Virus record (IMG/VR): IMGVR_UViG_3300031521_000097
Location: 1-51,433 of that record
Direction: 5' to 3' (one strand)
DNA length: 51,433 nt
Origin: a virus
Positions 1 to 51,433 of this stretch are shown here, piece by piece. The position numbers were made by a program, and so were the translations under genes. Each line of letters starts with the position of its first letter. Position 1 is the stretch's first letter. The notes under the pieces are model-generated. The model saw only the letters and a list, made by a program, of their open reading frames with translations. It ran no database searches and was not told the origin of the DNA.

Positions 1-126
1 ATCGGTAATCACAAGGTCCGCGAGCCTGTCTCCCATCAAAAGGCGGACGTCGGCCTCTTTGGTGCTGTCTCCACAAACCAGCCGGTGATGAAGGATTCCC
101 TTTCGGAAGTCGATAACGTCGCCGGT
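1..126. repeat. Left copy of terminal redundancy (circular genome)
   Basis: Bases 1-126 are identical to 51295-51420. The next four bases differ (cttt here, gacc at the right end) and the following nine match again. This is the overlap expected when a circular or circularly permuted genome is assembled as a linear contig. It falls inside a gene and leaves its frame open on both sides. Confidence 0.95.
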
Positions 127-594
127 CTTTAGGTTGGTCTGGATTTCGTTTATGTCCTCGGGAACCTCAAAGTCATCCTCTTCTGCTTCGATCTCATCCG
201 GGATGCCGAGGTCGATCGATGGGATGTCAATTCCCCAGGATATCAATTCACCCATGTCCCATTCGTTTGCCAAAATGTCGAGGTCCCATTCTCCGTTTGA
301 TACATTATCACGGATGACGATTTCTCTTTCTCTTACCTCAGTTAGCCCGGTCATCACGTAAACCGGAACCTCTTTTAATTTAAGGAATTTTGCAGCTTCG
401 TACCTTTGATTTCCTGCTAAAATTATGAGCGATCCGGTTCTGTCGGAGCAGATGATTGGTCTTGCTTCGAAGTAATCCGGGCTGTCTTTTATCGACTTTA
501 CCAACGTGCTGAACTGATTATCCTTTATAAATCGAGGATTATTCGGCAGCTTATTGAGCGTGGTGATGTCGGTATATTTAGTTTGATTCTGCAT
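1..594 (-). CDS. ParB-like / DNA methyltransferase fusion, N-terminal part (continues at the right end)
   Basis: The reading frame starts at ATG 594 and is open to base 1. Joined through the terminal overlap to 51294-50545 it gives one protein of 447 residues. Residues about 5-95 form a ParB/Srx-type nuclease-like domain, with an NNPRFI motif near the start and GNQRYEAAK in the middle. A short acidic linker follows, then the methyltransferase begins, with motif IV (DPPY) at about residues 198-201, just across the junction. ParB-methylase fusions are common in phages and probably modify the phage's own DNA on the N6 or N4 amino group. The start overlaps the stop of the AP2 gene by 17 bases, which suggests translational coupling. 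The call is confident; the target sequence is not visible. Confidence 0.9.
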   Translation of the reverse strand, partial: MQNQTKYTDITTLNKLPNNPRFIKDNQFSTLVKSIKDSPDYFEARPIICSDRTGSLIILAGNQRYEAAKFLKLKEVPVYVMTGLTEVREREIVIRDNVSNGEWDLDILANEWDMGELISWGIDIPSIDLGIPDEIEAEEDDFEVPEDINEIQTNLKTGDVIDFRKGILHHRLVCGDSTKEADVRLLMGDRLADLVITD

Positions 595-739
595 ATCTGT
601 TTATTATTCCGAGCTCATTTGATCTGTTGATGTATGCCTGTTTTGCTGCTTTTTTATCAGTAAAGAATCCGGGGTGTTCCCATACTTTGTTTTTCTGGAT
701 GTATGCTCTCCATTTGCCTTCTTTCTTTCCCCAGCTCAC
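578..739 (-). CDS. Small AP2-domain DNA-binding protein
   Basis: Fifty-three residues in the pattern of a phage AP2 domain: SWGKKEGKWRAYI at the start (the three-stranded sheet that contacts DNA), then GFFTDKKAAKQAY leading into the helix. I chose the GTG at 739 because it gives a GTGA overlap with the stop of the upstream gene at 736-738, the usual join in this phage. The same frame is open further upstream, and the residues G-V just before the GTG fit the AP2 motif GVSW, so the domain could instead be fused to upstream sequence. It may be a transcription factor or the left-over binding part of a homing nuclease; no nuclease motif is present. Confidence 0.6.
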   Translation of the reverse strand: MSWGKKEGKWRAYIQKNKVWEHPGFFTDKKAAKQAYINRSNELGIINRYAESN

Positions 740-1048
740 TCCGACGTCGTGACCTTGATGTTGTGGGTGGTGATGAACGCTTCGATGAAATCCCCAAATA
801 TGAAAGTCCCGGCGACGATCACATTTGCTCTTCCGCCTGGTTCGAGCCTTAACTCTTTGGCCAGGGTGACGGCGTTGTCGTACTTGACCTCCTGTTCTGG
901 GCCTCGTTTGTACAGCTTTGGCATCGAGTACTTTGTTTCTTCTGGTTTCGGTCCCTGGAATGTCAAAACAGGACAAGTCAAATTCGACCGAAAAGTCGGG
1001 CAGGTCGATGTTTATCTCTTCCGCTTCGATGGTGTCGTCCTGGGGCAT
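736..1048 (-). pseudogene. Phage FIFGDFIEA-family protein, reading frame broken once
   Basis: The ATG at 1048 opens an acidic N-terminus (EEINIDLPDFSVEFDL). The family-like remainder (KPEETKYSMPKLYKRG, KYDNAVTLAKEL, FIFGDFIEAF) lies in the frame one base later and stops at 736. Skipping one G in the GGG run at 953-955 joins the two as FDIPGPKPEETKY, which reads naturally. As written, the first frame runs on in shifted sequence, and the second has only a TTG start at 981. The protein also ends shortly after HNIKV, where I would expect further residues, so its C-terminus looks truncated. It could be a real one-base insertion, a base-call error or +1 recoding. I recognise this type from other Bacteroidota phages next to ParB-methylases but know no function. 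Confidence 0.55.
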
Positions 1049-1071
1049 TGTGCTTGCGTGTTGGTGTAACG

Positions 1072-1118
1072 CAAAAGTAGCGCAAAGTGTTTGTAATATA
1101 ATCACCTTGCGCTACTTT
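1072..1118 (-). promoter_or_regulatory. Promoter -7 box and 45-bp palindromic operator for the AP2/ParB-methylase/packaging unit
   Basis: On the minus strand TACTTTTG (1072-1079) fits the Bacteroidota -7 consensus TAnnTTTG. Just upstream lies the recurrent 19-bp site GTGTTTGTAATATAATCAC (1087-1105). In this copy it is flanked by perfect 12-bp inverted arms, AAAGTAGCGCAA at 1074-1085 and its complement at 1107-1118. No clear -33 TTTG is present at the right distance. The site is 38 bases upstream of the ATG at 1048 and probably controls the unit that runs through the ParB-methylase into the terminase genes. Confidence 0.65.
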
Positions 1119-1141
1119 ATTTTCGGGAGTGGTTTCTGTCT

Positions 1142-1369
1142 CTACCAATCTCCGCCATCCCAGCCGCCGAGTCCGTAAATTGTAAACACTTCGTTTTCTC
1201 TGAGTGGAGCTGCGTTTCTGCTGTCGTCGTGTGTTGGACCGTCCATTATTGCCAAGCAGCCGCTGTTTAAATATCCTTTAAATCCCATTTCGGCGATTTC
1301 TTCGTGGCATTTCTTGATCCTTCGCTCTATGGATTTCAATTTTTTGAGTTGATCACTTGTTAATTCCAT
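1142..1369 (-). CDS. Hypothetical protein, 75 aa
   Basis: An N-terminal amphipathic helix rich in Lys and Glu (about residues 5-28) is followed by a Gly-rich tail ending GGWDGGDW. No domain is recognised. The start at 1369 overlaps the upstream gene's stop by 17 bases. It is the last gene before the operator at 1087-1105, so it probably ends the leftward early unit. Confidence 0.7.
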   Translation of the reverse strand: MELTSDQLKKLKSIERRIKKCHEEIAEMGFKGYLNSGCLAIMDGPTHDDSRNAAPLRENEVFTIYGLGGWDGGDW

Positions 1370-1556
1370 CGTCTGTTTTTGAAGTGATTATTTCAAGCTC
1401 CTGGAGGTAGTAGTTTTTGTCGCTGCTCCCGTATGCTGATAAAAACTCCAGCGTTCGATCCGCTTCTCCGGATGCGCTTTCGTCGTATGCGCAGATCAGT
1501 TTTGTGGACGACCGATCGTCGTAAGTGAAATATAAAACTTTGGCTTTCATGATCAA
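1353..1556 (-). CDS. Hypothetical protein, 67 aa
   Basis: Small soluble protein with two likely beta strands at the start (KAKVLYFTYDD, TKLICAYDE), then a helical and acidic region. No family is recognised. The start at 1556 overlaps the upstream stop at 1553 (ATGA), which supports the frame. The sequence MIMKAK allows an alternative start two codons in. Confidence 0.7.
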   Translation of the reverse strand: MIMKAKVLYFTYDDRSSTKLICAYDESASGEADRTLEFLSAYGSSDKNYYLQELEIITSKTDDGINK

Positions 1557-1780
1557 TCTGGTATTTTTACTTTGTGTTTATGTTTATCCTGCCATTCGGT
1601 AAATTCATTATGCCTGTCAATAATTCCCTTTCTGTGTTCCTGAGAAGTGCCACCACCGACGCAGTTTTGATAATACTCCCTTATTGCCGCAGGACTATAT
1701 TTATCTTTTGCGGTAAATACGAAGATTGGAATGTTCTCGCGTTCTGCATCTTCAATGATCTTTTTGTCTTTTGCGTTCAT
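1553..1780 (-). CDS. Hypothetical protein, 75 aa
   Basis: Opens with DKKIIEDAERENIPIFVFTAKD, a helix then a strand, followed by SPAAIREYYQNC and a Gly-rich turn. Similar small proteins occur in other Bacteroidota phages, but I know no function. Single gene in an operon-like series; downstream overlap with the next gene is 4 bases. Confidence 0.72.
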   Translation of the reverse strand: MNAKDKKIIEDAERENIPIFVFTAKDKYSPAAIREYYQNCVGGGTSQEHRKGIIDRHNEFTEWQDKHKHKVKIPD

Positions 1781-1802
1781 TTTATTACTGTTTTTGTGAT
1801 GG

Positions 1803-2045
1803 TTAAAATATCAAAACCGGATCGATTTTATAAGACGGGCAGCCGGTGTTCAATCCCTTTTGTAAATCCATTCCCCTGCTACAAAGCCTGGGAGCCTCGT
1901 AGTCATCCGGTGTGAAATTATCGCAGGTCATGCAGCTTTTTGTGTCTGGATTCCAGAAACATTTCGCTTCGTGTTTTTTCATTCCCTGCTTTGTGACTGT
2001 TACTTTTTTGCAATTGTCACATTTGTATGCTGTTATTTTTTGCAT
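1803..2045 (-). CDS. Small zinc-finger-like protein, 80 aa
   Basis: Cys-rich: CDNCKK near residue 9, HEAKCF near 25, CMTCDNF near 38, then single Cys residues. The CxxC, HxxxC and CxxC groups suggest one or two structural zinc sites. No family is recognised; nucleic-acid binding is only an inference. Confidence 0.68.
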   Translation of the reverse strand: MQKITAYKCDNCKKVTVTKQGMKKHEAKCFWNPDTKSCMTCDNFTPDDYEAPRLCSRGMDLQKGLNTGCPSYKIDPVLIF

Positions 2046-2056
2046 GGCTTGCTGGC

Positions 2057-2545
2057 TTAGTGTGGTCTTGGATATTTACGTTTTGTTTTGTTTTTCCCTC
2101 TGAATTCGGACCGCTCGTCATATATAAATGGCTGTTTCATGGGTTGCCTCATCTCAAGTGTCATAACTGCTGCCAGTCCTCCCTCGGTTGTTTCGTATTG
2201 TGGCCTGTTTCTGATGGCTTGGTCCATTGAGTCATCAATCACTACAACATCGGGACGGTAGTGCCTCATTAACGTTGCCCGAATATTTGCGAGTGAAATT
2301 CCGGGAATGTCGCCAGCGCAAATAATGACCGCGTTTTTTATGTCGTCGATTGGTCGGCCTATGGCGTCGCTGAGCTCAGTGAGCTTTTCGTTTTCCATCT
2401 CTTTCCTCGCGTAATTGTAGCCCTCCAAAAAGAAGGCGGCAGCATCGGCGCTGTTTATCTTGCTGACGTCCTCGTTTGCAAATACGGCATAGTCTGTCTC
2501 CATGCTCAGCCTTTCGGCATCTTCGAATGTTATTTCTGGGATCAT
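2057..2545 (-). CDS. Hypothetical protein, 162 aa
   Basis: The N-terminal half is acidic with a helical FFLEGYNYARKEME segment. The middle (AVIICAGDIPGISLANI, then PDVVVIDDS) resembles alternating beta strands and helices of a small alpha/beta fold. The C-terminus is basic (GKNKTKRKYPRP), which could bind nucleic acid. No family is recognised. The start at 2545 overlaps the upstream stop by 4 bases. Confidence 0.75.
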   Translation of the reverse strand: MIPEITFEDAERLSMETDYAVFANEDVSKINSADAAAFFLEGYNYARKEMENEKLTELSDAIGRPIDDIKNAVIICAGDIPGISLANIRATLMRHYRPDVVVIDDSMDQAIRNRPQYETTEGGLAAVMTLEMRQPMKQPFIYDERSEFRGKNKTKRKYPRPH

Positions 2546-2895
2546 TCTGTTATCGGTTTAAATGGTTTTTTACACTTGAAGCATCGGTTGCGGCCCTTCT
2601 CTTTGGCTGGCATTTCGCACCTGCAGTAATCGTTTATGAATTTGATGTGAGTTGGCAATACTTCCTCGATTGTGCCATCGGCGATCTCAACCAGCGCGAC
2701 CGTGTAATTCCCTGGTCCGCTTTCAAATTCTTCATAACCTGGAGCCCATTGGTGAAATGTTCCATCCCGTGAGAACCCGGGCTCCCAGCATCCGGTATTT
2801 GACAACCTTGCGAATTCTTGCTGATGGCAGTTTGCGGAGTGGGATCCCTTCGGGTATTCTGCAGGAATCCATTTTTTAAATTGTACTTTTCTCAT
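2542..2895 (-). CDS. Hypothetical protein with C-terminal zinc ribbon, 117 aa
   Basis: The N-terminus is basic and aromatic (KFKKW-like start, SHSANCHQQEF); the centre has GPGNYTVALVEIADG, a typical beta hairpin. The last 30 residues hold CRCEMP and CFKCKK, a likely zinc ribbon. This architecture is common in Bacteroidota phages, with no known role. Confidence 0.75.
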   Translation of the reverse strand: MRKVQFKKWIPAEYPKGSHSANCHQQEFARLSNTGCWEPGFSRDGTFHQWAPGYEEFESGPGNYTVALVEIADGTIEEVLPTHIKFINDYCRCEMPAKEKGRNRCFKCKKPFKPITE

Positions 2896-3086
2896 TATTG
2901 CGCTTCTGGTAGGTTTTCAAATTCATCGTCAGTTAGCCATATTGGTGTAATGGAGTATTCGCGATCGGACTCTCCCTCCTCAATATCTTCGAGGTCTGCC
3001 TTGATCATTTCTAAGATGTCCTCTAAATTTGGAGTGATCAAATCAATATCTCCATTGTCGATAAAATGAAAGTAAATTTTGCTCAT
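2895..3086 (-). CDS. Hypothetical acidic protein, 63 aa
   Basis: Begins MSKIYFHFIDNGDIDLIT and ends TPIWLTDDEFENLPEAQ; strongly acidic in the middle (LEDIEEGESD). I recognise the pattern from short hypothetical proteins of Bacteroidota phages. No function is known. Its start overlaps the upstream stop at 3083. Confidence 0.72.
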   Translation of the reverse strand: MSKIYFHFIDNGDIDLITPNLEDILEMIKADLEDIEEGESDREYSITPIWLTDDEFENLPEAQ

Positions 3087-3265
3087 TGTACTACCTCCAA
3101 TTCCAATTTTTCGAGCTCGATAATGAATTGCTCGTAACAGTTTATTTTCTCTCTCATTCGCGCGATCCTCTTAGCGCATTCGATCTCGTCTTTTGGTGTC
3201 GCTCCATCGGTAAGATATCGATAAACGGCTACCCTCCCTTTGTAAAATTCAATTAGTTTTTTCAT
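3083..3265 (-). CDS. Hypothetical coiled-coil protein, 60 aa
   Basis: The frame is open up to 3424, but the ATG at 3265 gives an ATGA overlap with the upstream stop at 3262, and the upstream part is shadow of that gene. The short protein is almost wholly helical (IEFYKGRVAVYRYL, then ECAKRIARMREKINCYEQF). No family is recognised. Confidence 0.7.
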   Translation of the reverse strand: MKKLIEFYKGRVAVYRYLTDGATPKDEIECAKRIARMREKINCYEQFIIELEKLELEVVQ

Positions 3266-3786
3266 CTTGCTGTTGCTAATTGTTTGTGAATATTGCCCTT
3301 TTTGATCGATTCGGCCATGTCCAGAATGCGGCGGTTTTTTGCTTTTTGCTCTGGTGTTGGTTCGACGTGCTCTTTCGCTTCTGCATCCGGGTGGAAGATT
3401 TTGTTTTTCTGAACGAAGGCACAATAAAATATTTCGTACTCTTCCTTCAGGAGTCGGCGATAAATGGCGTACTTGAATTCGATCTCTATGTTTTCGGCGG
3501 CTGTCAGGTCCATTACTATGTTTTTGGTGTTCCCGTTTCTTGGCACAAAGTAACTTTTGATTTTTGTAACCGATGCTATCACCTGCATTAAAAGCTGTTT
3601 TTCTGGTGCTGATCCGTAGGCAAAATGGCAGCGTGTTTTCTCTTCTCCTTCGATGTCCTCGATCGTGATCCCGTGTTTGCGCATCAATCGGTCGAGTGCT
3701 ATTTCTGCAGCCTCTCTTTCGCCTTCGATCCCTCGTTTGGCGAGCTCGTTTATTTTCCGGGCTAATTCTATAAGCTTTGTTGTCAT
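3262..3786 (-). CDS. DUF2786-like protein, 174 aa
   Basis: Residues about 8-45 (INELAKRGIEGEREAAEIAL then RLMRKHGIT) match the DUF2786 helical motif found in many phage and plasmid proteins. A middle alpha/beta region and a basic C-terminus follow. The function of the family is unknown. ATGA overlaps join it to the genes on both sides. Confidence 0.75.
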   Translation of the reverse strand: MTTKLIELARKINELAKRGIEGEREAAEIALDRLMRKHGITIEDIEGEEKTRCHFAYGSAPEKQLLMQVIASVTKIKSYFVPRNGNTKNIVMDLTAAENIEIEFKYAIYRRLLKEEYEIFYCAFVQKNKIFHPDAEAKEHVEPTPEQKAKNRRILDMAESIKKGNIHKQLATAR

Positions 3787-4229
3787 TTCTTTATGTCTGT
3801 GAATTCACACTCAAAATAATTAACGTCCATCTGGTAAGTTTCGCCGTTGTGCGCTTTCGGGAGCCCGTTTTTAAACTTCCAGAAGTTGGCCGGTGCTGTT
3901 TTTACAAACCGGATTTTATCGATGTCGATCCCGTTTCCGCATCCTGAACACTGAAAGTTTCCCTCATCCAAATATAGAGTGTAACAGGTCATGAATCCGA
4001 TCCTGCCTGGGTAGGTTTCTGGGTTTGTAATTATCCCTTCGTACCGGCCCTCTGTCAGGTAAAGGTCCCGAAAATGGTAATCTGCAGGGACGTTGTTAAT
4101 GGTGATTCTGTCGCCTTGTTTTGGCGTTGGCTGGTCTACCTCACAGTAATCGCATTCATTGCAATTCTGGGAGCATCCTTCGCGGTACTCATTCATTCCG
4201 AATCCGTTGGTGTTTGTGCAATTGTCCAT
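3783..4229 (-). CDS. Cys-rich hypothetical protein, 148 aa
   Basis: I start it at ATG 4229, just after a CA-rich leader and without overlapping the upstream gene; the frame is open to 4274. The N-terminus has a cluster of five Cys (CSQNCNECDYC), a probable metal site, and residues near the middle contain FQCSGCGNG, a second CxxC. The rest looks like beta structure. Unknown function. Confidence 0.72.
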   Translation of the reverse strand: MDNCTNTNGFGMNEYREGCSQNCNECDYCEVDQPTPKQGDRITINNVPADYHFRDLYLTEGRYEGIITNPETYPGRIGFMTCYTLYLDEGNFQCSGCGNGIDIDKIRFVKTAPANFWKFKNGLPKAHNGETYQMDVNYFECEFTDIKK

Positions 4230-4245
4230 TGTTGTTGTGTGTGTT

Positions 4246-4455
4246 TTATTGGTTTGACTTGTTGATTGTCTCAATCTCGAGGATTAACGCTGTTACTTTC
4301 TTTTTCCTGTCGCAGAGCATTTTGAATGTGCGGCCTCCGACGTGGCCGGTGGCGTTTATCTGGATAATCCTGTCGGCTTCCAATGCTGCGATCTCGCTGC
4401 AGAGCTTGTCGATCCTGCTGGCTCTTTTTTCATCTGGTGTGTAGTGTGCTCCCAT
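4246..4455 (-). CDS. Hypothetical helical protein, 69 aa
   Basis: Two probable helices (RASRIDKLCSEIAALEAD and TFKMLCDRKKKVTALILEI) around GHVGG. No family is recognised. The leader is CA-rich (ACAACAATAAAAACA before the ATG), typical of this phage. It is the first gene downstream of the operator at 4552-4570. Confidence 0.7.
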   Translation of the reverse strand: MGAHYTPDEKRASRIDKLCSEIAALEADRIIQINATGHVGGRTFKMLCDRKKKVTALILEIETINKSNQ

Positions 4456-4551
4456 TGTTTTTATTGTTGTTTGTGTGCTGTAAACCTAACACCTAAAATT
4501 AAGGCATCCAAGCGTTTAGGTATTTCTTTTAACACTTTTTTTAAAATAAAT

Positions 4552-4570
4552 GTGATTGTATTGTAATCAC
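4552..4570. promoter_or_regulatory. 19-bp palindromic operator, copy 2
   Basis: GTGATTGTATTGTAATCAC, the most symmetrical copy of the phage-wide motif: six-base arms GTGATT/AATCAC around seven bases. It overlaps the stop codon of the HNH gene (4567-4569) and lies 96 bases upstream of the ATG at 4455. No clear -33/-7 pair was seen with it. Confidence 0.65.
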
Positions 4571-4830
4571 TTGATTTTGCGATTGTTTCGCCTCATGAAT
4601 TCCTGGTGAATCGCTTCAAATTCCTTTTTTGTGTACGGTGGCGTCCCGTTATGCGTCGGGAAGTGTATTCTGTTAACGATCGCGATTAAGTTTTCGATCA
4701 CGTCTTTTCCTTTCCCTCGACCGTTGATGTGGTGGATGTCATTCGCTGGCTCTCCTGTGATTTCGCAGACGACGTCCTCGGCGATCTGGTACCCGAAAAA
4801 TTGCATGTATATCTTCGTGTGTTTCTGCAT
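4567..4830 (-). CDS. HNH endonuclease, small
   Basis: Eighty-seven residues from ATG 4830 (TGATG overlap with the upstream stop). CEITG then DIHHINGRGKGKD and ENLIAIVNRIHF form the HNH beta-beta-alpha metal finger: the HH pair is the first motif, N of ENL the second and the H of RIHF the third. The size fits a stand-alone nicking or repair nuclease in a replication region; a free homing nuclease is the alternative. Confidence 0.85.
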   Translation of the reverse strand: MQKHTKIYMQFFGYQIAEDVVCEITGEPANDIHHINGRGKGKDVIENLIAIVNRIHFPTHNGTPPYTKKEFEAIHQEFMRRNNRKIK

Positions 4831-5276
4831 CAGAATGTTTTGATTGTGTTTTGAGTAGCTTTCCCGAGGTAGGCGTCGATCGTCTCTTTTGCCTGGTCCC
4901 ATCCGATGCAAAAGTTTGCGCTGTATCCTTTCGCCTTTAGTAGGTTGATGCAGTTGCGCTGCTCCTGGATGTGTTCCGTTGCTGGTTCGCCATTCATCTT
5001 CGCCAGCCTTTCGCCTTGCTTTTTGAGCTCGATGAATAAACCGGCGTATCCGTTTCTTGGCTCGTAGATGGCTATATCCGGGTACCCTTTGTTGCTTCTC
5101 AGTCGGCTGATCTGGGACGCCTGTCCGATGGTGAGTTTCATGGCTCCTGCCATATCGCTGTTGAAAAGTATTTTTGGGTAGGCAGTCCGTAGGTAATCGC
5201 AGACCTGTTTCTGGAGGTCTTTCTCACTTTGGATTTTAAGCGGTGTTTTAGCTCTTCTAATTGTCGGCTGTCTCAT
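4830..5276 (-). CDS. VRR-NUC domain nuclease
   Basis: A PD-(D/E)xK-type fold of 148 residues. GYPDIAIYEPRNGYAGLFIELKK carries the catalytic Asp, Glu and Lys (PD about residue 85, ExK about 105). HIQEQRNCINLLKAKGYSA is the typical following helix with Gln. VRR-NUC proteins of phages act on branched or flapped DNA and often replace a Holliday-junction resolvase. The neighbourhood of SSB, HNH and helicase loader agrees. The N-terminus is basic and probably binds DNA. Confidence 0.87.
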   Translation of the reverse strand: MRQPTIRRAKTPLKIQSEKDLQKQVCDYLRTAYPKILFNSDMAGAMKLTIGQASQISRLRSNKGYPDIAIYEPRNGYAGLFIELKKQGERLAKMNGEPATEHIQEQRNCINLLKAKGYSANFCIGWDQAKETIDAYLGKATQNTIKTF

Positions 5277-5335
5277 AGTGCTGTATTGGTTGTGTTCGTT
5301 AATGTTTACGTATGCGCTGATTCGTGGCTGCTGCT

Positions 5336-5494
5336 TTATGCCTTCATGATGGTGTTGTCCTCTTCCTTGTCGTCGTCGATCTCGTCGCTGTGGTGCTCAA
5401 AAAATGACATTCCCAGCATACTGAGGCCCACAATCGATATAAGGGCAAGGGTGAAAAATACTTTTAGAACGATGATAATTCCTTCGTAGTCCAT
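5336..5494 (-). CDS. Small single-span membrane protein, 52 aa
   Basis: Start ATG 5494. Residues about 6-32 are a hydrophobic helix (IIIVLKVFFTLALISIVGL), followed by an acidic tail (DEIDDDKEEDN). The shape, one span and a charged tail, is common to small phage membrane proteins. No function is known. Codon use and the TM pattern support it as real. Confidence 0.65.
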   Translation of the reverse strand: MDYEGIIIVLKVFFTLALISIVGLSMLGMSFFEHHSDEIDDDKEEDNTIMKA

Positions 5495-5519
5495 GATTTT
5501 GGTTGTTTGTTTGGTTGTT

Positions 5520-5744
5520 TTAAATTCTGCCGATTGTTATTTCCTGTAAAAATGATTTTTCCCAGTTTCCTTTTTTGCGCTCGATGGCCACCCGGATGCT
5601 GTGGTTGGTGATGTTCAGTTTTCGGAATGTCTCGATGCTGAATTCTTTGGTCATCTCTTCCATGAGACCGAGCTGCTTTTCGCGCAGCTCGATCAATTTC
5701 AAATCTAAATTCTCACGGAGGTGAACCCGTTTGATGTATTTCAT
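5520..5744 (-). CDS. Hypothetical helical protein, 74 aa
   Basis: Highly charged and mostly helical: LRENLDLKLIELREKQLGLMEEM. A further region, FRKLNITNHSIRVAIERKKG, might be a helix-turn-helix but is not convincing. No family is recognised. Confidence 0.68.
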   Translation of the reverse strand: MKYIKRVHLRENLDLKLIELREKQLGLMEEMTKEFSIETFRKLNITNHSIRVAIERKKGNWEKSFLQEITIGRI

Positions 5745-5766
5745 GGTTTAGGTTTAGGTTAGGTAA

Positions 5767-6084
5767 TTACCACTTAATAAAAACGTCCATTTCGTCGATA
5801 TACCTACGTTTTGTATTACTCTCGCAGGTCTTTTCTTTTAACGTTACATTCAATCCTGAATGTCTGCGATACCATCTAAAAGCCAAAAATATCTCGAATG
5901 CATTTGAGCAATTATTTTCACTAAAAGTTTTTTGATAATTTTTGTGCCCTGTTCTTGCTAATGGCTTTATCGTTTTGCTTATGCTTTTAATGTAGCCAAC
6001 CACCACCTTTTTAAATGCTTTTCTGTTGTATTTGAACGCTTGTCTTTGAAGCTGTTCGGCTTTTGGAAATTTAATTTTAAACAT
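5767..6084 (-). CDS. Hypothetical basic protein, 105 aa
   Basis: Very rich in Lys and Arg, with AFKYNRKAFKKVVVGYIKS and HKNYQKTFSENN. No domain is recognised. The A+T content looks higher than in its neighbours, which may mean late acquisition. It sits next to SSB, so DNA binding is possible but unproven. Confidence 0.66.
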   Translation of the reverse strand: MFKIKFPKAEQLQRQAFKYNRKAFKKVVVGYIKSISKTIKPLARTGHKNYQKTFSENNCSNAFEIFLAFRWYRRHSGLNVTLKEKTCESNTKRRYIDEMDVFIKW

Positions 6085-6095
6085 GTTTTCAGTTT

Positions 6096-6554
6096 TTAAA
6101 ATGGTAAATCATCCTTGTCGCCGTCTTTTCCCGGGATGGCCGCAGCTCCTGTATTCTGTTTTGGTTCGCTGGCTCCGCCGTAGCTTTCCTGGGCTGATGT
6201 TGATCCGTGATTTGGTCCCTCATTCGGTCCCTCTTTTTTCCCTCCGAGCATCTTCAATGTGTTCAGGTTGATGCTGGTCTGGTAGTGGGTTTGCCCGTCT
6301 TTGTCGTAGCTCCTGGTTTCCATTTTTCCTTCGACGTAGACGAGCTGGCCTTTTTTAACCCATTTCTCGATTATCTCGGCAAGTTTTCCCCAGGCCGTCA
6401 TCCGGACCCATTCGGTCTTTTCTTTTTTCTCGCCGTTCTTGTCTTTCCAGCTTTCGTTGCAAGCGATGGAGAAGTTGGCGACCTGATTGTCTCCTACGGT
6501 TTTGATTTCTGGGTCCTGTCCAACCGACCCGATAAATGTGCAAGTGTTAATCAT
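6096..6554 (-). CDS. ssb: Single-stranded DNA-binding protein
   Basis: A complete SSB of 152 residues. It begins MINTCTFIGSVGQDPEI, continues with VANFSIACNESW and TEWVRMTAWGKLAEI, and has VYVEGKMETRSYDKDG: the OB-fold core in order over residues 1-105. A Gly/Asn-rich linker follows, then the acidic tip DDLPF, which recruits SSB-binding replication and repair proteins. It coats single-stranded DNA during phage replication and RecT recombination. Its last 18 bases are identical to those of the 8375-8587 gene. Confidence 0.96.
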   Translation of the reverse strand: MINTCTFIGSVGQDPEIKTVGDNQVANFSIACNESWKDKNGEKKEKTEWVRMTAWGKLAEIIEKWVKKGQLVYVEGKMETRSYDKDGQTHYQTSINLNTLKMLGGKKEGPNEGPNHGSTSAQESYGGASEPKQNTGAAAIPGKDGDKDDLPF

Positions 6555-6581
6555 TGTGCTGTTTTTAAAGTATTTATAAAT

Positions 6582-6767
6582 TTATCCCTGTAATGTGTGA
6601 TCATCTAAAAGCATGGTGTTAAATCGTGCAGCCATCGCTTTGTAGGTGCTGAAAACTTCCAGCCTTGTCCAATTCATTCTGACGGACAGTGTCTCTATGT
6701 GGTTTTTTTGTTTGTTCATCCGGATTATTTTAAACCCGTTGTTGACCTTCCATTCGTCGTTAAACAT
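6582..6767 (-). CDS. Hypothetical protein, 61 aa
   Basis: I start at ATG 6767, three bases after the upstream stop; the frame is open to 6821 but that part overlaps the neighbour. The protein has KVNNGFKIIRMNKQK and then a helix, RLEVFSTYKAMAARFN. No family is recognised. Confidence 0.68.
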   Translation of the reverse strand: MFNDEWKVNNGFKIIRMNKQKNHIETLSVRMNWTRLEVFSTYKAMAARFNTMLLDDHTLQG

Positions 6768-6769
6768 TC

Positions 6770-7093
6770 CTATTTTTTCGGTCTGAAGGGAAGTGTCCGC
6801 ATCTCGATCGGTCTGCCGCATTCTTCGGCTTCAAATATGCCGATATCCATTCCGTGTGAAATTCCGAGGTCGGTATAAACAACCGTTTTGTCGCAAAGTT
6901 TCCCGAATGCCAGACCTGCTTCGATCCCGAGCTTCCGCTGCCTGGGGTCGTTGTCGTCGAGTACCTGGGTGTATAGGAGGTGGCTTAAAAATGGGGATTC
7001 TCCCCTGTTCAAACTGTCGAGCATGCATTCCCGGGCGTATGCTTTGTTTTTTATTTGGTCGCCTGAAAAAGGCGTTTCGATAATGACGTTCAT
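6770..7093 (-). CDS. DUF7768-type phage protein
   Basis: The pattern is clear: TPFSGDQIKNKAYAREC, SPFLSHLLYTQVLDD, RKLGIEAGLAFGKLCD, VVYTDLGISHGMDIG. This family (DUF7768) is frequent in phages. It resembles nucleoside 2-deoxyribosyltransferase-like folds, with a Ser and acidic residues in the right places, but no activity is established as far as I know. It would fit nucleotide or base modification. Confidence 0.8.
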   Translation of the reverse strand: MNVIIETPFSGDQIKNKAYARECMLDSLNRGESPFLSHLLYTQVLDDNDPRQRKLGIEAGLAFGKLCDKTVVYTDLGISHGMDIGIFEAEECGRPIEMRTLPFRPKK

Positions 7094-7191
7094 TTCGTTG
7101 TGTGTTTTGTTGCTCTGAATAAATTCTTAAAGGCCCAGATCAAAAAGGTGGCGTTAAAAATTACCGCGATGCAAATAATTGCTATTTTCAT
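7090..7191 (-). CDS. Tiny single-span membrane protein, 33 aa
   Basis: MKIAIICIAVIFNATFLIW, then AFKNLFRATKHTTK: one hydrophobic helix and a basic tail. The ATG at 7191 lies just after the upstream stop (7193), and its own stop overlaps the next start in ATGA (7090-7093). These tight joins on both sides support it despite the length. Confidence 0.6.
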   Translation of the reverse strand: MKIAIICIAVIFNATFLIWAFKNLFRATKHTTK

Positions 7192-7192
7192 T

Positions 7193-7435
7193 TTATGCTT
7201 TTTTAAATGCTTTTTCACACTTGTAGCACCCGACGCTGGTGTTCATCCAATGCTCGCAATCCCGGAATTCTACCCGATTGCATTGTGGTGTTATAAATGG
7301 GACGGTTCTTTTTGGCTCTCCGCCTTCGAGCTGGTTGATGTACTCTTCTTGGCGGATGACATAGGTTGCGAGTTTTTGCTCATAATCGGTCTTAGCCTCC
7401 GCGATAACGTTTTTACTGATTTTTGGTCGATCCAT
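7193..7435 (-). CDS. Hypothetical protein with CxxC, 80 aa
   Basis: A helical N-terminus (NVIAEAKTDYEQKLATYV) is followed by a short segment with CNRVEFRDCEHW and CYKCEK near the end, a likely zinc site. No family is recognised. The CA-rich leader before the ATG supports the start. Confidence 0.68.
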   Translation of the reverse strand: MDRPKISKNVIAEAKTDYEQKLATYVIRQEEYINQLEGGEPKRTVPFITPQCNRVEFRDCEHWMNTSVGCYKCEKAFKKA

Positions 7436-7547
7436 TTTGCTGTTGTTTGTGTGTTGATGTAATCCTGTGCCAATGCTTGATTTTTAAAAACTGAGCCGTG
7501 TGGCATCGCGGCGCAGTTTCCGTTTTTTAGGTGCTTGATCCACATTT

Positions 7548-7937
7548 TCAGTATGCTTTCCCGTGTTTGCGTGGTCTGGTGGCGTTGTATTTTAGTTTTT
7601 GGGTGATGTGCCATTCCAGATCGATTTTCTTAAATGCGGCGTAATCCAACAGGCGGATGATAGTGTCGGCAATTTCATCTTCGTGAGTGTCTTTCGTGGT
7701 TTTTTCAAATATTTCCATCACGTAAGGCTCGGCAAAATTGAAACCATCCCTTCTGTATGCCTGTCCTGCCCAGCAATATTTGTCTTTTCTGTCCGCCTCC
7801 AGTGCTTCTGATAATTCTGAAACCACCAGCATCAAAAGTGTGCCGGTTTCGCGTGGCTGGTCATAAAATCCTTTTTCGATGGCTGCTGCGTGGATCTGCT
7901 CCGAGGCTTCATTCAGTCCTTTTAGTAATTCTTTCAT
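7548..7937 (-). CDS. MazG-like nucleotide pyrophosphohydrolase
   Basis: 129 residues of an all-helical MazG-type fold. SELSEALEADRK holds the ExxE motif, and EDEIADTIIRLLDYA supplies the second acidic motif (ExxxD) for the Mg2+ ions. MazG enzymes hydrolyse (d)NTPs or ppGpp-like nucleotides. Phage copies may adjust the nucleotide pool or the host stringent response. The leader ACACAACAACGAA before the ATG matches that of the HTH gene at 17848-18144. Confidence 0.87.
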   Translation of the reverse strand: MKELLKGLNEASEQIHAAAIEKGFYDQPRETGTLLMLVVSELSEALEADRKDKYCWAGQAYRRDGFNFAEPYVMEIFEKTTKDTHEDEIADTIIRLLDYAAFKKIDLEWHITQKLKYNATRPRKHGKAY

Positions 7938-7961
7938 TTCGTTGTTGTGTGTAAATGTTTA

Positions 7962-8216
7962 TTAATCAACATATCGTGTAACTCTTCTCATTTTTGGCTC
8001 CGCTACCCATCGACCGAATTGGCGAATATAAAACGGCGGCGATCCTAAAACGAGGACGTTGTCTCCTGTTTGCTTCATCCGATCGGTTCGCATTGTTCGC
8101 GTTCCTCCTGGGACCTGGCAGTCGACTCCTGCTTTGAATCCCATCTCTCTGGCTTCGGCGATCCGGTCGATAATCTTGTCGGCTCTGTCAATGATCGCGG
8201 CGGTTTCTTTGCTCAT
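7962..8216 (-). CDS. Hypothetical protein, 84 aa
   Basis: Start ATG 8216 (ATGA overlap with the upstream gene). An N-terminal helix (ETAAIIDRADKIIDRIAEA) is followed by a beta-rich, basic tail (PPFYIRQFGRWVAEPKMRR). No family is recognised. The open frame upstream of 8216 is shadow of the next gene. Confidence 0.68.
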   Translation of the reverse strand: MSKETAAIIDRADKIIDRIAEAREMGFKAGVDCQVPGGTRTMRTDRMKQTGDNVLVLGSPPFYIRQFGRWVAEPKMRRVTRYVD

Positions 8217-8371
8217 GGCTTTGCGTTTTTGAGTTTGTCCTTTTCGATCTTGGCGTCGGCCTCTGTGATGAATGGTCCAGCGATCTTTTCGTGCTTCTTT
8301 TGTCCGGGATGGGTCGTTGTGACAAACCATCCGTTCCAGAATTCCTCGGTGATGTTTTCTGTTTTGGTCAT
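8213..8371 (-). CDS. Hypothetical protein, 52 aa
   Basis: Begins MTKTENITEEFWNGWFVTTT and ends KDKLKNAKP. It looks like a short beta-sheet domain (WFVTTTHPG, IAGPFITEADA), similar in layout to small phage proteins that follow a common EFWNGWFV pattern. Start ATG 8371; the stop overlaps the next ATG at 8216. Confidence 0.62.
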   Translation of the reverse strand: MTKTENITEEFWNGWFVTTTHPGQKKHEKIAGPFITEADAKIEKDKLKNAKP

Positions 8372-8374
8372 GGC

Positions 8375-8587
8375 TTAAAATGGTAAATCATCACCTTCTG
8401 GTCTGCAGTCCTCGATTTTGAATTTGGAAAGCTCGACCGATTTTATAGAGCAGAGGACGTATGCTTTGCTTCCTGTCATTTCTGCCAGCCTTTTGGCTTC
8501 GGTTTCTGCACCCTCGATGGTGCTGTGTCTGAACACTGGGTTGTTTGCTCCTTCTACCCAGACCATGTAAAATGTTTGCTTTATCAT
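8375..8587 (-). CDS. Small protein with an SSB-type C-terminal tip, 70 aa
   Basis: The N-terminal part, MIKQTFYMVWVEG then AETEAKRLAEMTG, is a small alpha/beta unit. The protein ends EGDDLPF, the same acidic tip that ends the phage SSB. The last 18 bases of the two genes (GATGATTTACCATTTTAA) are identical although the rest is unrelated. The SSB tip is the docking site for SSB-binding proteins, so this protein may compete with SSB or be recruited by its partners. Start ATG 8587. Confidence 0.72.
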   Translation of the reverse strand: MIKQTFYMVWVEGANNPVFRHSTIEGAETEAKRLAEMTGSKAYVLCSIKSVELSKFKIEDCRPEGDDLPF

Positions 8588-8615
8588 TGTGTTGTTTTTA
8601 GTTGTTGTGTATGAA

Positions 8616-8831
8616 TTAAATATTTGCTGCTTTGATAAAAATGGGACACGCATCCTGGTTTGCTTTTATCTTTAATTTCCCGTTGCAGGTAAGTTTACTT
8701 TTTCGGGTACCACAATAAAAAAAATAGGATCCGCCACAGGCATGTCTTTCGCAATGCTGGCAGTTCTTGCAGCGATGTGTCGATCTGACTTTGTGCTGCT
8801 GGATGTCCTCGAGGGTGAATAATGGCTTCAT
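8616..8831 (-). CDS. Cys-rich zinc-finger-like protein, 71 aa
   Basis: CKNCQHCERHACGG is followed by YFFYCGTRKSKLTC and ACPIF: seven Cys that suit one or two zinc sites. No family is recognised. It lies directly downstream of the helicase loader and may be an accessory of it. Confidence 0.7.
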   Translation of the reverse strand: MKPLFTLEDIQQHKVRSTHRCKNCQHCERHACGGSYFFYCGTRKSKLTCNGKLKIKANQDACPIFIKAANI

Positions 8832-8835
8832 GTCG

Positions 8836-9426
8836 TTATTTTCTGAGGCTTTCGCCGGTGAATTTGATTCTGGTTGTTGTTGAGATTATCCGCTCCATTA
8901 CCCGGGTACCATATTTTTCGATTAACTCGTCGTTGTTTAGGTTTGTGGAGATGATTATTAATTTACCTTTCTTTTCCACGTCATCCATAATTTCTGAAAA
9001 TGCAGACCGTCGGTTTCCGTAGCTGTTTGCGATGTCCTCCGTTCCTACGTCGTCGATTGAAATTATCGGTCTGGTTAAAACCTCATCGATGTTTTTGTTG
9101 ACTTCGCTCATCGAATAAACGGAGACTACTTTGCGGCAATATTTGAGCAGGATGGCTGGGATAACAAATCGGCCCAGCAGGGATTTTCCAAGTCCACAAT
9201 TTCCGTACATGAACAGGCCCCGGCCCTGTGTGTTCTGCATCCAATCTGACACCTTGTCGTATTCTGGTTTCCAGATCGCTTTTATTTCTTCAAATCTCAA
9301 AAAGTAGTTAAGCGCATTCTGCATGATCTCTTTTGAATTCTCAACTCGCAGCGATGTTTTCTCTTTTGGCAGCGGCATCCCGTGTGCCCTCATTTCTTCA
9401 ATTATCGAATCAAAATCTTGGATCAT
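8836..9426 (-). CDS. DnaC-like helicase loader (AAA+ ATPase)
   Basis: I start at MIQDFDSI (ATG 9426); the frame is open to 9561 but upstream of 9426 it overlaps the initiator. The 196-residue protein has Walker A GNCGLGKSLL (about residue 75), Walker B PIISIDDVG (about 120), and a sensor-1-type IIISTNLN. This is the DnaC/IstB-type AAA+ fold that loads the replicative helicase at the origin. It probably loads the host DnaB, since no phage helicase is visible in the window. The start overlaps the upstream stop at 9410 by 17 bases. Confidence 0.9.
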   Translation of the reverse strand: MIQDFDSIIEEMRAHGMPLPKEKTSLRVENSKEIMQNALNYFLRFEEIKAIWKPEYDKVSDWMQNTQGRGLFMYGNCGLGKSLLGRFVIPAILLKYCRKVVSVYSMSEVNKNIDEVLTRPIISIDDVGTEDIANSYGNRRSAFSEIMDDVEKKGKLIIISTNLNNDELIEKYGTRVMERIISTTTRIKFTGESLRK

Positions 9427-10207
9427 GTTGTAATTCTTTGGTTTTAAATGATGTTGCTGGGTGGAATGCTTGATTGTTTGTTTTGGTTCCAATTGTGAAT
9501 GGCTTAAAAACTTGATTTGATTTTTGCTTGATCGCGTTGGATAGTGTTTTCTGCCAATCATTCACAACCGTTTTTTTATCTTTCTTTTTATGCTCCCATC
9601 CGTCTTTTGTGGCCCAGAAAGAACTGACCGCTTGTTTCAATGTCAGGATAATGTTTAGGTTTGGGTTGTATTCTTGCTGTTGGTTTATGAATTCTGCATT
9701 CTCAATCAGCTCGGCGTATGCTGCATTTAATTCTGATAAATAAATTTCTAAAGAGTCTCTCCATTCCACCCCATCTAATATTATTAACTTATTAACTTCT
9801 TCTTCTTCTTTAATAGGGGTCGCTGGCGTATTTTTTACGTTTCGTTTGCGTTTCGCTGGCGTATCGCTATCGTTTCGGTATCCCTGGTAAGTGTCGTAAT
9901 TACAAATAGTTATCCGTGTCGTTTTTTGTAATTTTTCTTGAAGAATCATTTCATTTTCAATTAATAACTGAAAAAATCTTTTTACGCGGCTTTTATCCCA
10001 ATTAAAAATCCGACCCCAAGAATCCAGCGACATAACGGATTGGCCTTTTTTGCATTCGATTTTATTGTTCCCTACGCTCCATGATGAATCTTCAAAATTT
10101 ACGTTTAGGAGCATGTCCTCCCATGCTTCGCGTCTTGTATGTGGCTTGTTTGTCCTATACAAAAAATTGTCGTATGACTTCCGGTGTAGCTTAATCCATC
10201 CGATCAT
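9410..10207 (-). CDS. Replication initiator / replisome organizer
   Basis: 265 residues. The N-terminus is the winged-helix of phage replication proteins: MIGWIKLHRKSYDNFLYRTN, then KGQSVMSLDSWGRIFNWDKS and RVKRFFQLLIENEMI (recognition helix and wing). A flexible Lys/Thr/Pro-rich linker follows at about residues 115-140, then a helical C-terminal domain with FWATKDGWEHKKKDKK, the usual helicase-loader contact region (DnaD/DUF7833-like). The product probably binds the origin and recruits the DnaC-like loader encoded next. The linker DNA has iteron-like repeats, as in lambda O. Confidence 0.83.
   Translation of the reverse strand: MIGWIKLHRKSYDNFLYRTNKPHTRREAWEDMLLNVNFEDSSWSVGNNKIECKKGQSVMSLDSWGRIFNWDKSRVKRFFQLLIENEMILQEKLQKTTRITICNYDTYQGYRNDSDTPAKRKRNVKNTPATPIKEEEEVNKLIILDGVEWRDSLEIYLSELNAAYAELIENAEFINQQQEYNPNLNIILTLKQAVSSFWATKDGWEHKKKDKKTVVNDWQKTLSNAIKQKSNQVFKPFTIGTKTNNQAFHPATSFKTKELQHDPRF
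9770..9880. other. Candidate replication origin inside the initiator gene
   Basis: A 12-bp direct repeat TCGCTGGCGTAT lies at 9820-9831 and 9853-9864, 33 bp apart (three helical turns). CGTTTCG occurs at 9838, 9849 and 9871. An A+T-rich stretch with repeated TTATTAACT lies next to it at about 9770-9818. This is the pattern of iterons plus an unwinding element, as in lambda's ori inside gene O. The repeats also encode TPA twice in the protein linker, so a purely protein-level repeat cannot be excluded. Confidence 0.45.
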
Positions 10208-10210
10208 GGT

Positions 10211-10357
10211 TTATATTTTTACAAGTATCGCTCCCTTGACTGTCAGGGTTTTTAATTTTCCATCCTTTACCTGCAAGCAAACCCATGACCGAGTTTTCCC
10301 GACGAGCTTGGCGTATTCTGCCTGAGTGTATAAATCGTGTCTGATCTCTTTTGACAT
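10211..10357 (-). CDS. Small HTH protein, 48 aa
   Basis: Begins MSKEIRHDLYTQAEYAKLVG, then KTRSWVCLQVKDGKLKTLTV: a helix-turn-helix followed by a short wing, the form of small excisionase-like or MerR-type DNA-binding proteins. Start ATG 10357. It is the first gene of the replication block and lies downstream of the operator at 10428-10446, so it may regulate this block. Confidence 0.65.
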   Translation of the reverse strand: MSKEIRHDLYTQAEYAKLVGKTRSWVCLQVKDGKLKTLTVKGAILVKI

Positions 10358-10427
10358 GGTTTAAATTTTAGAGGTTTAAAAACCGGATTTTAACCCGGCT
10401 TAATTCCGGTGTAATTATAAACAAAAT

Positions 10428-10446
10428 GTGTTTGTAATGCAATCAC
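10428..10446. promoter_or_regulatory. 19-bp palindromic operator, copy 3
   Basis: GTGTTTGTAATGCAATCAC, 70 bases upstream of the ATG at 10357, in the 99-base gap between the exonuclease gene and the replication block. The gap also holds CCGG-rich repeats (10383-10410) that could form weak hairpins. I see no perfect -7 box. Confidence 0.65.
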
Positions 10447-10456
10447 TTTGTAATAT

Positions 10457-11032
10457 TTATTTTGCGGCTCTCAGGGCCTGTAAATCCTTGTAAAAACCCA
10501 GTTGAATGAGTTGTGCGACGATCATCGCTTCGTGTCTGGCATCATCGGCTCCCCTGTGTTTTTCGTTGTATGGTATATCCGGGAAGAAATAAGCGTATGC
10601 CTCCATGACTGATGGCCATTTATATTTGTCAAATTTCCCGGGCAGCTTGCAGATGTCGGTACTTAAAAGCATCGGGCAAGGCAGGAGCTTTGGAAACGTG
10701 AGCCCTCGGCTGTGGAGGAAGTTTATATCAAAAACCCGATTAAATGCGGTAGCTCCGTTGGTGTATTGGTTCACGATCAATTGGAAGGCGGCGGCTACCT
10801 CTTCGAATGGTGGAGCCTGTCGGAGTGCTTCTACTGTCAGATCGCTGTTCTTAAATATCCAAGAGTCGCGGTGCTTCGCTGTCAGTCCTGGCTCCCGGCA
10901 TAGGCTGCTGAAAACCTCGTTAATCTCCCAGGTCTGGACGTCCATTTCGACCGCTCCAATTTCGACGATCAGTCCGCCTTCGTTTTGAAATCCTGTTGTC
11001 TCGATGTCGAGTACTAATATTTTATTTTTCAT
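10457..11032 (-). CDS. DnaQ-like 3'-5' exonuclease
   Basis: 191 residues of a DEDDh exonuclease. Exo I is VLDIETTGF (residues about 6-14), Exo II is FNRVFDINFL (about 97), and Exo III is HRGADDARHEA (about 158), with H and D in place. It removes 3' ends in proofreading, repair or recombination. It is not fused to a polymerase and none is encoded here, so it probably works with the RecT/SbcC-like block just upstream. Confidence 0.93.
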   Translation of the reverse strand: MKNKILVLDIETTGFQNEGGLIVEIGAVEMDVQTWEINEVFSSLCREPGLTAKHRDSWIFKNSDLTVEALRQAPPFEEVAAAFQLIVNQYTNGATAFNRVFDINFLHSRGLTFPKLLPCPMLLSTDICKLPGKFDKYKWPSVMEAYAYFFPDIPYNEKHRGADDARHEAMIVAQLIQLGFYKDLQALRAAK

Positions 11033-11186
11033 TTAGTTGCTGCTTTTTTGCTTTGTGTAATTTTCCGATCGTTACTTTTGCTTTGCGCTTCAAATTAGCC
11101 GTTTTGTTGTCCGTCCCGGGCAATTGTGCCAATGCTTCAAGCAAAGGCTTTAATTCTGCCAGCGTGGCGTTGCTGATGGTGTACAT
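11022..11186 (-). CDS. Small basic protein, 54 aa
   Basis: Begins MYTISNATLAELKPLLEALA, followed by a Lys-rich helix (KRKAKVTIGKLHKAKKQQ). Its ATG (11186) overlaps the MBL gene stop, and its end overlaps the exonuclease ATG by 11 bases. Similar small basic proteins lie between these genes in related phages. Unknown role. Confidence 0.62.
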   Translation of the reverse strand: MYTISNATLAELKPLLEALAQLPGTDNKTANLKRKAKVTIGKLHKAKKQQLNEK

Positions 11187-11923
11187 CAGAATGGGTGCTT
11201 GTTAAATGGCAGCGTCATCCCCTTGTCTGCAATCATTACCGTTTTGCCGGTCAGGTCGTGGATCTCTCTTTGAAATCTGGCGGCGTCGCTGTTGCCATCC
11301 GATAGGTGAATCAAAACGATATTATTAACCGCTTTGAGGTCGTTGGCCTGAAGCATTGATTTAAGTGTTTCGATCTCCATGTGTGAGCTCCGGACCCGGG
11401 TTGCAATCGATGGGTGGATCTTCCCGGCGTTCAGTCGTTCCGTGATGATGTCGTCGGCGTAGTTGGCCTCGACCAGCAATTGGTTAAGGTTTGGAAATGT
11501 GTTAGCGACGTAGTAGCAATCGGTCATGAATAAGCAATTCCCCATCTCAGGGTGAGAAATGTAGAAACCGAACGGCTCGGCGCAGTCGTGTTTGACGGTG
11601 AATGGTGTTACCTTAAAATCTCCGACCTGGTATCTTTTCCCGTGTAATACCGGACACCAATGGTGCGATTCCAGTCCTGTTGCTTTAATGGTCCCGACTG
11701 AAGTAAAAACGTCGATTCCTGCTGCCATAACTTGACTGGCGTACTTTGCGTGATCTCCGTGTTCGTGTGTGATGCAGCATCCGACTATCTTGCTCAAATC
11801 AAAACCAAGCGCTTTTTTGACTTCGGTAAACCTCACCCCTGCTTCCAGGAGTAAGGTTTGGTTTTCTGCTTCGAATGCGTAGGCGTTTCCTGCGCTGGAG
11901 GATCCTATAACGTGGAGTTTCAT
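11186..11923 (-). CDS. MBL-fold metallo-hydrolase, probable nuclease
   Basis: 245 residues of the metallo-beta-lactamase fold. ITHEHGDH (about residue 51) is the HxHxDH metal motif; further His, Asp (FMTDCY, about 136) and a late HLSDGN supply the remaining ligands. It is closest to the YycJ/WalJ type of DNA exonuclease. Beside RecT and an SbcC-like ATPase it is a good candidate for the exonuclease that makes single strands for RecT. The start overlaps the recT stop by one base. Confidence 0.87.
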   Translation of the reverse strand: MKLHVIGSSSAGNAYAFEAENQTLLLEAGVRFTEVKKALGFDLSKIVGCCITHEHGDHAKYASQVMAAGIDVFTSVGTIKATGLESHHWCPVLHGKRYQVGDFKVTPFTVKHDCAEPFGFYISHPEMGNCLFMTDCYYVANTFPNLNQLLVEANYADDIITERLNAGKIHPSIATRVRSSHMEIETLKSMLQANDLKAVNNIVLIHLSDGNSDAARFQREIHDLTGKTVMIADKGMTLPFNKHPF

Positions 11924-12828
11924 TAAAATCCCGGGTTTGCTTTTTCTTTTACTACAACCTTTTCAGCTTCCGGGAATAATTCGGGGTTTATCCTTTCAGG
12001 TCGTTCGTTTCCGAGCTCCTTTGCTGGCTCCGGTTTATCGTCTTTATTGACCACCGCATCTTCGAAGGTCAGCGGATCAATGTTGGCGTTTTTGTCGACC
12101 ACCTCTTTTTCTAATTCTCTTTCTGTCCCCTCTTCTGGGTAAAGGTGCGAATCGTCCGAGGTGTTAATTATATCCTTTACCGCTCTTTGAACAACCGACT
12201 TGCAAGCCATCTCTTCTTTGAAGTTTTTGTGGGCTGGGCTGGTTCCGTTTGTTTGGCCCTGGTTCCATGCTTTCTGGATTTGGGCCATGTTCATTATTTT
12301 CACCTCTTTCGTGCCGTCGATCATTTCGGTGATGGCGTAGGCTCCGATGATCTTCGTATCGTCGATATTGTCCAGCTCCTGGGTGTGTTCGACAATCCTG
12401 CGGCGTCCTGTCTCGGCGTTGATTTCGTATTTGAAAACGTCGCCGGTGTAAATTACGTTTGAAACAACCGACTTAAGTCCGACCCTTTTGGCGATCGCGA
12501 TGCTTCCAAAATACGACCGTGAAAGCGTCAGTTTGCTTCCGTAGGCTATAAAATAGCATTGCTTTTTTAGTGGGCTCAATCCCTGGACCACCATATCGAG
12601 GAGGCAGCTCGCGATCGATGCTGTGGTGCAAACCGAAAGAACGGGCTTTTTGTCTTTGTCGACCGTCTCCTGCAGGATAATGTATGCCGATTTTAAAGCG
12701 TTTTCAGGTGAGTAATCCTTCGGCAATGTTAGCGCTCTTGTGCTCTGTAATTCCTTGATTCTCTCGAGGACGGTTGCTGTGATGTCCTTTTCTTTCAATG
12801 CCGGTACTGTTGCTGCTGGTGCTGTCAT
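11923..12828 (-). CDS. recT: RecT-family single-strand annealing recombinase
   Basis: 301 residues. The RecT core runs from about residue 25 to 235: LVQGLSPLKKQCYFIAYG (here VVQGLSPLKKQ), LTLSRSYFGSIAIAKRVG and EEMACKSVVQRAVKDI. A long acidic, Lys/Glu-rich tail (about residues 225-301) follows and may contact SSB or the nuclease. RecT pairs complementary single strands and drives phage recombination and end repair. It lies in an operon with the SbcC-like ATPase upstream and the MBL protein downstream. Confidence 0.95.
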   Translation of the reverse strand: MTAPAATVPALKEKDITATVLERIKELQSTRALTLPKDYSPENALKSAYIILQETVDKDKKPVLSVCTTASIASCLLDMVVQGLSPLKKQCYFIAYGSKLTLSRSYFGSIAIAKRVGLKSVVSNVIYTGDVFKYEINAETGRRRIVEHTQELDNIDDTKIIGAYAITEMIDGTKEVKIMNMAQIQKAWNQGQTNGTSPAHKNFKEEMACKSVVQRAVKDIINTSDDSHLYPEEGTERELEKEVVDKNANIDPLTFEDAVVNKDDKPEPAKELGNERPERINPELFPEAEKVVVKEKANPGF

Positions 12829-12854
12829 GATCTTAAAAAATTAATTATTTGTGA

Positions 12855-13079
12855 TTAAATTTCTGATATAATTGTTTCTATTCCTTTTTCGCATTTTTTG
12901 AGTGAATCAAAAATTTCCTGTTTCATGGTTTTAATAAGCTCTGTAATTTGAATCCCTTTGTTGCTGTTGGGTCCTATGCCAAGAACCGACAAAGTCATAT
13001 TTATCTCTCCAGTCGCTTTTTTAATAGATTTGATTTCCTCCCTGCACCTGTCAAGTGAATTGATTTGATCGTTTGTCAT
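12855..13079 (-). CDS. Hypothetical helical protein, 74 aa
   Basis: Mostly helical (DQINSLDRCREEIKSIKKA and ITELIKTMKQEIFDSLKKC), so probably an oligomeric or coiled-coil protein. No family is recognised. It lies between the SbcC-like gene and recT and is likely a co-factor of that block. Confidence 0.65.
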   Translation of the reverse strand: MTNDQINSLDRCREEIKSIKKATGEINMTLSVLGIGPNSNKGIQITELIKTMKQEIFDSLKKCEKGIETIISEI

Positions 13080-13088
13080 TTTCGTTTT

Positions 13089-15038
13089 TTAATTATTGGT
13101 AAATGTTAACTGTGGATCCTTCGTGACGTAAAGTTTTATTATTTGTGCGGTGGTTGGCAGGATGGTGTTTATCGCTTCTGCGTTGTCGATCGTGATCGGT
13201 GCGGAGACGCCGTAAAAATCAGAAAGGGCATTTATCACGTCGACTCCTGCGTTGATCTGGTCTGCGTGGTTTAAGTCTGCGAATGGTACATTGTTGATCA
13301 TCACCTCGCAGCATGGTGTCTCTCCGCCGTTGCCCTGAACATCGAAAAGTTTGAAGGTTACAAGTTTGAACCGTCCGTTTACGGAGTCGTTTACGGCCTC
13401 CATTTTTGCCTTGTAGAATGCGTCGATCGTGAATTCTATTTTTTCAAACCCGGCGAGTTCCTGTGCGTAGGTTTTCTCTTCCGCCTTCAATTCTAAGACC
13501 CTCGCGTCGTTTTTTACGATCTGTTTTTTATCAGAAAGCAAATCATTGAGAATGGTGATTGATGCCTGGGCTGTCAGCTTCCTTTCGTTCTGCTCTGAAA
13601 TGTCGGGTGTCTTGGTTTCGATCTTCTGCTCTGATATGATTTTGAGCGCCTGGTATTGGGTGTCATCCTGGAGCAGCGTTTCAATGGCTTTTGGTTCGGC
13701 TGCTTTGGTTGTCTCTGCCCAGACAAGCTCTTTCTGTTTTTCTTCCAGCTTGGCGATCTCTGTGGTGGCTGTTTCGATCCCTTCCAGAATCCCGGCTTCC
13801 TCTTTGGCTTTTAGTTTTCCTGCTGTGTTTATCGATAGGAGGACGTTGTCTTTGTTGGTTGCAAAGTCGGCGGCCATCGTTACTCTTTTCTCTTCAATTG
13901 TGGCGGCTTCGAGTGCTCTGTTGCAGGTGGGGCAGATGCATTTGGTTTCATCAAAAATCAAAACCTTTTCATTTTCTTTTCCCCAATTTTCGCGCAGGGT
14001 GTTTAGTTGCTGTTGGGCTGCTATCTTTTTAAGGACTAGGTCCGCTTTCGCTTTTATCGTTTCCTTTAGTTGATCCCTTACAACTCCGAGGTTGTACTTC
14101 GCCTCGTTTAAATCCTTGTTTGCGATGCTGGCGTCGGTGTAGCTTTTTTTAGAAAGGTTGATTTTGATGTCTGCCATCTTGCGGACGGCGTCGGTTGCTG
14201 CGTTCTGCTTTGTTTTGATCTCGAGTAATTCGCTTTCGAGTGCCTTGTTTATGTCGCTGATCTCGATGTCAATCTCGGCGATTGTTTTCTGCTTTGCTGC
14301 GATCTCTGTTTCGATGGCGGTCCAATCTTCGACCTTTGGGTTTGATCGGATAAGCTCTTTTATTGCTACCGGGATGTTTGCTATCTGGGTTTTGAGAAGT
14401 AGTTTTTTTGCTGCAATCTCTTTCTTGTATCCCTCGAGTGTTTTCTTTCCTCTGATCGAATCCATAAGCTCCCGGAAGGCTGGCGTCGTGTCTGCGATCG
14501 TTTCGTCGGTGATGTTCCCTCCCATCTTCACCAGAGTGTCGCGGCGCTCGGGCCATTTCATTGTGCTGTTGAAATAGATGGGGTTTGTTATTTGTTTGAA
14601 GAGTTGCTCTTCTACAATCTCGCCGACCTTCTTTTGGTACTCTCCTGCAAGGCAGGGGACGCCATTCCAGTAGAAGTCTGTTGTGTTGTTTTTAAAGGTG
14701 GTTTCTTCGCTCCCTTTGATCTTGGTCCAATTCTCGCGGTAGACCCTTTTGGCGATTGTTTCTTCGCCGTCGATCGACATTGTCAGCTCGACCGAATGGT
14801 CCGCCCTGTTGAGTGATGTGTCGGTGGTGTTCTTGATGTTAAAGTCCTGTTTGTCTTGGCTGTTTTTGCCAAATAAGCACCAGGTGATTGCATCAAAAAA
14901 GGTGCTCTTTCCGGTTCTGTTTGCTCCGCCAATGGTCATGTCGTCTGAAAAGTTAACCACCAACTCCTTTGTTCCTTTGAAGTTGTGAATCTCGAGCTTT
15001 GCAAACCGGACCTGCTTTACTGTTGTTGTTGCGTTCAT
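13089..15038 (-). CDS. SbcC/Rad50-like ATPase (phage recombination SMC-type)
   Basis: 649 residues. Walker A GGANRTGKSTFFDA is at about residues 37-50. A long coiled coil follows with a zinc hook, CICPTCNRALE, at about residue 370. A Walker B-like ITIDNAEAINTI lies near residue 620. This is the layout of SbcC/Rad50 ATPases, shorter than most bacterial SbcC. Such proteins clamp DNA ends for a nuclease. No SbcD partner is visible, so the MBL-fold protein or the DnaQ-like exonuclease encoded in the same block may act as its nuclease (inference). Confidence 0.9.
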   Translation of the reverse strand: MNATTTVKQVRFAKLEIHNFKGTKELVVNFSDDMTIGGANRTGKSTFFDAITWCLFGKNSQDKQDFNIKNTTDTSLNRADHSVELTMSIDGEETIAKRVYRENWTKIKGSEETTFKNNTTDFYWNGVPCLAGEYQKKVGEIVEEQLFKQITNPIYFNSTMKWPERRDTLVKMGGNITDETIADTTPAFRELMDSIRGKKTLEGYKKEIAAKKLLLKTQIANIPVAIKELIRSNPKVEDWTAIETEIAAKQKTIAEIDIEISDINKALESELLEIKTKQNAATDAVRKMADIKINLSKKSYTDASIANKDLNEAKYNLGVVRDQLKETIKAKADLVLKKIAAQQQLNTLRENWGKENEKVLIFDETKCICPTCNRALEAATIEEKRVTMAADFATNKDNVLLSINTAGKLKAKEEAGILEGIETATTEIAKLEEKQKELVWAETTKAAEPKAIETLLQDDTQYQALKIISEQKIETKTPDISEQNERKLTAQASITILNDLLSDKKQIVKNDARVLELKAEEKTYAQELAGFEKIEFTIDAFYKAKMEAVNDSVNGRFKLVTFKLFDVQGNGGETPCCEVMINNVPFADLNHADQINAGVDVINALSDFYGVSAPITIDNAEAINTILPTTAQIIKLYVTKDPQLTFTNN

Positions 15039-15102
15039 TCTGTCTGGGTTTTATGCCTTGCGGCGTTTTTGTTTGTATTTCTTTTGCAATGATAAACAAA
15101 AT

Positions 15103-15121
15103 ATGATTACCACGCAAACAC
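15103..15121. promoter_or_regulatory. 19-bp palindromic operator, copy 4, with promoter
   Basis: ATGATTACCACGCAAACAC, 64 bases upstream of the ATG at 15038. On the minus strand it reads GTGTTTGCGTGG and contains a TTTG that lies 20 bases before TATCATTG, one mismatch from the -7 consensus. It probably controls the recombination block. Confidence 0.6.
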
Positions 15122-15139
15122 TTTCAAAATATAATTCAC

Positions 15140-15499
15140 TTATTTTAAGGGGGTTGACTGTCTGGTGTAGTTTACTTCACTATTGGCTGGTTTGCGGTCG
15201 TTGTATTCCCTAATTTCAGCCTCAGTCATTGGTCGAGGTCTATCTTTGTGTGCTGGCAATTCATCAAATGTTTCGTAGTCGAATGTCGAAAGCTCTATAT
15301 TTCTGAATTGCTTTCTGGTGTCTGGATCCGACAACGTTTTCGCTCTTGCGTGTTCCACCAAAAGGCAAGCGATGGCGTTTTTGGAAAGGCTAACTATTAG
15401 CGATGCTTGCTGGTGAAAGGTCAGGGTTTTGTCCTCTTCGATTTTTTCGATCCAATTGCATTGTGTTGCAAATAAACTTTTATTGTTGCGTGGCTTCAT
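15140..15499 (-). CDS. Hypothetical protein, 119 aa
   Basis: Residues about 25-60 are a probable helical core (QQASLIVSLSKNAIACLLVE); the C-terminus is polar (RPRPMTEAEIREYNDRK). No family is recognised. It ends 19 bases before the operator copy at 15103-15121 (in the direction of transcription), so it closes the first early unit. The start overlaps the upstream stop by 4 bases. Confidence 0.7.
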   Translation of the reverse strand: MKPRNNKSLFATQCNWIEKIEEDKTLTFHQQASLIVSLSKNAIACLLVEHARAKTLSDPDTRKQFRNIELSTFDYETFDELPAHKDRPRPMTEAEIREYNDRKPANSEVNYTRQSTPLK

Positions 15500-15921
15500 G
15501 ATTCTTTATTATTAATTATTCGTTGATTGAAAATTTGTTTTCTTTTAAGATTTATTGCTTGGGTATTTTCTTTTAAGACTATAGGCAGTAGCCGTTTTAT
15601 ATAGGTGTCGCCCATCGTCTCTCTTAATATTTTTTCAGTTATTTTTGATTTCGTCCTTATTTCGCATCGATTTGTTTCCCTATATAGTTTTGCATAGTCT
15701 CGATTTCCTTCTCTCCATAATTTATTGCACGTTTCTCTGTATTTTCTTATGGAATCAGGGTTTTTTTCTCTCCATTGTATTGTGGCTTTATATGATGATT
15801 CGCGGTTGTTTTTATGCCACGATTCTGCTGCCTTTATTGCTTTTTCTCTGTTTTTTTCATACCATTTTTTTGCTCTGATTTTTTGCTTTTCCTTCCTTTC
15901 CTCTGGTGTTATTACTGTCAC
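15496..15921 (-). CDS. Hypothetical protein with repeated W..KN motif, 141 aa
   Basis: The first 90 residues repeat a roughly 18-residue unit: KKWYEKNREK, ESWHKNNRES, IQWREKNPDS, KLWREGNRDY. Such basic, Trp-containing helices are often DNA-contacting N-terminal parts of HNH endonucleases, but no HNH follows here; the tail is an unrelated basic helix. It may be a remnant or a stand-alone DNA-binding protein. Base composition is more A+T-rich than around it. Confidence 0.68.
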   Translation of the reverse strand: MTVITPEERKEKQKIRAKKWYEKNREKAIKAAESWHKNNRESSYKATIQWREKNPDSIRKYRETCNKLWREGNRDYAKLYRETNRCEIRTKSKITEKILRETMGDTYIKRLLPIVLKENTQAINLKRKQIFNQRIINNKES

Positions 15922-15933
15922 TGTGTTTATTAA

Positions 15934-16215
15934 TTACTTTATCGCTGCCAGCTTCCGTGCCATTGCTATATTTATGGCGATGGTTCGGCCTACCTGCTGG
16001 ATGGCTTTGTTAAGGAGTCCGCTTGATTTCATCCTTTGTGCGGTTGCTATTGAGCATCCGAATATTCGCGCAATCCCGGCGATCCCGTATTCGTATTCTT
16101 CTGTTTTTCCGGTGGTCAGGTCGACGACGACCGGCTGGTGTGTGTTTGTTTGAAGGCTTAGGAATTCTCTAACGGTTAGGCTAAAAAGGGGCTTATCTAA
16201 ATATTCGGCTGTCAT
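15934..16215 (-). CDS. DUF3853-family DNA-binding protein
   Basis: 93 residues of the DUF3853 type, found in Bacteroidota mobile elements: KPLFSLTVREFLSL, then YGIAGIARIFGCSIATAQR, a helix-turn-helix, and GLLNKAIQQVGRTIAI, the wing. Likely a small regulator or excision factor. Start at ATG 16215. Confidence 0.8.
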   Translation of the reverse strand: MTAEYLDKPLFSLTVREFLSLQTNTHQPVVVDLTTGKTEEYEYGIAGIARIFGCSIATAQRMKSSGLLNKAIQQVGRTIAINIAMARKLAAIK

Positions 16216-16223
16216 GATTGGTT

Positions 16224-16892
16224 TTATATTTGTTCTGCGAATGAGAAAATACTCTTTTGCATTGTTTCGATTTTAAAGCGTTTATTTGCCTCGTTGAAGT
16301 ATTCAGTATCAAGTTCACACCCGTAGAAGTCAAAGCCCATTTGATGGGATGCTATGCGTGACGAACCGGAACCAAGATGAGTATCTAAAATCTTATCGCC
16401 TTCTTTGGCGTAGTTTTTAAGAATCCATTTATATAGGGCAACTGGTTTTTGATTTTCATGTATTCGGACTTCTTTGTGTTTCATATCACCCTGAATCATT
16501 CCGTTCCATGCAAAATCAAATATTTTCACACTATTACCGAAACTCGTCCATGCCAATTCTGCGTCTGCCCATTGGGTGTCTCTCGTGTGCTTGTCCCAAA
16601 CTATCATTGATCTTGTGGATCTCAAATGGTCAATGAAGTAATTGCCACCCCAAATCACTTGATTTTTGGAAACCCTCATTAATTCAACAAAGTATTCCCG
16701 TCCTGTTTTGTCCTGTTTAAATGCCAAGTTTTTAAACTCGCCATTTTTAGCACACTTATTTTTAGATTCCTTCCTAAATACAGGTTCAGAAATTCCATAA
16801 ATGGGATCAACAACCGCCAATTCAAAATATTTATCGGGATAACGTGACATCATTTTCATGTTATCCTCGTTTGTAACTATTGATATACTCAT
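16224..16892 (-). CDS. Beta-class DNA methyltransferase
   Basis: 222 residues. Motif IV reads DPIYG (about residue 29), where the usual second Pro is Ile. Motif I is HLGSGSSRIA near residue 175, with EGDKILDT just before it, so the motifs run IV then I as in beta-class amino-methyltransferases. N6-adenine or N4-cytosine methylation is likely. This is the second methyltransferase in the genome, apart from the ParB fusion; no cognate restriction enzyme is seen, so it is probably for self-protection. The region is A+T-richer than its neighbours. Confidence 0.87.
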   Translation of the reverse strand: MSISIVTNEDNMKMMSRYPDKYFELAVVDPIYGISEPVFRKESKNKCAKNGEFKNLAFKQDKTGREYFVELMRVSKNQVIWGGNYFIDHLRSTRSMIVWDKHTRDTQWADAELAWTSFGNSVKIFDFAWNGMIQGDMKHKEVRIHENQKPVALYKWILKNYAKEGDKILDTHLGSGSSRIASHQMGFDFYGCELDTEYFNEANKRFKIETMQKSIFSFAEQI

Positions 16893-16895
16893 GAT

Positions 16896-17108
16896 TTAAT
16901 CTTCGTTTTCGTGTTCGTATTCTGGTTCGTATTGTATTTGTCCGGTCCCGTCGCAGGTGGTGCACATGTCCTCTTCTCTTTCCCATGCTGGCAGTTTCTC
17001 CCATTCCTCCCGGGTGATCTCTTCGCCTTCGTTGTTGAAGTAAGCGACAAAACCTTGCCCTGCACAAATTTCGCAGGGCTCGGTTTCTTTGGTTGAAGGG
17101 TAGCTCAT
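16896..17108 (-). CDS. Small DnaJ-type zinc-finger protein, 70 aa
   Basis: Two CxxCxGxG motifs: CEICAGQG at the start and CTTCDGTG later, which is the DnaJ zinc-finger pattern. An acidic tail follows (EPEYEHENED). It is too short for a chaperone and may be a scaffold or nucleic-acid binder. Its start abuts the upstream stop (TAGATG). Confidence 0.75.
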   Translation of the reverse strand: MSYPSTKETEPCEICAGQGFVAYFNNEGEEITREEWEKLPAWEREEDMCTTCDGTGQIQYEPEYEHENED

Positions 17109-17813
17109 CTACTCTTCTATTATTACGATCGCAGGGCAGAGCACTTTGATCTGATTTATTTGGGTGTCGATGATCTCGTCCCGGAATGCCTCGGTGAGGT
17201 CGTTTGCCATTGGTGAAACCAGGCAGCAGGTCAGGTCGCTCGGGTTGATGTAAACCTCGACCTCGATTGTCTGTTTGGGCTGGCCTTTAAAAATTGGGAG
17301 GATGAGGTTGAATTTGTCGGGTAGGTTACTCTCGACCGTCCGGGCCAGTAGGTCTGATTTGTTGCCTCGGTTGTCGTCGCTCTTTTCCATCTGCAGGTTG
17401 ATCTTCGCTTTGAAATTCTGCAGCTCAGTGACCAGTCCCATTGCGGTGCTTTGGTTTTCAAAAAATGAGCGGTTCATTTTAAAAAGTTTGGCCATCTCCA
17501 GGTTGGTGATGTATTTGTCGCCGTTGATCGCAAAGCGAATAAATACCGGGTGGAATTCTGCTTTCCCGGTGATGGTGTCTCCAAAGTAGTCTTTATCGCA
17601 AAGGTGCAGCGCGATGGTCAGTTTTTCCCGGTTGACGATGATGTTTGCGAATTGTTCCACCAGGTTGTCTTTGCGGATCTGGAGCCAGCGAAGTGGCGAG
17701 TCCAGGATGCCTGAAATATTAAGGATCTTTGGTTCGCGGATTACCCTTGCGGCTCCTTCGTAAACGATAAGGGTTTCGGTCCCTGGTGCTGTTGTTACTT
17801 GTAAATCTTTCAT
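17109..17813 (-). CDS. Hypothetical protein, 234 aa (possibly DUF2303-like)
   Basis: Mixed alpha/beta protein with IVYEGAARVIREPKILNISG, PVFIRFAINGDKYITN and KFNLILPIFKGQPKQTIEVE. The last strand pattern resembles DUF2303 proteins of phages, but I am not sure of this. Those proteins lie beside recombination genes, as here. No catalytic motif is seen. It begins with a CA-rich leader. Confidence 0.72.
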   Translation of the reverse strand: MKDLQVTTAPGTETLIVYEGAARVIREPKILNISGILDSPLRWLQIRKDNLVEQFANIIVNREKLTIALHLCDKDYFGDTITGKAEFHPVFIRFAINGDKYITNLEMAKLFKMNRSFFENQSTAMGLVTELQNFKAKINLQMEKSDDNRGNKSDLLARTVESNLPDKFNLILPIFKGQPKQTIEVEVYINPSDLTCCLVSPMANDLTEAFRDEIIDTQINQIKVLCPAIVIIEE

Positions 17814-17847
17814 TGTTGCTGTGTTTTAAAAATTGGTTAATAATTAA

Positions 17848-18144
17848 TTACTGTTGATTTAGAATTGCTTTTATATCGCTCATCCTGTACCTGCGTCCTC
17901 CGCCGAATTCAATCGTTTTAAGGTATCCCTTCTTTTCCCACCGCCATAATGTGCTGGGGTTTACATGGAATAGCTCTTGAACTTGTTTGACTGTTGGATA
18001 AGATTCTTTGTTGTCGTCAATTATGGCCTGTCCCATTTCTATTTTTGATTGTGCAATAACGTAGTCGGCAAAAGCTTTTAAATCTTCCAGTTTTATGGTG
18101 ATGGTTATGTTTTCGCCGCTTTTTAGTAAATCAATTAAATTCAT
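17848..18144 (-). CDS. MerR-type helix-turn-helix protein, 98 aa
   Basis: Residues about 48-95 are the HTH: YPTVKQVQELFHVNPSTLWRW, then KKGYLKTIEFGGGRRYRMSD, i.e. the recognition helix followed by the wing. The N-terminal 45 residues form a helix (dimerisation?). This is the excisionase/MerR layout common in Bacteroidota elements. The leader ACACAACAACGAA before the ATG is shared with the MazG gene. It may regulate the early operon or aid excision. Confidence 0.8.
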   Translation of the reverse strand: MNLIDLLKSGENITITIKLEDLKAFADYVIAQSKIEMGQAIIDDNKESYPTVKQVQELFHVNPSTLWRWEKKGYLKTIEFGGGRRYRMSDIKAILNQQ

Positions 18145-18169
18145 TTCGTTGTTGTGTGTGAGTGTGTGA

Positions 18170-18598
18170 TTAATTGTGTGTTCCTGTTTTGCTTTCCATT
18201 CTGATGGTGAGCTGAGCTTCGTCGGGCCTCATGTTTCGCTCTTCAACCAGCAGTCCTTCGCTGTTGTAATAGCCGACTTGCTTTGATTCAAAATCAATAA
18301 ATTTGTAACAGCTTTCGTTGATAAATTCGGCCTTCTTTTTGATGTTGGTTAGTAGGATAACCTTCTCGTCGATCAGCGGTGTGAGCTGTGTTTTGAAATC
18401 TTTTAAAACCTCTTTTTTCGCCTCTTCGATGTCGTTGATCTCGATGGCGACCGTTGCGAGGTTGTCTTTAAATGCGGATATTTCTTCCGGCGTGAATCGT
18501 TTCATGTACCCGACTTCCTCTCGGGTGTCGCAGTTGTCCTGCAAAAATTGGCCTCTCTTAGGTCCCTGTTGGTAGTCCATTCCAAGCACTTTGTCCAT
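18170..18598 (-). CDS. Hypothetical protein, 142 aa
   Basis: A long helix, roughly residues 36-92, with FKDNLATVAIEINDIEEAKK and LIDEKVILLTNIKKKAEF, suggests a coiled coil. The C-terminal part is beta (YKFIDFESKQVGYYNSEG). No family is recognised. It lies in the early operon. Confidence 0.7.
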   Translation of the reverse strand: MDKVLGMDYQQGPKRGQFLQDNCDTREEVGYMKRFTPEEISAFKDNLATVAIEINDIEEAKKEVLKDFKTQLTPLIDEKVILLTNIKKKAEFINESCYKFIDFESKQVGYYNSEGLLVEERNMRPDEAQLTIRMESKTGTHN

Positions 18599-18602
18599 GT
18601 TT

Positions 18603-18770
18603 TTACTTTTTAATTGTTGTTGGTGAATTATCGATTGTCAATCCTGCGATCATTATGAGGCAGACGACCATTGTTGCTATCTGGTGGTAGGCTCCGCTGA
18701 TCACCGCGAGTGCTGCACAAATTGCGACCACTGCAAAAAATTTAATAAAGAACCGGTTTAGTTTTTTCAT
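18603..18770 (-). CDS. Small two-span membrane protein, 55 aa
   Basis: Start ATG 18770. Hydrophobic helices at about residues 7-26 (FFIKFFAVVAICAALAVISG) and 31-45 (IATMVVCLIMIAGL), separated by a short loop. Its start overlaps the stop of the next small membrane gene in ATGA. Possibly a partner of that protein. Confidence 0.62.
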   Translation of the reverse strand: MKKLNRFFIKFFAVVAICAALAVISGAYHQIATMVVCLIMIAGLTIDNSPTTIKK

Positions 18771-18919
18771 CCGTATATTTCGATTAGTTTGCTGGCTGCT
18801 ATGTATATAGTGGCTATAAATGAGGCGATCAAAACAATAAAATAAACCACTGTCACTAATGCTGCGATCACGAATCCTGCAAATTGGATCGGTGAGTGTG
18901 TTCGGTAGAATGCTTTCAT
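18767..18919 (-). CDS. Small membrane protein, 50 aa
   Basis: Start ATG 18919. One long hydrophobic stretch at about residues 14-42 (FAGFVIAALVTVVYFIVLIA), then ASKLIEIYG. It overlaps the upstream gene's stop (18916) and the downstream start (18770), both by ATGA, which makes it a firm reading despite its size. Unknown role; an early membrane effector is possible. Confidence 0.62.
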   Translation of the reverse strand: MKAFYRTHSPIQFAGFVIAALVTVVYFIVLIASFIATIYIAASKLIEIYG

Positions 18920-19140
18920 ACTGGTTGTGCTTCTTCGATTAGTCGTTTGGCGACTCTTTTTCTGATGGCCCAGATATTACTTGGTGAGTAAATCCCGAAT
19001 TTCTCCATGCAGTGCTGGTTTACCGCTGTTGCCATCGCTCCTGGTTTTGCCATTTCGCGGTCCCATTCTTCAGCTACCAGCAGGTCTTTCGCTTCCTTTT
19101 CAATCCGACAGGGTGTTTTGAGTGTGTTTGTTTTAAACAT
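18916..19140 (-). CDS. First gene of the early operon; hypothetical, 74 aa
   Basis: I start at MFKTNTLKTPC (ATG 19140), shortly after the promoter; the frame is open to 19275 but upstream sequence is promoter DNA. A mostly helical protein with KDLLVAEEWDREMAKPG and SNIWAIRKRVAKRLI. The C-terminal half could be a helix-turn-helix. As the first product of the early promoter it might be a Cro-like regulator, but I see no clear motif. Confidence 0.66.
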   Translation of the reverse strand: MFKTNTLKTPCRIEKEAKDLLVAEEWDREMAKPGAMATAVNQHCMEKFGIYSPSNIWAIRKRVAKRLIEEAQPV

Positions 19141-19222
19141 TTTCTTTAGTTTTATTGTTGTTTTACTTGTTAATGTCATTTTTATTAATACTTTTGATGA
19201 GGCTTTCTTTAAAATGACTTCG

Positions 19223-19254
19223 CAAATGTAAAGGATTTCCTTATATTTCGCAAG
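19223..19254 (-). promoter_or_regulatory. Leftward early promoter
   Basis: On the minus strand, TTG (in CTTG, 19251-19254) lies 20 bases upstream of TACATTTG (19223-19230), a perfect match to TAnnTTTG. Between and around them are AAGGATTTCCTT and two direct TTCGCAA repeats at 19219 and 19247, likely operators. A second inverted repeat (TTTTTGA/TCAAAAA, 19257-19278) lies towards the repressor gene. This is the divergent control region of the lysis-lysogeny switch. Confidence 0.8.
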
Positions 19255-19319
19255 TGTTTTTGAGAATTTCTTCAAAAATATTGAAAATAATTTTAATTTA
19301 AATATCTAAACCTGTAACC

Positions 19320-19721
19320 ATGTCTGTACCTGAAAGAGTTAGGGAGTTTGTTCGTTTCAAGATGCTTAGCGTTTCGGCGTTCTGTAAATCGATTGATGTG
19401 TCGACCTCCTTTGTGTCGTCTATGAGTAAATCTATGAGCGCCGACAAAATTCAAAGAATTTCTTTACACTATCCAGAGCTGAATATCGGCTGGCTGTTAA
19501 CCGGCGAGGGTGAAATGGTAAATACTGCCATCTCTCCTGTTATGCCTGTTTCGGTTTCTGATGTTGCTCATTGCCGGGAGTGCGACCGTAAATCTGGCCA
19601 GATTGAATTATTAAAGGAAACTATCAAAGAGCTGTACGCTCGCATCGAGTTGATGTCTGCTGCTGGTATGGAAAGGGGCCAGTCGTCGGACCTGGACCGC
19701 GATCATCGAAAAGCGGGCTAA
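19320..19721 (+). CDS. CI-like repressor, 133 aa
   Basis: An N-terminal helix-turn-helix of the XRE type: PERVREFVRFKMLSVSAFCK, DVSTSFVSSMSKSMSADKI, followed by YPELNIGWLLTGEGEM, the Bacteroidota phage-repressor signature. A helical, Cys-containing tail (CRECDRKSG, then KETIKELYARIELM) probably mediates dimerisation. Unlike LexA-type repressors it has no peptidase domain. It faces the early promoter at 19.22-19.25 kb and is the likely lysogeny repressor. Confidence 0.88.
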   Translation: MSVPERVREFVRFKMLSVSAFCKSIDVSTSFVSSMSKSMSADKIQRISLHYPELNIGWLLTGEGEMVNTAISPVMPVSVSDVAHCRECDRKSGQIELLKETIKELYARIELMSAAGMERGQSSDLDRDHRKAG

Positions 19722-19747
19722 CGGTTGAGTATATGAATTTGGCGATT

Positions 19748-19996
19748 ATGAATAATATATCCGATTTGCGGACCGAGCATGTGGCTGCGCGGATTAATAT
19801 GGCGAAAATAAAAAACGCCCTTTCTGCAATTGGTGATTTGTCTGTGTTTGGTGAGACCGCTGAAGTTGTCACTCCCGACAAAAACGACCGCTTTACTTTA
19901 AAGAAAAATTGGCGAGCGTCCGTTGCTTTTGCTCGGTTTAGTGCTTTATTTTATTGTTTTGTTGACGTTGATAATCTTTTATTATTAATATCTTAA
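19748..19996 (+). CDS. Hypothetical protein, 82 aa
   Basis: Start ATG 19748 after a second ATG at 19733. The N-terminal part looks helical (RTEHVAARINMAKIKNALSA); the C-terminus is hydrophobic (FSALFYCFVDVDNLLLLIS). No family is recognised. It is in the lysogeny strand direction and fits between two genes without overlap, but evidence for expression is weak. Confidence 0.45.
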   Translation: MNNISDLRTEHVAARINMAKIKNALSAIGDLSVFGETAEVVTPDKNDRFTLKKNWRASVAFARFSALFYCFVDVDNLLLLIS

Positions 19997-20000
19997 TCTT

Positions 20001-20213
20001 ATGAATGGAACCTTAACCTTGTTGGACCTGGAGCAATTTATTCCGGTCATGTCGTCGAGTGAGTTGTCAAAATACGAACAGGCCATTCTTGGTCTTAAAG
20101 CGGCGCTGTTCTGCATGAACCATGTTGATCGCTGGGAGAGCCTCTTGGCATCTCTGAATGCCGATATTCAAATTCGTTTTAATTCTTCAATCCGAAAATC
20201 AACAATTCAATGA
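20001..20213 (+). CDS. Hypothetical protein, 70 aa
   Basis: Likely start ATG 20001. Helical protein with LTLLDLEQFIPVMSSSELSK and YEQAILGLKAALFCMNHVD. No family is recognised. It overlaps the lipoprotein start by four bases (ATGA), suggesting co-expression in the lysogeny module. Confidence 0.65.
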   Translation: MNGTLTLLDLEQFIPVMSSSELSKYEQAILGLKAALFCMNHVDRWESLLASLNADIQIRFNSSIRKSTIQ

Positions 20214-20455
20214 AAAAATTATTTAAATCTTCAGCTATTTTACTGATCGTAGCCGTGTTTTTCAGCTCGTGTGCAACTATTTTTAATGGGTCGGCTTCAG
20301 TTTGTCAGAAGACCAAGCCTGCAGCAGGTCAGCCAGCGAGGGATGTGCGAGTTTTGCCACTTATTCTTGATTGTTTTTGTTTGCCTTTCCTGGCAGTTGA
20401 CTTTGCAACAGGCGCAATTTACGAGCCTTGCGAGCTCAATAAACCCATTAAATAA
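20210..20455 (+). CDS. Small lipoprotein of the lysogeny module, 81 aa
   Basis: A signal sequence (KKLFKSSAILLIVAVFF) ends in the lipobox FSSC, with Cys about residue 21, then ATIFNGSAS. The rest has two hydrophobic segments (LPLILDCFCLPFLAVDFATG). A small lipoprotein expressed from the prophage module suggests lysogenic conversion or superinfection exclusion at the cell surface, but this is an inference. It resembles short Bacteroidota lipoproteins of unknown function. Confidence 0.72.
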   Translation: MKKLFKSSAILLIVAVFFSSCATIFNGSASVCQKTKPAAGQPARDVRVLPLILDCFCLPFLAVDFATGAIYEPCELNKPIK

Positions 20456-20459
20456 AAAT

Positions 20460-20849
20460 ATGCAAACTCCCGAAAGTCAAATAATAATCAATCGTTTTTT
20501 TGCGGCTCTTGCTGCGCTCAAGGCGGACAAGGTAATACGTGGAAGGCAAACCTTCACCCGTCGCTATGGAATCAATCGGTGGAATCTCAACACCCTGGAG
20601 AAGAATCCGGAGTCTGATATGTTTCAGGCAGCCTGGCTGATGTTCCTGGTCAACGACTACGGTGTGTCTGCTGCATGGCTTTTGACCGGCGTTGGTGAAA
20701 TGTTTACGGCTAAAAAACGAAAGGATGAACATAAAAAGGTACAGCCAATTTCTACCCGACAAAGTGAAGGGGGAGCCAGATTCGAAGCTCCGGTATCGAA
20801 TCAAATGGAATGGTTCGATCGCGGCGTTCAGTCTGGGATATCGTGTTGA
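20460..20849 (+). CDS. Second repressor-like HTH protein, 129 aa
   Basis: Start ATG 20460. Residues about 5-85 are helical: IIINRFFAALAALKADKV, then TFTRRYGINRWNLNTLEKN as a helix-turn-helix, and YGVSAAWLLTGVGEMF, which is close to WLLTGEGEM in the CI-like protein. It is thus a paralogue, though the HTH itself has diverged. Its last 42 codons overlap the integrase in another frame (20725-20849), so its C-terminus is probably not conserved. It is a good candidate for a second regulator. Confidence 0.72.
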   Translation: MQTPESQIIINRFFAALAALKADKVIRGRQTFTRRYGINRWNLNTLEKNPESDMFQAAWLMFLVNDYGVSAAWLLTGVGEMFTAKKRKDEHKKVQPISTRQSEGGARFEAPVSNQMEWFDRGVQSGISC

Positions 20850-21999
20850 AATCGAAAAGTGGAGCCCGGAAACCCAGCGCTGTGTCACCTCGTCGTTTCA
20901 TGGAATTAAGAAGGTCCCGGCGGCGGTTGTAAACAAGGAAATCCAGCGCTTTGTTGTCTGCTGTGATAAAGTGTTCGCCTCGTTTGAAAAGGCGGACCAT
21001 GTCCCTGTTGCTGCTGAATTCCGGGACGCCTTTAACTTGGCGATTGGAAAAGATCGGCGTGTCTCTAAAAAAGCTACTCAGAAAGCGTTCTTTGATGTCT
21101 GGGACGACTTCATCTCTTCGATGGGTTCTCAGAATACCTGGTCCGAGGCCACCTATAAGAAATTTGTAAATATTAAAATGCAGCTTAAGGCTTTCGATCC
21201 TGGGTTGTCGCTCTCGACTATCTCTGATCAAACGCTGCAGTCGTTTGTTGCCTATCTGCACAGGCGCGAGCTCAGGAATACAACTATTACTAAAAACGTC
21301 GCATTTGTGCGCTGGTTCCTCCGGTGGGCATTCAACAAAAACCTATATTTTGGCAAATCTCACGAAACCTTTAAAACTCGCCTTAAGGGTGTGGATTATC
21401 AATCCCGGGATGTGACGCATTTGTCCTGGGATGAGCTCATGTCGCTTTTGGTTCTGGAGCTCCCGGAATCAAAGCAGTACCTGGCCCGTGTTCGGGATGT
21501 GTTTTGCTTTTGCTGTTTTACCGGGTTGCGCTATTCTGATGTTCAGAAGTTGTGCCGGTCCGATGTCCGCTCTGATGCCATCCTGGTGGTGACTCAAAAA
21601 ACGGCGGACGCTCTGGTGATCGATCTGAATAAATATTCCCGGGCCATCCTGGAGAAGTACGCCGGTGTTCCTTTCCCTAAAAACAGAGCCTTGCCGGTGA
21701 TCTCAAACGTGCGGATGAATATATACCTCAAAGAGCTCGGTCTGCTGGCTGGGCTTACTGAATCGCGGCGTGTGGTTTATTTTATGGCTAACACCCGGCA
21801 TGAAGATGTTCTTCCGCTCTATTCTCTTCTAACGACGCATTGCGGTCGTCGCACTTTTATTGTGAATGCTCTTTTTCTGGGAATCCCGGCGCCTGTAGTT
21901 ATGAAGTGGACCGGGCATTCAGATTACGATTCCATGAAACCGTATATTAAAATCGTGGATGTCCTCAAGGCTTCCGAAATGGCAAAATTCAACCGATGA
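20725..21999 (+). CDS. int: Tyrosine integrase
   Basis: 424 residues from ATG 20725; MNIKRYSQFLPDKVKGEP at the N-terminus is an arm-type DNA-binding domain of Bacteroidota integrases. A SAM-like core-binding region spans about residues 95-205. The catalytic domain has R269 (in GLRYSD), K292 (TQKT), H372 and R375 (THCGRRTF), H398 (TGHSDYD) and nucleophile Y407 (KPYIKI), so all active-site residues are present. It inserts the phage into the host chromosome by site-specific recombination at attP. It overlaps the HTH gene upstream by 125 bases. Arm-like repeats follow directly. Confidence 0.96.
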   Translation: MNIKRYSQFLPDKVKGEPDSKLRYRIKWNGSIAAFSLGYRVEIEKWSPETQRCVTSSFHGIKKVPAAVVNKEIQRFVVCCDKVFASFEKADHVPVAAEFRDAFNLAIGKDRRVSKKATQKAFFDVWDDFISSMGSQNTWSEATYKKFVNIKMQLKAFDPGLSLSTISDQTLQSFVAYLHRRELRNTTITKNVAFVRWFLRWAFNKNLYFGKSHETFKTRLKGVDYQSRDVTHLSWDELMSLLVLELPESKQYLARVRDVFCFCCFTGLRYSDVQKLCRSDVRSDAILVVTQKTADALVIDLNKYSRAILEKYAGVPFPKNRALPVISNVRMNIYLKELGLLAGLTESRRVVYFMANTRHEDVLPLYSLLTTHCGRRTFIVNALFLGIPAPVVMKWTGHSDYDSMKPYIKIVDVLKASEMAKFNR

Positions 22000-22385
22000 A
22001 AAAGTATAAATTATTTAGTCCCTTATCTGGTCCCCGATTTAGTCCCTCTTTTTTAAGGGGGACCAAAAAAGGGACCTTTTTGGTGATTCCACCTGCTGTT
22101 TTATGCTGTTTTGTGATAGGTTGGATTTTAAGAAAGCCAATAAAACAAGGGATTTGCTGTTTGGCGATTGTTGCTGATTTACGGGGTTAGAGAACCCGTA
22201 TCTCTTCATTTTGGGTTCATTATTAAGCTGTTGCAAAAAACAGGGACCAAATAAGGGACCTTTTCGATCAATCCACTTTCATTTTTGCCCTAAAAAACAG
22301 AAAAACCCGAGTGTTTAAATTCCCGGGCTTCGCTGGCTTTTATAAGCCCACACAACAACAACTCTGCAAATATAATTCTTATTTG
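22000..22385. other. Probable attP with three pairs of integrase arm sites
   Basis: A 386-base stretch without convincing genes directly after int. GGGACC/GGTCCC motifs come in three pairs, each pair 12 bp apart: inverted at 22029 and 22041 (the second reads AGTCCC), direct at 22059 and 22071, and direct at 22243 and 22255. The last two pairs also share flanking AAAAAAG/TTTT-type bases. This is the spacing of tandem arm-type sites around a core, here somewhere between 22080 and 22240. In that interval GAACCC/GGGTTC form an inverted repeat (22190-22216). No tRNA end is recognised. The exact crossover is unknown. Confidence 0.7.
22301..22328 (-). terminator. Weak minus-strand terminator after the spanin gene
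   Basis: CCCG (22306-22309) can pair with CGGG (22324-22327) and is followed, in the minus direction, by a T run (the A run at 22301-22305). The stem is only four to five base pairs. It lies about 60 bases after the spanin stop, the end of the late tail-lysis unit, and faces attP. Confidence 0.4.
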
Positions 22386-22910
22386 TCAAATTTTAGGTGC
22401 TATCCCTAAAATCGTTTTTATCCTGGTCCAATTCCGGTAAACCAAAAATGAACCGGCTCCTGCAATGGCGATCAAAATTATAAAAAACCAATATTTCACC
22501 GCTGGAGCTTTCGGGATCTCCTTGTTTGTTGCCTCCGCTTTTGTGGTTGCGTCGGTGCTGCTGTTATCGGTGTGAGTGCTTAGTTGGTTTCCTGCTTTGT
22601 CTGAGTCGGTCTTTACGTTTTTATTCTCCGTCTTTTTTGTGGTAGTGGTCGTCTCTTTTATGACTGGCGGCTTTCCTGTTTCCGCGACGGTTGGTTTGCT
22701 GGTGTCGTAGTCGGTTTCTTTTACGGTCGTTTCGGTCCCGGTGTCCGTTACTTCGACTTTTGTTTTGATCTCTTTGCTGTCGCTCTTGTTTGTGTCGGAG
22801 ATGGCATTCTCGATCGCGGTGATCTGTTCTGTTTTGCTCTGCTGGATTACCTTCTTTGGTGCGCAGGAAACGATCAATAAAATAATGAATCCAAAAATGT
22901 ACTTTTTCAT
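22386..22910 (-). CDS. Candidate unimolecular spanin (lipoprotein with C-terminal TM)
   Basis: 174 residues. The signal sequence (FGFIILLIVSC) ends with a lipobox Cys at residue 16, so the N-terminus should be lipid-anchored in the outer membrane. Residues 30-135 are Thr/Lys/Glu-rich with no large hydrophobics, long enough to span the periplasm. Residues 140-158 (YWFFIILIAIAGAGSFLVY) are a membrane helix with a basic tail (RNWTRIK), which fits cytoplasmic orientation. Outer lipid anchor plus inner-membrane C-terminus is the layout of a u-spanin such as phage T1 gp11, which fuses outer and inner membranes in the last lysis step. It lies right after the holin and endolysin genes. No sequence homology is claimed. 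Confidence 0.72.
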   Translation of the reverse strand: MKKYIFGFIILLIVSCAPKKVIQQSKTEQITAIENAISDTNKSDSKEIKTKVEVTDTGTETTVKETDYDTSKPTVAETGKPPVIKETTTTTKKTENKNVKTDSDKAGNQLSTHTDNSSTDATTKAEATNKEIPKAPAVKYWFFIILIAIAGAGSFLVYRNWTRIKTILGIAPKI

Positions 22911-22920
22911 TTTGATTGTT

Positions 22921-23214
22921 TTAAATTGGTTTTATGTCTGGCATCTTTGTGATGAGTGCTTCCGTCTCCTGTTTGACCTCTTCGTGTGCAATCTCTGCTT
23001 TTTTATTCGCGTTCAGGTAAACCAGTACTGGCGTTGCGATCGTGGTCCATATTATTCCGATTGCTGCAGCTTTTTCGGCGACGGTTGCACCTTCCTGGCT
23101 GATTAGGATCGACGAAAAGGCGACCGCTACTAAAATGCAAAATGAAGCGATTAGTCTGGCTGATGAATTGTTCCCGGCCAGGCTCTCAAAGAATCCGGTT
23201 TTTTCGTTGGTCAT
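22921..23214 (-). CDS. Holin-like membrane protein
   Basis: 97 residues with two hydrophobic helices: [19 protein letters not shown] (about residues 21-39) and [19 protein letters not shown] (about 51-69). A short linker and a charged C-terminus ([17 protein letters not shown]) follow. The N-terminal [11 protein letters not shown] is typical of class II-like phage holins. It lies between endolysin and spanin and overlaps the endolysin stop by 4 bases, so it is the likely pore-forming trigger of lysis. Confidence 0.83.
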
Positions 23215-23732
23215 GGCTTAAATGTGAAATCGTTTAGTCTGTTCATCCATCCTTTTATAAATCGTGCCTGGGATGGGTTGTTGGTGACGATCCCGTTTAA
23301 AAATGTTTCCCGGGCTTCGAATATATCCATGAACAGGCTGTTTTGGTTCGTGGTGTTGACCGCATAAAGGGTTTTGTGTCCAACAATCCCGTCATCGACT
23401 AATCCCATTATTCGCTGTGGAATTACAACTCCCCATTTTCCGGATCCCCAGACCCAATCGACCAGAATGTCTGCGATGGATTGGTTGTTGATCTGGTCCG
23501 CCATCCATCGGTCCCAGTAATATTTTTTAAGGACGATCGTTGCGTCCTGCGCTGTCAGTAGCTTGATGTCCTCTGTGTCGATGTCTCCGTCTCCATCTTT
23601 ATCAAATCCGCATTGTCTCCAGGTGGCCAGGGTGACGCCCTTGTTGGTTGCTCTGCCTTTGTCGGTCTTGTCATCTGTGAACCCACCTTCCCACTTTAAA
23701 ATCTTAGGCGCTAATAGTTTAATGTCAGCCAT
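23211..23732 (-). CDS. Endolysin, GH108-type N-acetylmuramidase
   Basis: 173 residues. [21 protein letters not shown] at the start holds the catalytic Glu (E15) and the usual GH108 context. An EF-hand-like loop, [12 protein letters not shown] (residues 44-55), with Asp at the calcium positions 1, 3, 5, 7, 9 and 12, is inserted between the active-site region and the rest. Residues about 110-165 resemble a peptidoglycan-binding 3 domain ([14 protein letters not shown]). No signal sequence, so release needs the holin. The ATG at 23732 lies inside the 3' end of the HNH gene (8-base overlap). Its first 23 codons duplicate, in recoded form, the fragment at 24433-24522. Confidence 0.93.
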
Positions 23733-24396
23733 TTATGTTGTTTTTTATATTGTAATGAATAATTCTATGGCAATTGGCGCATAATAAAATGCATTTCGAT
23801 AATTCGTTTAATAATTTTCCTGGCGTCTTATTAACAACGAGTGCGGCCATTGAATACTCTTTTTTTGTTGGATCGACATGGTGTAAATCATAACAACTAA
23901 AATGAAATTCTTTTTTGCATTCTCCACAACATCCACCCTTAGATTCTATAATTTCCTCCCATGCCTCTTTTCTCCTCTTCCTGCTTAAGTGGCTTTTGCA
24001 AAGGCCCAATCCCTCATGTTTGTTTTTACATCCGACAACTGTACATTTTTCTATAAATTTAATTTGAATCGGCTTTGTCATATCCATACCTGTAATGCTT
24101 CTTAAAAAATGAGCGTTACAAAAGCCATTTGTGTGATGTTTTTTATTGCATCCATCGTACGAACATTTCCTCTCTATTGTGCCTTCAATTAATTTATAGT
24201 ATAAAATATTTTTGTATCGGGTAAGTACCTTTATTGATGTGTTCTCTGGGATGTCGTCAATCAATAATATTCCTTTGTTTTTACAAATTAGTAATCGCTT
24301 ATTTTCATACCAATATATTTTATTTTCACAATCATTCGTCCTGAACACTTTTGCCAACGCAGGGACCTCTATGGTTTTATTTATTGATTTTTTCAT
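23725..24396 (-). CDS. HNH homing endonuclease inserted in the lysis operon
   Basis: 223 residues. N-terminal [20 protein letters not shown] and [20 protein letters not shown] are two similar Cys/His zinc modules. The C-terminal HNH domain is [38 protein letters not shown]: the CxxC pairs bind structural zinc, HHVD and N-L-CxxCH hold the catalytic His and metal ligands. Its stop uses the bases of the endolysin start region (AATGGCTGAC). It is more A+T-rich than its neighbours. Flanked by a 5' endolysin fragment upstream and an intact endolysin downstream, it is almost certainly a homing insertion. Confidence 0.88.
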
Positions 24397-24432
24397 AAGA
24401 AATTATTTTATTGTAAATATAACCCTTATTTG

Positions 24433-24522
24433 TCATATACGCAAGTAATACAGTGTTTTATCGTTTACAAATCCGCCCTCCCATTTGAGAATTTTGGGAG
24501 CCAGTAATTTTACGTCTGCCAT
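24433..24522 (-). pseudogene. 5' fragment of an endolysin gene (homing scar)
   Basis: ATG 24522 opens 29 codons. The first 23 encode [18 protein letters not shown] then VNDKT; the intact endolysin has 20 of the same 23 residues. After residue 23 homology ends and the frame stops six codons later at 24433. Only 5 of 23 codons are identical, and among the 18 matching residues that have synonymous codons, 15 use a different codon. This is the left-over start of the pre-insertion gene, cut where the HNH element arrived. Confidence 0.9.
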
Positions 24523-24525
24523 TGG

Positions 24526-25035
24526 TTATTTTTTAAGAATGCTTTTGATTTCCTCTTTTTTAATTTCGTTGACGGCTTCGGTGTTTACTTCGACTTGGTG
24601 TTTCTGTGCGACCCATTCTGATATAAATTCCTTCCCGGCTTCGTATGTCTTAATCCCTCCGATGGTGGAAAGAGCGCAAAAAACAACGAAGGCCGGCACA
24701 AACAAAACCTTCCATTCGATCATAAATTTGGCGGTCTGGAGTAATTTTTTGTAGGCCAGGATAAAACTGAGCTTTCCGAGCTGGTCCTCTATCTGTTCTA
24801 TGGTTTCGTAAAATGTTTTTTTGATTTCTTTGACGTCTGCTGGTACCGGGCAATTGCGGAGGTGGTTGCCATCTGCCTTGATGAGTTCTCCGATCTGCTT
24901 TCGGATGTCGTCGGTGTTTTTTTCGGTCCTCAAAACCTGCGCTTTTAAATCTCCAATCTGCTTGTCGAGTCCTACGTTTTGTGATGTGAATAGTTCTTTT
25001 ATTGATCCAATTAAGGCCCTGTCTTTTTCATCCAT
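24526..25035 (-). CDS. Coiled-coil protein with one membrane helix, first lysis-unit gene
   Basis: 169 residues. The N-terminal 50 residues and about 65-100 are predicted coiled coil (DKQIGDLKAQVLRTEKNTDD, KEIKKTFYETIEQIEDQLG). A membrane helix lies at about residues 109-128 (VLFVPAFVVFCALSTIGG), with a helical C-terminus rich in Lys and Glu. It could be a holin accessory, antiholin or tail-anchored envelope protein. Its own promoter and operator are 46-95 bases upstream. Confidence 0.72.
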   Translation of the reverse strand: MDEKDRALIGSIKELFTSQNVGLDKQIGDLKAQVLRTEKNTDDIRKQIGELIKADGNHLRNCPVPADVKEIKKTFYETIEQIEDQLGKLSFILAYKKLLQTAKFMIEWKVLFVPAFVVFCALSTIGGIKTYEAGKEFISEWVAQKHQVEVNTEAVNEIKKEEIKSILKK

Positions 25036-25081
25036 GATAATTTGCTTTCGCCTCTCGGCTGGTGGATTTTATCTTTTCAAT

Positions 25082-25131
25082 GTGTTTATATTACAATCAC
25101 AAAATTAACAGATTATTAAACTAAATACAAA
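25082..25131 (-). promoter_or_regulatory. Lysis-unit promoter with operator copy 5
   Basis: On the minus strand TTTG (25128-25131), 20 bases, then TAATTTTG (25100-25107), a strong Bacteroidota promoter. The operator GTGTTTATATTACAATCAC (25082-25100) shares its last base with the -7 box and covers the expected start site. The promoter is very similar to that at 44640-44670. It should repress the lysis genes until the regulator is lost. Confidence 0.8.
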
Positions 25132-25148
25132 TTTAAAAAGGTCGGGTT

Positions 25149-25820
25149 TTATAAATTTCCCGGATCGTTCCCGTAAATACATTGTGCCATTTCTGTTCTA
25201 GCAGCCCATGCTGCGTTATCCTCAATTAAAGGAATCGGCGTTCCGTCGTTTAGCTTCGTGCATTTATAATTTGACGAGGTCCATACTTGGTCACCTATTT
25301 TAACGGTTTGATAAACATTGCCGTCAAAGTCTGTTACAGTGTCGCCGGGATTCCATGTTGATGGATTGTCTTTGATCAAGCGAACGGATTTACCGAAATT
25401 AAACGGAACAAGCGAAGCTCCAAAATAGGATGAATTAGCATCAATAATTAATCCATACGAACTGTCTCCCTCTGCTGAGGACGTGTGATAATGCCCAGCC
25501 TCTTTGAACCCCATAAAATAACCATCTGCATTATTTCTCAATCCGCCACCAACACCATTAAAATAAAATTCATTAGTTGCGCCTGTATTTGGATCACTCC
25601 AGTGTAAAAATCCCGTTTCCTTTAGTTTGCCTCCTGCGAAATTTCTGTCACCTAAAAATGGCAATAAATCGGTAAAATAATCGTCAATTGTTGGTACACG
25701 CCACCCCACAGGAGCAAATAAGGGATTGCTTGCGGCTGGGAAATTATACAGCCTTGCATAGCCCAAACCCACAACGGGAGGTGGAGACAGCAGCGTATGT
25801 GACCAGAAAAAGTTATTCAT
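25149..25820 (-). CDS. FISUMP-domain tail protein, circularly permuted
   Basis: 223 residues. Residues about 15-150 carry the usual second half of a FISUMP (Fibrobacter succinogenes major paralogous) domain: GWRVPTIDDYFTDLL, GGKLKETGFLHWSDPNTGATN, GGLRNNADG. Only after it, at about residues 160-205, comes the usual first half: TDFDGNVYQTVKIGDQVW, KCTKLNDGTPIPLIEDNAAW. So the halves are in swapped order. In Bacteroidota phages FISUMP domains occur in tail adhesins; this is probably a receptor-binding protein. It overlaps the next gene by one base. Confidence 0.8.
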   Translation of the reverse strand: MNNFFWSHTLLSPPPVVGLGYARLYNFPAASNPLFAPVGWRVPTIDDYFTDLLPFLGDRNFAGGKLKETGFLHWSDPNTGATNEFYFNGVGGGLRNNADGYFMGFKEAGHYHTSSAEGDSSYGLIIDANSSYFGASLVPFNFGKSVRLIKDNPSTWNPGDTVTDFDGNVYQTVKIGDQVWTSSNYKCTKLNDGTPIPLIEDNAAWAARTEMAQCIYGNDPGNL

Positions 25821-26194
25821 TATTTATAGTCGTTTGTTCCATTAATAAATAAGTACACCCCATCCCAATACCAAGAAAAAACGTCAATTTTTGAGGCTCC
25901 CGATAGGATAACTTGATTCGCTGCTTTCCAGATTGCCGGGCTGATCTTGTTGGTGTATCCAGTAAAAAACAGCTCATAAATTTCAATTGGATTTGTCACC
26001 GTCAGGTTTCCGCTTTGCCCTGCAATTAAATTACTGAGTGTTATCGTGGTATTACCTGAAAGTATCAGTTTTGCGTTGATGGCAGTTGCGGCGTCCCATG
26101 CCGGTGTCGTTCCTGTCAATTCTTGCACTCCAAGTCCGCCAATGTCGCCGATTCGGTACTCTTCGATCTGGTCTTTTTCTATCAAGTTTGCCAT
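25820..26194 (-). CDS. Tail-fiber-associated protein, 124 aa
   Basis: Short, Thr/Asn/Ile-rich beta-type protein: LTGTTPAWDAATAINAKL, NTTITLSNLIAGQSGNLT, SWYWDGVYLFINGTN. Such sequences are frequent in Bacteroidota tail fibers, where they fold as beta-helix or head domains. It joins its two neighbours by one-base overlaps, so it likely belongs to the tail-tip complex. Confidence 0.72.
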   Translation of the reverse strand: MANLIEKDQIEEYRIGDIGGLGVQELTGTTPAWDAATAINAKLILSGNTTITLSNLIAGQSGNLTVTNPIEIYELFFTGYTNKISPAIWKAANQVILSGASKIDVFSWYWDGVYLFINGTNDYK

Positions 26195-29100
26195 TATCCT
26201 GTTGTTTTATAATCACATATTAAACCGGCGGTGCTTTTCGGTGCAATTGCAAATATTATCTTGCCATCTGTCTCGGTGTAGTCTTGACCGGCTCCGCAAA
26301 TTTGGCGGATCCCGTTTTTTGATACCTGGGTGCTCCCGGGAACATACGGGCTTGATGTTGTAAATTCCACCCTTACGCCGTCCGGGTTTTCAACGAAATG
26401 GTAATCTGTTTTATTTGCTGGCTCATCCTTTGCGGCTACTATGCTGCTGTATTGAAACCGGATGTCGTCGATTCCTAATTCAAAATTATTCAGCCAGCTA
26501 CCTGCGAGGCTGATTTTAAACCCGTCGACGGTGGTTCGCGTTGTTGCAAAACGATTCAGGCTGACTGCGATCATCTGCCATCCTGCGTCTGCTGGTTTGT
26601 ATCCGTACAGGTTGGTGGCTGGTGAAATTACGACCGATCCGGTTTTTGTGGCTCCCAGAAACGACTCAATTAAAAGCATTGAATTGACCTTCCATGCCTT
26701 TGAGCTCTTTATGAAAAGTGATAATATTGCTTCGTTGACCGGGAGTGCTTCTGTGTGTGCAAAGGTCAGCTTTGTGGCTGTCGTTGTCAGCGAGTCAATC
26801 AATGAGCCGGGTTCTACGGCGGTGTCATCAAATGCCCTAATTGCCCTAACTGAAAAGCTGTTGTTTTTCTTGCTGATGTGTGCTGCCCCATCTGAAAAAC
26901 TTATACAGACCGCTTGCTGCCAGTCCCATTCTCTGGAGCTCCAATATGTTTTATTTGCAAAATTGCCGACCTCATAACGTCTGAAATGCAGCGCTATTAA
27001 TTCGTCCTCTGAAGGTAAAAACCAATCATCGAAACCGTCGATTGTGAATTCGTCGCAAAACTTAACGGCTCCGCCTGCTGCTGCACTATTGGCGAGCATT
27101 AGGGTGCTGTTTGATTGTCCCGTTCCTATTGCTTTTCCTGTTGCTCCTGTGCTGTAATTCGACGAGCCAGAAAGCCTGGAGTATATTGCACTGAGTGCGG
27201 TATCTTCGACGGCTGCTATCAATCCCTTTTTGCCGTCCGTAGAAAGCCAGAAGATTCGGCCTCCCTGGTAATTCTCGCCAATGAAATGAAGCGGTGCATT
27301 TAATGCCTCGTTTGAGACAGCGATTTTGATTGCTATTCTTTTGGTCCCGTTTAATGGTTCGACCAGCGATTCAAAGTCGATGGTCACATAAGTGTCGGCG
27401 GTGGCTGATGTGGTCCATTCAATGTTTTCATTGTAAACGGTTGTAATGTCGACGTTTTCGGGAACCAGCGCCCCTGGTCCAATCCTTACCGTAATAACCT
27501 CAAGTTGGTATGCAGAGTTTAGAATTGTTCCGATCGGGTTTATTGCCGGTGTTCCTGTTGCTACCTCCAAATTGCCGAAAATATCAACGTAGATAGTGTC
27601 GATCCTTGACAGGTTGGCGTCTGCTGCTTCGAGTGGGATGTCTTTTGCTTGAGCGGTGTATGTGACTCCCAATATTTTGTAATTGATGTCGGTGGCCTTG
27701 TATGTCAGTCCCTGGTCCCAGACTATGGCTCCGCTTATTATCGCGGATGAAACGTCGACCAGTTTATTGGCCCCGATTGAATTAAGGTAGGCTACTAATG
27801 CGGCGTTATCTTTTGGCAGTCCTGTGATCTGATCGAATCCCGGATTGAAATTGTTGAATGTTTCATTCAGGTTGTTGATGTTGTCTCCTGCTGCTGCAGC
27901 GGCGGCGGCGGCCTCGGTCAATTTCTGGATGGTGTCAGTAAGTGCGGCATTGATTCCTTTCTCCCAGATTTCGTCTTTGTAGTTTGAAATCTCCGCAGTT
28001 ATCTCTTTCCCGTCCAGACTCATTGAAAGTGCGGTGATCCGGATCTCGCTGTTGATTCCCAGCTCTGAATCTATAATCGTGACAATGTCTCCAATATGCA
28101 GCGAAATGGCGCTATCTCTGATATATCTGGCATCGAGTGTAAGCGTGTACTTTACCCGGGCTTTCGAATAATACGCGAGCCACTTCTCTCCCATTAATTT
28201 AAGCGTTGCCTCGGCGTTAACGATGTAGCTGTCGGGCATCTTAATATCAATGAATGTAAACTTGTCACCTGCTGCTGGTGGAAATGCAGCCGATGGGTAG
28301 ATTGGTGTCCCTATTATTCCTGTTGTTAGCGGTTTTAAAGTCAAGCCGTTTGATACATTGTCAAATTTAGAAACCTCGATAGTTTGTCCCATTAAATCCC
28401 CGGAAAGGAAGACGACCTTTGCGGTGGTGTCGGGCAGTAGTTGTTCGTTTAAATCAAAATCCATCAAAGGGCATGAGATTGTCAAAACATCTGCTGAGAC
28501 GGTTCCGATTGTCCCTGTAAACCTGGGATAAATCCCTTCAAATGTCACGGTCTTTTCAACGATCTTGCTGTATTCGCTGGTGTCCTCGAGGCTGTTTGTC
28601 AGCGTGATCGGGTTATGAAATATTAGCCTCTTTTCGCCGTTTCTGTAGTCGGTCGGAATGTTTCGCGTGGATCCATAAACAAAAACGCGAGTTACTGTGT
28701 TTTCTTTGTCGACTGAATCCCTGGAGAGCTCGTATAACCCTTTCCCTTTCCCGACCTCAAATGTCAGATCGGTGGTGTGTTCCACCCTCTCAACTATTGA
28801 TATTTCTTTGTTTACAACAACCGATTCGCCTGAAAACTCCGAGGCGATGGTGTCCATGAATTGCTTGCAGGATTGTGCGTTGACGTAAAGTGTCCGCCAG
28901 TTGGTATCGAGCCCGTCGTCTATCGCTGTGCCTTTGGTCCATCCCGTGTCAATGGTGTTTATATTGTCAATGATCAAATTAATGAAATCGGCGCAGCTCC
29001 CGGTCAGGTAGAATTCTATTTTCCCGTTTAGCTGGACCAGCTTATCCAAAAGCCTGTAAATTGTGCCCTCCATCTGTACTTCGTAGTTGTATTCTACGTC

Positions 29101-29304
29101 TGATGTTTTTTTGAATTTGGCCGGTCTGTTGATCTCATAGTTAATCCCGTTTAACGTGGTGTAGTCGCCGACTCGCAGGTCAAGCGGTGAGCTGGTGGTC
29201 ACTCTTAGCGTGATCAAATCCTCCGCCATTAATCGCTTTTCCAGCTTGGTCTGGCTGTCAATTACAAGGTCATATATTTCGACTAAACCTCTGAATATTT
29301 TCAT
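26194..29304 (-). CDS. Tail tip protein with C-type-lectin-like (DUF1566) domain
   Basis: 1036 residues. The N-terminal 430 or so look like the baseplate hub/Tal-type tail protein: EKRLMAEDLITLRVTTSSPL, DYTTLNGINYEINRP, and a long beta segment (RYIRDSAISLHIGDIVTI). After a short coiled coil (KLTEAAAAAAAAGDN) and a beta region, residues about 660-830 are a DUF1566 domain (GGRIFWLSTDGKKGLI, DGFDDWFLPSEDELIAL, YWSSREWDWQQAVCI). DUF1566 has a C-type-lectin/FGE-like fold and binds receptors in other phages. The last 200 residues look like a carbohydrate-binding or coat domain. No peptidase motif is visible. Confidence 0.85.
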   Translation of the reverse strand: MKIFRGLVEIYDLVIDSQTKLEKRLMAEDLITLRVTTSSPLDLRVGDYTTLNGINYEINRPAKFKKTSDVEYNYEVQMEGTIYRLLDKLVQLNGKIEFYLTGSCADFINLIIDNINTIDTGWTKGTAIDDGLDTNWRTLYVNAQSCKQFMDTIASEFSGESVVVNKEISIVERVEHTTDLTFEVGKGKGLYELSRDSVDKENTVTRVFVYGSTRNIPTDYRNGEKRLIFHNPITLTNSLEDTSEYSKIVEKTVTFEGIYPRFTGTIGTVSADVLTISCPLMDFDLNEQLLPDTTAKVVFLSGDLMGQTIEVSKFDNVSNGLTLKPLTTGIIGTPIYPSAAFPPAAGDKFTFIDIKMPDSYIVNAEATLKLMGEKWLAYYSKARVKYTLTLDARYIRDSAISLHIGDIVTIIDSELGINSEIRITALSMSLDGKEITAEISNYKDEIWEKGINAALTDTIQKLTEAAAAAAAAGDNINNLNETFNNFNPGFDQITGLPKDNAALVAYLNSIGANKLVDVSSAIISGAIVWDQGLTYKATDINYKILGVTYTAQAKDIPLEAADANLSRIDTIYVDIFGNLEVATGTPAINPIGTILNSAYQLEVITVRIGPGALVPENVDITTVYNENIEWTTSATADTYVTIDFESLVEPLNGTKRIAIKIAVSNEALNAPLHFIGENYQGGRIFWLSTDGKKGLIAAVEDTALSAIYSRLSGSSNYSTGATGKAIGTGQSNSTLMLANSAAAGGAVKFCDEFTIDGFDDWFLPSEDELIALHFRRYEVGNFANKTYWSSREWDWQQAVCISFSDGAAHISKKNNSFSVRAIRAFDDTAVEPGSLIDSLTTTATKLTFAHTEALPVNEAILSLFIKSSKAWKVNSMLLIESFLGATKTGSVVISPATNLYGYKPADAGWQMIAVSLNRFATTRTTVDGFKISLAGSWLNNFELGIDDIRFQYSSIVAAKDEPANKTDYHFVENPDGVRVEFTTSSPYVPGSTQVSKNGIRQICGAGQDYTETDGKIIFAIAPKSTAGLICDYKTTG

Positions 29305-30083
29305 GCTCTAAGTGTTAGTGTGAATTGGCAAGCGTATTCAGTTATCCCGGAAACGTTAAACCCTCCTTTAATAAAAACGCTTTGTGTCGTCTCATCCGGG
29401 AATGTTAAAACTTTAAGCCCTGGCTGCGAAAGCAAACCGTGGAGCCGTCCCATTTTATTTGTCAGGTCCGCAAGGCTTGAGCTCAGCATTGTGCAATTCA
29501 GAACCGTTTCTTTGGGTTGTCTGTAGGCTGGGTTCGCATAGAAGTCAGTTGTTTTTATTTCGATCCTGGCTGGCGTGTCTATCTTCCCGGATGCGTAATT
29601 AACCACTATTCCAAAATCGTTTTTTAGGTTGTATCCTGCGAGCCGATATCCTGTCCCACCTGTTGCTGCTCCTGCTGCGATCGGAAACAAAACAATCGGC
29701 TGTCTGAACTTCGCCTCCATGTTGATGATTGTGTCGCTTAATTCGGCGATTTGTATTTCGCCGGTCAGGTAAACGGCAAACGTTCCGACCCTCGTTTCAA
29801 AGTTTAGGATCCCGGATTTGCAAAGCGTGACAAGACTGTTTAAATTAGTCAGGAGTGCTGCCCTTGTTGCTGCTCTCATTAATCCGCTGAATGAAACGTT
29901 CCGTCCTTCGTACTCCAGGTCTGCGGCCAGCACAAAAGATTCAATTTCTGTGCCCCATGTGTGCTCGGTTGTTCCTTTGCGATTTGGGAAGTCAAAGACT
30001 CCCGTCGTTGCGAGCGATTGTCCCGATGCTTGTATTGGCGTGATCCCGAAGGTGGCCAGGTCTATGTTGTTTATTTTATACAT
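29301..30083 (-). CDS. Distal tail protein (Dit-like)
   Basis: 260 residues, between tape measure and tail tip, the normal position of Dit. N-terminal beta-barrel signals (YKINNIDLATFGITPIQASG, EIESFVLAADLEYEGRNVSF) and a galectin-like C-terminus. It forms the ring joining the tail tube to the tail tip. The function is inferred from position and size. Confidence 0.78.
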   Translation of the reverse strand: MYKINNIDLATFGITPIQASGQSLATTGVFDFPNRKGTTEHTWGTEIESFVLAADLEYEGRNVSFSGLMRAATRAALLTNLNSLVTLCKSGILNFETRVGTFAVYLTGEIQIAELSDTIINMEAKFRQPIVLFPIAAGAATGGTGYRLAGYNLKNDFGIVVNYASGKIDTPARIEIKTTDFYANPAYRQPKETVLNCTMLSSSLADLTNKMGRLHGLLSQPGLKVLTFPDETTQSVFIKGGFNVSGITEYACQFTLTLRA

Positions 30084-30085
30084 TT

Positions 30086-33000
30086 TTATCCTCTCGAGGC
30101 TGTTTTGTTTACTGCTGAATCGATGCTTTTAAGGCTTACCCTCATCTCTTTTAGTGACTCTGTATTGTCGGCTGTTCTGAGCGTGTTGGCCGCAATTGAC
30201 AGCAAGGTAACCGATGATGTTCTGCTTAAATTTAGCGTTTCCCGGATGTCGAGTGCTGTTCGGTTCCAAAGTCCGACCAGCTCGCTGGCTGTGTCCTCTG
30301 TGATGGCTGCTGATACTTTGCCCGACATTGCTGTTGCAGATGATGGGGTCAGGTCAATTCCTGCGGCGGCGTAGGCGGCGTTTCGGCCATCTATTCCTTT
30401 TTGAGCAATAGTTTCATATTCCTTTTTCAGATCGGCCTTTTCTTTTTCGGTAAGGATTCCCGTTCCTTCTCCTGCGCTTCCTTCTCCCATCGCTTTGGTG
30501 AAGTTGACATACCATTGTTTCATTAATGGGGCCAGCTCTCCGTCGATCAAAGCGTTGACAATGGCGTTTCTCATGTATTCTTCGAAGTTGTCGGCAATGT
30601 CCGCCATCGTGGTGTCTGCGCTAAGCAATAAACTTTTAAGCGAGTCCTTTGCTGAATCGAAGGATAAATCTGTCAGCGATTCTCCCAGTAATTTTGTTGC
30701 GTCATCTAACTCTTTTCCGCTGTCGATAATCGTCTGCAGGTAGCCTCTTGTCTGGTCGTTAATTTTCGCCCACGCTTCAGGTACTTCCTCTTTTATTTTT
30801 TGCAGTTGTTCTGGGGAGAAGTCCAGGATACTCGTTGTATTTAGATCAGCTCCTGTAATGCTTTTTATTTTATCCTTATAATCAGTCAGTGCCACCTGGA
30901 GTTGGTGACCGAAAGAATGCGAATGAGCATCGTTTGAAGCAAGATATTCTTTGCCCAGATTCCTTGTTGCCTCTATTTGTTTGTTGATTAATTCGATCGT
31001 TTTTTCAGACTCAGACACGGCTGCTGCTCCTGAGAGTTCTTTTATTAAATCTTTGTGTACGGCGATTACGTCTTTCATTGTGGCCATTAAATCGTCGTAG
31101 TAATCGATGGTTGCCTGGGACAATGCGTGCGCTCCGTCCCCAAAAATGCCAGCTATTGTATTGCCTACACCTGCAAACGTTTTTATAATTCCAGTAACAA
31201 GCGTGAATGGTTTAGTGATGTCAATACTCGAGAGTCCGTCCATTGTCTGACCTATCCCATCGAGTGTTTTGGTTACTCCCTCACCTAAATTTACGCCCAG
31301 GTTGCTGAGCATGTCGACAATTTCTTTACCCGAATTGACAAGTTTTCCGCCAGCGTCACCAACCGCATTTACTGATTTGTTAAGGTCGGACAGAGAGTCC
31401 CTTCTTTTCTTCTGTGCGTCGGTTAGTTTCTCTGTTGCGTCGGTGATGTCTTGTGTTGATGCACCTCCGCTTGATTGCAGTTGGTTAAGCTCTTTTTGTG
31501 CTTCAGAAACGTTGTTACATGCATCTTTGTATTCTTTGTAACCGCTTATCAATTCAGATATTGGCGTTCTGTTTGAAATAGCATCGTTGAGTTTTATAAA
31601 TGCCCCAGAAACGTCTTTTAAATCCTCTTTAGAAATACTCCCCCCGGCGCTGGACAGGTATTGTTTTACTTTATCTCTAAATTTGTTTAGCGAGTCGGTT
31701 GATACTTTGTCAAGGTCCCCAAAGATTGACGCCCAATCGATGCTTTTCTGAAAATCATCAAGTGATAATTTACTGGTGTCTTTCTTCCATTGCTCGTCGA
31801 GTTGTGCGATTGCGGCTGTTTTCCCTTTGCCGTCTGGGGAGGATTGAAGGGCTAAGCGGTCAGCGTTGTATTGTTTATCGATCGCCTCTTTTTTTGCCGT
31901 GTAATCTTGATATTTAGCGAGCAGGTCCTCCAGTAATTTTGTTTCTTGTCCTGTGCGTACAAGGATGGAGGTGTTTGTCTGATCGGTAATTGTTTTTTGG
32001 TTTGCTGGAGTAAGATCGGCGGCTGTTTGCGTAGCTGGTGAAAACACGCCTTTTTTGCCTGACTGCTCCCATTTGTCGCGCTCTAATTGCTGTTGTTGTT
32101 CGATTAGGTCCTGGACCAATTTAGCACCTGCGAGCTTTTCTTTTTCACCGTTAAGTTTTAATTGCTCTTGGCTTTTTAGATATCCATCGTCTTTTATGCT
32201 TAGGATGCTTTGTTGATTTTCCAGCTCTGCAGTTCGCTGGTCCAATGCGTTTTTTTTGTCTGCGTTAAGCATTTTTAGGCTTGCGTCGGCTTTTTCCTGA
32301 GCTGTTTTCTTTTCTTTCTTTTCTGTTGCTTCGGCTGCCTTGTCTCCAAGTTGTTTGTTAAGTGCATCGATCACGCCTTGCTGTGCCGTGACTGCTTTGG
32401 CGGGATCCACTCCGACTGAAATTATTTTAGAAAGCTCTTTTTTTGCAGTTTCTATCTTTGCATTGATCGCGTCCTGGGATGCTTTGTCGGAGGCATTGTT
32501 AAGCTGGGCTGTTAGAATATTGATTTCCGCCTCCTTTGCCGGTTTGGCTTTGGTGGGGTCCATTGTCTTTAGCGATGCAAGCTCTTTCTCTGCGATGACC
32601 TTCTTTGCTTTTATTGCGTCGATCTGTGCCTGGTATGTGGTAAGGATGGGATCCTTTTTTTCTGCCGCATTCTTTTTTTCCTGCACTGTGAATGCCTTGT
32701 TTATTGCGTCGTTATCCTCGACAAATCCACCCAAAGCATCAGAGATAAGATTTCTTCCGTAATTAACCGCTCCGCCATTGTGGCTTTTGCCTTTTGAAAC
32801 CTCTTGTCCTAAGTCATAAAGCCATTGAAACAATTCCTGTTTTGCTTTTTTTGCTTCTACTGGATCGACTGCCAGTTTCACTTTTGCAATAAGTGGCTCA
32901 ACATCTTGATCGAATTTATAAGCCCGATCGGCTCCGAGTGATTCTTTTATTGCGTCATGAATTTCCGTTCTTCCTTTTGTTATGTCAGGATTATACTTTA

Positions 33001-34471
33001 CGCTTATTGCCTGTATTGATTCCTGTTTAACCTTGAGTGCGATGTTTTCTGCCAGCCCTGCGTTGACGATCTTTTGTGCCTCTCCCTGGTCTTTAGTCCC
33101 GATGAGCTCTTTCTGCTGTTCGGTGAGGTAGGTCCCATATTGAGTAAGGATTGCGTCTTTAGCTTTTTTCCATTCGTCGGTTCCTTTGGTTGCATGTCCC
33201 AACTCTGCGAATAGTTCGGAGACCTTGTCTTTTTCGTTGTCTATCTGAGTCGCAGACTTACTAAGCGCCTTCTCAAGATCGTTCTGGTATGTAATTACTT
33301 TATAAATGGCGTAGCCAAGCGCCACAACTGCCATTGCTGCCAAAACATAGGGATTAGCCAGGCTCGCCTTGCTGGTTGCCGCCGTTGATGTCTGGAGTGC
33401 ATCTTCTGCTGCGATGACTTGTGCTGTTGCCGCTACTCTCATTTCTGCCATTGCGACCGTATTTGCGGCCAGCGCTGTGGCTGCGGATGCTGATGTAACT
33501 CTTATTGCTGCGAGCTGGGCCTCTACGGCTGTTTCTATCGCTGCGTTTTTTACGACTGTAGCTGTGGCTGCTGTGGTTGCGGCCATCCTTACTCCCTCCG
33601 CGTAAGCGAAATACATTACCGAAACTTTATAGGCTCCGTAAATCAAAACCAATTCAGTGATAACGTCGCCGATCGCTTTGTAATTTTCGATTAATGTGGA
33701 AGCGCCCCCAACAACCGAATAAAGCATGCCCTTGTTGCTGTTGCCTATCTCGTTATACATGAATGCGAGTTTGTCTCCCAGGTTGCTCATTTGTCCTGTT
33801 AGGCTGGCGCTGATCAATGCATTCGCTCCTGCAACACCTTTCATTTCTCCAAGAGAAAGAATATATTTTTGTATGGCGCTGTTGGTGTTTTCGACGGTCG
33901 TCTTTTGCTCCTTAAACGAAAAAGTCACCCGGTCGCCATTAGCGCTGGCTTTGATTCCGAATTCTTTGAGCCGTTCAAATTGTCCGGTCTGAGCATCGAG
34001 CAACGCTTCGCCGAGCTGATCAAAACTTTTACCTGTGGAGCTGGCAAGGTCGCCCAGCTTGGTCATCTGTTCGTAGGTGGGAACAAAGCCCTGGTTTGCC
34101 AATTTGATAAAAGCGCCGGTGACCTCGTCGAGTTGAAATGGTGTTGTTGCTGCAAAGTTGGAAATCATCGCGAGTGCGTCGTTTCCTGCTGAATCTCCGA
34201 GTGTATTCCGCAGAACAATTCCGAACTTTTCAAATTTGGCGGTTGTGTCGAGGATTGTCTTTCCGATCATCCCAATTGATGCGATGGCTCCCATTGCCAT
34301 CATTCCAACCATCCCGGATGCCGCATTGAATGCATCCCCAATCCTGGAGCCTTGTGCGGCAGCTGTGTTTCCTATTCCGTGAAGTGTTGCGTTCGCCCTG
34401 GCTGCTCCTGCGTCGAGTGGCGTGGTGCTCAGGTCGACTGCAAAGTTTATTGATCCGTTGTCGCTATTCAT
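30086..34471 (-). CDS. Tape measure protein
   Basis: 1461 residues, the longest gene. N-terminal KFGIVLRNTLGDSAGNDALA and FQLDEVTGAFIKLANQGF are typical of phage tape-measure N-termini. Alternating hydrophobic stretches (IGDVITELVLIYGAYKVSVM and YVLAAMAVVALGYAIYKVIT) and long Lys/Glu-rich coiled coils follow (about residues 560-1000). It sets tail length; by the usual 0.15 nm per residue, about 220 nm, i.e. a long tail. It lies directly after the tail assembly chaperone gene. Confidence 0.94.
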   Translation of the reverse strand: MNSDNGSINFAVDLSTTPLDAGAARANATLHGIGNTAAAQGSRIGDAFNAASGMVGMMAMGAIASIGMIGKTILDTTAKFEKFGIVLRNTLGDSAGNDALAMISNFAATTPFQLDEVTGAFIKLANQGFVPTYEQMTKLGDLASSTGKSFDQLGEALLDAQTGQFERLKEFGIKASANGDRVTFSFKEQKTTVENTNSAIQKYILSLGEMKGVAGANALISASLTGQMSNLGDKLAFMYNEIGNSNKGMLYSVVGGASTLIENYKAIGDVITELVLIYGAYKVSVMYFAYAEGVRMAATTAATATVVKNAAIETAVEAQLAAIRVTSASAATALAANTVAMAEMRVAATAQVIAAEDALQTSTAATSKASLANPYVLAAMAVVALGYAIYKVITYQNDLEKALSKSATQIDNEKDKVSELFAELGHATKGTDEWKKAKDAILTQYGTYLTEQQKELIGTKDQGEAQKIVNAGLAENIALKVKQESIQAISVKYNPDITKGRTEIHDAIKESLGADRAYKFDQDVEPLIAKVKLAVDPVEAKKAKQELFQWLYDLGQEVSKGKSHNGGAVNYGRNLISDALGGFVEDNDAINKAFTVQEKKNAAEKKDPILTTYQAQIDAIKAKKVIAEKELASLKTMDPTKAKPAKEAEINILTAQLNNASDKASQDAINAKIETAKKELSKIISVGVDPAKAVTAQQGVIDALNKQLGDKAAEATEKKEKKTAQEKADASLKMLNADKKNALDQRTAELENQQSILSIKDDGYLKSQEQLKLNGEKEKLAGAKLVQDLIEQQQQLERDKWEQSGKKGVFSPATQTAADLTPANQKTITDQTNTSILVRTGQETKLLEDLLAKYQDYTAKKEAIDKQYNADRLALQSSPDGKGKTAAIAQLDEQWKKDTSKLSLDDFQKSIDWASIFGDLDKVSTDSLNKFRDKVKQYLSSAGGSISKEDLKDVSGAFIKLNDAISNRTPISELISGYKEYKDACNNVSEAQKELNQLQSSGGASTQDITDATEKLTDAQKKRRDSLSDLNKSVNAVGDAGGKLVNSGKEIVDMLSNLGVNLGEGVTKTLDGIGQTMDGLSSIDITKPFTLVTGIIKTFAGVGNTIAGIFGDGAHALSQATIDYYDDLMATMKDVIAVHKDLIKELSGAAAVSESEKTIELINKQIEATRNLGKEYLASNDAHSHSFGHQLQVALTDYKDKIKSITGADLNTTSILDFSPEQLQKIKEEVPEAWAKINDQTRGYLQTIIDSGKELDDATKLLGESLTDLSFDSAKDSLKSLLLSADTTMADIADNFEEYMRNAIVNALIDGELAPLMKQWYVNFTKAMGEGSAGEGTGILTEKEKADLKKEYETIAQKGIDGRNAAYAAAGIDLTPSSATAMSGKVSAAITEDTASELVGLWNRTALDIRETLNLSRTSSVTLLSIAANTLRTADNTESLKEMRVSLKSIDSAVNKTASRG

Positions 34472-35155
34472 ACAATGCTTTTCTTATTGCGTTTTTGTTC
34501 TTTGGATCGTCGGCGTTGATCACTTTCTGGTCGGCTGATTCTCCATCTTTGTTGTCGTCGTAACTCGGCAGGACGCTGCTGTACATTATCGTGTTGGCGT
34601 AGCTCATCTGGTATAAAACGTAATCAAACGGCAGTGTGTATCCTTTGGCGACTCCTGCGACTACTGCCCAGATGCTGTCATTTCCTCCGTCTCCCTGGTC
34701 GCCTTTGTCAGGTTGACCTCTATAAGGGAAACGGTAAAACCGAAAAAATAACCGATCTCCATTTTTTGGAGTAATCGCCTGGTCAATTCTGAAAGCTCGG
34801 ACGGTTTCATATTGTATAAAATTTCGGCAGCCAGTTCGCGTTGTTGGGTGGCGGCTGTCTTTTCCCTTGTGAACCATTTGGGCCAGGGTGATTGCTTTTT
34901 ATTGGGATCCGTTGCTCCTAAAATCAAAACGGCGACAATATCGCCAAGCACCCGGCAGTCTTTTGCGATTCTCAAGCTTTCTGGTAGCTCTTTCGTCGCG
35001 TCGAGTGTTACCTGTGGTAATTGCGCGACGAGCTCTGAAATGAGTATCAGCGTCGCTGTGGTTGGCGGCGTGACCTGGTATGTTTTTTCGCCGATCTTCA
35101 CTTCCTGCGATCTCTGCAGGATGGTGTCGGCTACTTTGGTTTCTATTTTTTTCAT
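34464..35155 (-). CDS. Tail assembly chaperone, frameshift product (GT-type, 230 aa)
   Basis: The upstream gene and a second frame that has no good start of its own are joined by a -1 shift at TTTTTTC (34742-34748), in the gene G frame TAT-TTT-TTC. The fused protein has 138 residues of the first product and 92 more: RFYRFPYRGQPDKGDQ, then AKGYTLPFDYVLYQMSYANT and NKDGESADQKVI. This is the layout of lambda G/GT and most siphovirus chaperones, just before the tape measure gene, which it helps fold and assemble. Confidence 0.83.
34661..35155 (-). CDS. Tail assembly chaperone, short form (G-type, 164 aa)
   Basis: Starts ATG 35155 and stops at 34661. N-terminal KVADTILQRSQEVKIGEKTY and LILISELVAQLPQV, a helical C-terminus with ELTRRLLQKMEIGYFF. 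It is the abundant unshifted product, with the slippery site near residue 136. Its start overlaps the upstream stop by 4 bases. Confidence 0.83.
   Translation of the reverse strand: MKKIETKVADTILQRSQEVKIGEKTYQVTPPTTATLILISELVAQLPQVTLDATKELPESLRIAKDCRVLGDIVAVLILGATDPNKKQSPWPKWFTREKTAATQQRELAAEILYNMKPSELSELTRRLLQKMEIGYFFGFTVSLIEVNLTKATRETEEMTASGQ
34742..34748 (-). other. Slippery site for -1 programmed frameshifting
   Basis: TTTTTTC on the minus strand, read T-TTT-TTC in the zero frame, an X-XXY-YYZ heptamer. No strong downstream pseudoknot was obvious by eye. Downstream there are 81 bases of overlap before the zero-frame stop. Confidence 0.8.
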
Positions 35156-35481
35156 GCTGGTTGGTAAGATTTTAAAGTCCCGATGATGGCGGCTTCGATT
35201 ATGTCCCGGATGAATGTCCGCTCTCCTGCTGGTAGTTTTGATTTGCCCAGGTCTATCAATAGAAATTCATCGCTGAGTAATTCGGCGCTGAGCATGTCTC
35301 TTTTGTCGAGTGTCGAAAACGGCGACGATTTCAGTCGGCTAACTGTTAGGCCGGTTGCGTGTAATATTTCGATCCGGTTTTTTTTCCTGGTATTGATCCG
35401 GTCATCGACGATTTGTTTGAATTTTGGCTTTGCCATTAAATCCTGGAGGCTGGCAAATTGTTTGTTCTTTTTCCAAAACAT
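35152..35481 (-). CDS. Hypothetical protein of the tail region, 109 aa
   Basis: Begins MFWKKNKQFASLQDLMAK, followed by a basic helical middle (RINTRKKNRIEILHATG) and a C-terminal RTFIRDIIEAAIIG. No family is recognised. It sits just after the terminator-like hairpin and before the chaperone, and overlaps the chaperone start by 4 bases. Confidence 0.7.
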   Translation of the reverse strand: MFWKKNKQFASLQDLMAKPKFKQIVDDRINTRKKNRIEILHATGLTVSRLKSSPFSTLDKRDMLSAELLSDEFLLIDLGKSKLPAGERTFIRDIIEAAIIGTLKSYQPA

Positions 35482-35519
35482 GGCGATTGGGTTTGTGTGG
35501 TTTTTTGAGTTAAAGAAAT

Positions 35520-35545
35520 AAACCCGGCTCTGATTGTCCGGGTTT
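35520..35545. terminator. Symmetrical hairpin, probable terminator or processing site
   Basis: AAACCCGG (35520-35527) and CCGGGTTT (35538-35545) pair perfectly over eight bases with a ten-base loop. It sits in the 73-base gap between the tail tube gene and the next gene. There is no long T run on the minus strand, so partial termination or RNA processing that lets the abundant tube protein be made in excess is plausible. Confidence 0.6.
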
Positions 35546-35554
35546 ATGTTGAAA

Positions 35555-36001
35555 TTAAACCTTTGTGTAAGGTTTGCTCAGTTCACCTAAGAGAGGCTCA
35601 ACTGCTGTAAAGGTATATTTCCACTTTTTACCTGTTTTGGCAGACCATGTTTCCTCAATAAGGACAGATGATTCATCGAAGATAAATCCTGGCAACAATA
35701 CATTTTCCGGCCCAAGACGTATAGCGTAATTATCGATTATAACGCCATTTACATCTACAATAGGCTTTGAGTTATCGCTTGCGTATATCTCACACACAAA
35801 CTTATATTCACTTGCTGTTGCTTTTTGTGCAACTAATGCTCCACCTTCTCCTTTAGCTGTTAGGGGTGTTCCTGGTGTGCCAGTAAACTGGCTGGAATCT
35901 TCGACAAGTGGTGTTAATACAGTCCAGACGATTGGCGCAACTCTAAGCGCACCAAGTACTCCGATTTCTACTTTGGGTTTACCCCATGACAATGTTGCCA
36001 T
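35555..36001 (-). CDS. Major tail (tube) protein
   Basis: I start at MATLSWGKPKVEIG (ATG 36001); the frame runs to 36046 but upstream residues look non-homologous. 148 residues, with VWTVLTPLVEDSSQFTGTPG, GGALVAQKATASEYKFVCEI and RLGPENVLLPGFIFDES, the beta-sheet pattern of a tail tube protein. It lies between connector genes and chaperones, and the hairpin follows it directly, as often for abundant proteins. Confidence 0.82.
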   Translation of the reverse strand: MATLSWGKPKVEIGVLGALRVAPIVWTVLTPLVEDSSQFTGTPGTPLTAKGEGGALVAQKATASEYKFVCEIYASDNSKPIVDVNGVIIDNYAIRLGPENVLLPGFIFDESSVLIEETWSAKTGKKWKYTFTAVEPLLGELSKPYTKV

Positions 36002-36012
36002 AATTATAATTT

Positions 36013-36420
36013 TTAAAAAGTAATTAATTGAAATTTGATTTTGCAATTGACAAAATGCTGACCGATGGCGTCTGCCGGGAATGTTTGAATTATCGCTCCG
36101 AGTGAAAAACGATAGGCGGTGGGGATTAGTCCCTGGATTATTGTGTTGGCGATTCCTTCCAATTGTCGAGTGCGAGAGCTGTTTTTAACGAGCACCCCGG
36201 CTCCTGCGTCAATGTCGGAAACGTAGATATTAAGGTTTAATATCCCCGTCTGAATCTGGTTATCTAATCCGGTCATAAAAGAAACGACGGCGTCCTCGCT
36301 GGTTGCGTTTATTGGCCTCATTCCATCTTTGTAAATGGTTCCCGTGATCGCTGCCTTGAGTGCGCTTGCGACGATTATCGCATAAACGTCTGCCTCTATT
36401 TCTCCGCCTGTTTTTCTCAT
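36013..36420 (-). CDS. Tail terminator-like protein
   Basis: 135 residues with an alpha/beta pattern: EADVYAIIVASALKAAI, GTIYKDGMRPINATSEDAVV, NLNIYVSDIDAGAG. By position between the neck protein and the tail tube, and by size, it may be the tail terminator/completion protein. The name is inferred; no strong motif is seen. Confidence 0.7.
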   Translation of the reverse strand: MRKTGGEIEADVYAIIVASALKAAITGTIYKDGMRPINATSEDAVVSFMTGLDNQIQTGILNLNIYVSDIDAGAGVLVKNSSRTRQLEGIANTIIQGLIPTAYRFSLGAIIQTFPADAIGQHFVNCKIKFQLITF

Positions 36421-36848
36421 GTTGTGAATCCGAGTGTGTTCATTAATTGTGGTACCATCTGTTCGGCCATCAATTCGGCGCTGCTTAAAACGTTAAAATT
36501 CCGGGCCTCGACTGCTGATGCATAAGTCATCCCTGCGACAACTATTAAGGCGATCCCGTGTGGAAACTTGGCGGCCAGCTTTTGAATCTCTGCTTTGCCG
36601 ATGCTGCCTCCGCCATTCGATTCAAACCCCGATTCTGAAACGATCACCCCGTCTCTGACAATTACAAACCCGATCGAGCCTCTTAAAAAACCGGTTACGT
36701 CATGATAGCTCCCGTTTGCCCTGGCTTCGTTTATGCAGGTGAATCCTACGTAATTGAAAGCGTTTATAATGGCGTTGATTCGTCGGTCGATCTGTTGTTT
36801 CAGGTAGGCGTTGATCTGTTCCTGTGGCGTGGTCTGGGTGATGCTCAT
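36417..36848 (-). CDS. Neck protein (HK97 gp10-like)
   Basis: Start ATG 36848 (the frame extends to 36878). 143 residues: helix QINAYLKQQIDRRINAIINA, then FTCINEARANGSYHDVTGFL and GSIGFVIVRDG, the pattern of gp10-like neck/tail completion proteins. It overlaps the next gene by 4 bases. Confidence 0.76.
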   Translation of the reverse strand: MSITQTTPQEQINAYLKQQIDRRINAIINAFNYVGFTCINEARANGSYHDVTGFLRGSIGFVIVRDGVIVSESGFESNGGGSIGKAEIQKLAAKFPHGIALIVVAGMTYASAVEARNFNVLSSAELMAEQMVPQLMNTLGFTT

Positions 36849-36849
36849 C

Positions 36850-37161
36850 TTAAACCATGATTTTGACTCGTCCTGCAATATCCAAAAACTGGCAGTCCTG
36901 AATCTGGAATTCTCCCAGGTCTTTGTTTTTGTCAGTAATCAGTTTTATCCGGTCAGCTTCAAATGGCTGCAGCTCGATAAGCACTTCGTATTTTGCCATC
37001 GTGAATTTGCCATCTTCGTACTTTCCTTTTTGGTTGTGCAGGTTGGTCTTGATCCAGCAATCAATCGGCTCGCTCCAATCCTCCGTTACTTGGATGGGAT
37101 CTCCGCTTGCGTCGAGCCCTCCGCCGGTAATGATTTTATATTGAAGTGTTCCGTTTTCCAT
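36850..37161 (-). CDS. Head-tail connector (stopper-like), 103 aa
   Basis: Short beta-rich protein: ENGTLQYKIITGGGLDASGD, TEDWSEPIDCWIKTNLHN, QPFEADRIKLITDKNKDLGE. Position between DUF6706 adaptor and gp10-like neck protein fits a head-closure (stopper) protein. Confidence 0.73.
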   Translation of the reverse strand: MENGTLQYKIITGGGLDASGDPIQVTEDWSEPIDCWIKTNLHNQKGKYEDGKFTMAKYEVLIELQPFEADRIKLITDKNKDLGEFQIQDCQFLDIAGRVKIMV

Positions 37162-37163
37162 CG

Positions 37164-37478
37164 TTACAAGAATTCGCCTTTATAGCCGTAGGTTGATTCT
37201 GTGTTGTCGAGCTCGATATAAATTTGCGCAGCCTCGTTTTTGAATTGGTCCCTTTCGAATTGTGAAAGACTAAAGGAAACACCGCCCTCTGAAATATTCG
37301 GAGCAACAACCAGCCATGCCATAACGTCCGCCTCTGCCATCCGGTAAGCCCGGGAATTTAAAACTGCTGCATCGGCTTCTGTAGTTAAGCTCAATCCCTG
37401 GCGAGCAGCGATCCGTGTAATGGTTCGCTGGCTCACCGGGTAATTGGTTATGCTCTTTAGTGCTTCGAGGATTGTCAT
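37164..37478 (-). CDS. Head-tail adaptor (DUF6706-like), 104 aa
   Basis: Helical protein MTILEALKSITNYPVSQRTI, AYRMAEADVMAWLVVAPNIS, SQFERDQFKNEAAQIY: the signature of DUF6706 adaptors in Bacteroidota phages. It binds the portal to start tail joining. Next gene downstream of the major capsid protein. Confidence 0.78.
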   Translation of the reverse strand: MTILEALKSITNYPVSQRTITRIAARQGLSLTTEADAAVLNSRAYRMAEADVMAWLVVAPNISEGGVSFSLSQFERDQFKNEAAQIYIELDNTESTYGYKGEFL

Positions 37479-37487
37479 CTTCTCAGA

Positions 37488-38597
37488 TTATGCTCCTGCG
37501 TTCCAGGTTGTGGCGTTGGTATTCAAAAATACCAAGCTGGCCCTGTTGATCAATCCTACCTGAACGTATGCCTCTGCCATCGTAACTTCCAGCATCGGGT
37601 TTAATTCCGAGTAACGGGTTGTTTTGGCGAAGGCTCCCTGTGTTTGCAAGGCGTCGGTTGGCTCCACGATCGGTACTGGCTTGTAATAAGTGTATCCGAG
37701 CTGTGGTGTTGGTGAAAGGGTGACAACGTTCTCGTTCCAGGGTTTGATGGTTGACTGGCTCCCGTCTTTTGCTTCGATGGTGGCGTAACTGTCAATAACC
37801 AAAAACTGGGGATAACCCTTTGCTCTCATGTAAGCGTTTACATTGTCGGCTGATAAAACTTCGACCGATGCCAATCCTGAAACGTTAATCAAAACGGACG
37901 CTACCTTTTTCGCGGTGGCTGTTTGTGCGAGCAATTGCTCAAATTTGGCGCTCTCGATGATGGCAAACATTGGCTTTTTCAATCCAAGTTTGGCGATCGC
38001 TTTTTGCTGTTTTGCAACATCGGCGATTCCATCGGCTGCTACGTTACTCCAAACGGTGACGGCTCCTACAAAGTTGGCGGCAGGTACATTGAAGTTGATA
38101 ACGTCGGCTGTTGCCAGCTCGCCTTCAATCGCTGCAGGAAAGGTTTGAGTGCCCGAGCTCCCGATGCGTAATGCGTCGATTTCGACTTTGTAATCGATTC
38201 CGTCGCTGCATGCCTGGATGTCATCGTATACCATGTCAACCAAGTACTGAGCGGTTGCTTTGTCCGCTTGGTTCGCTCCTGCGATCACCTGCAGGTCTTT
38301 GTATTCGTTGATTTCGATCTCGCCTTTCTCTTTTGAGATTGCGATTTTGCCAAGTTTGCCAGACCAGCTTCCAACTGTCTTTCTGGTTTTGAGCGGTGCT
38401 TTCGTGTTGAATGCTACCTTGTCGGCGGATACCGGGATCCCGTCGTTTCCTTCGATTCCCTTAAGGTCAAATTTCGGAGTGAATTTTAACGGGAATAATT
38501 TGGCCCATACTAATCCGTTGCCGGGTTTGTAAGAGTTGACTTCTGCTTGCATCCCGACCTGGTCGAGATCAAAAAGCGGTTTGTTCATTGCGCCCAT
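37488..38597 (-). CDS. Major capsid protein
   Basis: 369 residues (366 if the ATG at 38588 is used). PLFDLDQVGMQAEVNSYKPG at the N-terminus, GKLGKIAISKEKGEIEINEY, then KPMFAIIESAKFEQLL and TLSPTPQLGYTYYKPVPIVE form the HK97-fold pattern, similar to the gpE-type capsids of Bacteroidota phages. Preceded by a scaffold and a head-fiber protein, as usual. Confidence 0.9.
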   Translation of the reverse strand: MGAMNKPLFDLDQVGMQAEVNSYKPGNGLVWAKLFPLKFTPKFDLKGIEGNDGIPVSADKVAFNTKAPLKTRKTVGSWSGKLGKIAISKEKGEIEINEYKDLQVIAGANQADKATAQYLVDMVYDDIQACSDGIDYKVEIDALRIGSSGTQTFPAAIEGELATADVINFNVPAANFVGAVTVWSNVAADGIADVAKQQKAIAKLGLKKPMFAIIESAKFEQLLAQTATAKKVASVLINVSGLASVEVLSADNVNAYMRAKGYPQFLVIDSYATIEAKDGSQSTIKPWNENVVTLSPTPQLGYTYYKPVPIVEPTDALQTQGAFAKTTRYSELNPMLEVTMAEAYVQVGLINRASLVFLNTNATTWNAGA

Positions 38598-38599
38598 GA

Positions 38600-39151
38600 T
38601 TATACGGCTTTAATTGAGGTGAGTAATGCAAGCACCTCTGGTGAAGCGTTGACTGTCTCTTTGCGAACGATGGCCATGTTTACCAATTTGATGAGCCGGT
38701 CTCCAAGTCCTGCGATAACGGGTGCGCCTGTAAGGTAGGCTGGTGTGTAAAGGGTAACGGCGGATGATGCCGATGCTCCTGCTGCCTGGTACAAAACAGT
38801 ACCGATTGCTACTGCTACGCCGAGCGTAACGGTCACAACGTCTTTCGTTGCGTTGGTGGAAACGAGGCCGGTGCTGGCGACTGCCTTTGCTCCTACGCCG
38901 ATGAAGTCACCGGAAACAATGCCCGATCCTTTGGCAATCTCGATCTCGGTGTCACCCGATAAAACGGCCTTTACCAAGCGGTATGCCTTGATAGGTTTCA
39001 ATGTGCCAGCGTTGACGCCGACTGCGGTCCCTGCTGGGATGTCAAAGGCTGTATTCGCTACGATGCCTCCGCCCGGTTTTTCTCCGATGATCTTCTCAAA
39101 AATCACGGGCTGCACCGCTGCAGCTGCTGTTTCTGTGAAATTGATATCCAT
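38600..39151 (-). CDS. Head fiber / decoration protein
   Basis: 183 residues with an Ala/Val/Gly-rich beta pattern: FEKIIGEKPGGGIVANTAFD, GTLKPIKAYRLVKAVLSGDT, GDRLIKLVNMAIVRKETVNA. It matches proteins called head fiber (phi29 gp8.5-like) in Bacteroidota phages and lies between scaffold and capsid genes. Surface attachment of the capsid is likely. Confidence 0.78.
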   Translation of the reverse strand: MDINFTETAAAAVQPVIFEKIIGEKPGGGIVANTAFDIPAGTAVGVNAGTLKPIKAYRLVKAVLSGDTEIEIAKGSGIVSGDFIGVGAKAVASTGLVSTNATKDVVTVTLGVAVAIGTVLYQAAGASASSAVTLYTPAYLTGAPVIAGLGDRLIKLVNMAIVRKETVNASPEVLALLTSIKAV

Positions 39152-39162
39152 TTTTTTAGGAT

Positions 39163-39852
39163 TTATTTGTTTGTTGGTAACCCTACGATGGCCGGGGCTA
39201 CCGTCTCGGCCTCTCTTGCTTTGATTCGGGCTTCGACCTCTGGTGATGGTTTGTCGGCAGGTGTTCCGCCTCCGCCACCCATCGGTCGTTTGAATGTTGA
39301 ACCACCGAGTGCTGCTGCTGCTACGAATGCTTCCGTGTCCGCCTGTACTTCTGTGAGGAATGAATTGAAATCTTCATCATCTTTAAAAGTCATACGTCCG
39401 AGGCTCTTTTCGTACCTGGCTTTAAATGCGGCGTCTCCTTTTGCGATTGCTGCATCTAATTGCTTTTTTCGGCTGGTGGCTACCTTGTCGCCGTCCATCT
39501 GATTGAGTCGAGCCTCGAGCTTTTCGTATTTCTCCCGGGCTGCTTTCTCTTTCGCTGTTTCGATTTCTGGTTCGCCGTCTGGCTTCTTGGCTGGATCCGA
39601 CTTGTCGTCTCCTGCTTCGATTGGTTTGCCGTCTTTCAGGTTGTGCTTTTTCTCGTAGTTCAGTTTGGCTGTTAACGAGACGCTGGTTGCCTGAAAGTCG
39701 AGGACTGTTTGAAATGTCACCCCCTCGGTTGCGGTTGTGGCCTCTTCTTCAGTCGTTGCGGTCTTGGCGAGCTTGTCTGCAATCCCGGTAATAATTGAGT
39801 TACTTATGCCTGGGAATTTGGCCTTCAGTCCCTCGATGATTAGTGTTTTCAT
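39163..39852 (-). CDS. Capsid scaffold protein
   Basis: 229 residues. N-terminal TLIIEGLKAKFPGISNSII, then a long charged coiled coil (about 85-165: EIETAKEKAAREKYEKLEAR) and a Gly-rich, Pro/Ser tail. The coiled-coil build, high charge and position before the capsid gene are those of a scaffold. First gene of the second late unit, preceded by its own promoter and operator. Confidence 0.8.
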   Translation of the reverse strand: MKTLIIEGLKAKFPGISNSIITGIADKLAKTATTEEEATTATEGVTFQTVLDFQATSVSLTAKLNYEKKHNLKDGKPIEAGDDKSDPAKKPDGEPEIETAKEKAAREKYEKLEARLNQMDGDKVATSRKKQLDAAIAKGDAAFKARYEKSLGRMTFKDDEDFNSFLTEVQADTEAFVAAAALGGSTFKRPMGGGGGTPADKPSPEVEARIKAREAETVAPAIVGLPTNK

Positions 39853-39888
39853 ACCCTTTTTTTTGCTTGTTTAAAAGTTTATCTGTTG

Positions 39889-39928
39889 CAAAGATAGGGA
39901 GTTGTAAAAGTGATTTTATTACAAACAC
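39889..39928 (-). promoter_or_regulatory. Promoter and operator copy 6 of the capsid-tail unit
   Basis: TATCTTTG (39889-39896) is a -7 box on the minus strand. The operator GTGATTTTATTACAAACAC (39910-39928) lies just upstream in the -33 region. The start ATG 39852 is 37 bases downstream of the -7 box. It probably drives the scaffold-to-tail transcript. Confidence 0.7.
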
Positions 39929-40035
39929 TAAATATTTTTGATTTATTTTTATCTGTCTGGTTTGTAGTGTCTTATTTGGATTGATGCTAAACAACAAAAA
40001 TACTTAACATATGTAAAAAGTTTGATGTTTTTTAC

Positions 40036-40065
40036 TTGCGTGGTGTACGTTAAAACGTATCTTTG
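40036..40065 (+). promoter_or_regulatory. Rightward promoter of the accessory cassette
   Basis: TTG (40036-40038), 19 bases, then TATCTTTG (40058-40065). A palindrome TACGTTAAAACGTA (40046-40059) lies between the boxes and is a possible operator for another regulator. It differs from the 19-bp phage operator, which suggests separate control of these genes. Confidence 0.75.
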
Positions 40066-40111
40066 TTAAGTCGTCAGGGAAGTAACCCGGGTGATCTTAA
40101 AAGCTCAAAAA

Positions 40112-40444
40112 ATGGAAAATACCTACATTACCCCAACAAAAGAAAGACCAGTATTTGTGGCTTACTGTAATGCCTTTGGATGTATCGACAAAAGGATGTA
40201 TAAATCATGGAACGTTAAAAACGATAAAACCAATAGTGTAGGCGATACCTTTGCTTTATCTTTTGCGGATGCTGTAAATTCACTTCATGAGTGGATTAAA
40301 GATCACGCCCAATTTGTTATCGAAAATCCAAAATGCAAATTCATTATTCAGTCTATAAACGGCACAATAACCAAATATGACGACGTTGTATATGCTGACG
40401 TTTACGAAATCAGCGCAGCCAAAGCAAAAAAATATATTATTTAA
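40112..40444 (+). CDS. Hypothetical protein, 110 aa
   Basis: Start ATG 40112, after the promoter. YITPTKERPVFVAYCNAFG, ADAVNSLHEWIKDHAQFVIE and SAAKAKKYII. An alpha/beta protein with no recognised family. First gene of the plus-strand cassette. Confidence 0.72.
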   Translation: MENTYITPTKERPVFVAYCNAFGCIDKRMYKSWNVKNDKTNSVGDTFALSFADAVNSLHEWIKDHAQFVIENPKCKFIIQSINGTITKYDDVVYADVYEISAAKAKKYII

Positions 40445-40491
40445 TTATAAACCGGCCCTGGGTTTTGCCTGGGGCCACAAAAACTTTCAAA

Positions 40492-40731
40492 ATGATTCAA
40501 TTTTCAGATATTAAAAAAGGTGTGATTCTTGCGAATACTTACGACAAAGGCAAGACTGTTACTTTTTTCAGGATGGGTAAACGTACCCAGACTGGGTTTG
40601 AAATGTTTGATTTCGAGTATTCTGAAAACAACGTTATTGCCTTAAACGCGACCGTTAATGGTGGCTTTTATCATTCGAATTGGTTTACTATCGAAAACAA
40701 ACCGGAATTATTTACAACTTTTAAAAACTAA
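40492..40731 (+). CDS. Hypothetical protein, 79 aa
   Basis: Start ATG 40492, after an ACAAAAACTTTCAAA leader. Beta-rich: IQFSDIKKGVILANTYDKGK, GFEMFDFEYSENNVIALNAT. No family is recognised. Cassette gene two. Confidence 0.68.
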   Translation: MIQFSDIKKGVILANTYDKGKTVTFFRMGKRTQTGFEMFDFEYSENNVIALNATVNGGFYHSNWFTIENKPELFTTFKN

Positions 40732-40735
40732 AATC

Positions 40736-40873
40736 GTGAAAAACTTACTTAGTAATATTGATTCTCTTTCTGGATCCGGTCTTAATGAAGGCTTGGTGAT
40801 CCTTGCTTTTGTGGTCCTTGCTTTTGTTGCATCGGTGGCCTTCTCTTATTTAACCAATGAATCTAAAATCTAA
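40736..40873 (+). CDS. Small single-span membrane protein, 45 aa
   Basis: GTG start at 40736. VKNLLSNIDSLSGSGLNEG then a hydrophobic helix (VILAFVVLAFVASVAFSY) and TNESKI. The GTG follows the preceding stop by a few bases and the reading ends just before the next gene's ATG, so the order supports it. Confidence 0.58.
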   Translation: MKNLLSNIDSLSGSGLNEGLVILAFVVLAFVASVAFSYLTNESKI

Positions 40874-40877
40874 AATT

Positions 40878-41741
40878 ATGGAAACTTTGAATCTTGTTAA
40901 AATTCCCGGCCTTTATGCTGCTGCGTATCGTGCCTATTCTGGGACGTCTTTTTCTCCTGAACGTCGGGCTACTGATTCGGTGGCTGGTCATGAATCTGAG
41001 CTGAACGAGGACCTGGCTGGAATGCCCGAAGGCGATCGGATCCGGTACACTGAAAATTATAAAAAATACTTGTTTGCCTGGCTGTCTGCAAAGAGTCGCT
41101 GTTTGTCCTCGATGATTACCGGACCGGCTAATTTCCCGGTGCGAAGGAATGAAAAGGCGAATAATTCAGAACACAACCGGTCGGTGGAATTTACCGAGTG
41201 GCGGTCTAAGGCTCTTTACTCAATTGCAAAACGTATAGAGGAATCGAAACCGGAGGCGCAAAAGGTCGACGAGCAATTCACTCAATTTAAGAAACAGGTT
41301 GATCGGTTGTTTGAAGGGTGGGGAGTTACAAACTTTAAGGGTAGGCTTGAGACGGTTGCAAAAAGTGGAAATGCTGAACTTGTTGAAAAGGTTTTAGAAT
41401 ATCTAAAATTCATGCAGATTGAAAAAAACAGGGTTCTCGTAACTCCAAGAAACGGGATCTGGTCCCTGGGCATGGAAGCTGAAAAGAACCGCGAGCTGGC
41501 TGTCGATCAATCCTGTGCTGAAAGTACCGAGCAGGAAGTCGCCGGTGTTCGGGTTGTGAAAAATACGGCGGAGGACCGGATTCAGTTGTTTTTCGATGGC
41601 AAACCGGAACCCGAAACAATCGCCTCACTCAAACATGCGGCCTTCAAATGGTCACCTTCGCGCGGTTGCTGGCAGCGTCAGTTGACTTCAAATGCTGTTC
41701 ATGCGACCGATGTACTTTTATCAAATCTTCTAAAATCGTAA
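40878..41741 (+). CDS. Accessory protein with a C-terminal polyvalent-type domain, 287 aa
   Basis: Start ATG 40878. N-terminus: SGTSFSPERRATDSVAGHES, then a helical domain (EWRSKALYSIAKRIEESKPE, VDRLFEGWGVTNFKGRLETV). Near the C-terminus VRVVKNTAEDRIQLFFDGKP, AAFKWSPSRGCWQRQLTSNA is a small domain that I know from large polyvalent and antirestriction-type phage and plasmid proteins. It might counter a host defence, an inference from that resemblance. It is the biggest gene of the cassette. Confidence 0.75.
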   Translation: METLNLVKIPGLYAAAYRAYSGTSFSPERRATDSVAGHESELNEDLAGMPEGDRIRYTENYKKYLFAWLSAKSRCLSSMITGPANFPVRRNEKANNSEHNRSVEFTEWRSKALYSIAKRIEESKPEAQKVDEQFTQFKKQVDRLFEGWGVTNFKGRLETVAKSGNAELVEKVLEYLKFMQIEKNRVLVTPRNGIWSLGMEAEKNRELAVDQSCAESTEQEVAGVRVVKNTAEDRIQLFFDGKPEPETIASLKHAAFKWSPSRGCWQRQLTSNAVHATDVLLSNLLKS

Positions 41742-41743
41742 AA

Positions 41744-42106
41744 ATGAAAAAGGCAGACTGGACTATCGCTGATAAAGACGGGAATATTACTATCCCGGAT
41801 GAACTGGACGGGCTTTTCAATAAGCTCGGCTTCCAGTTAAGGTTTCACACTTTTAGTGGCAAAAATGAACTTCAAACCGTTGTCGACATGGTTTGGATTG
41901 CCTCTGAATATTTTAAGAAAAAGACCGACGCTCCTGTCGATCTCCGCTCTTTGGTTCGTGCTGCAGTCCTCGGTCGTCAGGCTCAGGTGGCGGATGCTGT
42001 TGGTGTTCGCCGGGCTACCATCTCTGAATATCTGAACGGGAAGTCGTCGATGCATGCCGATACTGTGGAGGCTATTCTGAATTATAAACCCGGGGGCCAT
42101 GAGTGA
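41744..42106 (+). CDS. XRE-type helix-turn-helix protein, 120 aa
   Basis: Start ATG 41744. The C-terminal third is a helix-turn-helix: RQAQVADAVGVRRATISEYL, then GKSSMHADTVEAILNY. The N-terminal part (ITIPDELDGLFNKLGFQLRF) resembles a small sensor or dimerisation domain. It could regulate this cassette or bind the 19-bp operators. Confidence 0.76.
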   Translation: MKKADWTIADKDGNITIPDELDGLFNKLGFQLRFHTFSGKNELQTVVDMVWIASEYFKKKTDAPVDLRSLVRAAVLGRQAQVADAVGVRRATISEYLNGKSSMHADTVEAILNYKPGGHE

Positions 42107-42281
42107 TCTGGAGAAATATTACAACGAATCCTTTAAGGTTGCCGGTGATCCTGCTTTCTCTGAAATTGAACAGGAGTATCGGGATATGATCGAGCGGACG
42201 ATGGGCTTTGCTGCTTGGAAAGCAAGGCGTGCATTGGATGCTTTTGGTGACGCTGTTCGTGTGGCGTATCGAATGAATTAA
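42099..42281 (+). CDS. Hypothetical protein, 60 aa
   Basis: Small helical protein: LEKYYNESFKVAGDPAFSEI, ERTMGFAAWKARRALDAFG. Overlaps the upstream gene by eight bases. No family is recognised. Ends the cassette, convergent with the MuF-type gene. Confidence 0.68.
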   Translation: MSDLEKYYNESFKVAGDPAFSEIEQEYRDMIERTMGFAAWKARRALDAFGDAVRVAYRMN

Positions 42282-42287
42282 AAATCT

Positions 42288-42301
42288 AGGGATTGAACCC
42301 T
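42288..42301. terminator. Weak bidirectional hairpin between convergent units
   Basis: AGGG (42288-42291) and CCCT (42298-42301) pair around ATTGAA; T-rich runs follow on both strands (CTTTTATC to the right, AGATTTTT to the left). It lies between two convergent stops (42281 and 42307), where a terminator is expected, but the stem is only four to five pairs. Confidence 0.45.
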
Positions 42302-42306
42302 GGCTT

Positions 42307-44178
42307 TTATCTCTTTGGTTTTGGTGGCGACTTCGCTTTCTTTTTTGGTGTGATTTCCTTCAGTTTGCTGGTGTTGAATAGAACGAATTCTTCGCCGGTA
42401 GCCATCGCGTCATAGTATTGAATCCCATCGAATCCCATTTTTTCGACAATCTTTGAAACCTCCGCCGAGTTTGCCATTGACAAACCTTTTGATTTTAGGT
42501 ATTTCTCAAAGGATGCCATGTCGTCTGGGTGCATCAAATTTAAGAACTTAGGCGTTCCGATAAATTCCGAAACCGTCAGGCCGTCATCTTCTGGATCGTA
42601 AAATCGCGAGAGTGCGGCTTTGTCTTTTCCTAAATAAAGCCCGTTTCCTGCTCCACCATACCCGGCTCCGCTTCCGCCTTCGACCCTGTAGAATGTGTCT
42701 TTGGTGTAATTGGCTGGTTTCGCGTGGTTGTTTTTAATCCATGCTTTTACCTCTTCTTCGTCGCCGAGCGCATCCTTCATTATCTGTTTGGTTGCTGCAT
42801 CCTTCAGCATCGTTTCTGTGGTGGCGGTGCTGGTTGTGTTGACTGCTGCCAACAACGCGTTTTCTTTGGCGAGTGCCTGAGCTGCGATTACTTTGTCCGC
42901 CTCCGCTTTGATGGCTGCCTGAACAATCTTATCCTGCGCGATCTTGTCTGCTGCGATCTTTGCTGCCTTCTCTGCCTGTATCCCATCAAAAGATAAACCT
43001 TTGGTGATGTCTCCTGCGACGTAATTGTCAGCGATGAAGTAAGGCGTCGTCTTTGCGGCGATCACTCTTTCGGCGTTGTCTTTTGCCCATTGCAGGAATT
43101 TCCCGGGTACCGATTTTATCTGGTTGACGCTGGTCCCGTCCGTTGGTTCGCCATCCAGGATCCGTTGGGTGTCTGCCTTTAATTCGTCGGTTGTTTTTAA
43201 AATAAACGTGACGCTGCACATGCATTGAGCATGCCATGATGTGAATTTAAATTCCTTCGGGTAGTCTCCTGCCAGGGTGTCGCAAATGTCGACCTTTTTA
43301 TGTGCGTTCGATAACTTGACCGTAAACCCAACAATGAAGTCAAATTGTTGCATCCTGGTATGGTCCGCCGTCCGGTAGGCCATTGTGCCTTCAGTCCTGG
43401 TGAGGCGCATGGCGTTCTTGTAGCTGGATTTGTAGACTCCCCGGCCCGGGTGATACTTTGGATTTTCAACTTTCCAGGTGACGGCTCCTGTGATGGGATC
43501 CGTATATTTTCGGCGCTGTTGTTTAATGATGATCTTGTTTCCTTTGCTGTCGAGCACAGGCTCCCCGGCGGCGTTTTTAAGGTGCATCTGAAACCGGCGG
43601 TACACTCGGTCGGGTTCTTTGAGGAATTGCCGGGCATCTCTCGCCATCTCTGCTGCAGGTTTTCCGGAGCGGATCCCGTCGTCGAGGCTCATCTCGATCT
43701 CGGTTTTGAATTGGTTGGTATATTTCCACACTCGGTCGGAAAGGTTGAGCCCTGGCTCCCCTGTTTTGCGGCTGATGAAGGCGTCCCGGGCTTGCTCGTT
43801 GTTGTTGAATAACTCTCTAAGTTTTGGCTCTGCTTTGGCCTCCGTGATGCTGGTGAATAGGTCGGCTGGTCCAGTTGTTGGTTTTGCCATCCCGAGGATG
43901 CTCATTGCCATCGCGTCGTTTTTCATGTTTGAGCTGGCCCATTCGGCCTTCGTTCCTGCAACAATTACGACCTGCATTTCTGCGGCCATGCTTTTAGTCA
44001 GTTTGTCGATCCTGGTTTTGGTTCCAGGGTAGTTGGTAAAGCTGAACGGCTTGTCTGGGTTGAAATTGGAAACAGTCGCACCTACCAGCGCAGCTTCCTG
44101 CACCGCTTTCTGGTAGATAAGATCAATTTTTTTGGCATTGGCCTCTATCCTGTTTTTGTGCGCTTGTTCCCAATCCAT
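42307..44178 (-). CDS. MuF-type head protein with C-terminal ADP-ribosyltransferase-like domain
   Basis: I start at MDWEQAHK (ATG 44178; the frame extends to 44316). 623 residues. Residues about 130-325 are the MuF/gp7 head-morphogenesis region (MRLTRTEGTMAYRTADHTRM, and the end SWHAQCMC). An Ala/Lys-rich coiled coil links it (about 385-470). The last 130 residues look like an ADP-ribosyltransferase: FYRVEGGSG (Arg), GNGLYLGKDKAALSRFY, and GFDGIQYYDAMATGEEFVLF, where GEE gives the catalytic Glu. Known polyvalent MuF proteins carry such toxins into the host with the DNA. The substrate is unknown. Confidence 0.8.
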   Translation of the reverse strand: MDWEQAHKNRIEANAKKIDLIYQKAVQEAALVGATVSNFNPDKPFSFTNYPGTKTRIDKLTKSMAAEMQVVIVAGTKAEWASSNMKNDAMAMSILGMAKPTTGPADLFTSITEAKAEPKLRELFNNNEQARDAFISRKTGEPGLNLSDRVWKYTNQFKTEIEMSLDDGIRSGKPAAEMARDARQFLKEPDRVYRRFQMHLKNAAGEPVLDSKGNKIIIKQQRRKYTDPITGAVTWKVENPKYHPGRGVYKSSYKNAMRLTRTEGTMAYRTADHTRMQQFDFIVGFTVKLSNAHKKVDICDTLAGDYPKEFKFTSWHAQCMCSVTFILKTTDELKADTQRILDGEPTDGTSVNQIKSVPGKFLQWAKDNAERVIAAKTTPYFIADNYVAGDITKGLSFDGIQAEKAAKIAADKIAQDKIVQAAIKAEADKVIAAQALAKENALLAAVNTTSTATTETMLKDAATKQIMKDALGDEEEVKAWIKNNHAKPANYTKDTFYRVEGGSGAGYGGAGNGLYLGKDKAALSRFYDPEDDGLTVSEFIGTPKFLNLMHPDDMASFEKYLKSKGLSMANSAEVSKIVEKMGFDGIQYYDAMATGEEFVLFNTSKLKEITPKKKAKSPPKPKR

Positions 44179-44182
44179 AATT

Positions 44183-44416
44183 TTATTGTTTGTCCTCGTA
44201 AAATTCAGCCAATTCCTTAACTGTACCCCAACATTCGCGCTGGTCCATTTCGACCTCTGTGTCTCTGTCTGACATTGAAATGGCTTTAGTAATAACGAAC
44301 GTGTAATAAATAGCACCGTATCGATAGGCTATTTGCGTGACTTTTCGTGTTATGATACTGCCTCCGTTTATAAACACGACCTTTTCCCCTGTATTGAATT
44401 TCGTCTCTATGATCAT
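44183..44416 (-). CDS. Hypothetical protein, 77 aa
   Basis: Start MIIETKFNTGEKVVFIN (ATG 44416). A beta-rich small protein (GGSIITRKVTQIAYRYGAIY), SH3-like by eye. No family is recognised. It stops four bases before the MuF gene start. Confidence 0.66.
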   Translation of the reverse strand: MIIETKFNTGEKVVFINGGSIITRKVTQIAYRYGAIYYTFVITKAISMSDRDTEVEMDQRECWGTVKELAEFYEDKQ

Positions 44417-44420
44417 GGCT

Positions 44421-44612
44421 TTATTGGCTGATTTTAATCCATTTGTCGTTTGCTGTTTTGCCGACCTGAATTTCTCCGTTGGCGTAAAGGGCATTTAGTG
44501 CCCTGGTCAGCTCCTGGTCTAATTCCATTCTGGTAACGAGTAGCGGTGCTTTCCCGGCTTTCCTTTTTGCTTCGATCATCTCCCGGATGGTCTGTAATAT
44601 TGCGTCCTCCAT
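44421..44612 (-). CDS. Small hypothetical helical protein, 63 aa
   Basis: Begins MEDAILQTIREMIEAKRKAG, followed by VTRMELDQELTRALNALY. A winged-helix-like order of helix and wing (GEIQVGKTANDKWIKI) is possible. Start ATG 44612 is only nine bases from the operator, so this gene is the first of its unit. Confidence 0.68.
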   Translation of the reverse strand: MEDAILQTIREMIEAKRKAGKAPLLVTRMELDQELTRALNALYANGEIQVGKTANDKWIKISQ

Positions 44613-44621
44613 GCTTAAAAT

Positions 44622-44670
44622 GTGATTGTTTGGTAATCACAAAATTAATACTTTGTTGACTAAATACAAA
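44622..44670 (-). promoter_or_regulatory. Promoter with operator copy 7
   Basis: On the minus strand TTTG (44667-44670), 19 bases, then TAATTTTG (44640-44647). The operator GTGATTGTTTGGTAATCAC (44622-44640) overlaps the last base of the -7 box and covers the start site. Sequence is very similar to the lysis promoter at 25082-25131, including TTTGTATTTAGT. It drives the 44612-42307 genes. Confidence 0.8.
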
Positions 44671-44673
44671 TAG

Positions 44674-44704
44674 AAAAAGCCGACCATTGATCCGGTCGGC
44701 TTTT
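44674..44704. terminator. Strong intrinsic terminator
   Basis: AGCCGACC (44678-44685) and GGTCGGCT (44694-44701) form a perfect 8-bp stem with an 8-base loop; the minus strand then has TTTTT. It ends the transcript of genes 46290-44773 and is immediately followed by the next promoter. T and A runs on both sides would make it work in both directions. Confidence 0.85.
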
Positions 44705-44772
44705 AGTATGCTTCGTAGTTTCTCCGGTGCAAAGATACACACGAAAGGCTCAAATTGCTACTTTATGCGAAC

Positions 44773-44985
44773 CTAAATCTTTGCTGTATTAGGCGCATAT
44801 TCTGACAATGGAACATCAATCAAATAAGACAGATCGGTATTTTTAATCTTTATTTTATCATCTGCCGATAAGAATAAAAACGGAATGTCGTTAACGTCCT
44901 TAACAATGTTTATAAATGTTGAATCACTTATAAACACGTGATCCAATTGTTCTGCCTGCTGTTGAGTTAATTTAATCCCTTCCAT
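44773..44985 (-). CDS. Hypothetical protein, 70 aa
   Basis: Start MEGIKLTQQQAEQLDHVF (ATG 44985, one-base overlap with the upstream stop). It has FISDSTFINIVKDVNDIPFL and LSYLIDVPLSEYAPNTAKI. No family is recognised. Probably a chaperone or accessory of the structural protein upstream. Confidence 0.68.
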   Translation of the reverse strand: MEGIKLTQQQAEQLDHVFISDSTFINIVKDVNDIPFLFLSADDKIKIKNTDLSYLIDVPLSEYAPNTAKI

Positions 44986-45803
44986 TATATTGCCCTCCCT
45001 AAAGTTGTTTGAAATGCCGTGATAGCCGTATAAAGATTCAAAGCGTCCGCGTCTGTTAGTCCATCGCCTATAAATGCAAATGCACATTCTTTTGTGCTGT
45101 AATATTTTAAAGACGAATTGTATGTTCCGAGATACACCGTTTTATTTAGTGGTACTTGGCTCGCAATGGATATAGTATCTTTAAGAATTCCTTTGTGGTG
45201 ATACTTTTCGATTGTATTATTGACCCTAGTTGTTATTAATAAACCAGTTGTTGGACTAAATAACGAACCTCTGATTGCCTCTATGCTATTAATAGCCTTA
45301 TAGGCAGATCCAGAATACGAATAAATAAGATACGCCCCAATCGACCCCTCTGGCACTGTAGATGCTACCCCTATTTCGGTCTGAGGTGCTGATATATCAG
45401 TTCTCGAATAATATCCAAGAGATGCACTGTCTTGATGCCCGTCTACAAGAGTATTAAAAAACGTATTGGCATAGGCACTGGTTCCATTAGGGGCTGCCCC
45501 TGTTGCCGAGTGGGTCCATCCTGTTGAAAAATTAAGTCTAAATGCTATATTTAAATCGCGGCTGTCTTTTAAATTGAATTTATGCGATTGTGAAGTGCCG
45601 CCCACCATTGGGTATATAGCTTTTAACTTAGTCCATGCACCGGTTGACTTTAGATCTTTAACAAGTTTTAATGTCGCAGCCTTTTGAGTTGCATCCGTTA
45701 TCCCGGTTGCCGCAATAAATTGAGTATACTCAATAGGGTTCAACATTGCCCCTATGCGCTGCGCTCGATCTGGTATTCCCAGACTTAATGATCTTGTTGT
45801 CAT
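44985..45803 (-). CDS. Putative structural or adhesin protein, 272 aa
   Basis: LKLVKDLKSTGAWTKLKAIY, RLNFSTGWTHSATGAAPNGT and FAFIGDGLTDADALNLYTAI. These resemble lectin-like (concanavalin-type) proteins of Bacteroidota phages; a tail or head surface adhesin is plausible. It is followed by a small gene and a strong terminator. It is A+T-rich compared with its neighbours, and so may be a recent acquisition. Confidence 0.72.
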   Translation of the reverse strand: MTTRSLSLGIPDRAQRIGAMLNPIEYTQFIAATGITDATQKAATLKLVKDLKSTGAWTKLKAIYPMVGGTSQSHKFNLKDSRDLNIAFRLNFSTGWTHSATGAAPNGTSAYANTFFNTLVDGHQDSASLGYYSRTDISAPQTEIGVASTVPEGSIGAYLIYSYSGSAYKAINSIEAIRGSLFSPTTGLLITTRVNNTIEKYHHKGILKDTISIASQVPLNKTVYLGTYNSSLKYYSTKECAFAFIGDGLTDADALNLYTAITAFQTTLGRAI

Positions 45804-45813
45804 TGCGCTTATT

Positions 45814-46290
45814 TTAGTAATAAATTACTATTCCCATCGCTGCTGTTGTTCCATTCAGGTAGATTCTCTTAACCCGGACCAATGAGCAGGTGTCTTTTGT
45901 GATGGTTCTGGTTCGAATGTTGCCTCGGACCGTCATGTATTTGACCGTCCCGTCGATCAGCGTTGGTTGAAAGTAACCCGGGTGTGCCAGGTCGACCGTG
46001 TCTGATAAAACGGCATCTTCTTCGCCGTTGCATACTCCGTCGTCTTGGAGGTCAAAGAATCCCTCGGCTGCCGCCTTGAGTGCTGCGTAATTGGCGTAGG
46101 GTGTTCCTGCTGCGTCGACAAACGAGGCGATCGGTGCTTCTGGCATCTTGATCCTGTCGTCGTTTGCGTAGCGAATTGAAACGGCAGAAAGGTCGGCGTT
46201 TGGCTCGATCCTGTACAATCCCGACGGGCATTCGCTTTGTGGTGTGTTTCCGAATACAAAACCATTGCCGTCTTTGAATAAGTAATTCAT
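45814..46290 (-). CDS. Hypothetical structural protein, 158 aa
   Basis: FGNTPQSECPSGLYRIEPNA, then FDLQDDGVCNGEEDAVLSDT, GYFQPTLIDGTVKYMTVRGN and KDTCSLVRVKRIYLN. Beta-rich and Cys-containing. It sits between portal and the adhesin-like gene; probably a head or tail surface protein. No family is recognised. Confidence 0.7.
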   Translation of the reverse strand: MNYLFKDGNGFVFGNTPQSECPSGLYRIEPNADLSAVSIRYANDDRIKMPEAPIASFVDAAGTPYANYAALKAAAEGFFDLQDDGVCNGEEDAVLSDTVDLAHPGYFQPTLIDGTVKYMTVRGNIRTRTITKDTCSLVRVKRIYLNGTTAAMGIVIYY

Positions 46291-46368
46291 GGTGTTAAAG
46301 TTTAAATTATGAATATTTATTTTACTGAATTATTGTAATAATTTATCTGGTTTTTTGTGTTCAATAGA

Positions 46369-47742
46369 CTACATTGTTGGTGCTGCGATGTCTGCCATTG
46401 CTTCGTCCTGCAGCGCTTTCATTTCCTCGTCTACGTCCTCGGCCCATCCCAGATATTTAACCGCTTGTCTTTGGCTCATGATGGCCTTTCCGCCGGTTGC
46501 GGTCGTAAGGTTGGCGATGGTGTCTTTGTCGTCGTTGACGCTGTACGGTGTGATTAGGATCTCAACTCCGAGGCTGTCGATATCGGCGGCGCTCTTTGGC
46601 ATGATGATCTTCATGAATTCCCGGATGACGTTCACTTCGCGATCAAAGGCTTCCATCCATCTTCCGGATTCGTCGGTCACTTTGAGCTGGCAATCTATAA
46701 ACATCATTTTCCTTGCTTCGCCTGACATGGGTGTGCTCTTCATGTTTTCGTAGCTCATGTCCGGGAGCTGGAGCGAGCTGAAGTATTCCTGTTTCAATGT
46801 CTGAATGTGGAATTTCAAACTTTCGATTGCTTGAGCCCATGTAATATATCGGACGTCTGATCCTGTAGGATATTGAAAAACCGAGCGGTCGTCGTCGCTC
46901 TTTTCGCCTCCAAACCCGAGCTTTTGATCTGAGAAAACTCCGACGAGCGGTTTGCTGTTTTTGCGCAGGTAGTTGCCGTTTCGGCTGAGTGTCCATTCCA
47001 TCTCGTAGACGTTGTTGTTGTTGTCCTCCCAGATTGGCGTTGGTCTGGTCAGGTAAATGGCAGGAATCTTACCGAGTGCGATTGGCTCCCTGGCTGTCTC
47101 CACCCATGCGTTGGCTTCCCTGGTCCATTGTATGTGGGTGTCCTGGGTGTAAGTGTCAAAATATTCAGTTGTGATGTTTCCGTTGGTTCGGCTGTAGCCA
47201 AAACTTAAAGCTGTGAGGTCGTCGTATTCATCAAAAAGGGGCCACAGGGTGTCGCCGTTCATCGGGCTGTAATTCTTGCACCGCAGCTTGATCGGGCTTT
47301 TTACTCCGTAGTAATTGTTTGGTTTTTCGACGGCGTACCAAAGTGTTACAACTTCGCATCCTGCAAAGAGCATGTTTCCTCGCTCGATGTTTAAGGCGTC
47401 GATCCGGTTTTTGGTGAATATCTTTTCCATGACTTTGGCGACCTCTTTTTCGCCATCTGTCTCGGCGGTGTAGGTCCTCTTAACGGGAATCCCGAAGGCG
47501 AGCTCTGTCATTCGCTTTACTGCCAGCCGTTGCAGGTCCATTGTGATCCTGGTCACTTTTTCGATCTTGCCTTTTATGGTTTTATCCGTGTAGCTGGGAT
47601 CGGTCATGACCGGGTGTTTCTTTGGATTATATTCTTTTTCGAGGTCACTCCATCCCGGGACCGTGATTGATTTTAACTTCAGGTCCTCGATTATCTGGTC
47701 CGGTGTCCTGGTGTTGTCGATTATTTCTGCAATGGTTTTCAT
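46369..47742 (-). CDS. Portal protein (SPP1-like)
   Basis: 457 residues: IEKVTRITMDLQRLAVKRMT, NIERGNMLFAGCEVVTLWYA, IPAIYLTRPTPIWEDNNNNV, and ESLKFHIQTLKQEYFSSLQL. This is the SPP1 gp6-type portal layout. It forms the ring through which DNA enters the capsid, just downstream of terminase. Confidence 0.92.
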   Translation of the reverse strand: MKTIAEIIDNTRTPDQIIEDLKLKSITVPGWSDLEKEYNPKKHPVMTDPSYTDKTIKGKIEKVTRITMDLQRLAVKRMTELAFGIPVKRTYTAETDGEKEVAKVMEKIFTKNRIDALNIERGNMLFAGCEVVTLWYAVEKPNNYYGVKSPIKLRCKNYSPMNGDTLWPLFDEYDDLTALSFGYSRTNGNITTEYFDTYTQDTHIQWTREANAWVETAREPIALGKIPAIYLTRPTPIWEDNNNNVYEMEWTLSRNGNYLRKNSKPLVGVFSDQKLGFGGEKSDDDRSVFQYPTGSDVRYITWAQAIESLKFHIQTLKQEYFSSLQLPDMSYENMKSTPMSGEARKMMFIDCQLKVTDESGRWMEAFDREVNVIREFMKIIMPKSAADIDSLGVEILITPYSVNDDKDTIANLTTATGGKAIMSQRQAVKYLGWAEDVDEEMKALQDEAMADIAAPTM

Positions 47743-47748
47743 ATTGAT

Positions 47749-49248
47749 TTAGTATAAAGCGTTTTCCAATTCGCGTGTGTCTGCCATTTGTCCCTGTCCG
47801 TATTTCTCAACGATGCCCGTCAGGGTGTCTGGGGCGTCGTCGTGTGCGTTGTTTCCCTCTTTGCGGTAAGTTAGGACGTCCTTTGCAAATAAGGGCCATT
47901 TCTGCTTCCAGCCGCTCGGGAAGATGATCGTGTTTTGAACTTCTGCCGACTTGCTGAATATCCGGACGGCCTTGTTGTCCGATTGTGTGAATGTCGATAT
48001 TGCGGTGGTCCTGTTTCCCATTAACCGGAGCTGGCTCTCTACGGCCCTGGAGAAACCCCGGCCTCCGTTGTTGCTCTCAATATTGGAAAGCTGGACGCTA
48101 TTGCGGTGGAGCATTTCGGCGGTTGCTGGCTCTGTATATTCCATCGGCTTTTTGGTGTACAGAACATCGGTAACGTAACAGGCCAGCTCGGTTTCGGTGT
48201 AGCAAATTGAGCACAAATTATCCGATCCGGTGTCGGCGGTGTCGGTGTAATTCTTGCGCTCCATCCTGCGAGCTACCGGGATTATGTCGTATTCTTTGAA
48301 TCCAAGCGTGTACATAAGTCCCTCGATTGGTGTCGGGTTCTGCATGTACTGTGTGTCAAACACAAAGCTGTTGGCTGCTCTGATTTTGTATAATTCGGCG
48401 AGCGTGTGCTTATGTGGCCAGAGTGGTGCTTCGTTGCCTTCTTCGTCCCGGGTGATGCATGGGATTGATAAAACTCGCCATTCGTCAGGCTCGATCTCCT
48501 GCAGGTAGCCACACAAATCGTGCTCATGTACTCGCTGCATGATGATTATAATCGGCGTGTTTCGGCTGTTTACCCTGTTGCGGATGGTGTTTTCAAATCG
48601 CTGGTTTACCCTTTCGCGGACCGTCTCGCTGAGTGCGTCCTCTGGTTTGATGGGATCGTCGATAACCAAAGCGCCCCAAAATATGCTATCTTTTTGAGTG
48701 GCATTTAGCTTGGTGATCTCTTCGTTGATCTTCTTTTGAAAGGCTGCCTCTTTGGCTTCCTCATCCATGACGCCCGCCCCGAATCCTGTTACTTGGCCCT
48801 GGGTGGTGGCTGCATAAAGTCCGCCTCCTGCGATCGTTTCCCATTCGGTCCCGCTGATTCGTTTTGATGCCAGCGACGAATCTGGGAATAATTCGCGGTA
48901 TATTGGTTCGAGCATGATCTCTTGGATGGCCCGGCTGTTATCGGTGACCAGGCTGTCGGAAAAGGAAAGATGAATAAACCGGCTCCTGGCATTGAGCGCA
49001 AAACCCCAGCTTATAAATGATTTAACGGCGAGCTCGGTCTTTGAATACCTGGGAGCGATGTTAATTATCAATTTTGGACATTTCCCGTCCACAACATCCT
49101 GGAGTGCGTCAAATATCTGTTGATGATGGCTGTTGGTGATGAATGGTTTTTTGTATTGCGCTGCAAACATGACCTTTGTGTAATCTTCGAGTGAAGTACG
49201 CAAAGCCAGGGATGCCTCCTGCATTGGGTGTTTGATTATGCGCCGCAT
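47749..49248 (-). CDS. terL: Terminase large subunit
   Basis: 499 residues. Walker A IAPRYSKTE is at residues 64-72, with Arg/Ser in the place of the usual Gly; Walker B ALVIDD is near residue 194. Nuclease-domain acidic motifs are YTDTADTGS (about 338) and NNGGRGF and NAHDDAPDTL (about 470). It cuts and pumps DNA into the head. Downstream of the small subunit with a 13-base overlap. Confidence 0.95.
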   Translation of the reverse strand: MRRIIKHPMQEASLALRTSLEDYTKVMFAAQYKKPFITNSHHQQIFDALQDVVDGKCPKLIINIAPRYSKTELAVKSFISWGFALNARSRFIHLSFSDSLVTDNSRAIQEIMLEPIYRELFPDSSLASKRISGTEWETIAGGGLYAATTQGQVTGFGAGVMDEEAKEAAFQKKINEEITKLNATQKDSIFWGALVIDDPIKPEDALSETVRERVNQRFENTIRNRVNSRNTPIIIIMQRVHEHDLCGYLQEIEPDEWRVLSIPCITRDEEGNEAPLWPHKHTLAELYKIRAANSFVFDTQYMQNPTPIEGLMYTLGFKEYDIIPVARRMERKNYTDTADTGSDNLCSICYTETELACYVTDVLYTKKPMEYTEPATAEMLHRNSVQLSNIESNNGGRGFSRAVESQLRLMGNRTTAISTFTQSDNKAVRIFSKSAEVQNTIIFPSGWKQKWPLFAKDVLTYRKEGNNAHDDAPDTLTGIVEKYGQGQMADTRELENALY

Positions 49249-49670
49249 TTGAGCTTGTTTAAGAGCGCTTCATAACCTTTTCGGCTCATTGGTGCTGTTG
49301 GTATCAATGGTGAGCCCTGGGCCCCTGTCAGCTCCAATGGCTGCATTGACTTGCCGTATAGTCTGTCGGCTATTTTGTCGACGGTGTCGGTTTTTTTGTT
49401 TGCGATATCATCGACGATGGCGAGTATCTGGCAAACGATTGAAACCGGCAGGTCCTGGTTGCGGGCCATCAATTCAAGTTGTGCCTTGTTGCATCCCAAA
49501 AGGTGAACATGGAGCTTTGTTGCGTCCTCCCGGCTGATTTGGCGTGATTCATCCTCGAGGTTGAATGCTTTTATGAACTCATTCATCCGGGACGGTTTGC
49601 GTCCTGGGTTCTTTGGTTGTCTGGTGGCAGAGAATCGCTTCCCGTTTTTATTTCCCTTTGGTGCTGGCAT
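49236..49670 (-). CDS. terS: Terminase small subunit
   Basis: 144 residues. A basic N-terminus (GNKNGKRFSATRQPKNPGRK), a helical core (VHLLGCNKAQLELMARNQDL, IVCQILAIVDDIANKK) and a C-terminus LNKLKCGA. It recognises phage DNA for packaging. Position right before terL supports the call. Confidence 0.85.
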   Translation of the reverse strand: MPAPKGNKNGKRFSATRQPKNPGRKPSRMNEFIKAFNLEDESRQISREDATKLHVHLLGCNKAQLELMARNQDLPVSIVCQILAIVDDIANKKTDTVDKIADRLYGKSMQPLELTGAQGSPLIPTAPMSRKGYEALLNKLKCGA

Positions 49671-49688
49671 TGTCGATTGTTGTCGTTA

Positions 49689-50561
49689 TTAAATTATTTT
49701 TTCGCCGTTGATTTCCAGTTGATTTATCGTGTAGCATTTACGGCATCTTTTGCTTTGTCTTTGGATATCCTTTCCGCAATCAGAACATTTATTTTTGCCT
49801 CTTTTTGTAAAATCTACACCATGTATTTTCCCGTGACAGTCAACACAAAGAGTGATTCCGTTGCTTATTATAAATCTTTGGCTTTCATCTTGAGCCCATT
49901 CTATTTTGTGGTGTGCGTGGATCATTCCTTTTGCTCCGCATTGTTGGCAAGTGTGGTTGTCCCTTTTATAAACCGCGAGTCTCCATATTTTTAATTGTGG
50001 GGATAATCTTGCTCTGTCTCTTAAAAGTGATTTTCCATCTTTCCATTGGGCTGCCTTTTCTCCAATCATCGCCTTAAATGCGCACTCTCTACTACAGAAT
50101 CGTTTACCTCCATAGCTTATTATTTCTTTTCCGCAATGTTCACAAATCTTTAAAACCCGGCGTTTATTCCAGCATTCTTTTGAGCAGTAGATTTGTGCTC
50201 TTTCGGTTTCCCCTCCGCATTTGCCGTTATGATCATTTAATGCTCTAAATTCCTTACCACAAACTTTGCACTCTGCCGTCCTTGCCCTTTGAGTGTTTGG
50301 ATACTTTTTGCCTTTTTTCTGTGACGGGTTTATTTTTTGTTGTTCCGCTTTGCATTTTACCGAGCAATTTTTTCTGTTGCTGTGTCCGTCATTTGAATAA
50401 AACGAAATCCCGCAATTTTCGCAAATCATTGGTTTCTTCGCACGATAAACAGCATTACATTCCCTTGAGCAAAATTTGGGCTTATTATTCTCACAAGCGT
50501 TCTTTCTTGTGAATTCTTTTCCGCAGTTTTGGCAAATAAATATTTTATCTTTCCAGAGCAT
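49689..50561 (-). CDS. HNH endonuclease with multiple zinc fingers, 290 aa
   Basis: Six or more CxxC modules: CQNCGKEFTRKNAC, FCSRECNAVY, CENCGISF, CKVCGKEF, YCSKECWNKR, CEHCGKEI, then the HNH domain at about 200-260 (CQQCGAKGMIHAHHKIEWAQ, NGITLCVDCHGKIHG) and a final zinc site (CSDCGKDIQRQSKRCRKC). It is a homing endonuclease; zinc modules recognise the target. It lies between the ParB-methylase and terminase genes, and its start overlaps the methylase stop by 17 bases. A+T-rich compared with neighbours. Confidence 0.88.
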   Translation of the reverse strand: MLWKDKIFICQNCGKEFTRKNACENNKPKFCSRECNAVYRAKKPMICENCGISFYSNDGHSNRKNCSVKCKAEQQKINPSQKKGKKYPNTQRARTAECKVCGKEFRALNDHNGKCGGETERAQIYCSKECWNKRRVLKICEHCGKEIISYGGKRFCSRECAFKAMIGEKAAQWKDGKSLLRDRARLSPQLKIWRLAVYKRDNHTCQQCGAKGMIHAHHKIEWAQDESQRFIISNGITLCVDCHGKIHGVDFTKRGKNKCSDCGKDIQRQSKRCRKCYTINQLEINGEKII

Positions 50562-51433
50562 CTTCTAATTCTTGGTTTATGTCAAAGGTGCGATTAATAC
50601 AGGTGATTACCAAGTCATTATCAAGTTGTTTCATCCTTTTAGCGATAATAAACGCGTACTTCGGGTCCATTTCCATCATGTAGCAATTTCTGCCTAATTG
50701 ATGCGATGCTACGCCAGTACTCCCACTTCCCGCGAAGGTATCAAGAACCAATTGTCCCGGTTTGCTGCTGTTCTTAACGGCCCGGGCCAGTAGGCGGATC
50801 GGTTTCATTGTCGGATGCTCGGCGTTTCGGGTTGGCTTGTTTTCGTGGATGACCGACGTGCTGGTTTTGTCTGCAAATATTTCTTCCAACAAAGCGATCA
50901 TCTCTGCTTTGGTCAGTTTCTTTATTTCGATTTTGTCCTCGATCACTGTGGTGTTGGTTCTGGCGTCTGTAAAGAAGTGCCCGGCTCCATCCTTCCACCC
51001 ATAGAGGCATGGCTCATGTTTCCATTGGTAATCCTGGCGTCCCATGACCATGCTGTTTTTTACCCAGATTAAGCATTGGCGGATCTTCCAGCCGGTGTCC
51101 TTGCATGCTGATCTGAAGTTAAACCCTTCGCTGTCGGCATGCCAAATGTAAAAGGCAGCGCCTCTCTTCATGCTGTTGTTCAATTGCAGGAAGGCGTCGA
51201 TTAAGAATTGTCTGAAGTTGCCGTCACTCATGCTATCGTTCATGATCGTGAGCTTCTCTTGGGTTCCTCCTTCGTACGCGACGTTGTATGGTGGATCGGT
51301 AATCACAAGGTCCGCGAGCCTGTCTCCCATCAAAAGGCGGACGTCGGCCTCTTTGGTGCTGTCTCCACAAACCAGCCGGTGATGAAGGATTCCCTTTCGG
51401 AAGTCGATAACGTCGCCGGTGACCAGGTTGGTC
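50545..51433 (-). CDS. ParB-like / DNA methyltransferase fusion, C-terminal part
   Basis: Open from the right end to the stop at 50545; the left part is at 1-594. Motif IV (DPPY) is at about residues 198-201 and motif I (DTFAGSGSTGVA) at about 385, so a beta-class amino-methyltransferase. IWVKNSMVMGRQDYQWKHEP lies between, with the target-recognition region (DKIEIKKLTKAEMIALLEEI). The right end differs from the left copy in four bases and changes Lys to Val in the linker but keeps the frame. Confidence 0.92.
   Translation of the reverse strand, partial: TNLVTGDVIDFRKGILHHRLVCGDSTKEADVRLLMGDRLADLVITDPPYNVAYEGGTQEKLTIMNDSMSDGNFRQFLIDAFLQLNNSMKRGAAFYIWHADSEGFNFRSACKDTGWKIRQCLIWVKNSMVMGRQDYQWKHEPCLYGWKDGAGHFFTDARTNTTVIEDKIEIKKLTKAEMIALLEEIFADKTSTSVIHENKPTRNAEHPTMKPIRLLARAVKNSSKPGQLVLDTFAGSGSTGVASHQLGRNCYMMEMDPKYAFIIAKRMKQLDNDLVITCINRTFDINQELEDALER
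51295..51433. repeat. Right copy of terminal redundancy (circular genome)
   Basis: 51295-51420 equals 1-126 exactly. 51421-51424 are gacc where the left copy has cttt; 51425-51433 match again. The join is in frame in the ParB-methylase gene. One copy should be removed when the genome is circularised. Confidence 0.95.

Follow-up and report, generated by a model that had tools for sequence, protein, structure and literature searches.

A candidate unimolecular spanin in the lysis unit of a temperate Bacteroidota phage

Results and Discussion

Organisation of the lysis unit

The window analysed here is the whole of IMG/VR virus record IMGVR_UViG_3300031521_000097, a stretch of 51,433 nucleotides. 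Its lysis genes are transcribed in the order GH108 endolysin, holin-like gene and unimolecular spanin (u-spanin) candidate, the last gene of the unit (Table 1). The ATG of the holin-like gene overlaps the endolysin stop codon, and the u-spanin candidate begins 10 bases past the holin-like stop. Directly past the stop codon of the candidate is a hairpin with 10 bp followed by U-rich sequence, although its loop exceeds the length allowed by the pattern scan. The preliminary description of this DNA had placed the gene last in the lysis unit after the holin and endolysin; this order is borne out, with a weak identity for the holin (E=0.13). As the lysis genes are followed by this hairpin and by a convergent integrase, the locus is the end of a late unit in a temperate phage.

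Matches to a portal of the SPP1 type and a capsid of the E type in the window indicate a tailed phage. The best relatives of the endolysin (63–68% identical) come from Bacteroidales genomes, Flavobacterium phages and IMG/VR contigs, and Fib_succ_major and Lcl_C domains are found in the neighbourhood within the window. Taken together, these point to a host from the phylum Bacteroidota, an assignment that is well supported.

An HNH endonuclease gene (PHROG 3106; 23725-24396, minus) lies immediately upstream of the endolysin and is likely a homing element. Between the tail genes and the lysis unit, a 169-aa protein without a family match (24526-25035, minus) combines a coiled coil with a membrane segment and could be a second holin or antiholin. 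Moreover, an 81-aa lipoprotein with lipobox SSC21 and no Pfam match (20210-20455, plus) is encoded beside the repressor-like and integrase genes and is a possible lysogenic-conversion gene.

Table 1. Features of the lysis unit and of the u-spanin candidate, with positions in the window.
Feature	Position	Strand	Evidence
u-spanin candidate, 174 aa	22386-22910	minus	ORF list, hydropathy, ectodomain homologues
Putative signal peptide and lipobox IVSC, codons 1-16	22863..22910	minus	pattern; mature start CAPKKVIQ
Conserved motif YDTSKPTVAETGKPPVIKE, codons 68-86	22653..22709	minus	alignment; AlphaFold2
Predicted C-terminal membrane helix, codons 141-158	22437..22490	minus	hydropathy; AlphaFold2 helix 138-168
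Holin-like protein, 97 aa, two hydrophobic segments (by eye)	22921..23214	minus	PHROG 1350 holin E=0.13, weak
Endolysin, Glyco_hydro_108 and PG_binding_3	23211..23732	minus	Pfam E=3.4e-20 and 5.2e-14
Terminator-like hairpin past the spanin stop codon	22296..22336	minus	z=-2.91 for 22280-22350
Tyrosine integrase, convergent with the lysis unit	20692..21999	plus	Phage_int_SAM_5 E=1e-8; Phage_integrase E=5e-5, below cut-off

The candidate protein

Stops occur throughout the plus strand of the gene, and the coding strand is the minus strand, the preliminary description having named neither. The protein opens with MKKYIFGFIILLIVSC, the signal ending at lipobox Cys16, continues with APKKVIQ and finishes in AVKYWFFIILIAIAGAGSFLVYRNWTRIKTILGIAPKI. 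Lys2-Lys3, a hydrophobic core and the lipobox I-V-S-C16 make up the signal, as judged by pattern. The periplasmic stretch would run over residues ~17-138, and its composition over 122 residues is 26 Thr, 19 Lys, 20 Asp+Glu and 0 Cys. The most hydrophobic 17-residue segment begins at residue 141 (mean Kyte-Doolittle 2.42) and is followed by the basic tail YRNWTRIKTILGIAPKI; a hydropathy scan gave no hydrophobic segment beyond the signal and this C-terminal helix. With lipobox and membrane helix assigned by pattern and hydropathy, these features agree with the lipobox at Cys16, the Thr/Lys/Glu-rich stretch of ~120 residues and the helix at 140-158 with a basic tail that had been claimed before. 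No second spanin ORF, embedded or adjacent, lies on the coding strand at 22300-23250, which therefore holds in this region no i-/o-spanin ORF pair of the kind that defines a two-component (Rz/Rz1 type) spanin.

An AlphaFold2 model computed from the family alignment has a mean pLDDT of 59. The C-terminal helix is predicted at pLDDT ~90, and strands at 51-66, 86-101 and 113-119 are placed at pLDDT ~40-65. With low confidence, the model suggests a beta-hairpin of 51-66 and 86-101 that carries the conserved motif at its turn.

A homologue family sharing a YDTxKP/TGK motif

As sole query, the candidate protein matched nothing but low-complexity noise in IMG/VR, GenBank phages, Pfam, PHROGs or NCBIfam, and a PDB sequence search gave nothing useful. 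Of eight Bacteroidota genomes searched, a single Dysgonomonas genome yielded two matches (E=4e-8 and 1e-7); the first follows a GH108 endolysin, the second a short amidase-like protein. The survey loci (see below) already contained a third homologue, from a Tannerella MAG. An HMM made from the ectodomains of these three homologues, with the window excluded, recovered the window protein at E=2.6e-6 among 5,025 ORFs, and the isolated window ectodomain scored 24.6 bits versus at most 3.0 for its 50 shuffles.

The homologues have a core in common, YDT[SDE]KP followed by 4-6 residues and TGK[PH]P. A search with this core gave 43 members (36 non-redundant), from 30/101 genomes of the family to which the Dysgonomonas host belongs and from 13 IMG/VR loci; with a family member as query, none was found in GenBank phages. 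Since the 13 IMG/VR loci were picked by motif alone, topology and position are independent tests for them. A single terminal membrane helix is present in nearly all members, and a recognisable lipobox at a plausible start in 29/36, the remainder being mostly fragments or doubtful starts. Thus most homologues keep both anchors, a check that the preliminary description had proposed.

Homologue ectodomains vary, some resembling by eye a heptad coiled coil around the motif, and a common collapse mechanism is therefore not evident. Iteration of a full-length HMM drew in nearly all u-spanins, which we did not accept as proof of one superfamily, since the matches are driven by lipobox and helix. With the ectodomain alone, five sequences remain, namely the window, the three homologues and, weakly, the protein of locus L049. 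A wider DTxKP-[DT]GK motif across u-spanins, noticed post hoc, is suggestive. In the portions read of L183 and L185, the best genome-level relatives as judged by the tail protein, neither an endolysin match nor a convincing u-spanin turned up, and the two therefore offer no comparison for this slot.

Linkage to peptidoglycan hydrolases

The majority (22/26) of the neighbouring ORFs scanned beside homologues match a peptidoglycan hydrolase. These are of the kinds GH108 (L193, L224, L231), Amidase_2 (L195, L196, L199, L230, L233), Amidase_3 (L202), Glucosaminidase (L198, L200, L227), GH19-like (L203, L205, L206 and, below cut-off, L207, L209, L216), PF11860 muramidase (L204, L221), Peptidase_M15_3 (L228) and, below cut-off, CHAP (L226). 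As family members accompany at least seven kinds of hydrolase that are unrelated to one another, its position tracks endolysin function, that is wall digestion, and not one enzyme. This is the expectation for a lysis partner rather than for a random neighbour.

Topology at the spanin slot across endolysin loci

The survey was anchored on the endolysin, and the spanin was not used: its 182 loci collapsed into 111 endolysin clusters at 90% identity, and the 96 with at least 1.5 kb downstream form the survey set. The detector asked for a charged start and an uncharged hydrophobic core ahead of a lipobox, with one near-C-terminal hydrophobic segment and none between. In its strict form it found, in 52/96 loci, a same-strand u-spanin-like ORF whose start lies no more than 1.5 kb downstream of the endolysin. 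It accepted 54/491 same-strand ORFs at 0-3.5 kb downstream, versus 2/907 elsewhere on the endolysin strand and 2/1,284 antisense (Fisher p=3e-23 and 7e-29, respectively). The relaxed detector found 57/96 loci, a lower bound, as reading the misses by eye gave more such proteins (e.g. L055, L063, L047). In about 40% of the loci surveyed, such an ORF is missing from the vicinity, in some cases owing to contig ends, gene order or the strict detector. As a positive control, T1 gp11 was the one ORF accepted in three T1 stretches scanned, whilst none was accepted among 312 gene-like ORFs of three host genomes. The same topology at this gene position, which the preliminary description had suggested looking for, is thus enriched downstream of endolysins, at 58/485 same-strand ORFs versus 4/1,984 elsewhere with the relaxed detector.

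Periplasmic Cys is absent from the window protein and occurs in 2/29 family members. All 58 u-spanins of Kongari et al. (2018, PMC6139136) are without it, unlike the Bacteroidota u-spanin-like proteins of the survey (loci L002-L182), where 18/58 have it. A Cys-free periplasmic part is not a general rule in Bacteroidota.

Other proteins were seen at this slot. In Bacteroides, Phocaeicola and Parabacteroides phages, cultured gut phages without a u-spanin (L018, L019 and L020), the place right after the GH108 endolysin is taken by a protein matching DUF6549 (L018:4509-5078) or by look-alikes (L019, L020), with an N-terminal helix, a coiled coil, a beta domain and no lipobox; these are candidate outer-membrane disruption proteins. 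DUF6808 (PF20647) proteins occupy the spanin slot or its vicinity, following various kinds of endolysin-like gene (L076:4843-5397, L080:4646-5173, L088:540-1100, L256:1042-1743, L257:1237-1767, L258:1285-1749). They have a single membrane helix at the N-terminus, then a periplasmic stretch rich in beta structure and a beta segment at the C-terminus, and mostly end in F/W like outer-membrane proteins. A low-confidence model (pLDDT 59) gives a helix and a C-terminal strand pair. They are possibly single-protein spanins of inverted topology, with the inner-membrane helix first and the outer-membrane strands last.

Lipoprotein sorting signal

Many lipoproteins of Bacteroidota reach the cell surface by an acidic export signal just past the Cys, which in Capnocytophaga is K-(D/E)2 or Q-A-(D/E)2 (PMC5080379). 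The mature start of the window protein has no acidic residue at +2 to +6 and so lacks the mark of a surface lipoprotein. An acid at +2 to +5 occurs in 0/30 family members (window included) and 6/56 survey proteins versus 10/21 host lipoproteins, the latter a small sample (p=3e-5 for the family and 9e-4 for the survey). K/R at +2 to +6 is found in 30/30 family members, 56/56 survey proteins and 12/21 host lipoproteins. A spanin has to remain inside the cell. Basic residues past the Cys and no acidic signal fit a lipoprotein kept in the periplasm, and the basic residues may themselves be a keep-inside signal.

Interpretation and alternatives

Topology and gene position are seen in the sequence, and from them we infer function: the gene product is very probably a u-spanin, a single-protein outer-membrane tether of a temperate Bacteroidota phage. 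At the level of prediction, topology, slot enrichment, the presence of both anchors in most homologues, their linkage to many kinds of hydrolase and the missing surface-export signal support this reading, as first put forward in the preliminary description. The protein would be made late with the holin and endolysin and then exported. Lipidation at Cys16 would place it in the inner leaflet of the outer membrane, the C-terminal helix would remain in the inner membrane, and one molecule would span the periplasm through the peptidoglycan. In an intact wall the tethers would be caged. With the inner membrane opened by the holin and the peptidoglycan digested by the GH108 endolysin, they would cluster, the beta-hairpin/Thr-Lys-rich middle would collapse and draw the two membranes together, and these would fuse or tear to release the phage. 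Collapse of the middle part and membrane fusion are the published u-spanin model, itself a proposal even for T1 gp11 (PMC6139136).

O-spanins are likewise lipoproteins of lysis units, and two-component partners can hide in another frame (PMC6139136). The candidate could thus be an o-spanin or other envelope lipoprotein whose C-terminal stretch is no true inner-membrane anchor and whose i-spanin partner went unrecognised. We regard this as improbable: both the terminal helix and the basic end persist in almost every homologue, and on the coding strand neither a lipoprotein ORF nor an N-anchored partner ORF lies within or beside the gene. The 169-aa coiled-coil protein has a membrane segment but sits upstream of the endolysin. 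Conversion genes are common near integrases, and with the integrase and another lipoprotein gene close by, the product might be a superinfection-exclusion or lysogenic-conversion lipoprotein that stands beside lysis genes by chance. However, its gene is on the late strand so close to the holin stop, homologues follow many endolysin types with tail genes upstream in their loci, and conversion lipoproteins need no inner-membrane anchor, which makes this very improbable.

We give hardly any credence to a virion lipoprotein or tail-associated envelope protein for entry, despite homologues often lying between tail genes. Virion MS/MS of the cultured Cellulophaga phage phi18:1 labels gp58-61 as structural, but not the holin, the amidase or the lipoprotein gp65 in the corresponding slot; gp65 is here only an analogue, as its ectodomain homology to the window family is not significant. 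It is also scarcely believable that the candidate, membrane-anchored and adjoining the holin-like gene, is an antiholin-like regulator of holin timing with its lipidated end as a periplasmic brake. Timing control needs neither lipidation nor a missing surface-export signal, and there are family members that adjoin the endolysin in loci with a different holin.

For the favoured u-spanin, it is conceivable, if rather unlikely, that the YDTxKP/TGK hairpin is the functional core of a Bacteroidota spanin class with its own trigger and that the post-Cys basic residues are a conserved keep-inside signal. The hairpin might, for example, bind peptidoglycan or a Bacteroidota outer-membrane partner and let go when the wall is cut, in contrast with a plain collapsing tether like T1 gp11.

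Comparison with known spanins

Kongari et al. (2018, PMC6139136) describe 58 u-spanins in 13 families, with a family threshold of 40% similarity over 40% of the periplasmic domain, and list Bacteroides phage B124-14 and Croceibacter phages P2559S/Y as spanin-less. Unimolecular spanins have since been annotated in Cellulophaga phages Ingeline, which has an integrase, and Nekkels (Bartlau et al., 2021, PMC8776804), and spanins in Porphyromonas gingivalis phages (2023, PMC10367356). According to a 2025 survey, u-spanins are the only spanins that Bacteroidetes phages use, in agreement with the present analysis, and temperate viruses are without them (PMC12596118). The latter statement does not hold for the integrase-bearing phage of the window or for the homologues in bacterial genomes. 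Therefore, the preliminary claim that Bacteroidota phages have no established spanin stands as far as experiment goes, the literature searches made having found no experimental spanin test in Bacteroidota, but not for predictions, which are published (PMC8776804, PMC10367356, PMC12596118). The candidate is thus not the first of its kind. Its sequence family appears to be undescribed, with the window as founding sequence.

Bacteroidota hosts dominate the gut, and the searches made found no experiment on how their phages breach the outer membrane. The locus and its homologues offer a defined family with a motif open to mutagenesis; Dysgonomonas is one of its hosts, and cultured Cellulophaga phages provide an analogue. 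Moreover, the lipobox, post-Cys basic residues, YDTxKP-TGK and terminal helix provide an annotation handle where Pfam and PHROGs have no matching family.

The spanins of Ingeline and Nekkels are predictions of the same type and phylum as the candidate, likened to it by description alone. The 'spanin' XAW31835.1 of a P. gingivalis phage (PP754928) resembles it in its place directly after a GH108-related endolysin and in having a lipobox, a middle part rich in Lys/Glu, a hydrophobic stretch at the C-terminus and a basic tail. It differs in its ectodomain, which has a TEIEFY / IKSIRQT pattern and falls outside the YDTxKP family. The sole Foldseek match in viral models below E=0.001 was 'Lipoprotein, Cellulophaga phage phi17:1' (143 aa), with low TM-scores (0.26), and we treat it as a pointer, not proof. 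By length it corresponds to gp65 (KC821617), annotated as a hypothetical protein (lipoprotein in UniProt). Like the candidate, gp65 has a lipobox and a C-terminal helix and is the last gene after holin and amidase, and this best, only significant structural neighbour carries VDTSKP and then DGK (VDTSKP..VDGK), whereas its ectodomain homology is not significant.

The prototype T1 gp11 is shorter (133 aa versus 174 aa), is without the YDTxKP/TGK motif and works with a pinholin and SAR endolysin, whereas the phage of the candidate has a soluble GH108 endolysin. There is no detectable sequence relation between the two, a profile comparison aligning 9 columns at the lipobox only (probability 2.6%). 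Nevertheless, T1 gp11 is, like the candidate, a single protein with an N-terminal lipobox, no periplasmic Cys and a C-terminal helix with a basic tail, encoded by the last gene of its lysis cassette.
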